NCBI GenBank assembly: GCA_015039365.1
Contig: WION01000159.1
Coordinates: 54,339 to 118,338, forward strand
Origin: Amanita rubescens
Lineage: Eukaryota > Basidiomycota > Agaricomycetes > Agaricales > Amanitaceae
Direction: 5' to 3'
Length of the DNA stretch: 64,000 nucleotides
Shown: positions 1 to 64,000 of the stretch, piece after piece
Layout: each line of letters opens with the position of its first letter
Position numbering within the stretch: position 1 is the stretch's first letter
Position numbers and translations under genes: made by a program
Notes under the pieces: generated by a model
Database searches by the model: none
Told to the model about the DNA's origin: nothing
The model's input: the letters and a program-made list of their open reading frames with translations, nothing else

Positions 1-1350
1 TGGGTGGCAATGCACATCATTCTGAAAAGCAACCTCATGCTATATCAACAGCCAGTGAGTAGCCTTACTATCAAAAGGCAGTCTTATCACATCATTTCTG
101 GTCTTCAAAAGGTAGTGGGTTATATTGTAACACATTTGTGAACAGGAGTCACATTATATCTGTTTCATAATCAATAGGGAGTGAGTATCATCCTGCACTT
201 TGAATGGCAGACTGGTTCATCACATCTTCTCCTAGCATGCCCAACAGCGAGTGCGTGGCATTGCACATCTCATAAAATTCAATTTTATGGCACATTCTCA
301 TCATCAACAGCATGTGTGTGATATTTTACCTTTGTTGTAAAGTTAATTACATTTTGTCCATCTCCAACAGGAAGTAAGTGATATTTATGGGAAGGAAGTC
401 ACATCTGAGTCACATCTTATACAATTGAAAGTTTGTGAGTGATATTGTACAATTTTATATATGGGATTCCCATGACCAACAGGGAGTGAGTGAGACTGAA
501 CATCTTTGTGCTACCAAAATCCATGATACTTCTTATGACAACAGAAAGTGAGTGGCACTAAAACTTTTGAGCATGAGCCTCATTATATTCCAATCCATCA
601 ATGCTTGATGTATTATTTGAATGTAACAGGAAGTGAGCAGCATACAAGTGTCCTTCTGTGCTTTCCCCATTTTTACTGCTACCCATAGGTTGTAAGATTG
701 CTTTTCAGTTTGTCTAATTCCTGAGCTTTTGTGTCTTCCCAGGTGAGTGATATCAGCATGAGATTTATTAATACTGTGACATTTATCTATATGCTAGTTT
801 GTAAGTCAGAAGTCCACTTCTGCATTTGAAATCTGATTTTTATAAAATAAAAGGGACCACTTTTATCTTTGTTTGGAGGTGTTCCAAACAAATTTTCAAT
901 AACTGTATGCATTACTCTTTCCCATCTGATAAATAACTGATATCAGCACAATTTGAAGCCCACAGCCTGCCAAGTTTTAATTTGTAAAAGTTGCTTCTCT
1001 TCACTAACTCTCTTCATGCTAATGCATTCAAGCAATGAATATTATTGCTAAGCTATCATTTTGGATTGGCAAACCATTCCGGGAATCAGTCATGGAGGCT
1101 TTTGACAAATTTAAGAGAGAGGGCTATGTGCAGAAACTGAAAATGGCCATTACTTTGCAGGCCATAGATTTGAGCAAGGAAGACTTAGTCATATTTATGT
1201 GCCAGTATGTGACCCACATTTGATGGTATGTCCTTCAGTTTCAATTCAAAAAATACCCATGCACATTTGAGGCAGGATGCCATTCCACACTCCAAGTTGG
1301 CAGTGCTTCCACAGTACATGAAACTCATTTTAATTTACCTGGATATGCTC
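1..1350. repeat. Left arm of a large inverted repeat
   Basis: This arm is matched in reverse complement by roughly 1935-3280, with the centre of symmetry near 1641 and about 590 bp of unpaired spacer between them. Both arms carry the same 62-codon open frame (1035-1223 here, 2059-2247 on the other strand), differing at three residues. The first ~640 bp hold reverse-complement copies of the ~64 bp satellite motif seen at 2590-4940. The arm may continue beyond the window start. GC and CpG are visibly low. I do not recognise the 62-residue frame as part of any family, and it may be chance conservation within a young duplication. Confidence 0.85.
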
Positions 1351-1934
1351 CATCTTTTGCCACTACTGCTTTCATCCATTGCACTTACATTTCTTACTTT
1401 TGCTGTCAAAACTTCTTCATCAAAGTATGCAGACTCTAATTATACCATGATCATGGACTCTCAGCTTTGTGTAGTATTGTAGCCAAGGCAAGGCTGGCTT
1501 GGTATATTCCATGATATTTGGGTATGTGCATGTCTTTTGTTGAGTTTGTGGGTCTTCCCTGTGCAACCAATATGAGATGTGGCCCTCATGGGAACAATTT
1601 TTGAAAACCTGATTCTGGACCAGCACCACTGTATTGTAGTAAGATCTGACCTTTACAATACTGATATTGTCAATGCCAGTTTTTTCCCTTTTCATTGCAA
1701 CATTAATGGTCAAAGCATTTTCTGACTCTGCATTCATCCTTTCACTCTAGTCTCTTGTTGAAACTGTGCCATGCAGCCCATGACTTGGCTACACTACTAC
1801 ACAAACATTCCATCATGACATGATCAGATTCTGCATACTAAAGATTCTTCTATGGAAGAAATTTGGACAGCAGAAGTAAGAAACTGGGGGCATTATAAGT
1901 ACACTGGAGGAAAACAGTAGTGACAAAAAGATGA

Positions 1935-3280
1935 ACTATGTATATCCAGGTAAATCAAAATAAGTTTCATGTGGAAGCACTACCAACTTGGAGTGTGGAA
2001 TGACATCCTGCCTCAGATGTGCATGGGTATTTTTTGATTGAAACTGAAGGACTTACCATCAAACATGGGTCACATACTGGCACATAAATACAACTAAGTC
2101 TTCCTTGCTCAAATCTATGGCCTGCAAAGTAATGGCCATTTTCAGTTTCTGCACATAGTCCTCTCTCTTAAATTTGTCAAAAGCCTCCATGACTGATTCC
2201 CGGAATGGTTTGCCAATCCAAAATGATAGCTTAGCAATAATATTCATTGCTTGAATGCATTAGCATGAAGAGAGTTAGTGAAGAGAAGCAACTTTTACAA
2301 ATTAAAACTTGGCAGGCTGTGGGCTTCAAATTGTGCTAATATCAGTTATTTATCACAAGGGTCAGAGTAATGCATACAGTTATTGAAAATTTGTTTGGAA
2401 CATCTCCAAACAAAGATAAAAGTGGTCCCTTTCGTATTATAAGAAAAAATCAGGTTTCAAATGCAGAAGCAGACTTACAAACTAGCATATAGATAAATGT
2501 CACAGTATTAATAAATCCTATGTTGATATCACTCACCTGGGAAGACACAAAAGTTTAGGAATTAGACAAACTAAAATGCAATCTCACAATCTAGTATGGG
2601 CAGCAGTAAAAAGGGGGAAAGCACAGAAAGACAATTGTATCATGCTGCTCACTTCCTGTTATATTCAAATGATACATCAAGCATTGATGGATTGGAATGT
2701 AATGAGGCTTATGTTCAAAAGTTTCGGTACCACTCACTTTCTGTTGTCATTAGGAATGCCATGGATTTCTATAGCATAAAGATGTTCAGGCTCACTCACT
2801 CCCTATTGGTCATGGGAATCCAATCCACACTGAAAATTGCACAATATCACTCACAAACTGTGAATTGTACAAGATGTGATGTGACTTCCTTCCCTTTAAA
2901 TATCACTTACTCACTGTTGGAGATGGACAAAATGTAATCAACTGTAGAACAAAGGTAGAATATCACACACATGCTGTTGGGGATGAGAATGTGCTATGAA
3001 ATTTAATTTATGAGATGTGCAATGTCACACACTCGCTGTCCATCATACTAGGAGAAGATGTGATAAACCAGTCTGCCATTCAAAGTGCAGAATCACACTC
3101 ACTGGCTGTTGGAAATAGGAGAATATGTATTTCAGATAAATGCACAATACACAGGACTCACTTCCTGTTGGCCAAGGAAAAACACATGATGAGGCTTCCT
3201 AAGTTGAGGAAAATCATGCAAGTGCACTGACATGATGCTATTTGTCAAAGAAAAATATGTGATAAATTTGCTTTTTAGAA
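1935..3280. repeat. Right arm of the large inverted repeat
   Basis: Reverse complement of 1-1350 with small indels. The inner boundary is near the match 1321-1346 / 1940-1972. The outer part merges into the satellite array, so the outer limit is approximate: the two arms can still be aligned at about 255-300 against 3000-3045. The 62-codon frame on the minus strand at 2059-2247 is the partner of the one at 1035-1223. Confidence 0.85.
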
Positions 3281-4940
3281 AATGTGTAATTCCCTTACAG
3301 CCTGTTGATCATAGAAGAAGCGATCATGTGATTGCTAGGTGATAAGACTCCCTTGAGAATTTTGCATGATGATACTCACTCCCTGTTTGTTGCATTCTGA
3401 GACTACTTTTCTGGAAGATGCTCACTGTCACTCACACTCTGTTGATTGTAGGACAAGGTGATGAAACAATTTTCTGGAAAAATGTATAGCATCACTGACA
3501 AACTGGTGGTGGTAAATGATGTGGTGAAGTCACCTCTTACTAGCAATATGTTCACTTACATACTGAAGGCAATAGAAAACAAGATGATAAGTGTGACAAC
3601 CACCCAAAAAACTGTGCAGACTGAACTCCCTGTTAGAGATAACAGTGTAATATGTCATCACCTTTCAGAAAATATGAAATATCACTCACAAACTATTGGG
3701 GATGTGAAATTGTGTGATGAGACTGCCATCAAAATTTCGAAATATTCACTCACTGCCTGTTGGTGATAGAAGACCAGTGATGAGACTGGATTGCAGAAAA
3801 TTGTGTAAAATAACTGACAAACTGTTGGTCATAAAGAAATACAATGAATATTTGTTCCAGACAACTGTTAAATGTCAACTCACATCCTGTTAACCATAGG
3901 AAGAATATAATGATGTTAAGTATCAGAAAAACACGTAATGCCACTGACATGCTGTTGACCATAAGAAATGAGCTGTGATGATTGCCATTAGAGAAGTGTT
4001 TATATCACCCACACTCTGTTAAACATAGGAACAAATGTCATAAGATTGCTTTCAGAAAATAGTGCAATGTTAATCACACGCTATTAGTTATGGAAAATTA
4101 TCATGATGTGTTGAGGTTGCCTTCTAGAGAAATAAATGTCACTTGCATTCTGTCCATTGTAGGAAGAAGGGGTGATGAAGCTTTCTTTCAGACAAATGCC
4201 CAATGTTACCCACAGACTGATTGCATGATTAATATTTCCTGAGAGTTTGTTTTAGACAAAGGTGCAAGTTCACTCACATACTGTTGTTCATATTACCACA
4301 AGCTGTTATAAGATGCCTGCCAAAGTGCATGATGGGATTACTTACTGACTGTGACATAAGGACATGATTAATTCATTTAGCATACTAGGAGTGAACAGTA
4401 TCACCACTCACTTTCTATTGTTCATGTACTCAGTGTGAAGAGACTGCCCAGAAGACAATGTAGGTCTTCACTCACTACCTGTATTGAGTGACTTAGAATG
4501 AATATCAGTAGTTGGATGGACACTGTCACTTACTCGCTATTGTTAAGATGTAATTAAACAAGATTTGTTCAAATATAAGTATAATGTCACAAACATTCTG
4601 TTGCTCATTGGATCAGGGTAGATATTAAAAAAATGTTAATGTCACTCACTTTCTTGATGTGATAGAATGTGATGCAGTGTGAGTCCCAAGGTCAGGAAAA
4701 TATTGTGACACTGACTGCCTTTTAATTGTAGAATGTAGCATGACAACATTGTTTAAATGGGTAGATTTACTCACTGTCTGTTGGTCACATCATGAGCCAT
4801 GGGACTCCCTGTCAGGAATTAAGTGGTACACTCACTTCCTGTTGATCATGGGACAAGACTTTTACATAACTAAGTGAAGCATCACTCACAAACTGATGGT
4901 CATGAGACAAGGCACCATATATATCTACATGAGTGATTGT
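2590..4940 (+). repeat. Degenerate ~64 bp tandem satellite array
   Basis: A motif of the form TCACTCACnnnCTGTTGGTCATAG recurs about every 62-67 bp from near 2750 to 4880, for example around 3165, 3302, 3441, 3820, 3886, 3950 and 4015. Between motifs lies a looser ATGAGACTGCC / AGAAAATGTG element. Copies are strongly diverged. The mirror-image array in the opposite orientation occupies 1-640. No long coding frame is conserved across units and no transposon end is apparent. It looks like a satellite or the subterminal repeat zone of a very large element. Confidence 0.75.
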
Positions 4941-5331
4941 ATTTTGCTTACCCACTGCCATCCAATCATTAAACTTTGTACAAATGGTATGTGATAGAAT
5001 ACACCTGAATTTCTTTCATTTCTGTAGCAGACATCTAGCACAAGGCTAATTAGGGCACATGCAAATAAATCACAGTGTTACTTGCATGCTGTTGCATATT
5101 TTGTGAATGTTTAGCATGTCATATAAAATTGGACACCTGCCTGCCTGCGGAACTGTTCCCAGTTCAATTCCTTCTACATTGCTGTGCAGATATTTAACAA
5201 ACTATGCATACCCAGTAATGTGGAAATTTGCTAAGAACAACAATAGCAGTGTCTTCCCATGTGAAATTACTCTTATTGATGATGGCTCTGAGAATGGTCA
5301 GTGCATGAAAAGAAATACTTTAATATGAACC

Positions 5332-6512
5332 TCACTGAAATGCAGCCTTAACACAGAGATCAAGGTTATTCTTCTGTGTTGAGACAAACAAATGATGTAA
5401 GCTTTCATCATCAATTGCATCAGCAGTCTGTTGAGCTAATTCAGGACAGTGCTTCTCTGGTAAATCCATGTCTATTTTTCAAGCAATATTATTTATGTTA
5501 CTAGAGAGATGGAATGCTTGCCTTCTCACCTTCCAATCGCACATATGCCTTAGGAGGATATTTGGCATCTAAGACTTTGGGAAGGTAAACCTCTTGAAAA
5601 GTGTGTTCAGCATTGTTCCTAGCCATTTCCCACTTATCTTCAATGTATGGATTCATTAAGGTAACATATTCATTAATGATTTGACCATCAAATTTGGTAA
5701 ACACAACCACCAAAGGAACTGCAAGGTTATATAAACTTGTTAACACGCTGGCATCATAGATTTTGGGGCAGGTAGAAGCCAATTTGAGCAATAAATATTT
5801 ACCTTTGCCAGTCCCTTTTGTAAAAAATGCAAGCTCTGCAGGTAGAATGGGACGAGGGCCATCCATGGGGATGCAGTACCTACATACAATAAGCCAGGTC
5901 AGGAATGTGATGTTAAAAGCACAAGGAATATACCAAATTGCATGCAACTGATTCTTTATCTCAGTTTCTCCAGACCTCTTTTCAATGAAGTCCCAAACAA
6001 TCTCCAATTCCTCAGTTGAACCAGATTCAAAACCTTGAGAGTCATGGAAGATAAAATTACTTCCATCAAATGTGATTTGATGCTCAATATCATGAAGGCC
6101 TCTCTGGTGATATGTAACTGGATATGAACAAAGTATGTTGAGATGTCACAAGTCAACTTACCTCAACTGATGAAATCAAATGAGACCCAGTGGGTAAAAG
6201 CTCTTTTCCTACAAAGAACTAAGAATTTAAAAGCAGAAATTTGAGGCAGGCTTACCATCCTTGTCATATATGATAGGCTTTGTCCCCCTTGCTACACCAC
6301 AAATCTTCTCAAGGACAGTTGTTTTGCCAGCATTGGCCCTTCCTATGACAAGGATACGAAAATGGGGACATAGGTATTGATCTTTGAGCATTCTGACATG
6401 TTTCTCTGAGTCATCTATATCCAAATACACTAGTTAAATTTTGGGATGGGAATAGAAATGCATATATTTGCCTACTTGATAGAAGCATGCTAGTTGTATG
6501 AGTATCTTCCAT
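5332..6512 (-). CDS. Small P-loop GTPase (MMR_HSR1-like), seven exons
   Basis: Predicted exons on the minus strand are 6476-6512, 6256-6429, 6162-6208, 6103? down to 5934, 5803-5879, 5530-5718 and 5332-5471. They splice in frame with GT-AG introns of 46-84 bp to about 277 residues. Visible motifs: G1/P-loop GRANAGKTT (residue ~40), a G3-type DSQGFE (~100) and G4 TKFDG (~185), the set expected of a TRAFAC GTPase. The N-terminal stretch before the P-loop (DIDDSEKHVRMLK) and the C-terminal CPELAQQTADAIDD segment resemble a multi-copy agaricomycete GTPase family whose cellular role is not established. No stop codon or frameshift interrupts the model, so this copy may be functional. The first exon is 12 codons plus one base and is the least certain part. 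The ATG lies only ~35 bp from the TIR element that begins near 6547, so its native promoter may be displaced. Composition is AT-rich, like the adjoining repeat. Confidence 0.75.
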
Positions 6513-6546
6513 CACCAGTGCTTTTTAATAGAATGTTTATTGTTGT

Positions 6547-9298
6547 CCGAGACTCCGAGTTCAACTTGATTGAGGAACCAGCTGGTACTAGGGAACAGTG
6601 AATGGTGTCACTGCCATCAGTCGTGAAGTAACAGCAACTTCTGGAGCTCACCAGTAGTACGTGCAGTCTCTGTAATTTGATACTGGGCAGTGCTGAGATG
6701 GCGTGTCGGGCTCTGAAATGAGGGTGGGAGTCAGCCCAGACAGCGGCATGCAAATGAAACACTGACGTGTTCAGTTGAGAGCACTGCGATAGGAATGATG
6801 GCTGGTGCGTTGGCGGAAGAACAAGCACGACGCAGGGACCCCTGGAACCTAAGCCAAGTTGTACGTATTTGGTCAATTACTTCATTTAGCAATGTCGAAG
6901 GTTTCGTCCGAATCTCTGACTTGCTGCAAACTATGCCACCATTCTTCGCTGCAAAGGCAATACGCAGGCTGATTCCGAGCGTGGATTGGAAAACGAGGGG
7001 GTATGCCTTCGGAGTGACTTCCTCAGGCCGTGTTTCATGATTCGTCTTCGCTGCTTTCATCCTATTCGTCGTCTGTGGACATATGACGTACAGTATGGAT
7101 GCCCATCTTCAATGTTCTTTGAATCAGCATCCCTAGTACTAACCTGCTTTGCAGCGGCACCGGTCGTACGAGAAACGACATGTAAAACTTCATACTTACG
7201 ATCCCGGGCCTATTCTACCCGCTCAGTTAAGATTTTGTTATTGGTAGCTCTCCGACACAGTCGCGATCGCTGGTGATCCAGCTAATATTAATGTACGAGT
7301 TGGAAAACGTCCTGCATCGTACCAATGCTCAGAGGTTTGCGGTACGCATATATCTTCGCCCCCTGTCCAATCTGACCACCCCGATGCAGTAGCAATGTCG
7401 ACTCGTCATGTCCCACTTTCCCCCAATTCCACAATGAGCCAAGCCGGGACTCAGACTATAATACCCAGTTTGATATCCTCCAGTGGCAGATTCTCTCGCG
7501 CCATTCTGAGCTTATCCCACGTGTATCGATCAGGGCATTCTATGACTTATGCAAGCGTACGCTTGGCTAGAACCGAAACGTAGGCAAAATAGTCGAGAAC
7601 AATCAGCGCCCAACGCTTATCATCTCCGACGGTGCGATGGTGACATTGCATATTCGCATTCGCAGCTGACTGAGGGCCCTTCACATAGCTCAAGATCATG
7701 CGGGGAATACTGCGCGATCATTGGAGATACCGTCACTTGAGCTTCGAGCGAGAAGGAAGGGAGCAGGCTAGGCGGCGGGAAAGCTTCAAGTTGTGGGTCG
7801 CCAGCGTAGTACTATCCCACATGTCTGAAACATCTAACGAAACGTACGAGCGCCATCAAGAAAATGATTTATGTCAGTGATCTACTCGATGGCTACTGTT
7901 GTATTTGTTAATCATCACCCACTCATCGCAGCCTGCGTATTAACCTTTGCCGAAACAAGATGTTCTTACTAAGTGGTGTGGAGTAGGCATATGCATCACG
8001 CGAACCGAACCACGCAAGGAAACGAGACGTTCGTCATCCATCTGGCCTCAGTGTACTGATAGTTGAAGCTCATCGAATGCCGTTTGCTTCGCTGTCCAAA
8101 GTAAGCGTCGCTTTCAAACGGGTAATTGACCAGCAGGATAGGGTGATGTCATAGACATCCGTAAATGAGGATGTCACAATTACGAGTTGTATTCGCACCA
8201 AGACGCGACGATTCAGGTTTCTTTCAACGAACGGTGATACAGGCTATGCACTGAAATGATATGGGCCTGCCGCCTCGTTTCATGATTCTGTATGCTTTCA
8301 AAATTGTTATACGTAAACAAGACCATAGAATATCCGGCTCACGAAAACTTCTCCCATCCAAACTCCTGTCCCGAGATGCAGGCATTTCAAAAGGACCAAG
8401 GACAGGGATGTGCATATAAGACCCTGGGAAATAAAAGGGTAAGCTGGCAAGTACGATCCGAGCAGACAGAAGAGCAATTGGCACGAACGGGTACCAGCAT
8501 GTAGTGGAGGAATGCGCCGGTTGTTGATGACATAGCGATGGTGCTGGGCAAGGGGGTGGCGAGCGGCGCAGCGCGGGCATCGGTGAGCGGTGGAATGCAA
8601 AATTATCGTGTTGGCTGGATGGTGAATGGCATGAGCAGTGAAACTTTGAAAGTGGTGCAAGAACATACTCATTACGATAGGCAATTAAGTCTTGTGAGTG
8701 TTCCTTGCCAGAGAGGGAGCCGCCAGAGCGCAAGTTGCCAAAAATGACATCGCCGACGCGTGAACCGCTGAAGTGGTATGAACAAAGCGCTGAGTGGTAA
8801 AATTTTTGATGTGGGTGGGCAGTCAGCACAAGTCACGTAGAGAGCGATGTTGTGGTGGATGTGTGGGATATGGTCAGTAAAACTTTGGAAGAGGTGGGAG
8901 GACATGCTCACCGGGATTGAGTGGTGTGGCTCTGAGCGAGAGCGGCCTTAGCTGGAGCGAACAGAGATGACGTCGCGCTAAACTGCCACTGACGAGGTTG
9001 CTAAATGAAGTAATTGACCAAATACGGCCCAGGTTCCAGGGGTCCCTACCTCGTGCTGCTTCGCACTTGTCGTTCACCGTGCTTGAACACGTCAGTGTTT
9101 CATTTGCGCGCCGCTGTCCAACATCCTCATGTCAGAGCCCGACACAGCATCCCAGCACTTTCCAGTGCGAGTCACCTCTGCACGTGCCGGTGAGTCCAGA
9201 AGCTGTCGTTGCCTCACGGAGTACTGATGTCCTGCTGGCAGTGCCAAACCATCCACTGTTGCCTACCACCCAGTTCTCCAATCAAGTTGAACTCGGAC
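6547..9298. mobile_element. Non-autonomous TIR element, ~2.75 kb
   Basis: Left 6547-6890 and right ~9000-9298 are inverted copies of each other. Landmarks include GTCCGAG at the tips, TTCAACTTGATTG just inside, GACGTGTTCA with the adjacent TGTTTCATTTGC, AGGGACCCCTGGAACC, and TTGGTCAATTACTTCATTTAG at the inner edge. I judge the arms roughly three-quarters identical. The interior (6900-9000) has no frame that looks like a transposase; it has imperfect internal repeats around 8580-8960. I could not find a convincing target-site duplication, so the exact ends are uncertain. It is probably an internally deleted DNA transposon, family unknown. Confidence 0.7.
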
Positions 9299-9894
9299 AC
9301 TTTCTAGAAAGTTCACGTCACTTTCCCCTATCTTGTCTACTTCTTTCCTGAGCCCATTATTACTGACAATGCGCGCCAGCCCAGGGGCGGCGGCAACAAG
9401 CCCACGGCCAAAGGTTGCGAGAGGAAAACAGAAAGCGAAAATTTCGGAATGACTGGCAAGGTGCCCTCCTCAGCGCCCTTGCCTACGCTGTCTACGATCT
9501 TTGCACTAGCCTCTCGGGCCCTCCGAGCCCAACCCGAGCTGTTTCACTACCCATCAGATGATTTTGCCCCCTCGAGTATTAATCAGGGTGAGGTGTACCT
9601 CCTTCCTAGACCAGGGGGGTCGACAAGCTCCTTCCTCGTTAGGGGAACAGCTCCCTCAGCTTTTCGGGCCTCTCGGGGCTTTGCCCATCTGTTTTGACTC
9701 AAGGGTCCACTCAAGTGAAATCTATACCCTTCCCTCTCGCAAACGATCCTTTCCTTAGAAGCGTTGAAACACGTAGATAGTTACAAAGCCTAAAGGCCTA
9801 ATGTTCTGTTGGCAGAATGCCACTAATCATTTGGATGCTGACGGTACAAAAGATGGATAGCTTGGATTACATAGATGAAATGTGAAGAATGCTA
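9299..9894. other. Intergenic stretch, no feature seen
   Basis: Short frames in all directions but none with codon character, splice structure or family resemblance. No repeat relation to the rest of the window was noticed. Confidence 0.5.
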
Positions 9895-10315
9895 AGTAAT
9901 TCAGTATCAGTAGAGTACCTTATACAACTGAAGTTGGCGCAAGGTTCTTATCGGCGCGCGACTGAAACACTCGCTGCGCAACGAGATTCACATGAGTTCA
10001 ACGATCTACATACTTTGAAACTCGGACTTGTACGAAATCTTGATGAACGGGGAATAGGCTGGTCGAGAAGCGCGTTCATTCTTCCCTTGGGAGAGTTTCC
10101 CACTTCCCAATAGGGAATAAAACCTCTTGATATTGACCTGGTCAGTTCGTCGTCTTCGTCGTTTGAAACACTTCTCACTTGCCTAAAAGTTCCTGATCGT
10201 GACCTGTCTACCATGCCGTCTTCGTCATCTAAAACACCTGGGAAGCAGTATTGAGGTTGGGGATGGAGAACGTCCATCAACTCTTTTTAGCTGGAATCGA
10301 AAGGGATCAGCCAAC
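9895..10315 (-). pseudogene. Duplicated 3' end of the PLP decarboxylase gene
   Basis: This segment aligns along its whole length with 13665-14093, the 3' end of the decarboxylase gene and its downstream flank. Shared blocks include the acidic VSNDEDDE tail and the TTCCCACTTCCC/GGGAATAAAACCTCT region. Here the frame is broken and drifts relative to the parent (for example MMDVLHPQPQ against LMDVLLPHPQ). Only the last part of the gene is present, so this is a non-functional tandem fragment on the same strand as the parent, about 3.8 kb away. Confidence 0.8.
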
Positions 10316-10735
10316 CGCTCGCTCAGCGCTCAGCTGTCGCAGGACCCAAGATCCTCGCTACTCACTTTTGGCTCACACATACACTGACGACTCCCGTCGC
10401 ACCAGTGCCTGGGAAATGAGCTGGTGTCTACGACGCCGAAGAGTTTGCCTTTGCTTGTGCCTCCACCACAGGCTCCGGCATATCCTCCCAAATTTCCCTG
10501 AAGTTAAGTACGTCCCGGTTCTTCAAGGACAACCAGGCCGCTCTCAAAGCCACCGACGATCTCTCAGACTACCCCAGCCAGAGCGCCTCCATCATCTTTC
10601 GCAAACAGATCGACCATCCTTACCTCCAATGCGGCAATGCCTCCTCCGTATCACCCTCTCCTGGATCCCGGGCCAAAGCGGTTTCGCAGGTAACGAGGAA
10701 ACCGACGAGTCCCTCGCAAAGGAGCCTCCTTCATT
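10316..10735 (+). pseudogene. LINE-type RNase H domain remnant
   Basis: Reading across frames gives scattered but recognisable RNase H pieces. There is a TYTDDSRRTSA start (the YTDGS motif of LINE and Tad-like RNase H), then FACASTTGSGIS, FFKDNQAALKATDDLSDYPSQSA, and a closing ITLSWIPGQSGFAGNEETDESLAKE, which matches the W-x-P-G-H-x-G-x-x-GNE-x-AD end of the domain with degenerate residues. Frame changes and substitutions show that it is dead. It begins where the duplicated decarboxylase tail ends. No reverse transcriptase is left beside it. Confidence 0.7.
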
Positions 10736-10975
10736 GCCAAATCCAACGCAGGATACAGATGTAGACAAAGAAACAATAGCGAAACATGCCAACGGGCTTC
10801 TAACGCTAACATATAACATACTTTTCCATATGGTGAAAGGAGAGAAGAGTGACCATACGAAAACTCTTAAATAACTGACTAGAATAAATAACTTTTAGAA
10901 GGGGGAGAAGTTTACGCATGATGATGCGAACAATATAGACAAGAGAATGGGTGTGATCCAGTTTAATTCTACCCT

Positions 10976-12838
10976 TCACAGCGAGTTTTGAATGAGAGAG
11001 GCCGTTTTCCACACACCGGCCATTGCATTCTGGATGTCCCTTGCGATCAAGGTCTCCGATCCCAGCTGGTGCTTCGCCACCCTTGCGCTATGCGTCACGA
11101 TAAGGTTCTGAATAAACTCGTGAAATTCAGATGCGGAAAGAGGTTTGATCTCGGCTTCTCCCCTGTCATTTACCTTTGAAAGAGGGTATGCGTTACAGTT
11201 ATGAAGGCGAATGTAACAAGTTCAACGTACCGGAGAAGTGAGCGAAAATCCTTTTGGCTCTACCTTGAACAAGTCCTCGACTATAGACTTGGCCAACACC
11301 TCACTGACCGAGTCCACAACCCAAGTTTCCCATGTCTTTTCCCACTTCCTGCACATCGTCGCAGTCAAATCGTCAGTTATGGAACGAGCCTTTGTGAAAT
11401 CGACTGATCCTTCCAAGGTTCTGAGCACGCAGGCTCTGACGAATTCAGGTTCGCTCCGCCCGGCATCCAGCGCTCCACTAATGCCAGCATCCGTCATATC
11501 AATCCAATCGGGTGGGAGGGGGAATTCGCTGCTGGAGAATTGGTTCATATATTTAACCTGAGCTGTGATCGCAGTGGTTTTTGCATAGGTTGCAACAACT
11601 CGCGCGACAAAAGTGACCATCACCCAGGTCAAAGAGACAGAACGTTTCACCTCCTGGGTTTTCGACGCGTGCTGCCTCTCCCAATCAGCCCTCAACCGCT
11701 TGTAGACATCCTGACCTTCGGTGATACATCCCTTCAAGCCGCCTGTTGCCCCGGCTATCGTGCCAGCCAAGGAACATTGCGTCATCCTTGCGGTTCGGGA
11801 CACTTGTCCTAAAAATCCAACTCTATGCTCAGCGTAGTATTCTTCGAGGGCCACCTTCGCCTGCTGTCTCCATGTACGATTATACCTCGAACTCCACTGG
11901 CGTTCTACCAACTTCAATTCTTGCATATCCATCACAGCCTTCGCTTCGCCAAGCACCTGAGCACTGCAGGGTGTTTCCAGAATCGAACGACCCACGGATG
12001 CGTGCCCTGCTGTGGCATTCGCCGCGCTAGTAAAGCTGTGTATCAAGGCCATCCGTATTGCCCCTGGGGTAGCAGATTTCCAAAGGAATTCACGAAGAGC
12101 GGCGCATACTTTACGCCGTGTTGCATCATTCATCAGTTCGTGGTTCAAGGCCTCCAGAATGAAATCGGTTGGTGAAGCCTCGTCCGCAGCCAGCAGCCTT
12201 GTGACCCGAAAAGCCAGTTCGTGAGGATGTGATGGCTGGTGAGACAGAGAGAACTCTCTCAGCGTCCCAAAACTCGTACGCATTGCCGTTTCCCATGTAG
12301 ATTCTGTGAAGATTTGGTCCCAGGCCGAACTACTCCTCGCCAAACAGGACATAATGGTCCACGAGAGAAAATAGCAGTTGTAACGTTGAAGAGTATAATG
12401 CTTTGCCTCATGGTGTTCGTGAATAGCATAACAGATAGACAACACGTCGAGGAGGTCGAATCCGCGTGAAAACTCGATTTCGGCAACTACGTCGGATTTT
12501 TCATCCAGTTCGTCCCATTTTGGCTCCCGGAAATATTGGGCCATATCGTAGGCGGCCGATCCCGTCCGCGTCACAGCCTTGGCAGGATCGTTCGGATCGC
12601 CCATCCGTTCAAAGCGACAGATGGGACCGTCAACGAGCTTTACGATGATAAATTCGTGACAGAAAGGCTTCTGGCGCTCCTTGCGGTATTGAAGAGCTCT
12701 GAAACGGGTCGTGGGTTGCATGCGATACCAATCAAAGACTGGACCACGTTGAGTGTCCCATTCGTATGGAAAATGAATGCGTAATGGGCTGTTTGCATCT
12801 CGTCCTTTTGACCATGCGAAGCTCGCGTTGGAAACCAC
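10976..12838 (-). CDS. Conserved agaricomycete protein of unknown function
   Basis: Exon 1 (11231-12838) runs open for 536 codons. A 57 bp GT-AG intron (11174-11230) leads in phase to exon 2 (10976-11173), giving ~601 residues in total. The middle has CHEFIIVKLVDG followed some 80 residues later by HYTLQRYNCYFLSW. A His in the first strand and an NC-type Cys in the second is the order seen in permuted papain-like folds (PPPDE, LRAT and NlpC relatives). Assignment to that fold is inference from spacing only. The C-terminal half is Ala/Arg-rich and helical. There is no signal peptide. Splice-compatible sequence at about 12960-13100 (SIFLGTMNGETTVSPVSKT in one frame) hints that further 5' exons exist, so the ATG at 12838 may be internal. 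The gene is intact in the part modelled. Confidence 0.65.
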
Positions 12839-13664
12839 AGAGGGGTTTATGGAAGGTTGGAAAAGAGGGGAACGCTGATTGCTTTAATATGAAATTTTGC
12901 TGGACGCTATGGTGAATTACTCACTGGGAGAAACTTCGAGAAGCGATTTTCGCGCGTCTTGGATACCGGTGAAACTGTGGTCTCTCCGTTCATCGTGCCC
13001 AGGAAGATGCTACGGTGCCGAGGGAAAGATTATTGTGTTACAATGAGGAACGACTATTCAATATAAACTCACCATGAGGTCCACCCAACGTGAGCGTGCT
13101 TCCATGAAGAGTGATCGGTCTGTGTCGCAACTGCATAAGGTACACGCGGCTACAGCGTGCATAAAACATTGCATTCCTGCTCAGCCTCAGCATGAGACAG
13201 ACTCATAGGATGAAATAAGCCCTTTAGGCGCTTGAGTTTTCCCTCCGCCTGGTTATCCAAAGTTTATTGATAGGTCACTTCTGACATCACTCGTAGCGAT
13301 CCATGAACTTAGGGGGAGGCGGGAGTGGCCCAGCAGGAACGTGAGACGAGGCCAAGATCCAGGCACGGGGTTCACTGCTGGAACGGCGGTTTCTGGGGGT
13401 CTTCCCATCCTATGAGAAAACAGTGGAAAGCAAGACGTAGTCAACTGTCAGGAGAACTCGAGGGCTGTACGGTCACTTTCCAGTCATTTGCATAACATAG
13501 CCTGCCCTTTCAAATTGAAGTGAGTTTGCTCCATCGGTAATTACCCTGCATACGATATATGCCCCCGAGCTGGTGATGGGAATATTGTTCCAGATGCAGT
13601 AGGTCCCTACTTACTAAAAGTAGGTCAATTCAAACTCAGTGAGGTAGGCTATATACAAGTATCA
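12839..13664 (-). other. Possible 5' exons of the upstream gene; otherwise empty
   Basis: On the minus strand a coding-like block around 12960-13020, and a second at about 13090-13130 ending at a GTGAGT donor, could be 5' exons of the 10976-12838 gene, but I could not join them in frame. The rest, to the 3' flank of the decarboxylase gene, shows nothing recognisable. Confidence 0.3.
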
Positions 13665-13851
13665 GTATCTTATACAACTTGGCGCATTGTTTTTGTCGAC
13701 GCGCGAGCGACGACCGCTAGTCAAACTATCATAGGTGTCTGAAACATTGTGAAACTCGCTATAGAATAGAAAAACGAATCCTAGTGGTGATCACAAAATT
13801 CGCCCATTGAAACTCGGACTTGTCCGAAAGGTGGAGTAGAACCAGCTGCGT

Positions 13852-15894
13852 TCATTCTTCCTCCTGTGTCTGGGCGAGTTTCCCACTTCCCAGTAGGGAA
13901 TAAAACCTCTCGATAGTGGCCCTGTCTTCGTCATCTTCGTCGTTTGAAACACCTCCCACTTCCCTAAATTCTCCTGATAGAAGCCTGTCTACCGTGTCGC
14001 CTTTGTCGTTTGAAACACCCAGGAAGCTTTGAGGATGCGGAAGTAGAACGTCCATCAACTCTTTTTCTGGACGTAGCTGGAAAGGGATATCGTCTATGGT
14101 TGTATGAGGATGCGGCGGAAGAATGTCGATATTGAGAAAGATGTATTCGCGCCATACCCCTGGCCCTATCTTGAGTTTTCCAGTCGCCAAGGGTGCAGAC
14201 TCATCCCATACGGTCGCGCTGTCCCCGTTGCTGCTGTAGACGGTAATTTTGAAGGTTTTACCGGGACCAAAGAAGGCCGGTGGGTTCGATTTTCCAAACG
14301 GTTGCATCGTTGACTCGTATACGTCCTCCAAAATTGCTACGAGTGGCACTTTCAAGTCTTCGACTGGCATTAAGTCTCTCAACGGAGCGTCCACCCAGAT
14401 TTTCACAGCGGTAGCACAGAGGACGGAATTTGGTGCGCGAAGGAGAATGTGGTCGATGTGCGCGCTTTCCGGCGATCCATATAAATAAAAGGGCATTTTT
14501 CGCGGGTATTCCCTTTGAAGATCGCGACGATCAATAGACCTGTTCACCAAAATCTTCTCAAACTTCAACCTGACCTCCGAAAAGATGGGCTTGTAAGTAG
14601 GATCGTTCCTGTAGAACATGTTATGTTAACCAGAAAAAGAAAGAGAAAAAACGGCATACCCTTTTCGGATTGGTGATCCATGATATATATCCCCAACAAA
14701 TGAACCTTGCTGCAGCATTTCGAGTAGTTTCGACGGATTTCTGTCGAAGATGACCAGAGGCTCGGTCGGATCCTTTTCATAGGCTTTCCTGTACACTTTC
14801 ATGGCTTCTTCCGATAAAAGCGTGCCAGTGGCAATAATTTGTCGCTTGTGATTGGCGATATTGAAGAGGGGAAGATGTACAAGATACAAAATGTCAAACC
14901 CTTGCATGAGGAAGGCATGGATACACGGATAAACCTTCCAACGGGGGTAGCGAATATTCAGGATTTTCTACAATAGAATAGAGTATCAGTGCATCTCGTT
15001 CGCAAATTAGATGTAGAAACAATACCTTGACCTCCTCTTCAGCGATTTTCTCAAAGGCGTCGATGACCTTGTCTACAAGACCATTGGCAGTCGGAAAAGG
15101 AGACATAGACGTATTGGCAAGGGCGATAAGGTCTTCATCATCGGTGGGATCAAGTCTAAGTCGGGTTCTGAACCTGGTTAAGCATGGTCCGTAACTCTTC
15201 TGTTGAAACCTAGTAGAATAAAGGATGAGAGGTCGGTCGTGAAGTTTGTGTTCCAGCTTTCGGACCGACAACCTGTCGTAGAGGCGGCCGTTGAGATAAT
15301 TAGCTTCTACAACATCGGTATTGGGTTTCCCGTCGATGTAGAAATTGCAGGCGAACGCGTTGATCATAAGATCCGAACCCCAGTTCAAAAGTTCTTTCTT
15401 CCGGGCTTCCAAGTCGGAATCCGATAACTTGAGGAGGGCTAGAATCTCTTCCCTCTCCTTCTTGACCTTTTCCGGATCGGGGGGGTCCTCCCGTTCCGCC
15501 TGGAGCATCCTCATAGGGGTGACGATAATCGTGTTGGAGTCAATGGACAAAGTCGCCCAACGCATATACATCTGGTCTCATTTGAGAAGAATAATTCCGA
15601 AGAAGAATACGATGTACCTTGATGCCAGTCAGCATTGCAGTTCCGAGTAGATAACCGTAACCGTCCTGCTTGAGGCGAAGACTCTGGTGTGAGAGCCATA
15701 TCGCGGCCGCACTCGCTCCGGGAGTGCTGAGGATAGATTGTTAGGTTAGAAACAGTAGAACGTCAAAACAAAGATAATCCAACATACCTTCCTTCGACCC
15801 CAAAGAGTCCGAGTGCCCCAGAGTCCTTCGGGCCGATGTTGAGCACCGGGCTATTCCACGTAATTAAAAACCGCAGGCGACCATCCCGATAGCA
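13852..15894 (-). pseudogene. PLP decarboxylase gene, C-terminal half (3' of Copia insertion)
   Basis: Continues the gene whose N-terminal half is 24247-25773. Immediately beyond the retroelement the frame resumes with LCYRDGRLRFLITWNSP, then GALGLFGVEG, then GASAAAIWLSHQSLRL, then (after an intron at the MYMRWATLSID exon) NTIIVTPMRML. These are typical of the large-domain end of group II PLP decarboxylases. The remaining exons, down to stop 13852, form a long extra C-terminal region with Pro/Glu/Asp-rich end DDEDRATIERFYSLLG. Agaricomycetes have a non-canonical aromatic amino acid decarboxylase with such an appended C-terminal domain, so this is a reasonable family match; substrate is not deducible. 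Exons here look intact apart from the insertion, suggesting recent inactivation. Confidence 0.75.
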
Positions 15895-15899
15895 GAGGG

Positions 15900-16306
15900 T
15901 GACGAAAGGGAAACGCCCAGTAGCGCAGCGTCGAGGAGTTAAAGCGATAGCTTACCCGATGTGTACAGTAGCTGACCACTCAGCTGAGAAGATGGTGGTA
16001 GGAGGTTAAGAGAGCTTAGTTCCTATTCTACAGGTACATAGGCAGGTTTATATACTGTCTGTGTCCTAATAGGTAACAACATAGGTAAATATATGTAACT
16101 ACATATGTCATACTCATATATGGAAATATGGAGCTGCGCTGATGTCATGCGCAGCTATGGTGTCATATGGCGCCATCCACAGTAAGGATGACGCAAGCGT
16201 ACTAGAACCTTCTACAAGGTTCTATCTATATATATCCTAATCTGCTTAGTAAGCAGATAAGATAAGATCTCCTTGTTATCTTAGATTAGATAAGATAACT
16301 TCGTCA
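15900..16306 (-). repeat. Copia 3' LTR
   Basis: 407 bp, TG...CA ends. Nearly identical to 23838-24241, differing by a few small indels and substitutions (for example the AGCTTAGTTCC / AGCTTGTTCC difference). The TSD GAGGG abuts at 15895-15899. Confidence 0.95.
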
Positions 16307-16379
16307 CACCCCCTCGCTAAGTCATCCTAGAATATTTATCCGCCATTTCTTCTTAATGAATTCTACTAGGAATTTGTTT

Positions 16380-19300
16380 TCATCCAGTTAATGTCTCTAA
16401 AAGATTCCACGAGTCCAACATATTAATGTCTTCTCGTTTAAAGGATCTTTTGATCTTTGACTGCCTTATAGGTTCGTATATCTTCATAATACGATCTCTA
16501 ACTGGTTTCGGCAGAAGATCTTCTTTCCTATTCATGAACGTATCCTTTGGTACTTTCGGATCAAGCATATCACGAATGAAATTTTGTCGCTTGTTCGTAT
16601 ACATGAATGTTGCTTCAACTCCATTTAACCCTTCGGCTGAAAGGTGTATCCAGTGACTTGCACTATGCATTTTGATAGTGGGATATGGAGTAATATTAAC
16701 GGTGATTCCTAATTCATTTATAAAGAACTGAATTTTCTCTCTATTCAAGTTCTTAGTCATTAAGTCCGCTATTTGTTGATTGGTGGGAACGTAATAAAGA
16801 TTGATTTCTTTTTGTTCAACACGTTCCCTAATGTAATGATAGCGAATGGAAATGTGTTTTGATTTGTGCTGTTGTGCAGGGTTTGATGCCAGAAATATCG
16901 CACCCTGATTGTCACAAAGAAGGTCAATGCCGCCCAAGGGGAAACCTAATTCTTGGTATAGGTTTAGCACCCACATAATTTGACGTGAGGCATCGGACAT
17001 TGCCATATATTCAGCTTCCGTTGATGACAACGCAACTGTTTTCTGTTTTCGAGAAACCCAACAAACTGCACCCCCTGCCAAAGTTAAGGCATAGCCTGTA
17101 ACCGAGACTCTAGTCTCTCTGTCAGACGCCCAATCTGCGTCTGCATAGGCAACGAAGCCTTTCCCATTTCTGGAATAGGTAATTCGTGTGTCAAGGGTGT
17201 GCGCTATATATTTTACTATATAAAGCGCCCTTTGGATGTGGTCATAAGATGGATTAACAGAAAATTGCGACATTAAAATAACAGCATAAGCAATATCAGG
17301 CCTAGTTCCTAAGGCGAGATATAATAACTGATCCAATTATTTGTTGATAATAGGATCTATCCTCGGAGGATGCTTCAGAGGTGTTTTTAGCAGGTACATA
17401 TCCTGCAGGTAAAGGAGTTGACACCGGCTTGCAATTTAACAAGCCAAAGCGTTCAACGACTGTCTTTGCATAGGCAGCTTGATCTATTACAAGCGTACCA
17501 ATTGCTCGGTCGTAATTGATTCTGATGCCCAAGTATTCTTTGACTTTTCCTAGGTCTCGACATTCCCACATTTTCATAAACTCCTTTTTGATATATGAAA
17601 TTGTTTCGGTTCTGTCTCCCATGAAAAGTATATCGTCCACATATATTACACATATGGTAATATCTTTATCTGTGGTTCTGACATATATGCCAGAGTCGGC
17701 TAAGCATCGTTTAAATCCTAGGGACTTCAAGGATTTGTCTGCTTGTTTATTCCAAGCGTACGATGCTTGTTTTAAGCCATAAATAGCTTTCTTAAGTTTA
17801 TATACTTTAGATTCTTGTCCTTTAATGATGAAACCTTCTGGTTGTTGCATATATATTTCCTCGTCTAAGTCGCCATAGAGGAAAGCAGTTTTAACGTCAA
17901 GTGCTTCAATATCCCAATTTTCTAAAGCACTTGTTGCCAGAAGAAGTCTAATAGTTTCATATCTCGCTACCGGCGAGAATGTTTCATCATAATCCAATCC
18001 CGGGCGTTGGCTAAAGCCTTTGGCGACAAGTCGTGCCTTTTTACGGCCATCCGACTTAATATCATAAACCCAACGACACTTTATTGGGTTACGCCCTTTT
18101 GGTAATTCCATTAATTCCCATATATCTCTATTTTGTAGAGATTTGAACTCGTCTTCCATAGCAGTTCGCCACTGCTTATATAGATCAATATTTTCACCTT
18201 TGATCTTATATATATCCCTATATTGATACGTTCGAATTTCTTCTCTTGGTATCATATTTGCGAGTAAGAAATGCATAAAGTCATTTCCACACTCTTTGAT
18301 CATCCTAGCCATCGTTGCCTTTGGATCTATATCCATAGATCTTGAAGGTGGTGTTTTAGCAGTTGGATTGAAGCGTGCAGCCGCATCCTTATTCGGGATA
18401 CGACCACCAAAGTCATTCTCGTAATTGTCAATCTGATATTTAATCAGATCTCTTTGTCTGAGAATTTCTTTTTCTATTTCAACTGCTTTCTTTTCACCAT
18501 ACGCATTGTCTTTACGTATAATTGGCTTGGGAACGCGATTAGATCTCCGGGGAACTACTGCCGGTGGGGGTACCACTGGAGTGGGTTCATTTAGCCTCTG
18601 TTTACTACGAGGTCTATGAGATCTATCTAAAGATTTGGATCTTTCTCTACGTTTTCCCATGGCTTTGGATGATGGTTTAATCGTTTCAGGGATATAATCT
18701 GCTGGATTTATAGGCTTTTGAACGGTTGATCGTTTGCCAAATTCCTCTCTAACTTTATTAAAAGTTAGATCTGGCATCGGAATTCGTTCATCAATCTCCT
18801 TTTTGAATTCAGAGATTGGTTATACGATCTTTACTACTTCTGTTCAAGATTCCTATCTGGTGCGAATCTTTCTGCAAGTCTTTTTCTAATATCTAAGACT
18901 TGTTCTCTAGTATTCGTACGTGGTGGACTTCTGTCAGGGATGAATCTTTTAAGGAATTTCATCCGCATTGCGTCTACGAATTTCTATATTCGTGTGCCTG
19001 TCACGAAGTCCACTGTTCTGTTCCAGCAGGCGAGTTCTTTCTCCATGCTTCAAGGTCCTCTAGTTCATCGTCAATGTTCCTCATGGTTTCTTGGAATCTC
19101 CTTCTAAGATCATCCATGGTGGAACCTTTTCTGATATCAGGACTATCCGGTCTATCAGCTTCATCCGGTGTTGGACTACGAGATTTTAATCCCCAAGACG
19201 GAGTTTTAAGGCCATCTGATAGGGGTGATAAAGATTCTCGTTTTACTGATGCCGGTTTATCGCCCGAGTGACCGGAGCTGGAGCTTGAGTCGCTTTCAGG

Positions 19301-20937
19301 ATCTCCTCCCTCTACAGAGTCAGCTGGTAGAGGAGATTGTGTGCGCCTGCGACCAAGTTGTCTTCCCCTAACAGGGGAAGGGGATGGAATACCATTATTA
19401 GTGTCTCGATTATCGAGAAGGATTGGTGCAAGATCTTTAGTAATAATAATATCACTTTTTCCTTTACGAGGAAATCTGTCTTCAAAGAATGTGGCTTGGG
19501 CGGATATGACTAGTGTATTATTGGAATCCATAAATTTATATGCTTTTGATCCTAGTTCATACCCGACAAAGGTCATAAGTTCTGATTTTGGAGATAAGTT
19601 TATCAGAACGTTTTTCAACTGGGATAAAGACCCAAGCTTCACATCCAAATACTTTAAAGTATTGAACGTCAGGAAGGGAACTATATAAAAGTTCCCAAGG
19701 CGTTTTCCAGTTGCCACGCACAATTGGGGTTCTATTGTATACGTGTACAGCTGTTTCGATTGAAAATTCCCACCATGATCTCGGTATACATGCATCGAGC
19801 CGCATAGCTTCAGACTTATCATTTAAAGTCTGAATCATCCGTTCAGCTCGTCCATTTTGCTGATGTATATGAGGTGCCGATGTTTGGTGTTGAATGCCAT
19901 TTTTGTCAAGGAAATCTTTAAAGGCTTTATTTACGAATTCCCCCCCTCGATCGGAACGGAGGTAGAGTATTCGTTTGTTAAGTGCAGAAACTTTCGTGAA
20001 CCATCGCTGGAACACTTCAGTTGTATCTGACTTGTGTTTAAGGAATCCGATCCATACATACGATGAATAATCATCGACCACAACAAGTATATACTTGTAT
20101 TTGTGATAAGATTGAGTTGGAAACTCTTTTAAAGTCCATGTGGATCATTTCAAGCGGACGTGATGCCCGCTTTTTAGATTCCTTGTAAGTTTTTGCCTTC
20201 ATTTTTCCTTTTAAGCATCCTTCACATCGAAGATTTGGGGATGGTTTGGGAAGATCGCCTTTTTCAAACCCTTTTACGTGTCCTTTTAGATGTTGGAACA
20301 CGTCTTTACTAGGGTGACCTAGACGTTTATGCCATATATCGTACGTTGATACACTTTCATTTACTGTATAAGTTTCAACAGGTGGAGCCTTATCAACGTG
20401 TGTATATGTATTGACAGATTCTCTTTCAAAGAATGGTGGCACTTTGTGGACGTTTTTATGAATGATACGTCCTGTGCATAAAGTTAATGTATCTTGATTG
20501 CGATAACTTGCTTCAAGATATATTTCCTTTTTACCATCTTTATAGGAAAAGGTGATCCGTTGATCGTCTTGTGACGCCAGTAACCCTTGCTTACACAACA
20601 TGCCATTCGAAACAAGTCGTATGTTAAGACGCGGCATGTATAACACGGGGTACAGTTTCACAAGGTGGCTTGTTCCATTAGATAATTTATGAATAAAAAT
20701 AACAGTGCCTTGTCCAATTAGATCGGATGTGCCATCTGCTGTTTTTACCAGTTTCACTTTATCAAAAGGTTTATAATCTGAAAAATCGTTCAGATTAAAG
20801 GTAAAATGCTCAGATGCACCAGAGTCACACATCCATAGTGTTTCTCCAGTCCGTTCTGTACAACAGGAAGGACATTTGCAATTGTCCGTTCTACCAGCAC
20901 ATATTATGTGCTGATGTTGATTTCCCGTTGTATGCAT
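16380..20937 (-). pseudogene. Copia pol (protease-integrase-RT-RNase H), frame-broken
   Basis: Five overlapping blocks in changing frames. 20071-20937 has the protease motif WMCDSGASEHFT and the GAG-pre-integrase segment IWHKRLGHPSKD. 19557-20081 is the integrase core with VDDYSSYVW, RSDRGGEFVNKAF and QQNGRAERMIQTL (the D, D, E set). 19001-19822 is the Ser/Pro-rich linker. 17302-18777 is the reverse transcriptase with CRWVYDIK, DVKTAFLYGDL and the active-site YVDDILF. 16380-17336 is the RNase H with YADADWASD and SSTEAEYMA. The break at ~20075 is one surplus T in a TTTAAAA run; the other junctions also look like one-base shifts. The order and motifs are those of Copia pol. As it stands the polyprotein cannot be translated through. 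Confidence 0.9.
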
Positions 20938-20960
20938 TGGATAGGCGACTATGAATCTTA

Positions 20961-22432
20961 TTATTTATAGTTTGGACTTATAGGGCTAACTCTCATTGGG
21001 ACGTTTTTAGATTTACATGAATTTTTATTACATTCCATGTTATATACAATTACAGAATCTGAGATTGTTTTACATACGTCCACTGAATAAGAGTTAGCCC
21101 AATCCGTACTAAAATAAGATTTTACCCACTCGTCGTTATAGTAATCATCATATGCAGAATCATCATAATTCTTCATATCATAATCGTCGAAAGCCGTGAA
21201 GTTATCATTCGGCTGATCATCATATGCCCCTTCTATAAGGGGTTCTTCTTGCATGGGAGTAACTTCTTCTATTCTCCCAGTGGACGATCCTTGTACAAAT
21301 GGTACAATGGAATGGTGGCCAAGTATGGCCGGTGCAGCAGTATACTGAGTTTGGTTTTGCCCAGTATAGGTCATGCCAGTGGTTACTTGATGAGCGTCAG
21401 CTCGTGCTGCCGCTCGGTTGGCCTTCGCAGTTTGGCGAAGTTGCCTATTACGTTGCCAGTTACGGCCACGTGTTTGGTTGGTCATTTGACCCTGCCACTG
21501 CTGCTGTTGCTCCGGTAACCTCGGAGCAGTTACCAGCTCCCATTGCTGGTTGCTGGTTTTGTGGTGTGTATGGTTGAAAACCACCACGACCACGTCCACG
21601 GCCACGGAATCCTCCGCGGCCTCGTCCACGTCCTCGCCCACGACCTTGCCAGGGTGCCTGTCCACCAATTCTTTGTTGCAGGTCACCCCGTGCCATCTGT
21701 GCGGTCGTATGTGCGACAGCCTGAGTGTCGCCTTCTCCATTCTTCCCTGATCTGAATTGCAACATGCTGGACTGTTAGGCCAGCCTGCCGGTGCAGTTGC
21801 CAAAACGGCTCCTACAAAATTGTCCCAACGATGCGGTACACCGCGGACAATTATCATCGCTTTTTGTTCTTCGGGTAGCGAGAAACCCTGTCCTCCTAAT
21901 CGCTCAAATTTGGCGATTATTTCATTAAGGGACTGTTCAGGGTCCCTTCTTTCATCAAGCTTCCAATCCAGGGCAGCCTGGAATTCGTTGAAAGTACCGG
22001 TTCGGCCGGTATCTCCATATCTCTGTCGCAAGGCGACCCAAAGGACCCTTGCATTGAGATGAGCTCCTGTGTCATATATCTCCGCGATAGAATCGCTCAA
22101 ACGGAGCATAATTAGAACCCAGGGCTTTCTCGTTATCAGAGAGCCACTCTAAATATGTGTCTCTCTGATCTAGTAGAGCTTGGATATTTGCCGGTATTGG
22201 GGCCGGCAGAGGAGCTGCACCTGCTTCTGCAGGTAACATTGCAGTCGAAGTCATGAGCTTCGAGTGTTGCCTGCTCGGTGGCGTTTAGATCTAGCGGTTG
22301 GATGAAGGAATCTCTCATGTATTTGTAGATTCCTTTTACTTGTAAGTAGGCTGTCATTTTGCGAGCCCACAAGCGGTAATTGTCTCCCTTAAGTAAGGGG
22401 ACAGTGGAGAGTGATGCTGAATCTTCGGACAT
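20961..22432 (-). pseudogene. Copia gag, frame-broken, RGG-rich instead of a zinc knuckle
   Basis: Starts MSEDSASLSTVPLLKGDNYRLWARKM at 22432, the usual LxGxNYxxW opening of Copia gag (UBN2/DUF4219-type). The frame then shifts at about 22255 and 22110, giving LWVALRQRYGDTG and LNEIIAKFERL. A second frame at 21460-21765 encodes a run of RGRGRG/RGG repeats (PWQGRGRGRGRGRGGFRG), probably the RNA-binding part, where a CCHC knuckle would normally sit. I see no CCHC. The end is acidic and Tyr/Asp-rich (DDYDMKNYDDSAYDDYYNDE). Confidence 0.75.
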
Positions 22433-23823
22433 CTTTCTTTAGATAACGAAGATTGAGAGTGATGCGAGGAATGCGGCAAGAAAGAGTTGTAAAAAGGTTC
22501 TTCGGAACCTTTGTTGGATGATGATTTGATTTGGTTCAGCTAATGAGCTGAACGAACTTGAACTGTGTTGCGAGAACGGTTCTACCTCGCTATAGTCAGG
22601 TCCTCGATCTTCGATTAAAGATCTTCGGAACTGGATTTCGTCGGTTAATGTGAAACCGGATCGAAATGTGTCAGTCTCAAGTCTGTACTGACGATTTATC
22701 AGCGAGGTATGGACACCTGCTGAATGACGAGCTGTTCCTGGTAAATATACAGGAAGCGGAGTATCTGCTCGCGGGACGTAATAATCGTTTGGATCACGAT
22801 CTAATTCGTCCTCGGATGATGAGGCAGATGGGTATGTTGGTACTATCCGGTTAACGGGCCGGGTAGTAATGCGAGCTGAACTGCTTGCAAAGTTTGCAGT
22901 CAGCGATTCAAGTTCACTGTCGGAAGATGAACTTGGGAATAGGTCGTTTAAGCCTATTTAGGATCTTCTGCTAATCTATTATATCTTCTAGCTCGACGGC
23001 TCATAGGCTGGAGCGAAGATTTATATCTAAAATTGGAACAATTAATGAGGTGTCATTACGAAAACGACAACAACCCATTCGTGCAGCTTATGAGCTGCTC
23101 CAAGCATGGATATGCCTGGACGCCACCACCTTGGACGTGTACCCGTGTGTGTGAACGTGCTACCTGTAAGAGATGACATGCATATGGTCCTGGAACTGGG
23201 AGCGCGCAAAACGGCATTTCTCCCCTGGATCCCCTTGAACGGGGGAGAACAGTTTGTTCCAGGAATAGAAATAGCTTCTGGTCCATAAACCCCCCAGACA
23301 GCTATGTAAGCACGACCGGTAAACAATATGAAGCTATCTAGATAGGATTGTGGGATCACCACAGAGCCTAAACTTAGAATGTTCCTATAGAACATTCCGA
23401 CTAGAGGAGTCCCTAAGGGCGCATCCTCAATAGACTGCGTGTACCACCCCAAATGGGATGTCAGCACGTCCTTTATACTAGAATAGCTATATACGAGCCA
23501 TATTGTATTATAAAGCCTCCAATGGGCTTATGATGTTATATCGTGCATTAATACCCCAATCACGTCACGGAGGGCAAGTAAAACTCCGTGGGGGTCAGGG
23601 TTGCCATGCCAGCCCTGAGAAACGTAGGTTGTACCCTTATCCCTGGGTGTCTAGGAGATCCCCCTTAGCCCTAGGGTCCGGGCGCATGTCATTAGCTCTT
23701 ATAACAGGTGCAAGGGTTAGCTGTAATCAACGGTGCTACAAGTACACAGACCCGCACGATACTATACCTGTGTTCACACATCGCGTACGTCGTTGGCGAT
23801 AGCGTCGACAAGCAATACCATGT
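22433..23823 (-). other. Copia leader between primer site and gag
   Basis: About 1.4 kb of untranslated leader, unusually long. A minus-strand open frame at 23042-23467 has no recognisable family. It shows no duplication with other parts of the window. Confidence 0.5.
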
Positions 23824-23837
23824 CGGGGCCCATAACC
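23824..23837 (-). other. Copia primer-binding site, half-tRNA(iMet) type
   Basis: Directly inside the 5' LTR the plus strand reads GGGGCCCATAACC, which equals the anticodon-arm sequence of eukaryotic initiator tRNA-Met (GGGCCCAUAACC). The minus-strand genomic RNA would therefore pair with the cut 3' end of a 5' half-tRNA, as established for Drosophila copia, rather than with a CCA end. Confidence 0.7.
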
Positions 23838-24241
23838 TGACGAAAGGGAAACGCCCAGTAGCGCAGCGTCGAGGAGTTAAAGCGATAGCTTACCCGATGT
23901 GTACAGTAGCTGACCACTCAGCTGAGAAGATGGTGGTAGGAGGTTAAGAGAGCTTGTTCCTATTCTACGGTACATGGCAGGTTTATATACTGTCTGTGTC
24001 CTAATAGGTAACAACATAGGTAAATATATGTAACTACATATGTCATACTCATATATGGAAATATGGAGCTGCGCTGATGTCATGCGCAGCTATGGTGTCA
24101 TATGGCGCCATCCGCAGTAAGGATGACGCAAGCGTACTAGAACCTTCTACAAGGTTCTATCTATATATATCCTAATCTGCTTAGTAAGCAGATAAGATAA
24201 GATCTCCTTGTTATCTTAGATTAGATAAGATAACTTCGTCA
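23838..24241 (-). repeat. Copia 5' LTR
   Basis: 404 bp, TG...CA ends, near-identical partner of 15900-16306. The TSD GAGGG follows at 24242-24246. Confidence 0.95.
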
Positions 24242-24246
24242 GAGGG

Positions 24247-25773
24247 AACCTCCAGGGTAAGGGACGTAGCCACTTTTGTGAGGATCGATGGTAACGGAGT
24301 CTACGAAACGCAGGTGCCATAGCTCCGAGTTTGTCCTTTTACTGAGTGGTAACGAGAAGGCAAATCTTTCTGACATTTTGACAGGGTCGAACTCAAAATT
24401 TAGTCTTTCAACTTTGGTTGCAAAGTAACCACCCCAGGCTGCATCAGCGTGGATCATGAACGAAAGGCCCCTCGCTTGATAGAACTGCCGCAATTCCAAC
24501 ACGTCTGATATCGGGTCGATCGCTCCATGTTCCGTGCTCCCAGCGATAACGACCACCGCATATACCGCCTGTTCATGGTTCAGGCAGTCATCAAGACGGC
24601 GGCGAAGAGACTGAACATCCAAGCGGGCATCGAGATCGATGTCTAGCTCGACGATATTTTCGCTACCAATGCCAGTGATGGCCGCGCTCTTGGGCCAAGA
24701 ATAATGATTAGTGGGGCTGATTAGATATACGGGAGGTTTCGTAATCCCGAAAAGGAGATCGAGTTTCCCTTTGCCGGTTGTCTGGATACTGTATTTCTCC
24801 AGAATCGTGGCAAGCGTTTGGGGCGGGATGCCAAACTGAGAGAAAAGATGATCGGGAAGGTTGAGAACCTCGGTGGGGGCTAAATTGAGGAGTTCCCAAA
24901 CGGTACATTGACCAAATTCCTTTTGTTGGCCGTTGCATAGCGTAATTTTGAGCGAAACGGCGAAAGAAAGGGGTTCCCCTGGAGCCATGGCTGCCTTGAG
25001 GGACAGTGGATAATACTTCAAGTTGCGAGCTGATAGAAATTTCGTTAAGGTGGATCAATATGGTCGAGTATATAGCATACGTACCAACCCTAAATAGAAC
25101 AGCAGTCAAACTTTGAACCTTCGAGGCAGAGCAGGCCATTACTCACCACATCGACTCTAAATTCGCTATGGATCCACCGGAAGTGATATGTCCCCATGCG
25201 ATGGGTATCTTAGAATGATTGGCGATGGTCTTGAACCCCACCATCTGGCAAAGCTGCTGGCAAACATCGTACTCGAGAACAGTAGTAAGAGGGCCGCCTT
25301 CTGGAGCAACGTTGTTCTGGTTATAAAACATCGCGACCATGTAACCTAAGGTAGAGGGAAGTGATATTTCTCCGGTCATATGTGCAGCATATCGGGGAGA
25401 ATAGAAAGGAGCGGAGTGTCTAGCCAACAAGCGTGAAAGTAGCAGCAATGTGATTTTGGTATTCGCAATGCTGTGTTGAAAGTACAGATTGTTTTGCATG
25501 TCTGAGCGGATAGACACCTAAAGGCCGTAAATTAGTGACCAATATTAGTCGAGAATAGAGACAGCGCACTGGATCTTCAGGGAAATACTTCTTCCGGCCA
25601 GTCTCAATTTCGTCGACGATTAGCTTGGTCGTTTCGGACAAGATCCCGGCATTCTCTGCTCTGGGCCCGAGGAACCAGGATCCGATGACAGCAAACCTGT
25701 CCTGCAACGAGAGGGTTGGGAGATCTGGAATGTCAAGTTGGACACCCAGGGGCCCAAGAGTGGTTTGAGACAT
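24247..25773 (-). pseudogene. PLP-dependent (group II) decarboxylase gene, N-terminal half, split by Copia
   Basis: Start MSQTTLGPLG at 25773. Exons 25571?/25570-25773, 25147-25517, a 5-nt micro-exon 25085-25089, and 25029 down to the Copia junction. Motifs: SPRYAAHMTGEISLPSTLGYM, the PLP-contact loop HITSGGSIANLESMW, the HADAAWGGYFATK segment with the aspartate that holds the pyridine ring, and TIDPHKSGYVPYPGGS containing the Schiff-base lysine. These identify a fold-type I group II decarboxylase of the agaricomycete long form. All catalytic residues are present and frames are clean up to the insertion. A transcript would run into the retroelement and stop within one codon, because the LTR supplies an in-frame TGA after GGSL. 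Substrate (aromatic amino acid is most likely) cannot be decided from sequence. Confidence 0.8.
25085..25089 (-). other. Predicted 5-nucleotide micro-exon
   Basis: Between exon 25147-25517 (ending ...ESM + TG) and the exon starting at 25029 (CT CGC AAC TTG AAG), no single intron preserves the frame. Inserting the five bases GGTTG, preceded by ATTTAG and followed by GTACGT, restores W-V-A-R-N-L-K, which fits the family pattern W-x-ARNLK. The two resulting introns, 25090-25146 and 25030-25084, are 57 and 55 bp, the normal size in this window. Confidence 0.6.
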
Positions 25774-25840
25774 TGTAGAGGGTTTGGGAGATTGCAAACT
25801 GCACGTCATGTTTATGAGCGACAGCCCGTCGATCGACGAT

Positions 25841-26261
25841 AGCCGCGGAGATGCTAATCCTGGAAATGTAATGAGGAGGCCGCATTGATGGAGCGCGAAG
25901 CACAAGATAAGCCCGTAGGAAGTCCCAAGTTGACCTATTCAAGAACGTCAGGTGGTGGTCAGGTGTGGTCAATATGGAGTTCCGCTGTCAGGCAAGTCAA
26001 CCAAATAGGTCCCATGGCCTCCCGTTGGGTTGAAGAAGGCGGTTCCTTCTTTGATTGGCGAGTGAACTTTGAAGTAGTGCTGAAACATCGATTGATGGTG
26101 GCCGCGGCGATGCCAATCCCGGAAATGTAATGAGAAGGGTGCATCGATAGAGCGCGAAGCACAAGATGAGCCCGTAGGAAGTCCCAAGTTGACCTATTCA
26201 GGAACGTCAGCACCGTCAGGTGTGGTCAACACGGAGTTCCGCTGTCAGGCAAGTCAACCAA
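25841..26261. repeat. Tandem duplication of ~260 bp at the decarboxylase 5' flank
   Basis: 25841-26100 and 26101-26261 are successive copies (GCCGCGGnGATGCnAATCC, GGAAATGTAATGAG, GAGCGCGAAGCACAAGAT, TTGACCTATTCAnGAACGTCAG). The second copy is interrupted at 26261 by the Plavaka element and resumes at 33710 with the sequence that follows AACCAA in the first copy (ATAGGTCCCATGGCCTCC against ATAAGTCCCATAGCCTCC). Confidence 0.85.
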
Positions 26262-26458
26262 CATCAGGAAAAAGCCTAAACGCTAATTCGGCTTAATCTG
26301 ACATAATCCGGATAGTTCCATATAATGGACCTTACTCGTACTTAGAAATCTCTAGTGTCGTTTAATGCATCTAATGACACTTAAGACAATATAATATGAT
26401 CTTAATTCTCTTAATATATGCACCGAATTTTGATCGTGACAACACAATGCTCAATATC

Positions 26459-29400
26459 TTATGATCTACTTAACAAAAACATTTCTCGAGAGGAATGAGA
26501 ATTGAGCAGAAAACTCTGGCACTCTTCGAGAACTGTGTCAGTTGTCCATTCCCGTGGAGCTACAGGACCAAAAAGTGGAAACAAATGTACACTGTGGGTA
26601 ATTTTACTAACAGGGATGATGCTGGCAAGCCGGCACCCATCGCGCAGTGCATGCGAGACCCTATACATGAGGTGGTGTGGTTCTGGCTGGTTACGGAATG
26701 GGGTAAACCATTCGACGTACGCGAGATGTTGCGGGACATTGATTTGTGGGAGGAACAGTTGCTTGATGGCTTTTGGTTTCAACGAGAACACAACACGTAT
26801 TCGAGCAACGCGATAGTCTAGAGATGCAATTAGACTGAGAGATCTTGAGAAAGTACTATTATAACACGTACCATGTATATTCTTATTCAAACTTGCTTCA
26901 TCACTGCTGTTAACCAAAGCCGTATCGAAGCGCGCTGGAACGAAACGACCTTGCTTGTCTTTCCGTGCAGGTTGTACATGTATTGCGTCGATAATAACAT
27001 TATTCGCGTCGCGGAATTTGATGCGGTGGAATACCGGCAATGCTAAAAAAGGTAGGAATGTATATAACGACCGCTGCTCCACCTGAGCCCGAGTAAGATA
27101 TGGTGAATTCGTTTGCACGATAAACCGGGCAAGGGCATCCCGTAAGTATGTGGCTCCATAGTCGTTGACGATTGAATCCAGTGGGACAGAGTATTTTGAA
27201 GGTTCCTTCGCCATTGTGACATGTCGGCTCGGCCGTAGCTTTGGAATCTGATGACCTGTCGAGCTTTGGCTGTCAAGCTCGTGTTGTAGGGTGATAGACC
27301 GATCTTGTTGCAAGATTTTCTCGTGTCGCTCTAACCATGCAGTCATTTGGAAAAGCTCGTCTCGATCATTTGATGCCTTGTATGCCTGCTTAGCGAAGTC
27401 GCAATGCAGCCGTTCCGTGTGTTGTGTATTATAGTTATCAGTTGTACCATATGATACGATAGCATCAGCATAATGTCGGCAGAAGTGGAGCTTTGGTATA
27501 TTGAAGTGTTCACGAATATTGAGGTCAATGAAGATAGTCTTATTTTCGTGAAACGTATCAAGTGCATCGGTAAGTTGTTGTAAGGAATTAGCTGAATGGA
27601 TTGGATATTGGGATATGGTTATGAAGTCGAGAAGTGCTCGGACCGCCGTCAAAAGTCGAACCGAGTTAAGGCCGCTAACAAGGCGCGCGTCGGCAATCGT
27701 ACCAAGCAGGATTCGACACATTTCATCATGCTCCTTTCCTGTAATACGTGATAATGTTGTTATGCCCTGTTTAAATAGTCGAACGGTACAACTAGGTGGG
27801 AGCCGTTGGCAGCGTGCATCCAATTCAGCAGCGCTGTATGCCTTCACCAACCACAAGATTAGATGCTTGAGGATGCCTTGATGTAACTGATGGAGGATGT
27901 CGGGTACAATAGAAGTATAGATGTTCGAGTAAGGGAGGTTCTCCCAAAACGGATGATAGATTGGCTTGATACGCGCATCACGACAAGTAGCGGCGTAGTG
28001 CGAGGGATCGGTCTCGGCTGTCGCGAGGACGTCAAGAGTGGCGTTGAGGTCCCTTGCTAACAGGGGAACCGTTGCGCTACCCAGCTCACCCTTTAGCACT
28101 TGGCATTTGGGACACTCGCCATATTTGCATCCTGCTACCAGGGTTTGTTCCGGATAATCGCCAACGAAGAGGGCAAATATTGGGTGGCCACGGCGCCGAA
28201 TGCCGTCGCCGCCCGTGACCTCCATTCCATCCACACCAGTTGTTTCTATTGGCGAGAGTATTCGTTGTAAACAAGAGTGGAATAGATTTGCCAGCGTGCA
28301 CCGGCGTGATGCCTTGTTCACGATGAGTTTCAGCTTGGAATCCGGAAGGTAAGCAATGAGTATCTGGGCACGGCGGGATGGTTTTCGGCGAATATGTTTA
28401 GGGATGTTTCCGATTGTCATGTAGACAGGGTAGGCCATCTTACTACCGAATAGCGTCAACTGGGTTCGGTCCGTGGATAAAATGAGTGGTATTAAGGTGG
28501 CGCCTCGTTTCCGCGCTTCGAGAATGTCCTAGGATTGAGTTAACAAAGTTGCTGAGCATTGAACCATGAATGACTTACTTGAGTTTTCCACCACCATTTT
28601 CCGGTATTCATTTCATGATAAACCCTTTGCGTGCCTTCTGGATCTTCAAAGTGACGTTCGGGTGCATAGATCATGTCACGCGCGAAGTCCGGATCACCAT
28701 ACAGAGCATGGATACATTGTAATATGTCTCGGCGAAAGAAGGGATACAATTGTCCAGCTACGGACACCTCTTCGTACTGAAACTCTGGACGGCCTGGCAG
28801 CTGACCATCAATCATTTTGTTGAGCTTGCGTGATGTCTTGAATGTGAGCCCGAGGCGTTCACGAAACTATATTTGTGCATCAGTGAGACATTTGGATTTT
28901 TTTAAAACAAAAATCTACCTCCGGAATTGCCAAAAACTCGTCCAACGCAGTTTGTGAGGGTCCCCGAAGCTTGGCCCAGCGTGCAAACAACCATTCAAGC
29001 TTTGATGAAAACGGGGCATAAAGGTGATCTTCACGACGGGTTGAGTCATGTGTACCGCGGGGCTGGCCTGCCAATCCCGGATATTCCTCCACGTAGTATT
29101 CAGGCGCTTGCCGACTGTTGGTGCTACCCTCTAGCACAAATCATTAGTTTGATGATCCACCACACTGCTCGGAGATTACTAACCTACATCTTCATCGCTA
29201 CTGTTCTCGTCGCTACTGCTCTCGTCGATGTCGCTACCAGGGCGGTCGTTATCACTCCTGGGGGTCTCATCGATGTCATCGATGCCAGAGTGGTTGTCGT
29301 CATCACTACTATTGCTGCTCTCGTCTATGTCGTCGTCGTCGTCGTCGCCAAGACCACTACCACGGTGATTGCCATCACAATGATTGGGGGCATGTCCCCC

Positions 29401-29610
29401 ATTCCCATTTGCCTCCGCGCCATCAGGTTGCCATTGGAGATCATTTTCGTGATATGGACCAAAATAGTCTTCTGGCACATCTGCCTCCAGTTCAGCAGCG
29501 ACCTCTGCTTCATGATATGCACGACGACAAGCAGTATTACTTGTTCGTCGAACATGTTGTGAATACCCGCGCAAGTTGAAAATACGAAAGCAGCCAACGC
29601 AAACCACCAT
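26459..29610 (-). CDS. Plavaka-type transposase
   Basis: Exon 1 (29183-29610) opens with a C2H2-like finger, CVGCFRIFNLRGYSQHVRRTSNTAC, and then a very acidic Asp/Ser tract. Exon 2 (about 28923-29134) has PFSSKLEWLFARWAKLRGPSQTAL. Exon 3 covers the KLNKMIDGQLPGRPEFQ to HEMNTGKWWWKTQ block, ending at a GTAAGT near 28577. The large exon from ~28530 has TLIPLILSTDRTQLTLFGSK, MAYPVYMTIGNIPKHIRRKPS, then CRDARIKPIYHPFWENLPYSN, DILHQLHQGILKHLILW and the GTTDNYNTQHTERLHCDFAK region. These are the signature blocks of Plavaka transposases. A 54 bp intron (26818-26871) sits near the 3' end and keeps the frame open whether or not it is removed. The transposase cuts and rejoins element ends; metal-binding residues were not assigned with certainty. 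No stops or shifts were seen. Confidence 0.85.
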
Positions 29611-30111
29611 GGTGCGTCGGTTACCGCATACAGTGGGGATTCAGGCCTGGTAAAATTTCAACTCAATGGCTTCGTTCTGAGAACGCCGCCAGCGCGCTAG
29701 CAGGCAGACTAACCTTGCCATCCTTGAAACAGTTCCTGTATCCAGATTGAGTATCACTTGACGGAGTTGCTGTTATAGGACAAGAATTAAATCTAATTTA
29801 CCAAAGAAATCCTGCCACGTACTTCGGCATGCATATTAGGTGCATTTCAGCGGGCGGCCAGGGCTCCAAAAAGGTACAAGAATGCAGAAACCCTAAAAAA
29901 AGCGGCATAATTACTTTAAAGGTATAGCGGCATTTCCTTTACTTACCATCTGAAGTCACGCGTAAATAAAGTTTAAAAAGATATAAATCTTTTCCTGAAC
30001 GAGGGATATAAGGGGTAGATCGAGCCATTGCACGCATCATACTGGCCAAGGAATAGGCCGTTTAGTGACCACAAAAGGGAAAATAAGCGATTCGGCATGT
30101 CGTATTGACCA

Positions 30112-30352
30112 AAGGGTGGACCGCGAGTAGTTTGGCGCGCCAGTTTTCTTCACGCTGCTGAGTAAGGGGTGGACTATGAGTAGTTCACTGCGTCGGTGTC
30201 TTCACGCCGCTGAGTAAGGGGCGGACCGCGAGTAATTCACCGCATCAGGTATCTTCACGCCGCCCAGGAAGGGGTGGACCACAAATAGTATGCCACGCAA
30301 TATCAGCTAAGGGGTGGACTGCAATTGGTATGCTGTATCGTATCGGCCGATG
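30112..30352. repeat. ~53 bp tandem repeats in the shared Plavaka promoter
   Basis: Five units beginning AAGGGGTGGACCGCGAGTAG start near 30112, 30165, 30217, 30270 and 30310. The first three end CTTCACGCCGC; the last two are shorter and diverged. They sit between the divergent starts of the transposase (29610) and the accessory gene (30449), a natural place for binding sites of the element's own protein or a host factor. Confidence 0.75.
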
Positions 30353-30374
30353 GACAGGGACGAGAAATGACTGC

Positions 30375-30382
30375 ATATATAA
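30375..30382 (+). promoter_or_regulatory. TATA box of the accessory gene
   Basis: TATATAAG lies 67 bp upstream of the ATG at 30449 and downstream of the tandem repeats. A pyrimidine-rich leader (CTGCCCTCCATCATCC) follows. Position and sequence fit a pol II core promoter. Confidence 0.5.
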
Positions 30383-30448
30383 GAGATAGTCACTCCACTG
30401 GTACTGAAAACGCTTACCTGCTGCCCTCCATCATCCACTTGACTATCC

Positions 30449-33322
30449 ATGGCTCGTAGACGCGCACGGCGATCCACAGAAGAGCAAGATCCACCTATTG
30501 GTGAATCTGTTCAAGAGGATACTGCTTATGATTGCGATACAGAGGCGACTCAGGCCAAAGAATTAACCCGTGGTCAGAAGGCTGCGTTGACTCGTAAGCG
30601 CAATCAGATGGCGCAGATGATGGGCGATCTGGAAAGCGAGACTACCGGTAAGAAGCACTGTAACTCGTGGTGACCGCGGCTGCTTACCTTCATCGCCAAT
30701 GTACTAGGACCCCGTCATGCAAAAACAAATGCTCTGAACAAAGCTAGTCAGTATAATCCATCCTTAGGTATTCACGGAGCTTACATGTTCATACACAGTA
30801 TGGATGGAGGCCCAAGGCCCCTCTCGAAAGAGAGCGACGCCGCCTGCGTCACCTCAAAAGAAACAGAAGACGAAGCGAAGGAAGAGTGCGTTATTTATTT
30901 TTATTTGCTCACCGTCAACTATGTTCAACTTCTCACACTCTTCTCACGTGCACTTCAACTTGAACGTTTTCAACACGTTGCACTGCCTCACTCTTTCCCC
31001 ATCGTCAATGTCCAACTTCTCCCGCAGGCGACAAGTTGAAGCCCCCCGCTTTCCAACTACAAGGTATGTGTGATGCAACCATATTGCATCCATGTTTTCT
31101 CAACCTTGAATAACCAGCTCGAACGCATCAACCGCCTGATATTGAAGCAGAGTCCGATGCCTCAGACAAAAAGGTTCGCAAGCTGGTACGTGCTGGCGCG
31201 AAAGTATCCGAACACCCCTCCGGTTAGTCAATTGAGCCTACGACTTGACCACTATTGCTTGAGACGAACACAGAAAAAAAACTTGCGAGTGCCGGTGTGG
31301 TGCGTGCTAGCGTGAAAGCGTCTGAACACCCAGGGTCTGGTGAGTCAACTGAGCCTATGACTCATCATCGTTGCTTGAGATGAACACAGGAAAAAAAGTT
31401 GCGAGCGCTGCTGCTAGCGTGAAAGCATTTGAACGCACCTCTGGTGAGTCAACTGAGCCTATGACTGGTCACTCTTACTTGAGACGAACACAGGAAAAAA
31501 AGTTGCGAGCGCCGGTGCGGTGCGTGCTAGTGTGAAAGTGCCTGAATGTCCTGCTCGTGAGTCAACCGAGCCTATGACTTGGTCACTGTTGCTTGAGACG
31601 GACATAGAAAAAAATATCACGAGCGCTGCTGGTGTGAATACACTGGGTGAGTGATTCTTGTCTGACTTTGCTCAACTGCTGCTTGATGCAATCACAGATG
31701 ATGACGAGAACAGAGATGATAGCGATACTGAAGATGATGAGAGCGTCACTGAGTCGGACTCATATGGAAGTATGGTGGAGAAGAGCATGAAGAAGACTGC
31801 CAAGATGCTAACTGACAAGGTGTGTTGCCATTATCGTATTGGTTATTGCCGCTGATGACATCAAGGATGAGACTGGAGGGGACCAAGAGGATAGCGAGAC
31901 TGAAGATGATACCAGTAGTGTTACTGAGTCAGATGTGGTTGAAAGTACCGTGAAGAACATGAAGGCTCTCAAGAGAATGACGGATGAGGTATGTTCCTGT
32001 TCAACTTGTTGATTGCGACTGACAATGTCAAGCGTCCCATTTTCCCCAAGGACAAGGACGCCACCTCACTTGCTACGGTGGCGAGTGCAAATACAGGCGA
32101 AGGAACGGTTGCGGTCGTCGTCCGCAAACGTGTCGTGCATGTATTAGATGACAGTTGTACTACTGACAAAGACTCCGGAACCCCTTCTGCAGTCCCCAAA
32201 GCACGCCCTCTCTTCAAGGTACCGCCAGTGCGGTCTACTGCTGCATCCCCAGCTGCGCAGACGTCTAGAAGCACTGTAACTACAGTCGATCCCAGTGATA
32301 GTCTCTGGCCAGATTATGCATGCCTTGCGCTCGGCCACAAGGGCGGCATTGGTATTCGGCTACAGAAACCTGAACTAGCCGTCATCATACGATCTGCTAT
32401 TCACAAAATTATATCGTGGATCTTGTTCAAAGATTCTTTCCCTACCCTCCTCACGCGCGCTATCTGGAACCGTGACGCACTTGCTGAAGCATCTAAGGAA
32501 TTCATGGACTGTGCACGAGGGCCGCTGAAAGAGTGTTATGAAGTTATCCGGCGCCGAATCTCTGTCGACCCTACCTTCGTCAATAGGATTGGTCGTTTGG
32601 TATGTTCTGCTATCTAGATTGCTTAGCTATTTACTGAACATCTGAGCAGCCAGATGCCCGGATCAGTCTCTACCGCGGCGACTTCAAAGCGCTATGTGTA
32701 CAAATAGTCAAGACGTCGTACAACCTTGGAGAAGGCCGTGCGGAAGTGGTGGCTGACCTTTTTAAGGAAAATAAATATATATATCCATTATCATCTCGGG
32801 TACGTGTTATGGCTATCTTTTACTATTGCTCAACATATATGCAGGGTCTTGTAATTGGACACAAGCCGTTTGAGCATCCGGCGATTGTCGAAGTCATCAA
32901 ACAGCGCCTGTTTGATGATCCACGTGAGTCCATCACTGAAGAATTTCCGGAATACTTTAAGGATGGGGAGCTTGCTCCGTCACTCATAGCTTTTGCGGCC
33001 ACCACTGTAAGCCTTATTATTAGTGATGAGTATGTCTGACAGGCCTCCAGATGCATGCGGCAATCCAAGAATGGAGCACTGGACGACGAATATGTCAAGA
33101 CTTTCAGGCCACCGTGTACAGCGATGTTTATCTGTGCCATATGGCTCTATTGAATGAAATCAGCAAGAAAAATCCCGGTGGCTACAAGCACTTGCTTCGT
33201 CGGCTGTTCCGTACAGTTTCGTAAGTTATATGTATACCCTACTTAGGCTCTAGCTGATATTCGAGTCACCGTAGCACTAACCGTTCGCGTCTTTCAGGTG
33301 CCGGATATTTGGACATATTTAA
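30449..33322 (+). CDS. DUF6532-like accessory protein of the Plavaka element
   Basis: Starts MARRRARRSTEEQD with a basic N-terminus and AKELTRGQKAALTRKRN. A repetitive middle follows (31165-31980, tandem exons, see separate entry). The C-terminal domain spans several exons: WPDYACLALGHKG, then ISLYRGDFKALCVQIVKTSYNL, DLFKENKYIYPLS, GHKPFEHPAIVEVIKQRLF, FPEYFKDGELAPSLIAFAATTV, and after a 33009-ish intron LQMHAAIQEWSTGRR and VYLCHMALLNEI. The order FIYPL - F-HPAI-EVI - FP-F - LAAATAV - AIQEWSTG matches the agaricomycete DUF6532 domain as I know it. The last intron ends at 33297 and the stop is TAA at 33320. Function is unknown. Its position inside both TIRs and its divergence from the transposase argue that it is part of the mobile element, perhaps a DNA-binding or regulatory partner. 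Confidence 0.7.
31165..31646 (+). repeat. Tandemly duplicated intron-exon units within the accessory gene
   Basis: Four near-identical introns (31223-31273, 31340-31389, 31444-31493, 31557-31607; 50-51 bp, beginning GTGAGTCAACTGAGCC or close, ending ACACAG) alternate with exons of 66, 54 and 63 bp plus a 39 bp one. Every exon length is a multiple of three and every junction is phase 1, so each unit adds a whole number of residues. The repeated peptide is GKKVASAGAVRASVKASEHP and variants. Two larger acidic exons downstream (31692-31820 and 31903-31988; DSDTEDDESVTESD and DSETEDDTSSVTESD) are also duplicates of each other. Confidence 0.8.
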
Positions 33323-33811
33323 TATGGAAACTACTGACAGTGCCACGTAACTATGATATCTGTCCACCTTCGTACATACTAGCCTTGATATAACTCCCCA
33401 CTCATAGCTACTAATTAAAAAAATCTCAATCAGTATACTTCGACAACTAACATAGTCTAAACCCTCTTTAATGATGTCTAATTCAATGTTTTTGCTGTAA
33501 TCCTCTTGTCTTGGTTATATCTAATATACGAAAATGTGTTTTCAATTAGATCTAATTGCATCTAGCTGAAGAGGCCTTTAATTCGGAGCAAAGTAATTCT
33601 AATCTAATTTCCTCTAATGTAGGAACTCGTAACTACGTGTTATTAGATCTAACTGGATACAATTTAACTTAATTAACTTAAATTAAGGGTTTGGCTTTTT
33701 CCTGATGAAATAAGTCCCATAGCCTCCTGTTGGGAAGAAGGCGGTCCCTTCTTTGATTGGCGCGTGAAGTAGTGCTGAAATTCCGAGGCCGAAACGAAGT
33801 TTAGGAATAGT

Positions 33812-34270
33812 TAGTCTCGTTCCCAGCCGTTCCACGAAACACGTCGAGCGGACTCGTAGAACGTCTGGGGCAAAACAGTAGAGAGGGGGGGGGTCACTCT
33901 ACATTACTGTTTCTTAAGGATCTTTACCCTTGGGAATCATTCCTGGCCATCAGAGGTGTGGCTCGGACTTGTGTGGGCTACTCCTGGTGAGTCAATGGGC
34001 GCCAATGGTTCATAGGGATTGCGTTGGGGAAGCAAAAAGGGACATTATGGCGTAGTGGTTATATCATCATATTGTTTTTGCGAGACGAGGGTTCGAACCC
34101 GATACATGTTGCATTTTTTTTCTCGCGGTTTTTACATCAGCAAAACCTCTAGTAAGCTTTTTTGAGCCCAATAGAGGCAGACTCCTACCCAGTCCCAGCA
34201 TCGCTCGTTATGTAAGCATGTCGCTCTGGAGGGACTGGCAAATAACATGCGTCAACAACGTCCCGCGTTG
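33812..34270 (+). repeat. Left TIR of the RecQ element
   Basis: Matches 42430-42736 in inverted orientation. It is ~150 bp longer than the right arm. The extra sequence, roughly between 33930 and 34165, contains tRNA-like pol III boxes and is absent from the right arm. Confidence 0.75.
34040..34125 (+). other. tRNA-derived pol III unit (SINE-like or tRNA pseudogene)
   Basis: TGGCGTAGTGG (A-box-like) is followed ~40 bp later by GGTTCGAACCC (a perfect B box) and then a run of eight T, a pol III terminator. The T-arm does not form a good five-pair stem and the acceptor arms do not pair, so it is not a functional tRNA. It occurs only in the left TIR, so it is probably a separate small insertion. 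Confidence 0.45.
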
Positions 34271-34400
34271 TCACCAGTTGTCACGTTTGGCTTCGGCCGC
34301 GGCGGACCTTGAAATGTATTTCTAAAAATATGTACGTCGTACAGCGTCGGGGGAACGTCGAAATACTAGATGTATATATGCACTATCCTTCTGCTCGACA

Positions 34401-35021
34401 ATGCCTGAGTTACAACAGCCACAAGTACAGGGCATACAGCCACTACCTCAAAGGGACTTTACGGCTATATTGGATGCATTTGATGCATCTGGCTGCTCAA
34501 TTCCGGACCTCGTCATTGCTCTCTTGACCGAGCGGCGCTTCAAGAGCAGCACATACACTGCTGAGCTACTTCAGCAGTCTGGTGACGTCCTCAGGAGTCT
34601 GTTAAGACATGCCAAATTGCCTAGGAATGCTGAGAAGGCTGCTTGTGAGGCTCTGCACCGTGTCTATGTGCGTGAAATCAAGGACCTTGTCAAGCCAAGT
34701 GCTGGATGGAATTTCTCGGCCCAACAAGCAACACCAGAGGATATTGATGACTTTGATCTTGAGGACTTGGCTTCGGATGTAGCTGATACTGCTCCTCTGC
34801 TCTGGGCTCTGCTCGATATCTTGCTATCTGTACAGACTAGCAAGCTCCGGGTTGTGTATATCACAGCACGTCTCAATGACAGCCGGACGGCAGTGGTCAC
34901 AACCGTTGAGCATACTCGGGTCACATTCAAGGTGGAGGGATACTTGAATATATCAGACAAAACGTCATACAGTCACAAATGTGAAACTCACCAGCTTTTG
35001 TATTTTCGAACTGATCACTGA
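34401..35021 (+). CDS. Short ORF convergent with the helicase; possible truncated DUF6589-like protein
   Basis: Begins MPELQQPQVQGIQPLPQRDF. Contains TERRFKSSTYTAELLQQSGDVLRSLL, then REIKDLVKPSAGWNFSAQQAT and LASDVADTAPLLWALLDILLS. The pattern of a REI.L segment, then LA..V...AP.LW.LL, resembles the N-terminal part of DUF6589 proteins, an agaricomycete family I associate with mobile DNA; this is a weak, memory-based match. The reading after ~34850 loses that character and overlaps the 3' end of the helicase on the other strand, so the ORF looks cut short. It may be what is left of the element's original transposase after internal deletion. Confidence 0.4.
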   Translation: MPELQQPQVQGIQPLPQRDFTAILDAFDASGCSIPDLVIALLTERRFKSSTYTAELLQQSGDVLRSLLRHAKLPRNAEKAACEALHRVYVREIKDLVKPSAGWNFSAQQATPEDIDDFDLEDLASDVADTAPLLWALLDILLSVQTSKLRVVYITARLNDSRTAVVTTVEHTRVTFKVEGYLNISDKTSYSHKCETHQLLYFRTDH

Positions 35022-35737
35022 ATGGCTGGCAGCGACAACTGACCCCCCGGGTATCGGCATTAAGCAAGGTGAAAACAGCAGGTTCAATCTTCTCTTTTTT
35101 GGATTTCTTTCTCGAGTACGTTGAGGGCTTCTTTTTCTTCCCCTTCCCCTTCTCGTCATCCTTCTCATCCTCGGCATCATCAGAGTCATCCTTCTCCCCC
35201 CCCTCCACCTCCACCTCCACCTCCCCTTCCTCCTCTCCCTCTTCGTCGGAAGCCTCGTGGTCCCGGGATGCCGCTGACCGACTCGTAGAAGGCCCCAGTT
35301 TAGTTTGTTTGGCAGTCGATGATGTACCTGGTTCAATTTTGATAGAAGAAGAATTGCGCTTTCGTTTCTTTTTTTCGTTTGCGAGAACGTCGAAATACTC
35401 CTTTTCGGCAAAAAAAATTGCAGTACCCTCAAGGGTCGGATCACGAACGCAACATCCAAATCGTTGCCAAAGAGCTGATATAGATGGAGTGGCATGCCAT
35501 TGGATAACAATTGCGATGTCAGGTAGATCCATACCCTGAGCATCCCTTAGTACATTGTAAATTTGCGCTAACGTGAACTCACCATCCCGAATGAATCGGT
35601 TGCCATCAGACCCCACGTTTCACCCCAAGCCAACCGTCCTGCTTCATTCCGCTTGAACTTATCTGACATCTCTGAATTGAACCACTTGACACGGTGGTGT
35701 TGATCTTTAGGCAATAAGCTTTGCAAGAATAGGCCGG

Positions 35738-36135
35738 TGAAACGATCAGAAGAAGGCCGATGCGGAAGTGCGTTCGGCCAAAGGGGCTTCGGAGGTCAGT
35801 CCTGGGGGTGCCTCGGAGGCAGAGAGGGCGCCGAATGCGAAGGTGAACGAGTGGAAGGTGTCCGAAGCACCGAGGAACGAAGGGAACGAAAGGAATCGAA
35901 CTCGGAGCAGTAATGGGGTGATAATTCGCTAACTACAACTATGTACACAATGGTATATATACTACGGAGGCATGAGGTGACCATGTGATGAATCCTGCAC
36001 CGAGTCCGAGGGTCTGTGCGTGCATCCGAACTCAAACGATCATCCTCCGGGGTCGAGTATAGGCTCGGAGTGCTTCGGGGAGCTTCGGAAGGTTTCGGAG
36101 ATCAGTTCCAACGTAGCCGGAATCGGCTCGTTACA
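35738..36135 (-). repeat. LTR of the gag-only element (3')
   Basis: 398 bp; starts TGAAACGATCAG on the plus strand and ends GGCTCGTTACA. Homologous to 37974-38371 and to the solo LTR at 41967-42363. Confidence 0.95.
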
Positions 36136-36478
36136 CCTCCTGGGTACTTTTAATACTGACCTCCTGGTCAGGACGGGGAGATCGGATGGTGATAGGAAGT
36201 AGAAGGGAAGTGGTGGGTGGGTTCTTCTCATCTCGCTTTCTTCAATCGTGCAGGCGGTCAGGGCGGCAGTTGGAATTTCGGCGGAATCAGGTCTCGGAAT
36301 GGCAGCTGTCAGGGATGCCAGATGGCTCGGAAATGATGAAAGACTTCGGCGATGGGGTCGCCGAGGGTTTCCAGGGTGGCAGAAATTGGCGTAGCAGTGG
36401 TGGGGTCATCAGAAGCCTCGGAGGTCTCGGTGGTATCATGCGTTGTAGTGGTAGGAGCAGTCGGAGGGTCTGGAGGGT

Positions 36479-37650
36479 TCAGAGGGTTTCGGAGGGGGTG
36501 GTATTAGGGAGCGTGGATTGATTAGGGATCGTGGTGCTAATGTGTATGTGCGTCGGAGTCGTATGTACGTTTTGCAGTTCTTCAGTATTGACAGGCTCGG
36601 CGGTATGCGTTCCGGAGTGGTCTAGAGCTTCCAGGAAGTAGTTGGAGGACACAAATGGCTTCGGAGCGGTCGGCTGTGTGTACCTCAGCAGCCATACATC
36701 GATGCGTTCTTTGAACCATTGTCCGAAGTGGCGGTATTGGAATGCATTCGGTTCGTTGCCATCCAAAAATTGAATCCGTCCGTCGACTATTTTGATCTTC
36801 CCTTGCCTTGCATATTCATCCCTGATATGGCACCAGGCCATCCGATGATTGATATCTCCGCAGAAAATGCATCCGCTAAGGAGATGGGTGGAAGCTGTGC
36901 TCGGAGCGAAGGCAGTGCTCGGAGGGGGAGTAGGGATAGGTGTTGGAGGCGTCGGAAGCGTCGGAGCTTGTGGGGTGGTCGCGGCGAGCAAGGCTATAGC
37001 AGACCTTGAGCTGATAATGAATTGCGCGGCACTATTCATGTCTTTTAGATCATAGCCGTCATCGGGGTGGACGTCCGGGTACTTGATTGTGAGCCGAGTA
37101 GTGATATCAGGTCGGAGATCCGGAGGGAATGCGGACATGTACATGATGCTTGCCTCACAGGCGTGTCATGTGGCGCTTTCCGATGAGGTATTGAGCTGTT
37201 CCGGAAAATTCCCTGTGATACTCAGCAAGGGCTGTCTCGGATGTGACATTTTGCGCTGAGAAGCGGTCGGAAACGGCATGTAGTGCTGCAATAGTGTGGC
37301 GGCGATCGGGCTGTGCCTCGGGGTAGATCTCGGCAATTCGCTTTCTTAAACGCGTCCCAGGTTTTCGGATCCGATAGGGTGTCCCGAGCGGCTCTCCAGA
37401 TCTCGGAAGATTTCTCATCGGTGTAGTAGACAGCCCATTTGATCAGTTCAGCATCTCCGGAGCGTTGTCTATCCTCGCAGATCATCTCGATATCTTCGAG
37501 GTATCTCTCAAGGCCAGCGGCAGTGCCTCGGAAGCAGGGTGCCTCCTTGTTCGTTCGGATGGGCATGCGGCGGCTTGGTTCGGTCATGATGTTACTGGCA
37601 GGCCGAAGCGAAGCGAGCTGTTCTGATGGAAAGCGAGGTGGATTAAGCAA
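36479..37650 (-). pseudogene. Retroelement gag with a CCHC-like knuckle, two frameshifts
   Basis: Three minus-strand frames succeed one another. 37222-37650 includes APCFRGTAAGLERYLEDIE and WAVYYTDEKSSEIWRA. 37155-37418 includes HTIAALHAVSDRFSA and LAEYHREFSGTAQYLI. 36479-37144 includes PPDLRPDITTRLTIKYPDVHPDD, then a Pro/Thr/Ala spacer, and the knuckle CIFCGDINHRMAWC (C-x2-C-x4-H-x4-C). This is the layout of a Ty3/Gypsy-like basidiomycete gag. The frame changes near 37335 and 37150 mean that the present copy makes no full-length Gag. Confidence 0.75.
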
Positions 37651-37973
37651 GGGGCTTCAGGGACGAAAGCTATTGATCGATCGGAGCTGGATCGGGAGTA
37701 GTGGAACGTGTGGGCGTTGTTCGGCTGATGCTGTGTCAGTGCTGTGGGGCCGAGTGGTGAAGGCTACTGCAGTGTAAAGAGCGGGGAGGGTATAATTGAA
37801 GAAAGGTCGGCGGGGTATGGTCTCTGAGCTATGGGAGGGCCGGCAGAGTGCTTGGAGTGGCTCGGAGCAGATTCCAAGTGACACCGGAGCTTGTCCGATG
37901 CTTTCTGTGCAGGAGTTGGGTGAAAGGAATGACCGACGGACTGACCTAAGAGCCCCTCGCGGTGGGCTCCAGT

Positions 37974-38371
37974 TGAAACGATCAGAAGAAGGCCGATGCG
38001 GAAGTGCGTTCGGCCAAAGGGGCTTCGGAGGTCAGTCCTGGGGGTGCCTCGGAGGCAGAGAGGGTGCCGAATGCGAAGGTGAACGAGTGGAAGGTGTCCG
38101 AAGCACCAAGGAACGAAGGGAACGAAAGGAATCGAACTCGGAGCAGTAATGGGGTGATAATTCGCTAACTACAACTATGTACACAATGGTATATATACTA
38201 CGGAGGCACGAGGTGACCATGTGATGAATCCTGCACCGAGTCCGAGGGTCTGTGCGTGCATCCGAACTCAAACGATCATCCTCCGGGGTCGAGTATAGGC
38301 TCGGAGTGCTTCGGGGAGCTTCGGAAGGTTTCGGAGATCAGTTCCAACGTAGCCGGAATCGGCTCGTTACA
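37974..38371 (-). repeat. LTR of the gag-only element (5')
   Basis: 398 bp; near-identical to 35738-36135 (a few substitutions such as GAGGGCGCC/GAGGGTGCC and AGCACCGAGG/AGCACCAAGG). CCGG follows at 38372-38375. Confidence 0.95.
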
Positions 38372-39369
38372 CCGGCTAAAACAGACTCGTTGATGTTGTC
38401 GAAAAAGACCAGAAACTTCGGCGGTGGTGGATCACCAAGCTTCCAGTTGCATAATAAGAACGAAAGGTCCCGGAACGTGCGAATGGGATTGAGAATTGGG
38501 CAGACGAGTATCTTGATGTTGGTGCGATCAGTAGAGCAACGGGAAATGAATAAAGCTTCTTCACGAAGGTGCAAGACTTTCTTGACGTTGTCGATTACAC
38601 CTGATGACATTGTTGCCGATGTCGCTAGAGTTGGGCAGGGTTTACGCTGCAAATAACGAAGACGTCCGATTTCACAGTATTCAGGTCAAAAAGTTCCCCA
38701 CTGTGAGATACAGTGGGCTTCGTCAATGACGATACTGATGACGTGGTCATTGAAAGTCTTATCGCTGAGGAGCTTCTCAAAGCCGCCTTTAGGCCGCATC
38801 AGCTCCTCCGGATTGACGATGATGACTCAATATCGAAATGAAGCAATGAGCTACTCAAGTTGTGAGCAAATATGTTGAATATGCAAAGAATGTCAAAGGC
38901 TCACCCGAAAATTCCATTCTGTCGCAGTTTTAGCCGATATGAAGATTCCTTCTATGTCCAACCTGCTCAAAAGCTCCGTATTTTGTTCCCCAAGAATGTT
39001 TAAGGGTGTGACAATGATCTGGATTCCTTGTGGCCGGAATAAGAGCGGCATCCAGAAGGTTAAGGTCTTCCCACTGCCAGTAGCCGCAAGCGAGATGACG
39101 TCTTGGCCACGTAAAATCGCATCACAGACGCGAACCTGCCATAGACATGGCCGTCTTCCGAGATTCTCAAGTGTTTTGGCCCGGATTTCATCGAACGATG
39201 GGCAATACGGATCAACAACCATATCTGTTTGACTAGACATAGAGAAATCGCCGAGATTGGCTGAAATTTTGAGTCAGAGGGTTAGATATGGTACAAGAAT
39301 TGATATACCACTCACCTTTTGTCAAGCCGAGCAATTGTGGCCAGGGGACAGGCGTGCCATGCAACTGGG

Positions 39370-41944
39370 CAGTACTTTACACTCCCCCCCCAGTCCGATT
39401 AGACTCCGACAGACTCCTATGACTCCTATAGGACTCCTATAGGACTCTGATCACTTTCTGATAAAATGTAAAAAAATGTAAAATGGTAGGAAACATGTTT
39501 GGCATTGTTTGTTTATGTTTATTTATATTAGGCATCTTTAACTTGCAAAAGAAATCCAAAATCCTTAAAAATAGTGAATAATGTTTGGCATTGTTTATTT
39601 ATGTTTATTTGTATTAGGCATCTTTAACTTGCAGAATAAATTCAAAAAAATACTGAAAAAATGCGGAAAATTCATGTGATCCAGGTTATCTAAGAATTAT
39701 AAAACCAAACAATGGCAAACTTGACATATTTGCAAAATACTTTTCAGATGCAAGTGTGATCTTGAAAAATGCACACAAGGTCATGCAAGAATTAGGACAC
39801 AAATCTGAGCCAAATTCTAGGTAAATGTAAAAGAATGTATCACCACTCCATGTGACCACCTGCAAAGCCATAGTTGAACCCAACACAATTTGGGTGTGTC
39901 TGGCTGGTGATGATCAATGTAGTACATATGTGTGATCAGTTAGAAAGGGCTGGCAGTGGTGAAAGTCAGTTTCAGTAATGTGACTTGAGTGGTGAGTAGA
40001 GGCTGCTGAGGTCAAGGACATTGGCAACATGCACATGGCAGTGGCTGCTGGGGGTGCAGTGCAGAGTGTTGAAGTGATGATCTAGTTTTAGTTCCACAAT
40101 CCCACATGTTTGTTGCCAGCAACAACCAATGACCACCAATCACCTATAATTGTCATAGGTAAATATGAGGGATTTGTGATTATGTATGTATTGAAGTCAA
40201 GGGGTGAAAGCAGGTGGAGATGAGTTCTTGGTTATTTGGTGATGCCGGGTACACAGTGAGTTGTGGTTTTTAGAACCATATTAATAATTGTCTGTCTGTC
40301 TGACTGTCTGTCTGTCTGTCTGACTGTCTGTCTGACTGTCTGACTGTCTGACTGACTGACTATCTGACTATCTGACAGGCACTGACAGATGTTAATGCAC
40401 TAATTATCTGGTTGTCTGACTATCTAATAGGCACTGACAGATGCTGACACACTGATTATCTGACTGTCTGACAGACAGTGTTTCATAAGTTGTCTGACTT
40501 GTCTGACTGTCTAACCATCTGAGCAGTGAGAGACACTTAAGCATCAGACAACATCAGACAAGGCTATGATCAGACGTTTGCTGTGTTAGTTGATGTACTA
40601 AGCTTCCACACTAGAAGCATGTGGCAAAGTTAACTCAGCAATGGTTAACTCAAATACTAAGAGAATGATGATATGATGAGTGCTAATACAATAGTAGGAT
40701 AGAGTCTTTGGATGTTTCAGACAGAAATTGAACAAAGTGTGGACAATGATAGATAACTTGATGAGTAAGTAGAGATACATAAGAGGGTCTGTCACTTCCA
40801 AAACTAATCAGGCATGCATAATGTGGGAGTCAATACTATTAGTAACAGAATGGTGGCTCAGTGACATCATGTAATTAGTATCAACTTCCAAAGTTCCAAT
40901 CACAATGGCAACACTATCTGGCACCTGTGCCCTGCCACACTGAGTGTCCTACTATCATGATCATTATCAGCTACCTCCAATCACAAGTACTATTAGTAAT
41001 TTGAAGTTAGGTACAGTGCCCTATAGGCCAATATCAGTCAGTCTCACCTTTACTAGTAGTAGGTGACTTATACTATAACTTTGTTGTCCATGCTCTGTTC
41101 CAGAATTGCCTCAAACCTAAGACTATGATATTCTATTGTTTTACCTAATATGTTTGAAGTTTCCCTGACCCCACACCTCCAGTGGTTTGTCTTATCAATG
41201 TGACCAGGGGCCCTTGTACAAAGTCACAAGATGTTTTGGCCGCAACCTATCAAATTTCTCTCCATTATATCTGAAGAATTAATTACAAATATCTTGGGTT
41301 TCAAAGGCTCTGTTCTGGAGCATGATTCTTGCACCATCTTGATCACATGATTTTTCCAGATTTTTCAAGATTTTTAGCAGCCTTTCAAATTTTCAACATG
41401 AAGTGTTTAAAACAGTATTTTGCAAATATCTTGAGTTTGGCATTGTTTGGCATGTCCATTTCCACACTAATCTGATCACATGATTTTTCCGGATTTTTCC
41501 AGATTTTTGGCAGCCATTCAATTTTTCAACACGAAGCGTTTAAAACAGTATTTTGCAAATAACTTGAGTTTGGCATTGTTTGGCATGTTCATTTACAAAC
41601 TAATCTGATTACATGATTTTTCTGCATATTTCGCAATTTTTTTCCAAAATTTCCCACGGTCACACAGTACTCTTGGCAAATGGTGGTATTACAAATGAGA
41701 CTACAAAGACTACATTAAAAAGCGGAGTCCTATAGGAATAGTCCTATTAGAGTCCTATGTCCTATTCGAGTCCGTCGGAAGGCTTCCTATTCATCCGATA
41801 CCAGTCCGATTGAAAAATGTAGTGTCAAAAAATTTGTAATGTTAATGTAATCTCATTTGTAATAAATTCCGATGTGACTCCTATAGGACTCCTAGGACTC
41901 CGATCGGACTCCGATCGGAATAGGGGGGGGACAGTAAAGACCTC
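39370..41944. mobile_element. Non-autonomous poly-C-ended TIR element, ~2.6 kb
   Basis: Left end CAGTACTTTACACTCCCCCCCC and, inverted, right end GAGGTCTTTACTGTCCCCCCCC. These are followed by inverted stretches of AGTCCGAT / GACTCCTATAGGACTCC repeats. GCAACTGGG is repeated directly outside (39361-39369 and 41945-41953). The interior is AT-rich, CpG-poor and non-coding, with a CTGT/CTGA microsatellite and duplicated subterminal blocks (TTTGGCATTGTTTG with ATTAGGCATCTTTAACTTGCA at ~39500 and ~39585; CTTGAGTTTGGCATTGTTTGG at ~41433 and ~41563). The CAG-type tip suggests hAT, but the repeat outside is 9 bp rather than 8, so superfamily is undecided. It lies ~130 bp 5' of the helicase start. Confidence 0.8.
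40285..40520. repeat. CTGT/CTGA microsatellite and derived spacer repeats
   Basis: Tetranucleotide run of CTGT and CTGA units at 40290-40375, followed by scattered remnants (TCTGACTGTCTGAC, GGCACTGACAGATG twice) to ~40520. It sits inside the poly-C-ended element. Confidence 0.9.
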
Positions 41945-41966
41945 GCAACTGGGTGATACGGCACGG

Positions 41967-42363
41967 TGAAACGATCAGAAGAAGGCCGATGCGGAAGTGC
42001 GTTCGGCCAAAGGGGCTTCGGAGGTCAGTCCTGGGGGTGCCTTGGAGGCAGAGAGGGTGCCGAATGCGAAGGTGAACGAGTGGAAGGTGTCCGAAGCACC
42101 GAGGAACGAAGGGAACGAAAGGAATCGAACTCGGAGCAGTAATGGGGTGATAATTCGCTAACTACAACTACGTACACAATGGTATATATACTACGGAGGC
42201 ACGAGGTGACCATGTGATGAATCCTGCACCGAGTCCGAGGCCTGTGCATGCGTCCGAACTCAAACGATCATCCTCCGGGGTCGAGTATAGGCTTGGAGTG
42301 CTTCGGGGAGCTTCGGAAGGTTTCGGAGATCGGTTCCAACGTAGCCGGAATCGGCTCGTTACA
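41967..42363 (-). repeat. Solo LTR of the gag-only family
   Basis: 397 bp; matches the two LTRs at 35738 and 37974 from TGAAACG to GTTACA. It has its own 4-bp duplication ACGG (41963-41966 and 42364-42367). No internal retroelement sequence is attached, so it is the product of LTR-LTR recombination. Confidence 0.9.
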
Positions 42364-42429
42364 ACGGCCAACGCGCGCTCAAGTTATTCAAAGTCCGAAA
42401 AGATGTCACAGAAAGTAACGCAACCACGA

Positions 42430-42736
42430 CGTTGTTGACGCATGTTATTTGCCAGTCCCTCCAGAGCAATACGCTTACATAACATCGTCAAGCTAGCTCC
42501 GAGGGACTGGGTAGGAGTCTGCAATAGAGGCTAATTTACACAAATGCCACTCGATGTGTGAGCCCCAAGCCAGAAATCAACTGACCCCCCCCCTCGCGGT
42601 TGTTTTGCGCCAGACGTTATAGAGCGAGTTGTCGTGCGCAACAATCCAAATTAAAACTCAGCCCGGCTCACTCCGAATGCTCACACATGGGACTCATAGC
42701 ACATCAACTCGCTCATTACGTCTGGGAACGAGACTA
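42430..42736 (-). repeat. Right TIR of the RecQ element
   Basis: Inverted match to 33812-34270. It begins TTGTTGACGCATGTTATTTGCC and ends at the CTGGGAACGAGACTA tip. The internal CCCCCCCC run corresponds to the G-run in the left arm. Confidence 0.75.
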
Positions 42737-42745
42737 AGGAATAGT

Positions 42746-45727
42746 AGCCAGTAAGTTTAGACTATTAGCGCGGATTGCCACGCTGAACCAAACATCCCGG
42801 CGAACACAGCGGCACTGCTGCTCAGTGCGTTCAGACACTCGTCAGCTAAAACCAATCATTCAGCTAAACCGGCTGTGGTACTATGAGTACTTAGGGATTA
42901 GGTTACTCTCAGGTCCGGGCCCAGTCGTACTTGGTGAACTTCTCCATTCGGCAAGTGACGTGGGAGTGTCTGGGCCATCTTCAGGCCAGCTCTTTCTCGA
43001 AGTCGCTATTTGGCATGGCGTTATGCGTGGACATTGGAACGACGGTTGACGGCCACCGTGCTTACGACCAGATATTAATAAACCTTGCTCTGAGTGCGTC
43101 CTGCTGACCAACCACAACCTGACTCCTCTAGTCCTCGCTTTGATCGTCAGCGCGCTAGTCTTTTCCATCTACATGTGGTTCTATCTCTCCCCGCTCTTCT
43201 GCGAGCGATCATCGTACCCTTCGCATTACCGCAGATGCTGTCTCATCCCTTCGGCCGCAAAACACATTCCAGTTCGCGGTAAACCAGTTCTGCCTACAAT
43301 TCGCGACAAGGAACTTCTCTCTATGCAAAGGTACTTTCGTTCTCCTCGCGATCTTTGTGATTAACCGCAGTGAGTGAGTAGTTTGAATCGGATTGTAACA
43401 TCAACGGCGTTTGCGACGACGGGTCGAAAGTGGTTTCCATGAAGAGATCAACCAACGTCCTCCGGGCTCTATCTGTGCATATCTGCGCGAATAATGGCAG
43501 GAACATTGGCGGTTCTGCGAACCGTTTCGGTCCTGGGTCAAGTTAGACTCGCCGTCGAGCAACTGTAAAGGGTAAGTCATTTAAGCTTGAACTTGGCGGT
43601 GCACAACCCAAATATGTCAAGAACCATCTATCCCAGGTTGCAGTGGCTATTTTCCACATACAGCCTTCTTACAGGTACTCCCTCCGTCGCCAGGGAGACC
43701 ACAACAAAGAATTCAACAAAGATTCATCGACTGACGAGTGCGTGCATCGAATAAATCATCAGTATATCCCGTGTGCTCCCATGTCTGGTACGCTACTTCT
43801 ACGCTACTGTGTTGAATATACGGAGGAAGGCCCAGTCATCCCATGTACTCCGCCGGCATGCCTTCGTATCTACCTTGTCTTCAGCTTTCAGTAAAGTTCC
43901 CTCGGCCCGGGACAGTCATATAACTCATGAGCGAAGGGCCGAGGTTGGTGACATGATTAGGCATGCGATCTATTGTATATAGAAATTGAAAATTGATGAA
44001 CCGATTCAAGGCGCTGAGGATCATGGTCAACAGGTTATCAAACATGCGAAAAACAGGCTACTGGATGCACAAACGACTTGATAGAGTCCAATTGCACTGA
44101 CCAGGGGAAGATATCATGTTCCGAGGCCGAACGAAGTGAAGGACTCGGTCTTATACCGATTGAGCTCTCCAATCGCGTTTTTTTCCTTTTTTGGAACCTC
44201 TTAAACGCCGGTAAATCCCGATAACCCAACTCTGAGTCCCTTATTCGACTTCAAATCTTTCACCCTTTTTTTAATGTGTAAGCTTCTTCCTTAGTGTATG
44301 GGCTCTGATATCCGTACATTATTTTCAGCTCTCCATCTTGAATCTCTTGATAAAATAAGAATTTTGTTTTTTGGAGTGCAAAATGCTTAGTAATACATGG
44401 ACAACCACGACGCCTAGCCCCTCAATGCATCGTGCTGCCTACCCTCTTCCGCTCGAATATCTTCTTTACGTTCCTGACGCTCGCTTTGCCCATATCCCTT
44501 TTCTCCCCTCGGCACAAGCCCTCCGTCGTAGCAAGCAGAGGCCATACAAGATCAAGGCCGTTCAAGACATCAAAGATACAGGTACATTGCATGCCTGTAC
44601 AAGCGAAAAATCACAACCAAGGAAACGTAGTTGGGTGGGTCCGTTTCTCGTCTTCATCACAAAACTCGATTCTACTACTACAGTACACACTCAGTTTATG
44701 CGCGCTTGAACATCAACTTCCGCTTCTCCTCGCGAAAAGGTGTGGATCGCAACATTTACTCGCTATGCTCACATGGCTTACCACTACGCCCATTATATTC
44801 GCTTCGTCGTTCAACCTAGACAACGGAACTTCTGTGTACATGGTCTCTGCTTCTTTTATCGGTTCCGGTACGTTACAATTTGGCTCGAGATACAAATCAT
44901 AGTTGATAAGCATCGTAGGAACATGCTTTGCATCCCCTTTCTACTTTTTGGTTCTGCAGCGCCCATTGCTTCCCTCGTTCTCTAATTATCGAACAGGATG
45001 CACTAGAGTTCCTTCTCAATATGACCAAAACTGTCAAGCCCCGTTGATTCGATCCTCCAGTTGCCTATGCCGCTGCATAAGCGGACAGACGTGCCAGACG
45101 GGATCGTACAGCTGCCTGTAGCCTCAGCCTCAGCCTCCAACACACGTCTCACTAACTGTCCAATTAAGTTTTAACCATATCAGGCGCATCAAGCTCCTCC
45201 AACTACCTTCCGGTCAACCTGCTCACAACCACTGAGCCCATACCCACTCCTGCTCCTCTCGAGTCTCGACTCCAAAGCGACACGAGTTCACCGCCCATAC
45301 CTATTCCGTCACGCTTCACGCGTGATATTCCTAAACATTGCTATTCCCATCCCATCCATGCTATCCATAGATTCCTCTCGGTTAGCGTGATCTACATCTG
45401 GTGGCCCTCGTCTCTCGCGGTACCAGCAAGAGGAACCTTCGATCAATCAATCGAGTCATGTCCCACGGAGGGACCGCTGATGTCGTATCGATGAAGAAAA
45501 AGTCTTTGTCACGGCGCTGATTCTTATGTTTTTGTGACTGCTACTATAATACAACGCTAGACCTTTGGAATGAATTATTTGATCTATTTGGTCCGTAGTT
45601 GCATAGATATAGCTGAACGACGGCTGAACGACGGCTGTTATCCCCCAATAACTGCATAGCTTTGGGGTTATGGTTAGGGCGTAGGGTCACACTATTGAAC
45701 ACGCCGACGCTCATCTGCTACTAAAGA
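42746..45727. other. ~3 kb with no convincing gene
   Basis: Several 60-150 codon frames exist on the plus strand. The most suggestive is 44432-44902, whose first ~25 residues (LFRSNIFFTFLTLALPISLF) would pass as a signal peptide. A Ser/Pro/Thr-rich open stretch lies near 45180-45380. I could not connect these by consensus introns into a gene. GCTGAACGACG is repeated twice at ~45612-45635. The sequence TTCCGAGGCCGAA at 44119 recurs at 33780. Confidence 0.4.
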
Positions 45728-47021
45728 ATGACTCGTTCCGAAGAAGGAAGAGTTAATAGAAATAAGAAAGCAAAATTAAGATGGAAAAGAAATAAGAAGA
45801 CCAAAGAGGTGCAGAGGATTGATCTCGTCAAAAAGAATCGACAACGATCCAGTTCGCCTTTAAGCCTTTAACTGGATTACACCTGATTTTGATAAATAGA
45901 TCGACCAAGGGGCCGTCGATCGAAAGAAGCTAGACACAGACGTTTCCTTCGCCGCCTCCGTTTCCGAAATGGAGCGAAAATTGCTGCAGAATATCAAACG
46001 TGTAAGTTTTCGGTTTATCATGATATTTTAAACTTGTTTGACACCGTTCTCAGTGTATCATCGTTGTTCTGCCGTACCTCTGGATTTCATAACCCGCAAG
46101 CCCAATAGTGTTGTTGAAAATACGATTCGAACAAAATATGGGAAAACGAAACACTCCATCTATCGGAAAGGCAACGTCCACGTTTCCTGCCCCTTGCACG
46201 CAAAAACAGTTCTATTCAAAAAACCTGGATTTAGCTTGGTTGCGCGTACAATGCTTTCGACACTCTCTTCTTTACGATTCGTCTTCCCCGATTTTTTGGT
46301 CAAACAATTTGGGAACATTATGTCCGATGCTCAGATGAAAGAGCTCCTCACCAAATGGCAAGCTTTTATTGATACAGGTGCGAGACCAAAGGGAAAGAAA
46401 CATAAAACACGTTCAAAGACACCTGCGTTCCATTTCAGCGTATGGAGACGTTATAAGAAGTCTCCCTTCATAACGCGCGATACCAAATCCAATAACTGCG
46501 ATGTTCGAGCAGCATCAGATGCCTTTTTAACGCTGTTACGCAATCACGTAGCGTCCAAAATCGCCACCTTCACGGAATACTATTCTCCCAAGGTCTGGAA
46601 AGTTCAATCAAAGTGCGTCCTCCTCTATATTCTTTCTAATTATGGAATTCATATTTTATTAAGTATCCCCGCATATCTTTCACTATTTGTGGATACATCA
46701 TCTTGGTCTGCAATCGATTTTGAAGGCGCATTCACGACCGTTGCAGTTCTGGAAGGCAGTTCCGAAAAAATACACATTGATGCCAATGATCATGGTATAA
46801 CGTGGATCCTGCCATTGGGAGAGTGGACTGGAGGTACATTTGTCATTCCTCAACTGGAGATGGAGATAGATGTGTATCCCGGTCAACTACTTGGCTTCAG
46901 TGCTAATATTCTCGCTCATTATTGCACACCAGTAACATCGGGTCGCAGGATAGTTATCACAATGTTTACGTGTAGGAACATCTTATTTGATTCCCTTATA
47001 TTCTCTAAATTACGACGCTAA
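45728..47021 (+). CDS. Tet/JBP-like 2OG-Fe(II) dioxygenase
   Basis: The catalytic end is clear. HIDAND (residues at 46773-46790) supplies the HxD iron ligands, followed by GITWILPLGEWTGGTFVIPQL, then YPGQLLGF, the distal ligand His in LAHYCTPV (46917-46919) and GRRIVITMF with the arginine that binds 2-oxoglutarate. H-x-D...G-x-GG-x-L/F-x-x-P...PG...H...G-R is the core of the fungal Tet/JBP-like oxygenases (oxidation of 5-methylcytosine or thymine in the family; not proven for this group). The N-terminus is very basic (MTRSEEGRVNRNKKAKLRWKRNK). A second block, DQGAVDRKKLDTDVSFAASVSEMERKLL, joins by a GTGTAA donor (~46000) to the exon from 46036. A 51 bp intron (46613-46663) is likely before the FEGAFTTVAV segment. 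The splice between the first two blocks is not resolved. No catalytic residue is missing. Confidence 0.65.
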
Positions 47022-47319
47022 CACTCAGATATATGCTAGAGTTCTCACATGTATATATATTATATCTTTTCGGTACAGAAAATTTAGCTGAACAACATTC
47101 TGACCTCTATATGATGCTACAATCGACTCCAATCGATTGCATAGATGACTCGCAACTAACGCGTAACACCTTTCAACAGCATGAGTGAATGGAAAGCCTG
47201 GTGCGTGCTTATTGACGGCCAAGAATTGTCAAGTTCATGCACAGTTCATTGGACGAAGAGAAATGAACGACGACGTGACATTCGATCGATTATGCAGAGC
47301 AACCGCTCCATTAATAGTG

Positions 47320-48650
47320 CTAATCTTCACCTGCTTCACTCGCCCTCTGATTCTCTGAGTTTTCATCATCAATCATCATTTGGCCCAACTTCAACCTTAT
47401 GCTGGCACGTTCCTCTTCGCCGTATCCAATTCTCCTTTTTACTATGCAATTCTTTCCCGCCATTTTCAAGTTCTGATGCAGTTTAGACGCAGCGTTCGAT
47501 GCAAATGCTTTCTGTAAACATATAATCGCTCTATCGGTTCCAGTTGATCATAATATATCTATTTACCTGAGAGAACAAATTGTCGAGCATCGTCATGCCT
47601 CGTAGGATAGAAACCATCTTGTAATCATTTCCGGGTAGTGATACCAACATAAACGTCATTTGCGCCTCAACGATATCACCCATTTGAAATCGAACTGGCG
47701 ACATTTCCACATATCTACATCAAAAATATCAGCATTTTAATCAGCGAGGTGGTTTTTACCTACTCACTTCATTTCGCCCGTTTCAGAAATGATACGCTCA
47801 TAATATTCGACTACATTGTTAATGTTATGAACATAGCCCGAGGTTTCAAGATTTGAGAGAATTCCGTATGGGTCGATATCAATCGAAAATGGTATTTGTT
47901 TCTCTGTCGGACCACAATCTTTAATTGAAGAAAAGTAACGGTTAGATGAATCAATGCTCGTGAACTCGCCATAAGCATCAATGCATCCACACGGTTTCAG
48001 CTTATCTCGTGGGACATGGCCACCAAATAGTGAATATATGTCGAGTATTCCTTTAACTGCCGCCTCGAACGTGGGTGTCCCAAGGCCCGTGAGTGATACA
48101 CCTTGACGTAGGTACTTTGCCCTCTTGGCCGTTCTGTTCCGTGACATCGTTATTGGAGAGATCGTGTAGTAAATATCAAACTTACATTTCTTGGTTCCTA
48201 AAAGGAGGAAGATCATGCCGCCAGATAATACCTTGCACGCGTACAACAACTTCGACTAATTCGTCCATCGGAATATCTTGATCATTACGTGTTCCCTCTG
48301 CAAAAACAAGCTGCTTCACAGATTTCACGTGGACGACTCTATACGCCTTGGGCCAGTCAGAAGCCTAGTCAGAAAACAGCTTGATTCTTCAGTTGCGATG
48401 AAAACTTAATAACACAAAGGTACTCGCGGTGGTGCAACGTGATAACTGTACTCCCGATACTGCACTGGCGGTTCGATCTCCTGAGAGGCACTCAAGTCGA
48501 TCTGCTATTAGGTTACGCTGCTTTAGATAACGGGCTTTGCGATCGACAGATGAAATGTGACATGTACCTGCGGCTTTCAGGTCGTAGTTGCCGTTCATGT
48601 AGATGATCGGTGACGCGTCAGTGAATGTCTCATATGCACCTCTGTTCGTA
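47320..48650 (-). CDS. Multi-copy agaricomycete protein of unknown function (GDIVEAQ family)
   Basis: Multi-exon. Upstream blocks FTDASPIIYMNGNYDLK and EIEPPVQYREYSYHVAPPR join through a GTACCT...CTAG intron to DWPKAYRVVHVKSVKQLVFAEGT, then LVEVVVRVQGIIWRHDLPPFRNQEM. Next is SRNRTAKRAKYLRQGV to VEYYERIISETGEMK, then YVEMSPVRFQMGDIVEAQMTFMLV, YKMVSILRGMTMLDNLFSQ and a Ser/Glu-rich end. The stop is at 47320. The core S-P-x-F-x-x-GDIVE-Q-x-F...K-x-x-x-LR-x-x-x-LD is one I know from many uncharacterised agaricomycete proteins. No enzyme motif or membrane segment is visible. The first splice (near 48590) does not fit a simple phase, so the start is uncertain. Confidence 0.55.
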
Positions 48651-48659
48651 CTTTTTCTA

Positions 48660-49168
48660 TATAGGACCTCCTGCGGTCTTGAACTGGTGACCTTCCTTCC
48701 CAGGATTCAGGATCAACGGATCGCCAAATGGACTTTGATCCATGGGTAAATGCTACAGTCAAGCGACGCGATAGAGGATGCTGAAATAAGCATCAACCCG
48801 ATGGGTGGTGCTTCCAATGGGACGCCGAATTCTCAGTATCCCGAACCTGAATGATTAACCATCAAGTGATGCGCAAATCTATTTCTGGCGTGTATGATTT
48901 CCGACATCGGGAGGAGCGGGCATTTAACCGCTAACGGAATGCTACTATATCGGGGTTCCGACGCTCAATGATTAACCATCGGATGATGCGCCTTTACTGC
49001 TGTTCTATTTCTGGCGTGTTGCCTTGCTTGTCGCCTGAACGATTTGGCTTCAGCACCTTCGTTTCCCTTATCATGTGAGGGCACTCTCAACTTTCGTTCC
49101 CCGTGCTACCCTGCACCCCTCAACCATTGTTTCAACTCTCGCCTTTGATCTCCGATATTCGTGTTTCG
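48660..49168. other. Intergenic, with a short imperfect duplication
   Basis: ATGATTAACCATC followed by TGATGCGC and CTATTTCTGGCGTGT occurs at ~48852 and again at ~48969. No coding frame. The divergent gene on the right starts at 49169. Confidence 0.5.
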
Positions 49169-51350
49169 ATGGCTCCAACAAAACGCAAACGAAGTAAGGT
49201 CAAACAAGTGAAGACTCCCCTTGTCATTCCGGAGACTGATATGTATGGCCCTTCTCTGTCCATTACATGTTGCTCACCATCTATAGCATCAGTGAACTAT
49301 CTGACATCGTTGAAGACAAATCGTATGTTCCTCTTTTTCAATGCAGATTTTATTTCGTTATTTACCTTCGTCTCCAGCGTTGTTAATGCAGGCGAAGACG
49401 ACAGCAACGTTCCACTTGCGCGCGTTTCTAGCGTCAAAACTGACGTCACCAAACCTGTGCAAATGTATTTCGTTCTTTAGTCTTTCTCTTGTTCCTTTCT
49501 TATCTACATATATTGTAGTACTAACACCTCTACACATGATACCGATGAGACAGATGAAGATGCGGTCGTAAATGTCAAGAAACCAAGACGTTTCAATGTG
49601 CAAAGGTACTTTTTCTTTCATTTCATTGCTTGAGGTAGACATTTACTATTGCATTCAGTGATTCGGACAGTGCCAAACCTATTCAGACAGCGCGTCCTGC
49701 GAGAGGGAAGCCACGGATAAATTCTCATTCACTTACCACACAGATTAACTCTGATGCGTAAGTTGTCGCTTTCATTGTTTCTCTTCAACTCCTTCCGCTC
49801 ACCTAGTTTCACATCTCAGCGTTCCTGTTGAAGGAGGTTCTGTGATGGATGTGAAAAAATCTGATATAAGCGATCAGACAGAAGGCCATTTGTACGTTCA
49901 ATTTTACGTTTACCTTCTTCAGCCAAATGATATTTCTACTCAGGTCTTCTGATACCAATAGTGTCAACTCAAACGATAGCGGCGACGATTTGGATGCGAT
50001 ACAAACGAAAGTTTCGACAATCGACTCCGCAAAAGAAACAGAAACAGTATATTTGGACTCTTTTCCCGAAATTACGGACTCTGGTGTTGCACGAAACAAG
50101 CAGATTCAAAATAATCCCTTGATATTAGAAGATGAAGACATTGACCCTCTCTTACGTGACGAACATAAGACGCTCCCGACACTTAGGCGAGTTTCGAATC
50201 TGACGTCTGTGATACGAAGCTCATCAACATTAAAGGAATTCATCTGTTATTCAGTTTGTTCGTTATGGCCAACCACAACCTGAGCCAGGCTCAAACGTTG
50301 CCCTGGGATATGAGAAGGTCATTCAAAAAATGGTGACGGGGTCCGAGGGTAAACGGTACGTTTATTAAAAACTTGAGCTAATGACAGGATTAAGACGTAT
50401 CGTTTTAGGCAATTAACTTCAGCTGTCAATTTTACCCACTCCTTGCCTTTCCTCAATCCTTCCCGCGCCTCGCCAAATCTAGTGGTCTTCGACGCAGGGA
50501 AAATATGCTTCAAGGGTGAAAACAGTAAACTAGGAAAGAACGCAGTGTTCATTACAACTGGACTAATCGTAGAATCCCAATTGAAAGACGCGACCGATAG
50601 TACTATTAATGCTGGTCACAAGGTGAGATTTTATTCGTTTCGTAAAAATCCAATTTGACGCTGCTATTTTCTAGATCAGGCAGGTCATATTACTGCCCTT
50701 TGCCGGAGAAGTACAACGGCTTTTTGCCTATATAGGAACCGTATTTGAAACGGATGAATATGTCTGCTTACTAGACTCAGGGAGTCTGATTCTTACTACT
50801 CGTAGAGAAGGAGCGGGTGCTGATTATAACAACTATGTAAATTCTCCATCCTGTGCGTTTTTTGTTTCTAAACCGTTTCGACATTCTAAATCTTTGGTAA
50901 ACAAGCATCAAGCTCCCCTGCTCGTACGCGAGTACCTGCCGGACTTCTTACATCATCGCCTGTAAAAATAGGATCATCGCGGAATCAGAACAAAGGTAAA
51001 TCCACACATTTTGCACCGTCGCTCGGTTTCAAAGATCGCGGTGCGTACAATTATCTGTCAATATGATGTGCACTGAAATATCTTCCTTTGAAGTACCTGT
51101 TTACGATGCCCGTCGAAGACCTACTTTCATGTTTGATAAGGATGGATTGAAGCATGTCAGTGACTTGCCGATCTATAAAATCGACAAGACGGAGATCCCC
51201 CCCTGCAAGTATATCGCAACGGTCGGATATACAGTTGGCAGTTGGAAAACAAGAGCGAGTGCCGACGATGAGACCATCAGAAGCTGTGCGAGCTTAAATA
51301 TACAGTTCGTAATCATTCTCGGCAAAGTTGATGTGAAAGACCTCGCATGA
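49169..51350 (+). CDS. Multi-copy agaricomycete protein of unknown function (NPSR family)
   Basis: At least ten short exons. It begins MAPTKRKRSKVKQVKTPLVIPETD. Exons separated by 45-70 bp GT-AG introns encode a disordered, acidic N-terminal half (DTDETDEDAVV, NSNDSGDDLDAIQ). The conserved part follows: IQFVRYGQPQPEPG, then QLTSAVNFTHSLPFLNPSRASPNLVVFDAGKICF, KNAVFITTGLIVES, then (after an intron at ~50619) LLPFAGEVQRLFAYIGTVFETDEYVCLLD and LILTTRRE. The last exon, ~51100-51350, gives VPVYDARRRPTFMFDKDG, SDLPIYKIDKTEIPPCKYIATVGYTVG and SLNIQFVIILG. The NFTH-LPF-NPSR / VFITTG / LPF..E..R...Y.G order is familiar from expanded hypothetical proteins in mushroom genomes. Function is unknown. A basic N-terminus suggests nuclear location. 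All joins are by eye. Confidence 0.55.
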
Positions 51351-51718
51351 TAGCATTCATCTCATTGACATGTAGAATTTCTTATAACATAAATGACGAT
51401 TCTTTCCTTTGTCGTTTTGAAAATAGGAGCACTTGCATGTTGACGAGCGATCAATGACGACAAACTACTTATGTAATTTGACAACAAAAGGAATCTTCTC
51501 ATTGTCACGCTTCTCTGTCCTCCTCACGTTCTGGATGCGGTTTCAGTGAACGCGTCCGTTCAAACGTCGAGAAACTAGAGGGCCCCGAACAACACAAATC
51601 ATTTGTGTATGATCGGTTCAGCCTGTTTGCTTTCCACTACATTTCTGTATAAGAAACACACCATTCCCCTGCGTCTTAACCCTAACCTTCTTTATTCCTG
51701 CATCACCTCCAGGAAAAT

Positions 51719-53434
51719 GACCTGCGACCACCTCCTGACCTCCTGCGCTCATCAACGGGTTGATTCTCCGCTAATCTTCATCGATGACCTCCTTTCAACC
51801 AATGCGCCCTCCACCCACCGTCGTTTCACCTCCCACCTCCAACGCACTCTAACGAACAATGACGAGGGCATATCCGATCAGCAAGAAGTCTTGGATGAAA
51901 AACATCGATCAAAGAAGAAGACGCATGCATCATCTTCGTGTCCAACTCCCCTCCACCATGACTCCAATCTGACACCACCACACCTGCAATCCCGCCCTGG
52001 CCCCTCAACAGGTTTCGTCCACCAGGTTTCTCTGCAGACCAACGCGGTTGATGCGGGAGTATGCCACCACAATGTTCACGCCCAGCCACAGCATCTACCG
52101 TCGTCCCTTCCTATCAACCTCTCATTCAAGCCCCTAGCTCAGTATCACGCTCACGCTCACCCGCCGGTAGCCCTCACGTTCAGTCCAGCAGGTCATCAAC
52201 ATCACACTTCTCCTCTCTGATATCCGCCGCAAGCGCGAACGCATCAATGCCACCAGTGCTTACTTAGTCTCGTCGTTCTTCGCCATCCTGCACATTTGGC
52301 CAGTTCCGTTATTCGACACCGACACCGTCTCCCACTCCCACTTTTGTCCAGCAGCACAGGTCTCTCAGGTTTGTCAACGCCATGTGTCTCTGAATCTAAA
52401 ACTTTGATTTCTGACTTCTTGACACATCTAGCTCCCATTTATCACTAGTTTCAATCATCAAGTCCTCTTCTCTACACGCTAATCCAGCAAGACCTGGAAA
52501 GTCAGGATGAGGAAGATCAAGGTCAACGAAGAACCGTTGATGGGGGTTTTACTTCAGTCGTAAGTAAAATCATGGTTTCACTTGAGGGTTTAACGCTGTC
52601 GATTAACCATGAATATTAGATCTCATCACAAGGCGTTGTACAAATACTCGAAGGAGCTGAATCGAGGCAGAAGAAGAAGCGTCGTTTCCTCAAGGAAAAC
52701 GATGTCATGTCTGACACAACGTATGTAATGTTTCAGATGGCACAACATAAAGCTCACAGAAGCTGCAGAGATCGTTCTACTCCACGTCAGCCCCTTACAG
52801 CCTTGAGTGCAAATAGTGTTCGAGGAACACTGTCATCACCCCACCCGCCACTTGGGCCCATCACGATGATCTTTTTTACTTCGATGACATGGCTGTTGAT
52901 CGTCCCAGTCGACATCAGCACATCGTATTCCCAGATCACCTCCACGGTTGTCCAGTGAGGCACGTTCTCCTGGTCGTGCCCGTCAAAGCCCACCTGCACG
53001 TTCACTCAGTGAGGCACGTAGTTGCCGTTCCCATCCATCACCCCATCGCAGCCCGGGTAGTACACGTGAACGCTCGACGAGTAGCGAGGTGCATTCCCGC
53101 GACAGTGCCCGCCAACTTGCCCGTCAACAAGCCCATCGCAGCCCAAGTGCACTTGCACGCTCGTCGAGCCAGGCGCCTTCTCACGGTCATCATCGTCGTC
53201 AATCAGTCCATTGAAACCCAATCCCGAGTGGGCCTGCACGCTCGTTCAGGCAGATGCATGGCCACAGCTCGCCATGCTGTTGATGCTCCTACTCATGGTC
53301 ATGTCCATCAATCAGCCCCTCGCAGCTCGAGTGCTGCATCTCGTACAAGGTCTTCTGATGAACGTGGACCATCACGTTCCGGCAAGCATAAGCTTCCCCA
53401 AGCCCTTTTCGTGACGGGAAGAAGACAGGCATGA
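51719..53434 (+). CDS. Candidate Ser/Arg-rich disordered protein gene
   Basis: Starts MTCDHLLTSCAHQRV. Blocks with protein-like bias appear in different frames: PSSVSRSRSPAGSPHVQSSRSSTSHFSS (52130-52215), QQDLESQDEEDQGQRRTVDGGFTSV (about 52485-52560, ending at a GTAAGT), ISSQGVVQILEGAESRQKKKRRF (52620-52690), and an RS-rich run at 52948-53210 (ARSPGRARQSPPARSLSEARS). A last block at 53320-53434 (SRTRSSDERGPSRSGKHKLP) is in yet another frame. The RS run is partly a minisatellite with CGCAGCCC and GCACGCTCG recurring. Splicing could join these or the locus could be decayed. RS-like composition is typical of nuclear RNA-binding partners but is not diagnostic. Confidence 0.3.
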
Positions 53435-53533
53435 ATCCTAAAGCTGCCAACTATGAGTAAGGTGTCTCCTCAACGCTATGGATCCCTGTAGTACAATTCA
53501 ATGGAGTGCATCATGTACATTACATTCTTCTAT

Positions 53534-54457
53534 TTAATCCTTTATCTCCATCTGCGCCGTAAACGTGTCGGTTTTGGCGTACTTCGTTAGTCTTATACAC
53601 CACAATATGTTGTGCCCGTCAAGATTAGACAAAGCCTGATTGTCTCCTTTAAGATTTATCTTCCAGCACCGACTGTCTCCGAGCCAACGTGTCCTCATTT
53701 TCAGTTCATCCGCCGCGCATTGAAAGTTTTCCGTGCGTATAGCGTGTACCGCATGCCATCCCCGTTTCTTGTATTTTTCAAGTGCTGTCAACGCCTTCTT
53801 GTTGATTGGTCCGCAAACCATTGTTTCACGCTGGATAAAGGTGCTGACGGGATATAAAGAGTATGCACGCGCGTGCGTAATAACATTCATAACACATGCT
53901 TCATATTTCTCAGTTTAAGAACAAGAACACAGTTAAGGACGCTGCTCACTAGAATGAAAATCCAATATTGCACGAAGTGGAGACGATTTTGTCGCCATCA
54001 ATTGTACAACCTTTCCTGTACTTCGGTGTTTGAAGCTCTCCAACGCCTCTATTTGTTGAAAGCTGGGATACTCATAGATGTTTTCGAGAACATCTAACGC
54101 TTGATTTCCAATCTTTGGAACGAAGCGATAGCCGAATGCAATCAGCTGAGTTTTCCAGACCTCGAGATGCTTTGCTTCAAAATAGAGGTCCAAATCGGCA
54201 TATTGATAATATGTCCTGTCAAAAAACTGCAATGCTGTGGAACCGCTAATAATCGCGTTCGTTCCTTTCATAGTTTTGACAAATTCTTGTACATCGTTCT
54301 CCACTGACAAGAATGGCATAAGGACTCTTGTCAGGTTGAAAACTGACCGGCTGTATTCCTCCTTCAGATCTCTCAGTCTCTTCGAGGTACACTCTAGGAC
54401 CATGATGTCTTCCATCGGCAACAGATCAAATATTTTGAACCACAATTCAACGGTCAA
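53534..54457 (-). CDS. F-box protein with nucleotidyltransferase-like domain
   Basis: TVELWFKIFDLLPMEDIMVLECTSKRLRDL at the N-terminus is an F-box (L-P-x-E/L...I...L...D...C..V/L). The next domain has GTNAIISGSTALQFFDRTYYQYADLDLYFE: a GS..AL loop followed by D-L-D-L, the fingerprint of a nucleotidyltransferase-like fold. Then VWKTQLIAFGYRF and a block with the exon 53534-53890 (STFIQRETMVCGPINKKALTALEKYKKRGW). F-box plus this domain is a recurrent agaricomycete combination, presumably a substrate adaptor for SCF ubiquitin ligases. Only the DLD acids are seen, so catalysis is doubtful. The single obvious intron between 53934 and ~53850 does not join in phase by a simple GT-AG choice, and there is no ATG directly before TVELW, so either a 5' exon is missing from this model or the gene is slightly damaged. 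Confidence 0.55.
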
Positions 54458-54479
54458 AGACCTTCATTTCCTTGCGTCA

Positions 54480-54913
54480 AGGTAATAAGACAGCAAATGA
54501 AAAGTGTTACACACATATCGAATGCCAACATCAATAAGGGTTTTGTTAAGTGAACAATACGCGGAGAGATATGAGGACCAGCGGTAAACGGGTGACATCT
54601 GTAATCATCATTCACTTTACTTATGGTTGTTCGCATCCAATAGGATAATGTCGATCATCCGTCTTCCGAATGGTTTAGACATCTCCCACACAGCTATAAT
54701 CTGGAGCCACCTCCAACTGGCGTCTCTGTGAGTGTTTTATCTCAATAAATGAATGATACATTCATTGATCATGTATATGATGTATGCGTTGTATCTCCAT
54801 CTTCCACTAACTAACTACAACGTCGACACGGCGGACTGCGATAAAGTCGTGCCATAAGTTAATCTTCACGTCAAAAATTTAGTCAGTAAGACTCTGGATG
54901 TATAGTAACGATC
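54480..54913. other. Intergenic, nothing recognised
   Basis: AT-rich spacer between two minus-strand genes. It contains the nested repeat CATTCATTGATCATGTATATGATG but no coding frame. Confidence 0.4.
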
Positions 54914-55763
54914 TCACGATAGTACGATACGTTCTGCCAATAAACGGTCTGTTGCGGTTATAGAAACAAGGCTTCGTTCATCTGTTTTGGTAGTCTTCAA
55001 AATGACCATGTTGCCAAACCATAAAGAATGACCACGCGATAAATTCGAGATGCAAGCGTTGACAACTTGACCAGTCTGAACATAGTCTTTCGGCTTATGA
55101 TGACGAAAAAAAACGATAGAACATACCAAAGACAAGAAGAAAAAGATATATTGATATTTCAACGGCAGAGGAGATCCAAGTGGAAATTCGTTCACGATTT
55201 TCACTCGAGGTGTAGAGCCTTCGAAATACATATCCAACTTCATATTTTGCAAAGTAGGTTGTAACGATGGGTGAATTAGAGGAACATTGATTAGAATAGG
55301 TAGCTTCGACGAGTCAGGAAAAAGCAAGGCCTTGAAAGTGGTATCGGATTCCTACGCATAATAAGATTAATAACGTCGTTGGTGGAAGATATGGTACGTA
55401 CAGAAGCAATCTCTCTACTTAGTTTAAGAATTTCTGACCGACGCATACGAGTGCAGAGATAGAACTTTAAGTTGACTGAGTGAAGGTGACCTAGGGAGCG
55501 AAACGGTAAAAGAGGACAGCGTCGAAGGACGTGGGTCCTCATCGTTGCCGGACAGACCATTGAGCTAAACTGTTATCCATACATGCGGCATGACGCAGTG
55601 AAATCGACGGATGCCCGTACTCACCTCCCACAACTGGATTATCCTGTATCCATCGTAACAATTTGTCTCGGATGCGCGTATTATGAGGACGGAGCACTCG
55701 GTATTGATTTAACATGGAGCGGATTTCCGTCAAAGTTCGATCACTGCCTAAAATTAACGCCAC
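54914..55763 (-). CDS. Uncharacterised multi-exon gene, partial
   Basis: The clearest join is ...RMRRSEILKLSREIAS | GTACGT...GCGTAG | ESDTTFKALLFPDSSKLPILINVPLIHPSL, which preserves the frame and continues LQNMKLDMYFEGSTPRVKIVNEFPL to a donor-like site after ~55130. An upstream block, LTEIRSMLNQYRVLRPHNTRIRDKLLRWIQDNPVVGG (55600-55763), ends at GTGAGT but does not join in phase. I do not recognise the family. More exons may lie up to 56223 (LRRTDLRLNISAVPTFH, minus strand). Confidence 0.35.
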
Positions 55764-56223
55764 TGAACGTCGCGTTCCATATGTGAGTCTGGTAACTCAC
55801 TTTGCGTTGACATCCTTCTGGTAATCTTTGTTTGCCCGGATTGCTTCAATGAGGACAGAGAACTAGTACGTCAGGCTGACAGGATTCTGTGACTGTCAGT
55901 CAATTTATATGATGTTCACGTTAAGAACTCAACATAGACGATAACTTTAAGCGGCCGAATCTGTTCATCTTGTGAAAGGTTGGGACCGCCGATATATTTA
56001 GGCGCAGGTCCGTACGGCGTAGACAATCATCGACATCAAAAGGAGTCAGGAGATCATTCCTGCAATCAAGACGACATCTCCTTGAATTGAGGGAAGAGGA
56101 TTCCACGTCGGTGATTGGTTGCTTCGGCGATGATGACTTGAGAGTTGAAACGTTGACATCTTGTACATCACGAGGGCCTAAATTTACATAAATGACGTCG
56201 GCTCTGGACCGTAGACGTCGCAA

Positions 56224-57248
56224 CTATAATCTTCAAAAGGCTTCTCTCACATGTGAGATTGATGCGGTGAACAAGACCACATCTTATTGAACTGTGTGGT
56301 GAACGCTGCACATCTGTAATCGGCTGAGTATGGGTTGGCTATGATTAATCTGCACCGAGCGGCTAAATTTAGGTAAATGACTGAAATGAGGTGACTCACC
56401 CAATCCGATATAGCGCGCTTGCACGTGCCACGTAATCCGTTTTATAACTGAGATCCTCTGAAGGGTGCATCGTCACTACAGCACAGGGAAGTTAAACATG
56501 TCGCGCCAAAAGGTGTTGAGGAGTTTGTATGTGATCAACGATGCTCGACTGATTTCGGTTTCTATTTAGCTCGTTCTCGTATCGAATATCCAACACATCT
56601 ATGGCCTATGTGTTGAAATCGGAATAGATTTTGATTGTCTTGTCGTCAATGGTGCGATCCAATACGTTGTCCAAGATTGAGCTTACTCGAACTTTGGAAA
56701 AGCGCTGTTACTTTTCAAAAATCTCATTTATCCAAGACTTGTACCGTCTTTAACGAGTTGCGAAATACTTTTCGTGAGTGATGAATTGTGCTTGTCAGCG
56801 TTTATGTCTATACAGAGGTCTATAAAGATCTTATGGCATAAGACCAATACGCTGTTAGAAACAGTTTCTTGGCAGCAATGGAATACCGCTCGAATCGGCT
56901 ATCATCAAAGGTGAGTCTACTAGTGCTATGTGATAACGAAGCATTGATGTTCTTACGTTAAATACTAGCTGGTCCTATGCTCGCGTGCCTTGTGGTCATA
57001 TACATGAGTGACTCTCAGGCTTTGCAAACAGCAGTTCTTCACGTACATGGTAAGATACCTTACTTTCAATATCACCCTCCTCTTACGACAAACTTTATGA
57101 ACACATAGATTTGATCTGCACGTCAATGTCTGACTTGTTCAACTGCGTTTGTCATGCTTATTCTATATCTACATCCTTAACTGTAAGTTCAATTTAAGAT
57201 TCCATGATGTGTTTTAACACCCCCATGTAGTTATGTCTGAAAGAGCTA
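56224..57248 (+). other. Possible host exons just before the Helitron
   Basis: Consensus introns (GTGAGT...ACTAG near 56913-56968, GTAAGA...CATAG near 57050-57108, GTAAGT...TGTAG near 57183-57230) separate short open blocks (MEYRSNRLSSK, then GPMLACLVVIYMSDSQALQTAVLHVH, then LICTSMSDLFNCVCHAYSISTSLT). They lead into KELLYGSCNWFQRRIAYILSL at 57231-57300, which is hydrophobic and unlike the Helitron protein. This could be a membrane-protein gene truncated by the Helitron, or the element's own 5' leader. Confidence 0.3.
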
Positions 57249-60200
57249 TTGTATGGTTCTTGTAATTGGTTTCAACGTAGAATAGCATATATTCTTAGCT
57301 TAGTTGCCCAAGGCAGGGGTATGACTGCTTCGCTCGTTTTAATACGAGTATGGTTACATATTGTCTCAGATGAGATTCCATTTGCTTCGTTTATCACATT
57401 GGTGACCATTGTTATGTGGTTGAATGTAAGGCATTACATTAGGTATATTCTATTGTCAGTACCCAAAAGGTCTGAACATATTGGTGGCTACAAAACGTCT
57501 CCTATTTCCTATGATACTTTGATGCCATATCTGCCTAAAGCAATACAACAAAACTTAGCAAACACTGGGTCCACTTTCCAATATATTGAACACACCAAAG
57601 AGCCAAAAGATCAATATATTGATTCAAGGTATGTGCAGACAGCTGTACCTCTGAGTGTGCTTGTAAAGGTCATGCCGGTGTCAGCTTGTCGACAATTGGC
57701 ACAGTCTCATGGCATAAATGTAGGCTCTCGAGCAACTTCTGCCATGATTCACAACATTTTCTTATTACATTCCTGTCCTGATTGTCCCAGGTTTGTTACA
57801 ATATTCGCTGTGAATAATCCAAAAAAAAAGATTATTGGTGAAGGTGAAAAACAAAAAATATATGTTGACAAGTTTAAACTAGAGAATGCAGGAGTAAAAT
57901 TTGATAAGAAGAAAAAGGTAAATAACAATGCTGATTATAAATCATCAAGTGAATCTACTGCTGTAGAAGAAACATTGGCTTCAACATTTCCACCTCCACC
58001 TATAACAAAACAACTTGCCCATACAGTTATTACTGGTGCATGCCAAAAAATGACCAAAAATAACATTGAAGAATCAGGATGTGCTGTATGTGGGCAGCTA
58101 ACAAGTGTTAAATATCTTTCAAGTTTAAAAAATGTCAAGAACCTTCTTCATGTCTTGAATGCTCCTGGAGTTACAAGACAAGAGAGACAAAATGTCCATG
58201 AAAAATTAAAAGAACATACTGTGGTTATTGATCATTCTTGTAAATATGTATGTAATACCTGTCGAGCTGCTCTGCGACAAACAAAAGTCCCTAAATATGC
58301 ACTTGCTAGAGGGCTTTGGATTGGTGAAATACCAGATGAATTGTCTTCATTGAGATTAGTTGAGCAAATGCTAGTAGCCAAGGTGCGTCATTCCTGTTGC
58401 TCCATAAAAATTGCATCAGGAATGCGAAAAATGAAAGCAAATGCTATTGCTTTCCCTTCTCCTCTACCAAAAATATATGATATGCTACCCCCTCCCAAAG
58501 ATGACATAGAAGAGGTTTTGGCTATTATGTTCACAGGACCTTGTAAACCATCTGCTGCTGATTTCAAGAGAACACCATTTCTGGTCCGTCGAAATCATGT
58601 AAAGAGAGCACTGAACTGGCTTATTCTAAATCATGCTGATTATGCAGATGTGTGTTTATCTGAATCAAACCTTGAAAGCTATCCTGAAGATATGCCTCCA
58701 GTTAGTGTAGAATTCAAACAATTGTTCACCAATAAAACTGCTGAGGGTACAAGTGTGCATGATGTAGAGGAAGAAGATGGTACAGAGGAAGGTATGTGCT
58801 CATTTACAGTGCATGGATTAACAGGAGAGCAACTTAAAATTATGTCATTAACTGAAGCTAAAGCTAAGGCAATGCATCATTTAAACAATCAAGGCAAGAT
58901 TCTTGCTGTAGGACATGGCGCTCAAGCTGAAAGCATCTGGAAGAATCCCCATTTATATCCTCAAATGTTTCCTTGGCTTTTTCCTTATGGATTAGGTGGT
59001 ATAGGAAGTGTACCAAGATTATCAGATGCTGAACACAAAAGACGTCTGCTTATGTATCATGATAAAAGATTTCAAACAGATCCTAATTTCCCTTTTGTGG
59101 CATTTAGTCATGAGCAAGTTAAAGCAGCAACAACTAATGGATTTCTGCTGGCTGAAAAGCGCATTTTTGATGACATATCAGGGAGACTTCTAAGTATTGA
59201 TCCTGATGCACTGAACTCAATCATTCATCGCTTGTCAAAGGATGACTTTGTTGAGCCAAATACTGAAGCAGAAAAAAAGTGTTTTCAACTGATTAGAGAT
59301 TTAGATCATGTTTCTGGTAAAGTTAAAGGATCTAATACAAGCAAGAAGTGGATGAGAAATGAGATTTGGTCTTTGGTTGCACACTGTGGAGCACCCTTTT
59401 GGTATATCACATTATCTCCCGCAGATGTAAAACATCCTGTTTGCATTTACTATGCTGGAAATGAGGAATTGTTTGAACCAATTAGCCTCCCTTATGATGA
59501 ACGTTTAAGGCGCATTTGCAGAAATCCTGTGGCATGTGCAAGGTTTTTTCACTTTTTGGTGTGCACATTTATTTCTGATGTTCTGGGAGTGGGTTCTACA
59601 CATTTGGGCTTGTATGGTCATACAAAAGCATTCTATGGTACTGTTGAACAGCAAGGCAGATTGGCTCTTCATTTACATATGATGCTCTGGATTAAAGGAA
59701 ACTTGACACCACAGGAAATGCGTGACCTCATTCTAGATCCAAACTCTGACTTCCAACAAAAAATCATTGCATGGATTGAAAGTTGTCAGATTGGAGAATT
59801 TTTGACAGGGACAAAAGATGAAATCTTAGAAAGAGTGGAGAACATCAGTAAATCAGATGACTATAAAGACCCTACTGAAACATTGCCTGATCCCCCTCCT
59901 CCAATATGCCCCTCTGAATGTAATGCCTGTCAGAAATGCTATGATATTGAATCTTGGTGGAAAAAATTTGAACTTGTAGTGGATGAAATTGTCAGCAAGT
60001 CAAACATTCACAACTGTGATAGAGGATTAAACAAGGATGGTTCAATTAACAAAAGGGTGGCATATGTGGGGTGTAGAGACAACAAATATGGAACATGCAA
60101 AGCACGTTTTCCAAGGCCCACTTTTGAAGTGACTCAAATTGATCCAGAATCTGGGGCTCTGAACCTAAAAAAAGGTGAACCTTGGATGAACTTCATTACT

Positions 60201-63200
60201 ACTTATTTGACATATATTTTCAGATGCAACACAGATGTAACAAGCATGTGGTCAGGTACTGCATTAAAGGCAGTTATTGTCTATATTTCTGACTATATTA
60301 CTAAAAGCAGCTTGAAAACTCATGTAGTGTTTGAAACTATAAAAAGCATATTTGATAGAAATCAGGAAATCATTGGAAGTTCTATTTCTGAAAAGGAGAA
60401 AGCTCGACAATTGCTGACAAAAATGGTAAACTTGCTGTCCACCAAATCAGAAATGGGAGGACCAATGGTATGCATGTACCTGCTTGGCAATCCAGATCAC
60501 TATACCTCACATAAATTTGTCCCTTTCTACTGGAAAACATTTGTTAATGAGGTGCATAGTGTGTGGGACTCTGAAGTGGCATCTACATTAAATAGTAAAG
60601 TTGCAATTTTAAAAGTCAAAAAGAGAATCGTTGGTTTCTCACCCATTTATGACTACATTTACAGGCCAGATGTATTAGAAAACATGTGTTTGTATGACTG
60701 GGTTAGAAGATGTGAACGAAAGCGTGTGTCTTCCTGTGCTTCAAAGAATAAGACAAGTCAGATAAATGATGCTTTTACTGAAGAAGATTGTGAAGATAGT
60801 GATCACTGTCAATCTGAGCCTGAAATAATTGATGAAGATGTCGAATATGAAAATAGTGAATATGAAAGTGATGAAAAGTCTAAGAAACTGCAAAATAATA
60901 CATTCTATTTCAAGAAGTTGCATCCCTTGTTTGAAACACATGTAACTCATGTTAACCCTGACAAAGAGAATATGGTGGTAAATTTTATAGGAGGCACATT
61001 ACCAAGATGTGACCAGGGTAACAGAGAATACTATTGCATGACAATGCTGACTTTATTCAAACCATGGCGAACAGGAAAATCATTAAAAGACACCGATAGT
61101 TCTTGGGATGATACCTTTATAAATCACAAGTTTACAATAAGACAGTGTCAATTGATGAAAAACTTTAATATTAAGTATGAGTGCCTTGATGCTCGAGATG
61201 ACTATCGTGCTCAAATGAAAGCAGGGAAGGGAACAGCATTGTTCATGTTTGGTGAAAATATAGAAACTAATGAAGAAGAAATAACACTAGACTGTTATGC
61301 CGATGAGATTCAATTAAATGATGGCATTGACACCAATCAAAACATACTAGGATCCAAGGAATTAAAGCTCCAAAAAGAAATGGCAGATATCAGGGCAGTG
61401 ATGCGTCAAACAGGTTGGACAAATGAAATTTCTTCTCAGATTGATTCCAATACAATACAGCCAATCAATTCAGCAAACTTGAAAGCATCTGATTGGAAGG
61501 CAATTGTACAACTGGAAAAGCAAAGAGTGATTCAAGAGAGAAACAAACACTATCAATCTGGTGCAGCAGAAGAAGGTGTCTCAAATGGTAAACCTAATGT
61601 TGTCAAAATCATTGACAAGTCATATATGGAAAGAAAACATTACAATACCATTCATGAAGAAGCTATCAACTCTTTATGTACAGAGTTTAAGCTAAATCAA
61701 GAGCAGGAGCGTGCATTTAAAATAATTGCACATCATGTTGTAATGGAGAACTCAGGTCAACTGAAGATGTACATTGGGGGAATTGGAGGTACAGGAAAAA
61801 CTCAAGTGATCAAAGCAGTTACATCTTTCTTTCTTGCAAGAAATGAAGCCCATCGGTTAATTGCAGTTGCTCCAACTGGCTCAGCAGCTGCACTGTTGTC
61901 AGGATCAACTTATCACTCAGTTTTGGGAATACATGATCTGAGTGAAAATGCATCTGAAAAGATGTTATCTCAGGTCCGCACGCGGTTAGAAGGTGTTGAT
62001 TATGTATTTTTGGATGAGTTATCAATGCTTTCATGCCATGAGTTATACAGGATCAGCACTCAGCTTGCAAGGGTAATGAATCGTCTAGATATGCCTTTTG
62101 GAGGTATAAATTTAATATTTACTGGTGACTTTGGACAACTGCCACCACCAATAGGTGGAGAAAATGTGTCACTATATAGTCGTAGCATAGGACAATTTGG
62201 AACATCCCTGAGATCACAAGAAGAAGCAATTGGAAGAGCTGTTTGGCACCAAGTAACAACTGTTGTCATTCTGAGGCAAAATATGAGACAACAACAAAAT
62301 ACAGAAGATGATGATAAGTATCGAACAGCATTGGAAAATATGAGACACAAGGATTGCACACCTGATGACATACAGTTCCTAAGATCAAGGATTACATCTC
62401 AGGTGCCATGGAAAACCCTCAATCTGTGATGAAAAGTTCAGAAATGTATCAATAATCACTGCAAGGAACATACAGAAAGATGAGATCAACAGGTTAGGAT
62501 GTATAAAGTTTGCACAAGAAACTAATCAAACACTAACTATGTTCTATTCAGAAGACTCAGTAAGGGTCACAACTGATGAAAATACTCCAAGAAGAAAGAG
62601 AAATACTAAGAAATTGGCTGCTATCTCTAATGACATGCAACATATTATATGGAATCTTCCACATTCATCTGCTGATAAGCATGTACCAGGTAAATTAGCA
62701 CTCTGTATAGGGCTGCCTGTCATCATTAAGTGCAATGCAGCAACTGAACTATGCATCACAAATGGCCAAGAGGCTATTGTTGTTGGTTGGCAATCAAGAA
62801 CAGGGACTAAGGGGCAGTTAATTCTGGAGACACTATTTGTAAAGCTATTGAACCCTCCAAGAGACATCACATTAAGTAGTTTACCTCTAAATGTAGTTCC
62901 ACTGACTCGTACTACAAATGCAATAACTTGCAAACTGCCTGATGATAGCAAAATCTGCTTGTCCAGATCTCAAGTAGAAGTTCTTCCAAACTTTGCCATG
63001 ACCGACTTTGCATCACAAGGAAAAACTCGCCCATATAATGTTGTTGATCTGTCAAACTGTAGATCACATCAGCTTATTATACAGCACTTTCAAGGAGTGC
63101 AACTGCTGAAGGCACAATCATCCTGCAAAGCTTTGACACAAAAAAGATAACAGGCAGAGCTTCTAGAGCTTTGAGGCAAGAGTTCAGAGACTTGGAGTTG

Positions 63201-64000
63201 CTAGATGAAATAACAAAGCTGGAACATGAGAGCAAGCTGCCAAGTAATGTATGTGGATATAGAAGGAATACTTTAATACATAGTTACAGAAAGCATAAAG
63301 GGATGTCTTATGTGCCTTCAGCTGTACATCGAGCAATTAGATGGAGCAAATCTGACCCTATGCTTGACCCAATAGAAGGTGATGTAGAATGGAGGATACT
63401 GAAGAAATCAAATAAAAGTGGTGCCAATCTTGGTTCTGTTGCTGACAGTAGCACCAATGTCATAAACTCTTTTATTCCTGCGAAAGGAAGTATCCCTTTA
63501 AAATCAAAAAAGAGAAATCTAAAAGAGTGTAACAGTCCCTTACATTCTAAAAAATCAAACCAAAAAGACAGTAACAATATTTTTGAGAAGAAGATTAAGA
63601 AAAAAGCAAAGATAACAACTCCAGACACAGAGACAGGTAAAGTGATATCTGTTTCATCACTAACACCTTCTGGATTTTATTGGACTGAAAACAGCTGTGC
63701 ATATGATTCAGCTTTGACCATATTACATGCTATTTGGAGGAGTGACTGTATGAAATGGGATGATACATTTAGAAACATGAATGAGAGAATAATGGGTCCT
63801 CTTTTAAACAACTTCACAGCATCCAATATTGGACTGATATCATTGAATGCAAGCAGAGATAATTTACGTTTCAGATTAGAACAGTTATCTCCAATAAACT
63901 TTGCATGGGGACGCTACACTAGTATCACTAGGCTTTTGGAAATCCTACTTGAGACTCCAATAGATACTCTTCAAAGATCTATACATTGCTACAATGAACA
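57249..64000 (+). mobile_element. Helitron (autonomous type), 3' end beyond the window
   Basis: Defined by its Rep-helicase protein; see the CDS entry. The left terminus is not resolved: Helitrons start with TC and lack inverted repeats, and no unique TC start can be chosen by eye. From ~57230 the composition changes abruptly to AT-rich with few CpG compared with the gene-bearing region to the left. Confidence 0.85.
57249..64000 (+). CDS. Helitron Rep-helicase with downstream cysteine-protease-like domain, two frameshifts
   Basis: Open for 1726 codons, then continuing after single-base shifts. First in-frame ATG is at 57321. Order: zinc-binding CAVCG...CKYVCNTC (~residues 277-340), a DUF6570-like region (residues ~390-520), the Helitron_like_N Rep domain with HLH in LALHLHMMLW (~807) and paired tyrosines in YISDYITK (~1011), a CPSECNACQKC cluster, an acidic linker, and a Pif1-type superfamily 1 helicase with GGIGGTGKT (~1510), FLDELSMLS (~1588), TGDFGQLPPP and LRQNMRQ. 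The frame slips at ~62412 (one extra A in GAAAACCC) and again at ~63071 (one G short; the correct frame gives YYTALSRSATAEG, motif VI). After LP-N-V-GYRRNTLI and YVPSAVHRAIRW comes a Lys-rich linker and then NSCAYDSALTILHAIW near 63690, a Cys-box as in C19/OTU-type proteases. The protein nicks and unwinds DNA for rolling-circle transposition. The window ends before its stop. Confidence 0.85.

Follow-up and report, generated by a model that had tools for sequence, protein, structure and literature searches.

Nested transposons around a broken RecQ-like helicase gene in Amanita rubescens, and the AcademH-like system to which they probably belong

How does a RecQ-like helicase gene come to lie between the ends of what looks like a cut-and-paste transposon? 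The question is raised by positions 33812-42736 of the window, the whole stretch of 64,000 nucleotides of Amanita rubescens DNA that was analysed. An earlier note described this region as one terminal inverted repeat (TIR) transposon with perfect tips, a 9-bp target-site duplication (TSD) and a RecQ-like helicase as the only large gene of its core. It left two explanations standing: a new non-autonomous family with a captured helicase, or a helicase that is the standard partner of a transposase lost from this copy.

An inner element within an outer element

The outermost ends are as the earlier note described them. The 15-bp tips TAGTCTCGTTCCCAG of the outer element, here called X, are exact and inverted (33812-33826, plus strand; 42722-42736, minus strand), and an exact 9-bp duplication, AGGAATAGT, was read on either side (33803-33811 and 42737-42745). 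With two mismatches permitted, 0.10 matches to the tip were expected and one of 100 shuffles gave two. The tip of X occurred at 40 places in its own genome (75.7 Mb) and a reversed-pattern control at none.

A second perfect tip pair, CAGACTCCTACCCAGTC, lies inside X, with its outer limits at 34178 and 42521. It delimits an inner element, Y (34178-42521), and is flanked by an exact 9-bp repeat of its own, CAATAGAGG (34169-34177, within X, and 42522-42530). By the sequence and the tip scan, X without Y is a non-autonomous element of ~572 bp, consisting of a left part of 366 bp (33812-34177) and a right part of 206 bp with the tip reversed (42531-42736). In total, 129 exact copies of CAGACTCCTACCCAGTC were found in the genome, 64 forward and 65 reverse (control, 0), and 100 of these places were listed. 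A genome search with the right end, in which 40 of 141 candidates were scored, gave, apart from the window's own right end, only matches lying within query bases 1-195 or from base 212 onward; the outer and inner layers matched different sets of genomic places. Two relatives of X, on C650 and C81, span the Y site unbroken (88%, 25-26 gap positions); they have a common left flank and are probably alleles. The feature is thus two nested elements and not one TIR transposon, as shown by the inner tips with their own TSD and by the different genomic match sets, and the RecQ gene is part of Y.

The 9-bp duplication recurs across the Y family. When repeat lengths of 3 to 13 bp were compared for the first 10 sampled Y pairs, nine pairs gave an exact repeat, in each case at 9 bp alone. 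Three further pairs were sampled: C626 and C268 had an exact 9-bp repeat and C362 had none, the flanks of C362 being those of the failing locus, C91. Not counting the window, an exact 9-bp repeat was seen in 11 of the 13 pairs sampled, and in 11 of 12 loci when the two failing pairs are taken as one. At L063 and L064 (G000 C10:105086-105954), the 9-bp target repeat of a short Y-tip copy, GGTAGGAGT, lies within a different Y tip, as if the family had inserted into its own end.

C115, an element with DUF6589 and RecQ genes, resembles X at its right end, with 90% identity to the last 151 bp of X; the left end of C115 was not found within the 701 bases fetched. The left flank of X (33500-33707) is 100% identical to C284:7653-7860 over the first 208 of 312 bases. 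This match stops ~100 bases short of X, so an empty allele of X is not demonstrated; the early stop may reflect another insertion or a haplotype difference. A stretch of X at 34048-34121 (plus strand) carries what we take to be a tRNA-like A-box (34048-34058) and B-box (34090-34099), followed by eight T. A SINE inside X was considered and dropped, because the stretch was recognised neither by ARAGORN nor by Rfam and, beyond the window, has just two matches in the genome, both partial.

Deletion and decay of the inner element

Insertions aside, Y matches the 2721-bp Y copy C41 (TSD ATTCCAAAC) at 99.4-99.8%. C41 in turn corresponds to the 5734-bp copy C257 minus ~3.0 kb, and 11 bp at the break align to either side of it. 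A comparison over 2712 gap-free columns gave 20 differences from C257 common to C41 and the window copy, 11 found in the window copy only and one found in C41 only. With C257 as reference, the DUF6589 domain falls in the stretch deleted from both C41 and the window copy. Two things are left in Y after the deletion: the helicase gene and an N-terminal remnant of the DUF6589 gene (34401-34839, plus strand; MPELQQPQVQG..., also present in C257), which stops at the deletion junction.

The helicase gene of Y (34930-39240, minus strand, ends taken from open reading frames) is broken by two in-frame TGA codons and by an LTR retrotransposon. Its minus-strand translation matched the DEAD domain at 3.3e-9 and Helicase_C at 0.046, the latter under its cut-off. 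The retrotransposon (35738-38371, minus strand; LTRs 35738-36135 and 37974-38371) has a 4-bp TSD, CCGG, and LTRs that are identical at 392 and different at 3 of 395 compared positions. Its gag-like ORFs gave a weak zinc-knuckle match. Further to the right lies an AT-rich element of 2.6 kb with imperfect TIRs (39370-41944), bounded by the 9-bp repeat GCAACTGGG (39361-39369 and 41945-41953); internal tandem repeats, one of 133 bp and one of TGTCTGAC, were seen within it. It is followed by a solo LTR of the same family as the retrotransposon (41967-42363, minus strand; 4-bp TSD ACGG). With these three insertions the helicase gene is broken and the core holds other foreign content. The RecQ-like helicase of the earlier note is borne out.

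Two in-frame TGA codons were also found in each helicase match of C41 and C626, and by our reading those of C41 appear to be the same as those of the window copy. The tips of C626 are ~2.7 kb apart. C41, C626 and the window copy of Y have three different TSDs. Since these copies differ in TSD, hold no transposase gene and now carry a broken helicase gene, we infer that this derivative, which sits at several sites, was mobilised in trans; both window copies, X and Y, would have been moved by fuller relatives.

DUF6589 and RecQ genes in fuller copies

Outside the window, 38 tips of TAGTCTCG were found; 20 loci were fetched in bulk, and C373 and C743 were looked at besides. At three of the 20 (L012, L018 and L024, the last two with a common flank) the opposite end was found and an exact 9-bp TSD with it; the stretch fetched at the other 17 held no end of this kind. 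C373 has both as well, its TSD being TCGGTACAC. By contig, 9-bp TSDs are recorded at C46, C97, C141 and C373. C743 is a 365-bp copy with an 8-bp repeat. TIRs standing alone around unrelated sequence, which the earlier note counted against its proposal, do therefore occur, and short copies such as C743 are expected of MITEs. A RecQ gene present in one copy only, the other finding it had counted against itself, is not what the genome holds: one helicase exon gave 57 matches.

The 5943-bp element L012 has genes on opposite strands: one encodes a protein with a DUF6589 domain (4.4e-125), the other a helicase. Of the helicase pieces in Pfam, DEAD was above its cut-off and Helicase_C and HRDC were just under theirs. 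The best PDB sequence matches were, in order: WRN, RecQ, RECQL, RecQ5, and BLM. Part of the DUF6589 protein is missing in L018 and L024. C46 and C373 have both genes with long open frames, enclosed by 9-bp TSDs. Whichever of the two tips they have, the fullest copies looked at hold a RecQ gene together with a DUF6589 gene. The full copies C257, C46 and C373 measure 5.7-6.0 kb.

Genome-wide, 45 DUF6589 matches formed 28 loci and 47 matches of one helicase query formed 42 loci, allelic contigs entering these counts twice. A RecQ match lay within 6 kb at 25 of the 28 DUF6589 loci (chance, ~0.007 per locus), and the two genes were tail-to-tail at 22. This pairing supports the second explanation of the earlier note, that RecQ is the standard partner of a transposase lost from the window copy. 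Seventeen helicase loci had no DUF6589 nearby. At C236, C385 and C760 the nearby helicase is on the same strand as DUF6589, and lies upstream of it (C236:20194-25924, C385:190691-195972, C760:41121-46783). Further helicase pieces lie on the opposite strand of C236 and C385, ~14-20 kb downstream, as if an element had been split by insertions.

By structural prediction, the DUF6589 protein folds like RNase H and has a conserved D, D and E, the putative catalytic residues being D87, D256 and E501. On this evidence, it is probably a DDE transposase.

Among the listed helicases that lie within listed tips, each of the two tips appears, by our reading of the sequences, to go with its own helicase group. 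Helicases within TAGTCTCG tips are 52-100% identical to that of L012: C46, C97, C383, C141, C373, and C331 near 1456000. Helicases within CAGACTCC tips are 30-35% identical to it: C5, C41, C138, C257, C321, and the window copy. C25, of the CAGACTCC group, is 45% identical over a 61-residue piece but elsewhere, along 126 residues, does not differ from the window copy. C300 is a misfit, as its TAGTCTCG tip points away from its DUF6589/helicase pair. Between the two lineages, the putative transposases are 21% identical and the helicases about 31%. In a dN/dS comparison of 12 of the 20 loci cut out by the helicase search (C115, with one stop, was dropped), dS was saturated in most pairs. Some loci come in pairs that share a flank or have equal match scores (L011/L014, L013/L022, L018/L024, L025/L026, C331/C300, C135/C189, and C321/C605), and look as if both nuclear haplotypes had been assembled.

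Relationship to described transposons

Several families share some of these features. MULEs have long TIRs and 9-bp TSDs, as here; the elements described here differ in having a RecQ partner, and no MULE domain was found, the L012 protein giving in Pfam only DUF6589 and one weak unrelated family. hAT elements have 8-bp TSDs and are not known to carry a helicase. The hAT transposase Hermes was 8% identical, and among the copies examined only C743 has an 8-bp repeat in place of 9 bp. Both families were set aside. Families that a structural comparison did not bring up were not counted as excluded on that ground. A Helitron, which has neither TIR nor target-site duplication (PMC4522978), is ruled out by the perfect tips and the 9-bp TSDs.

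The closest likeness by description is to AcademH, a lineage of the Academ superfamily. TSDs are reported to be 9 or 10 bp for AcademH and 3 or 4 bp for AcademX, which has been connected with their helicase and nuclease (PMC10045372); 1,568 of 1,938 fungal Academ copies have recognisable domains, such as DEAD (PF00270) and recQ_fam, which are not TE-specific (PMC6416283); and AcademH ranges over Basidiomycota, Ascomycota and Mucoromycota (PMC10799480). The traits of a TIR DNA transposon of Basidiomycota with a helicase gene and 9-bp TSDs are shared by the present elements. TIRs are present in X and Y; TSDs of 9 bp in X, Y, 11 of 13 Y pairs, C46, C97, C141 and C373; an SF2/RecQ-type helicase is indicated by the DEAD match of L012 and the WRN/RecQ-type PDB matches; and a DDE transposase in the same element is suggested by the predicted fold and the conserved D/D/E. 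In length, too, the full copies are close to the curated Academ elements of bivalves, which average 5565 bp (PMC10294476). A helicase-carrying cut-and-paste element, which the earlier note could not name, has two named counterparts, AcademH and KolobokH.

We consider it highly probable that X and Y are two nested non-autonomous DNA transposons of one broad kind, a cut-and-paste type of system with two genes, DUF6589 and RecQ, and 9-bp TSDs, which is AcademH-like and by description most likely AcademH itself. Autonomous members would encode the DUF6589 protein, taken as a DDE transposase, and a RecQ-like SF2 helicase, mostly tail-to-tail. The DUF6589 protein would cut the ends and insert them at a target with a 9-bp stagger, and the helicase may open or process the transposon ends or the joining intermediate. 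In the window, X would have been inserted first (TSD AGGAATAGT), followed by the 2.7-kb internal-deletion derivative of family Y (TSD CAATAGAGG), both moved in trans; the LTR retrotransposon, the AT-rich TIR element and the solo LTR would have entered Y last, in whatever relative order.

A less probable reading, to which we give little weight, is that the DUF6589 protein is the DDE transposase of an unnamed, RecQ-dependent superfamily distinct from Academ and like AcademH only in its helicase and 9-bp TSDs, in which two anciently split lineages each keep the helicase as an obligate second gene. DUF6589 is present in many mushroom genomes, is catalogued in Pfam as a family of unknown function, and is absent as a term from the literature searched. 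Among the matches listed (120 of 185 and 120 of 374), the proteins are named as hypothetical, uncharacterized, unnamed or DUF6589-domain. However, a Pfam name missing from papers is silent on Repbase entries, and the helicase and TSD length of AcademH, its occurrence in Basidiomycota and the DEAD and recQ_fam domains of fungal Academ, as described in the papers cited above, argue against a separate superfamily.

That the region is one long-TIR non-autonomous element with a captured host RecQ gene is very unlikely, although it would explain the perfect outer tips, the 9-bp duplication and the helicase between them. The inner tips carry their own 9-bp TSD, inner and outer end sequences match different genomic sets, relatives of X that lack Y can be aligned through the insertion site, and Y copies exist outside X. 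RecQ moreover occurs in many copies, and most DUF6589 loci have one nearby. With the RecQ gene belonging to the inner of two elements, the captured-helicase explanation of the earlier note is not supported.

There is hardly any likelihood that the RecQ and DUF6589 genes form a KolobokH transposon. KolobokH encodes a RecQ helicase alongside its transposase and is known from fungi only, and in the red-algal Kolobok-1_CCri the RecQ gene is on the complementary strand, as here; yet Kolobok TSDs are TTAA-specific and 4 bp long (PMC9587614), whereas those found here are 9 bp and varied, and the helicase here has its own gene on the opposite strand. Equally implausible is the spread of these genes as fungal telomere-linked helicases through subtelomeric recombination: subtelomeric RecQ families are known in fungi (PMC4522978), but the copies sit within TIR tips and TSDs, many of them beside DUF6589.

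Overall, on the AcademH-like reading the puzzling helicase is accounted for by dead, nested copies of a two-gene system that can be recognised. A function is also proposed for Pfam DUF6589, that of a DDE transposase with a RecQ partner; DUF6589 proteins and some RecQ-like "hypothetical proteins" of mushrooms could then be counted as transposon genes and not as host repair genes. C46 and C373, in which both genes keep long open frames, offer a direct way to test what the helicase does. The locus is ordinary in kind and informative in detail: it holds nested dead AcademH-like transposons, and the protein that RecQ usually accompanies, a DUF6589 protein and probably the transposase, has been lost from the window copies.
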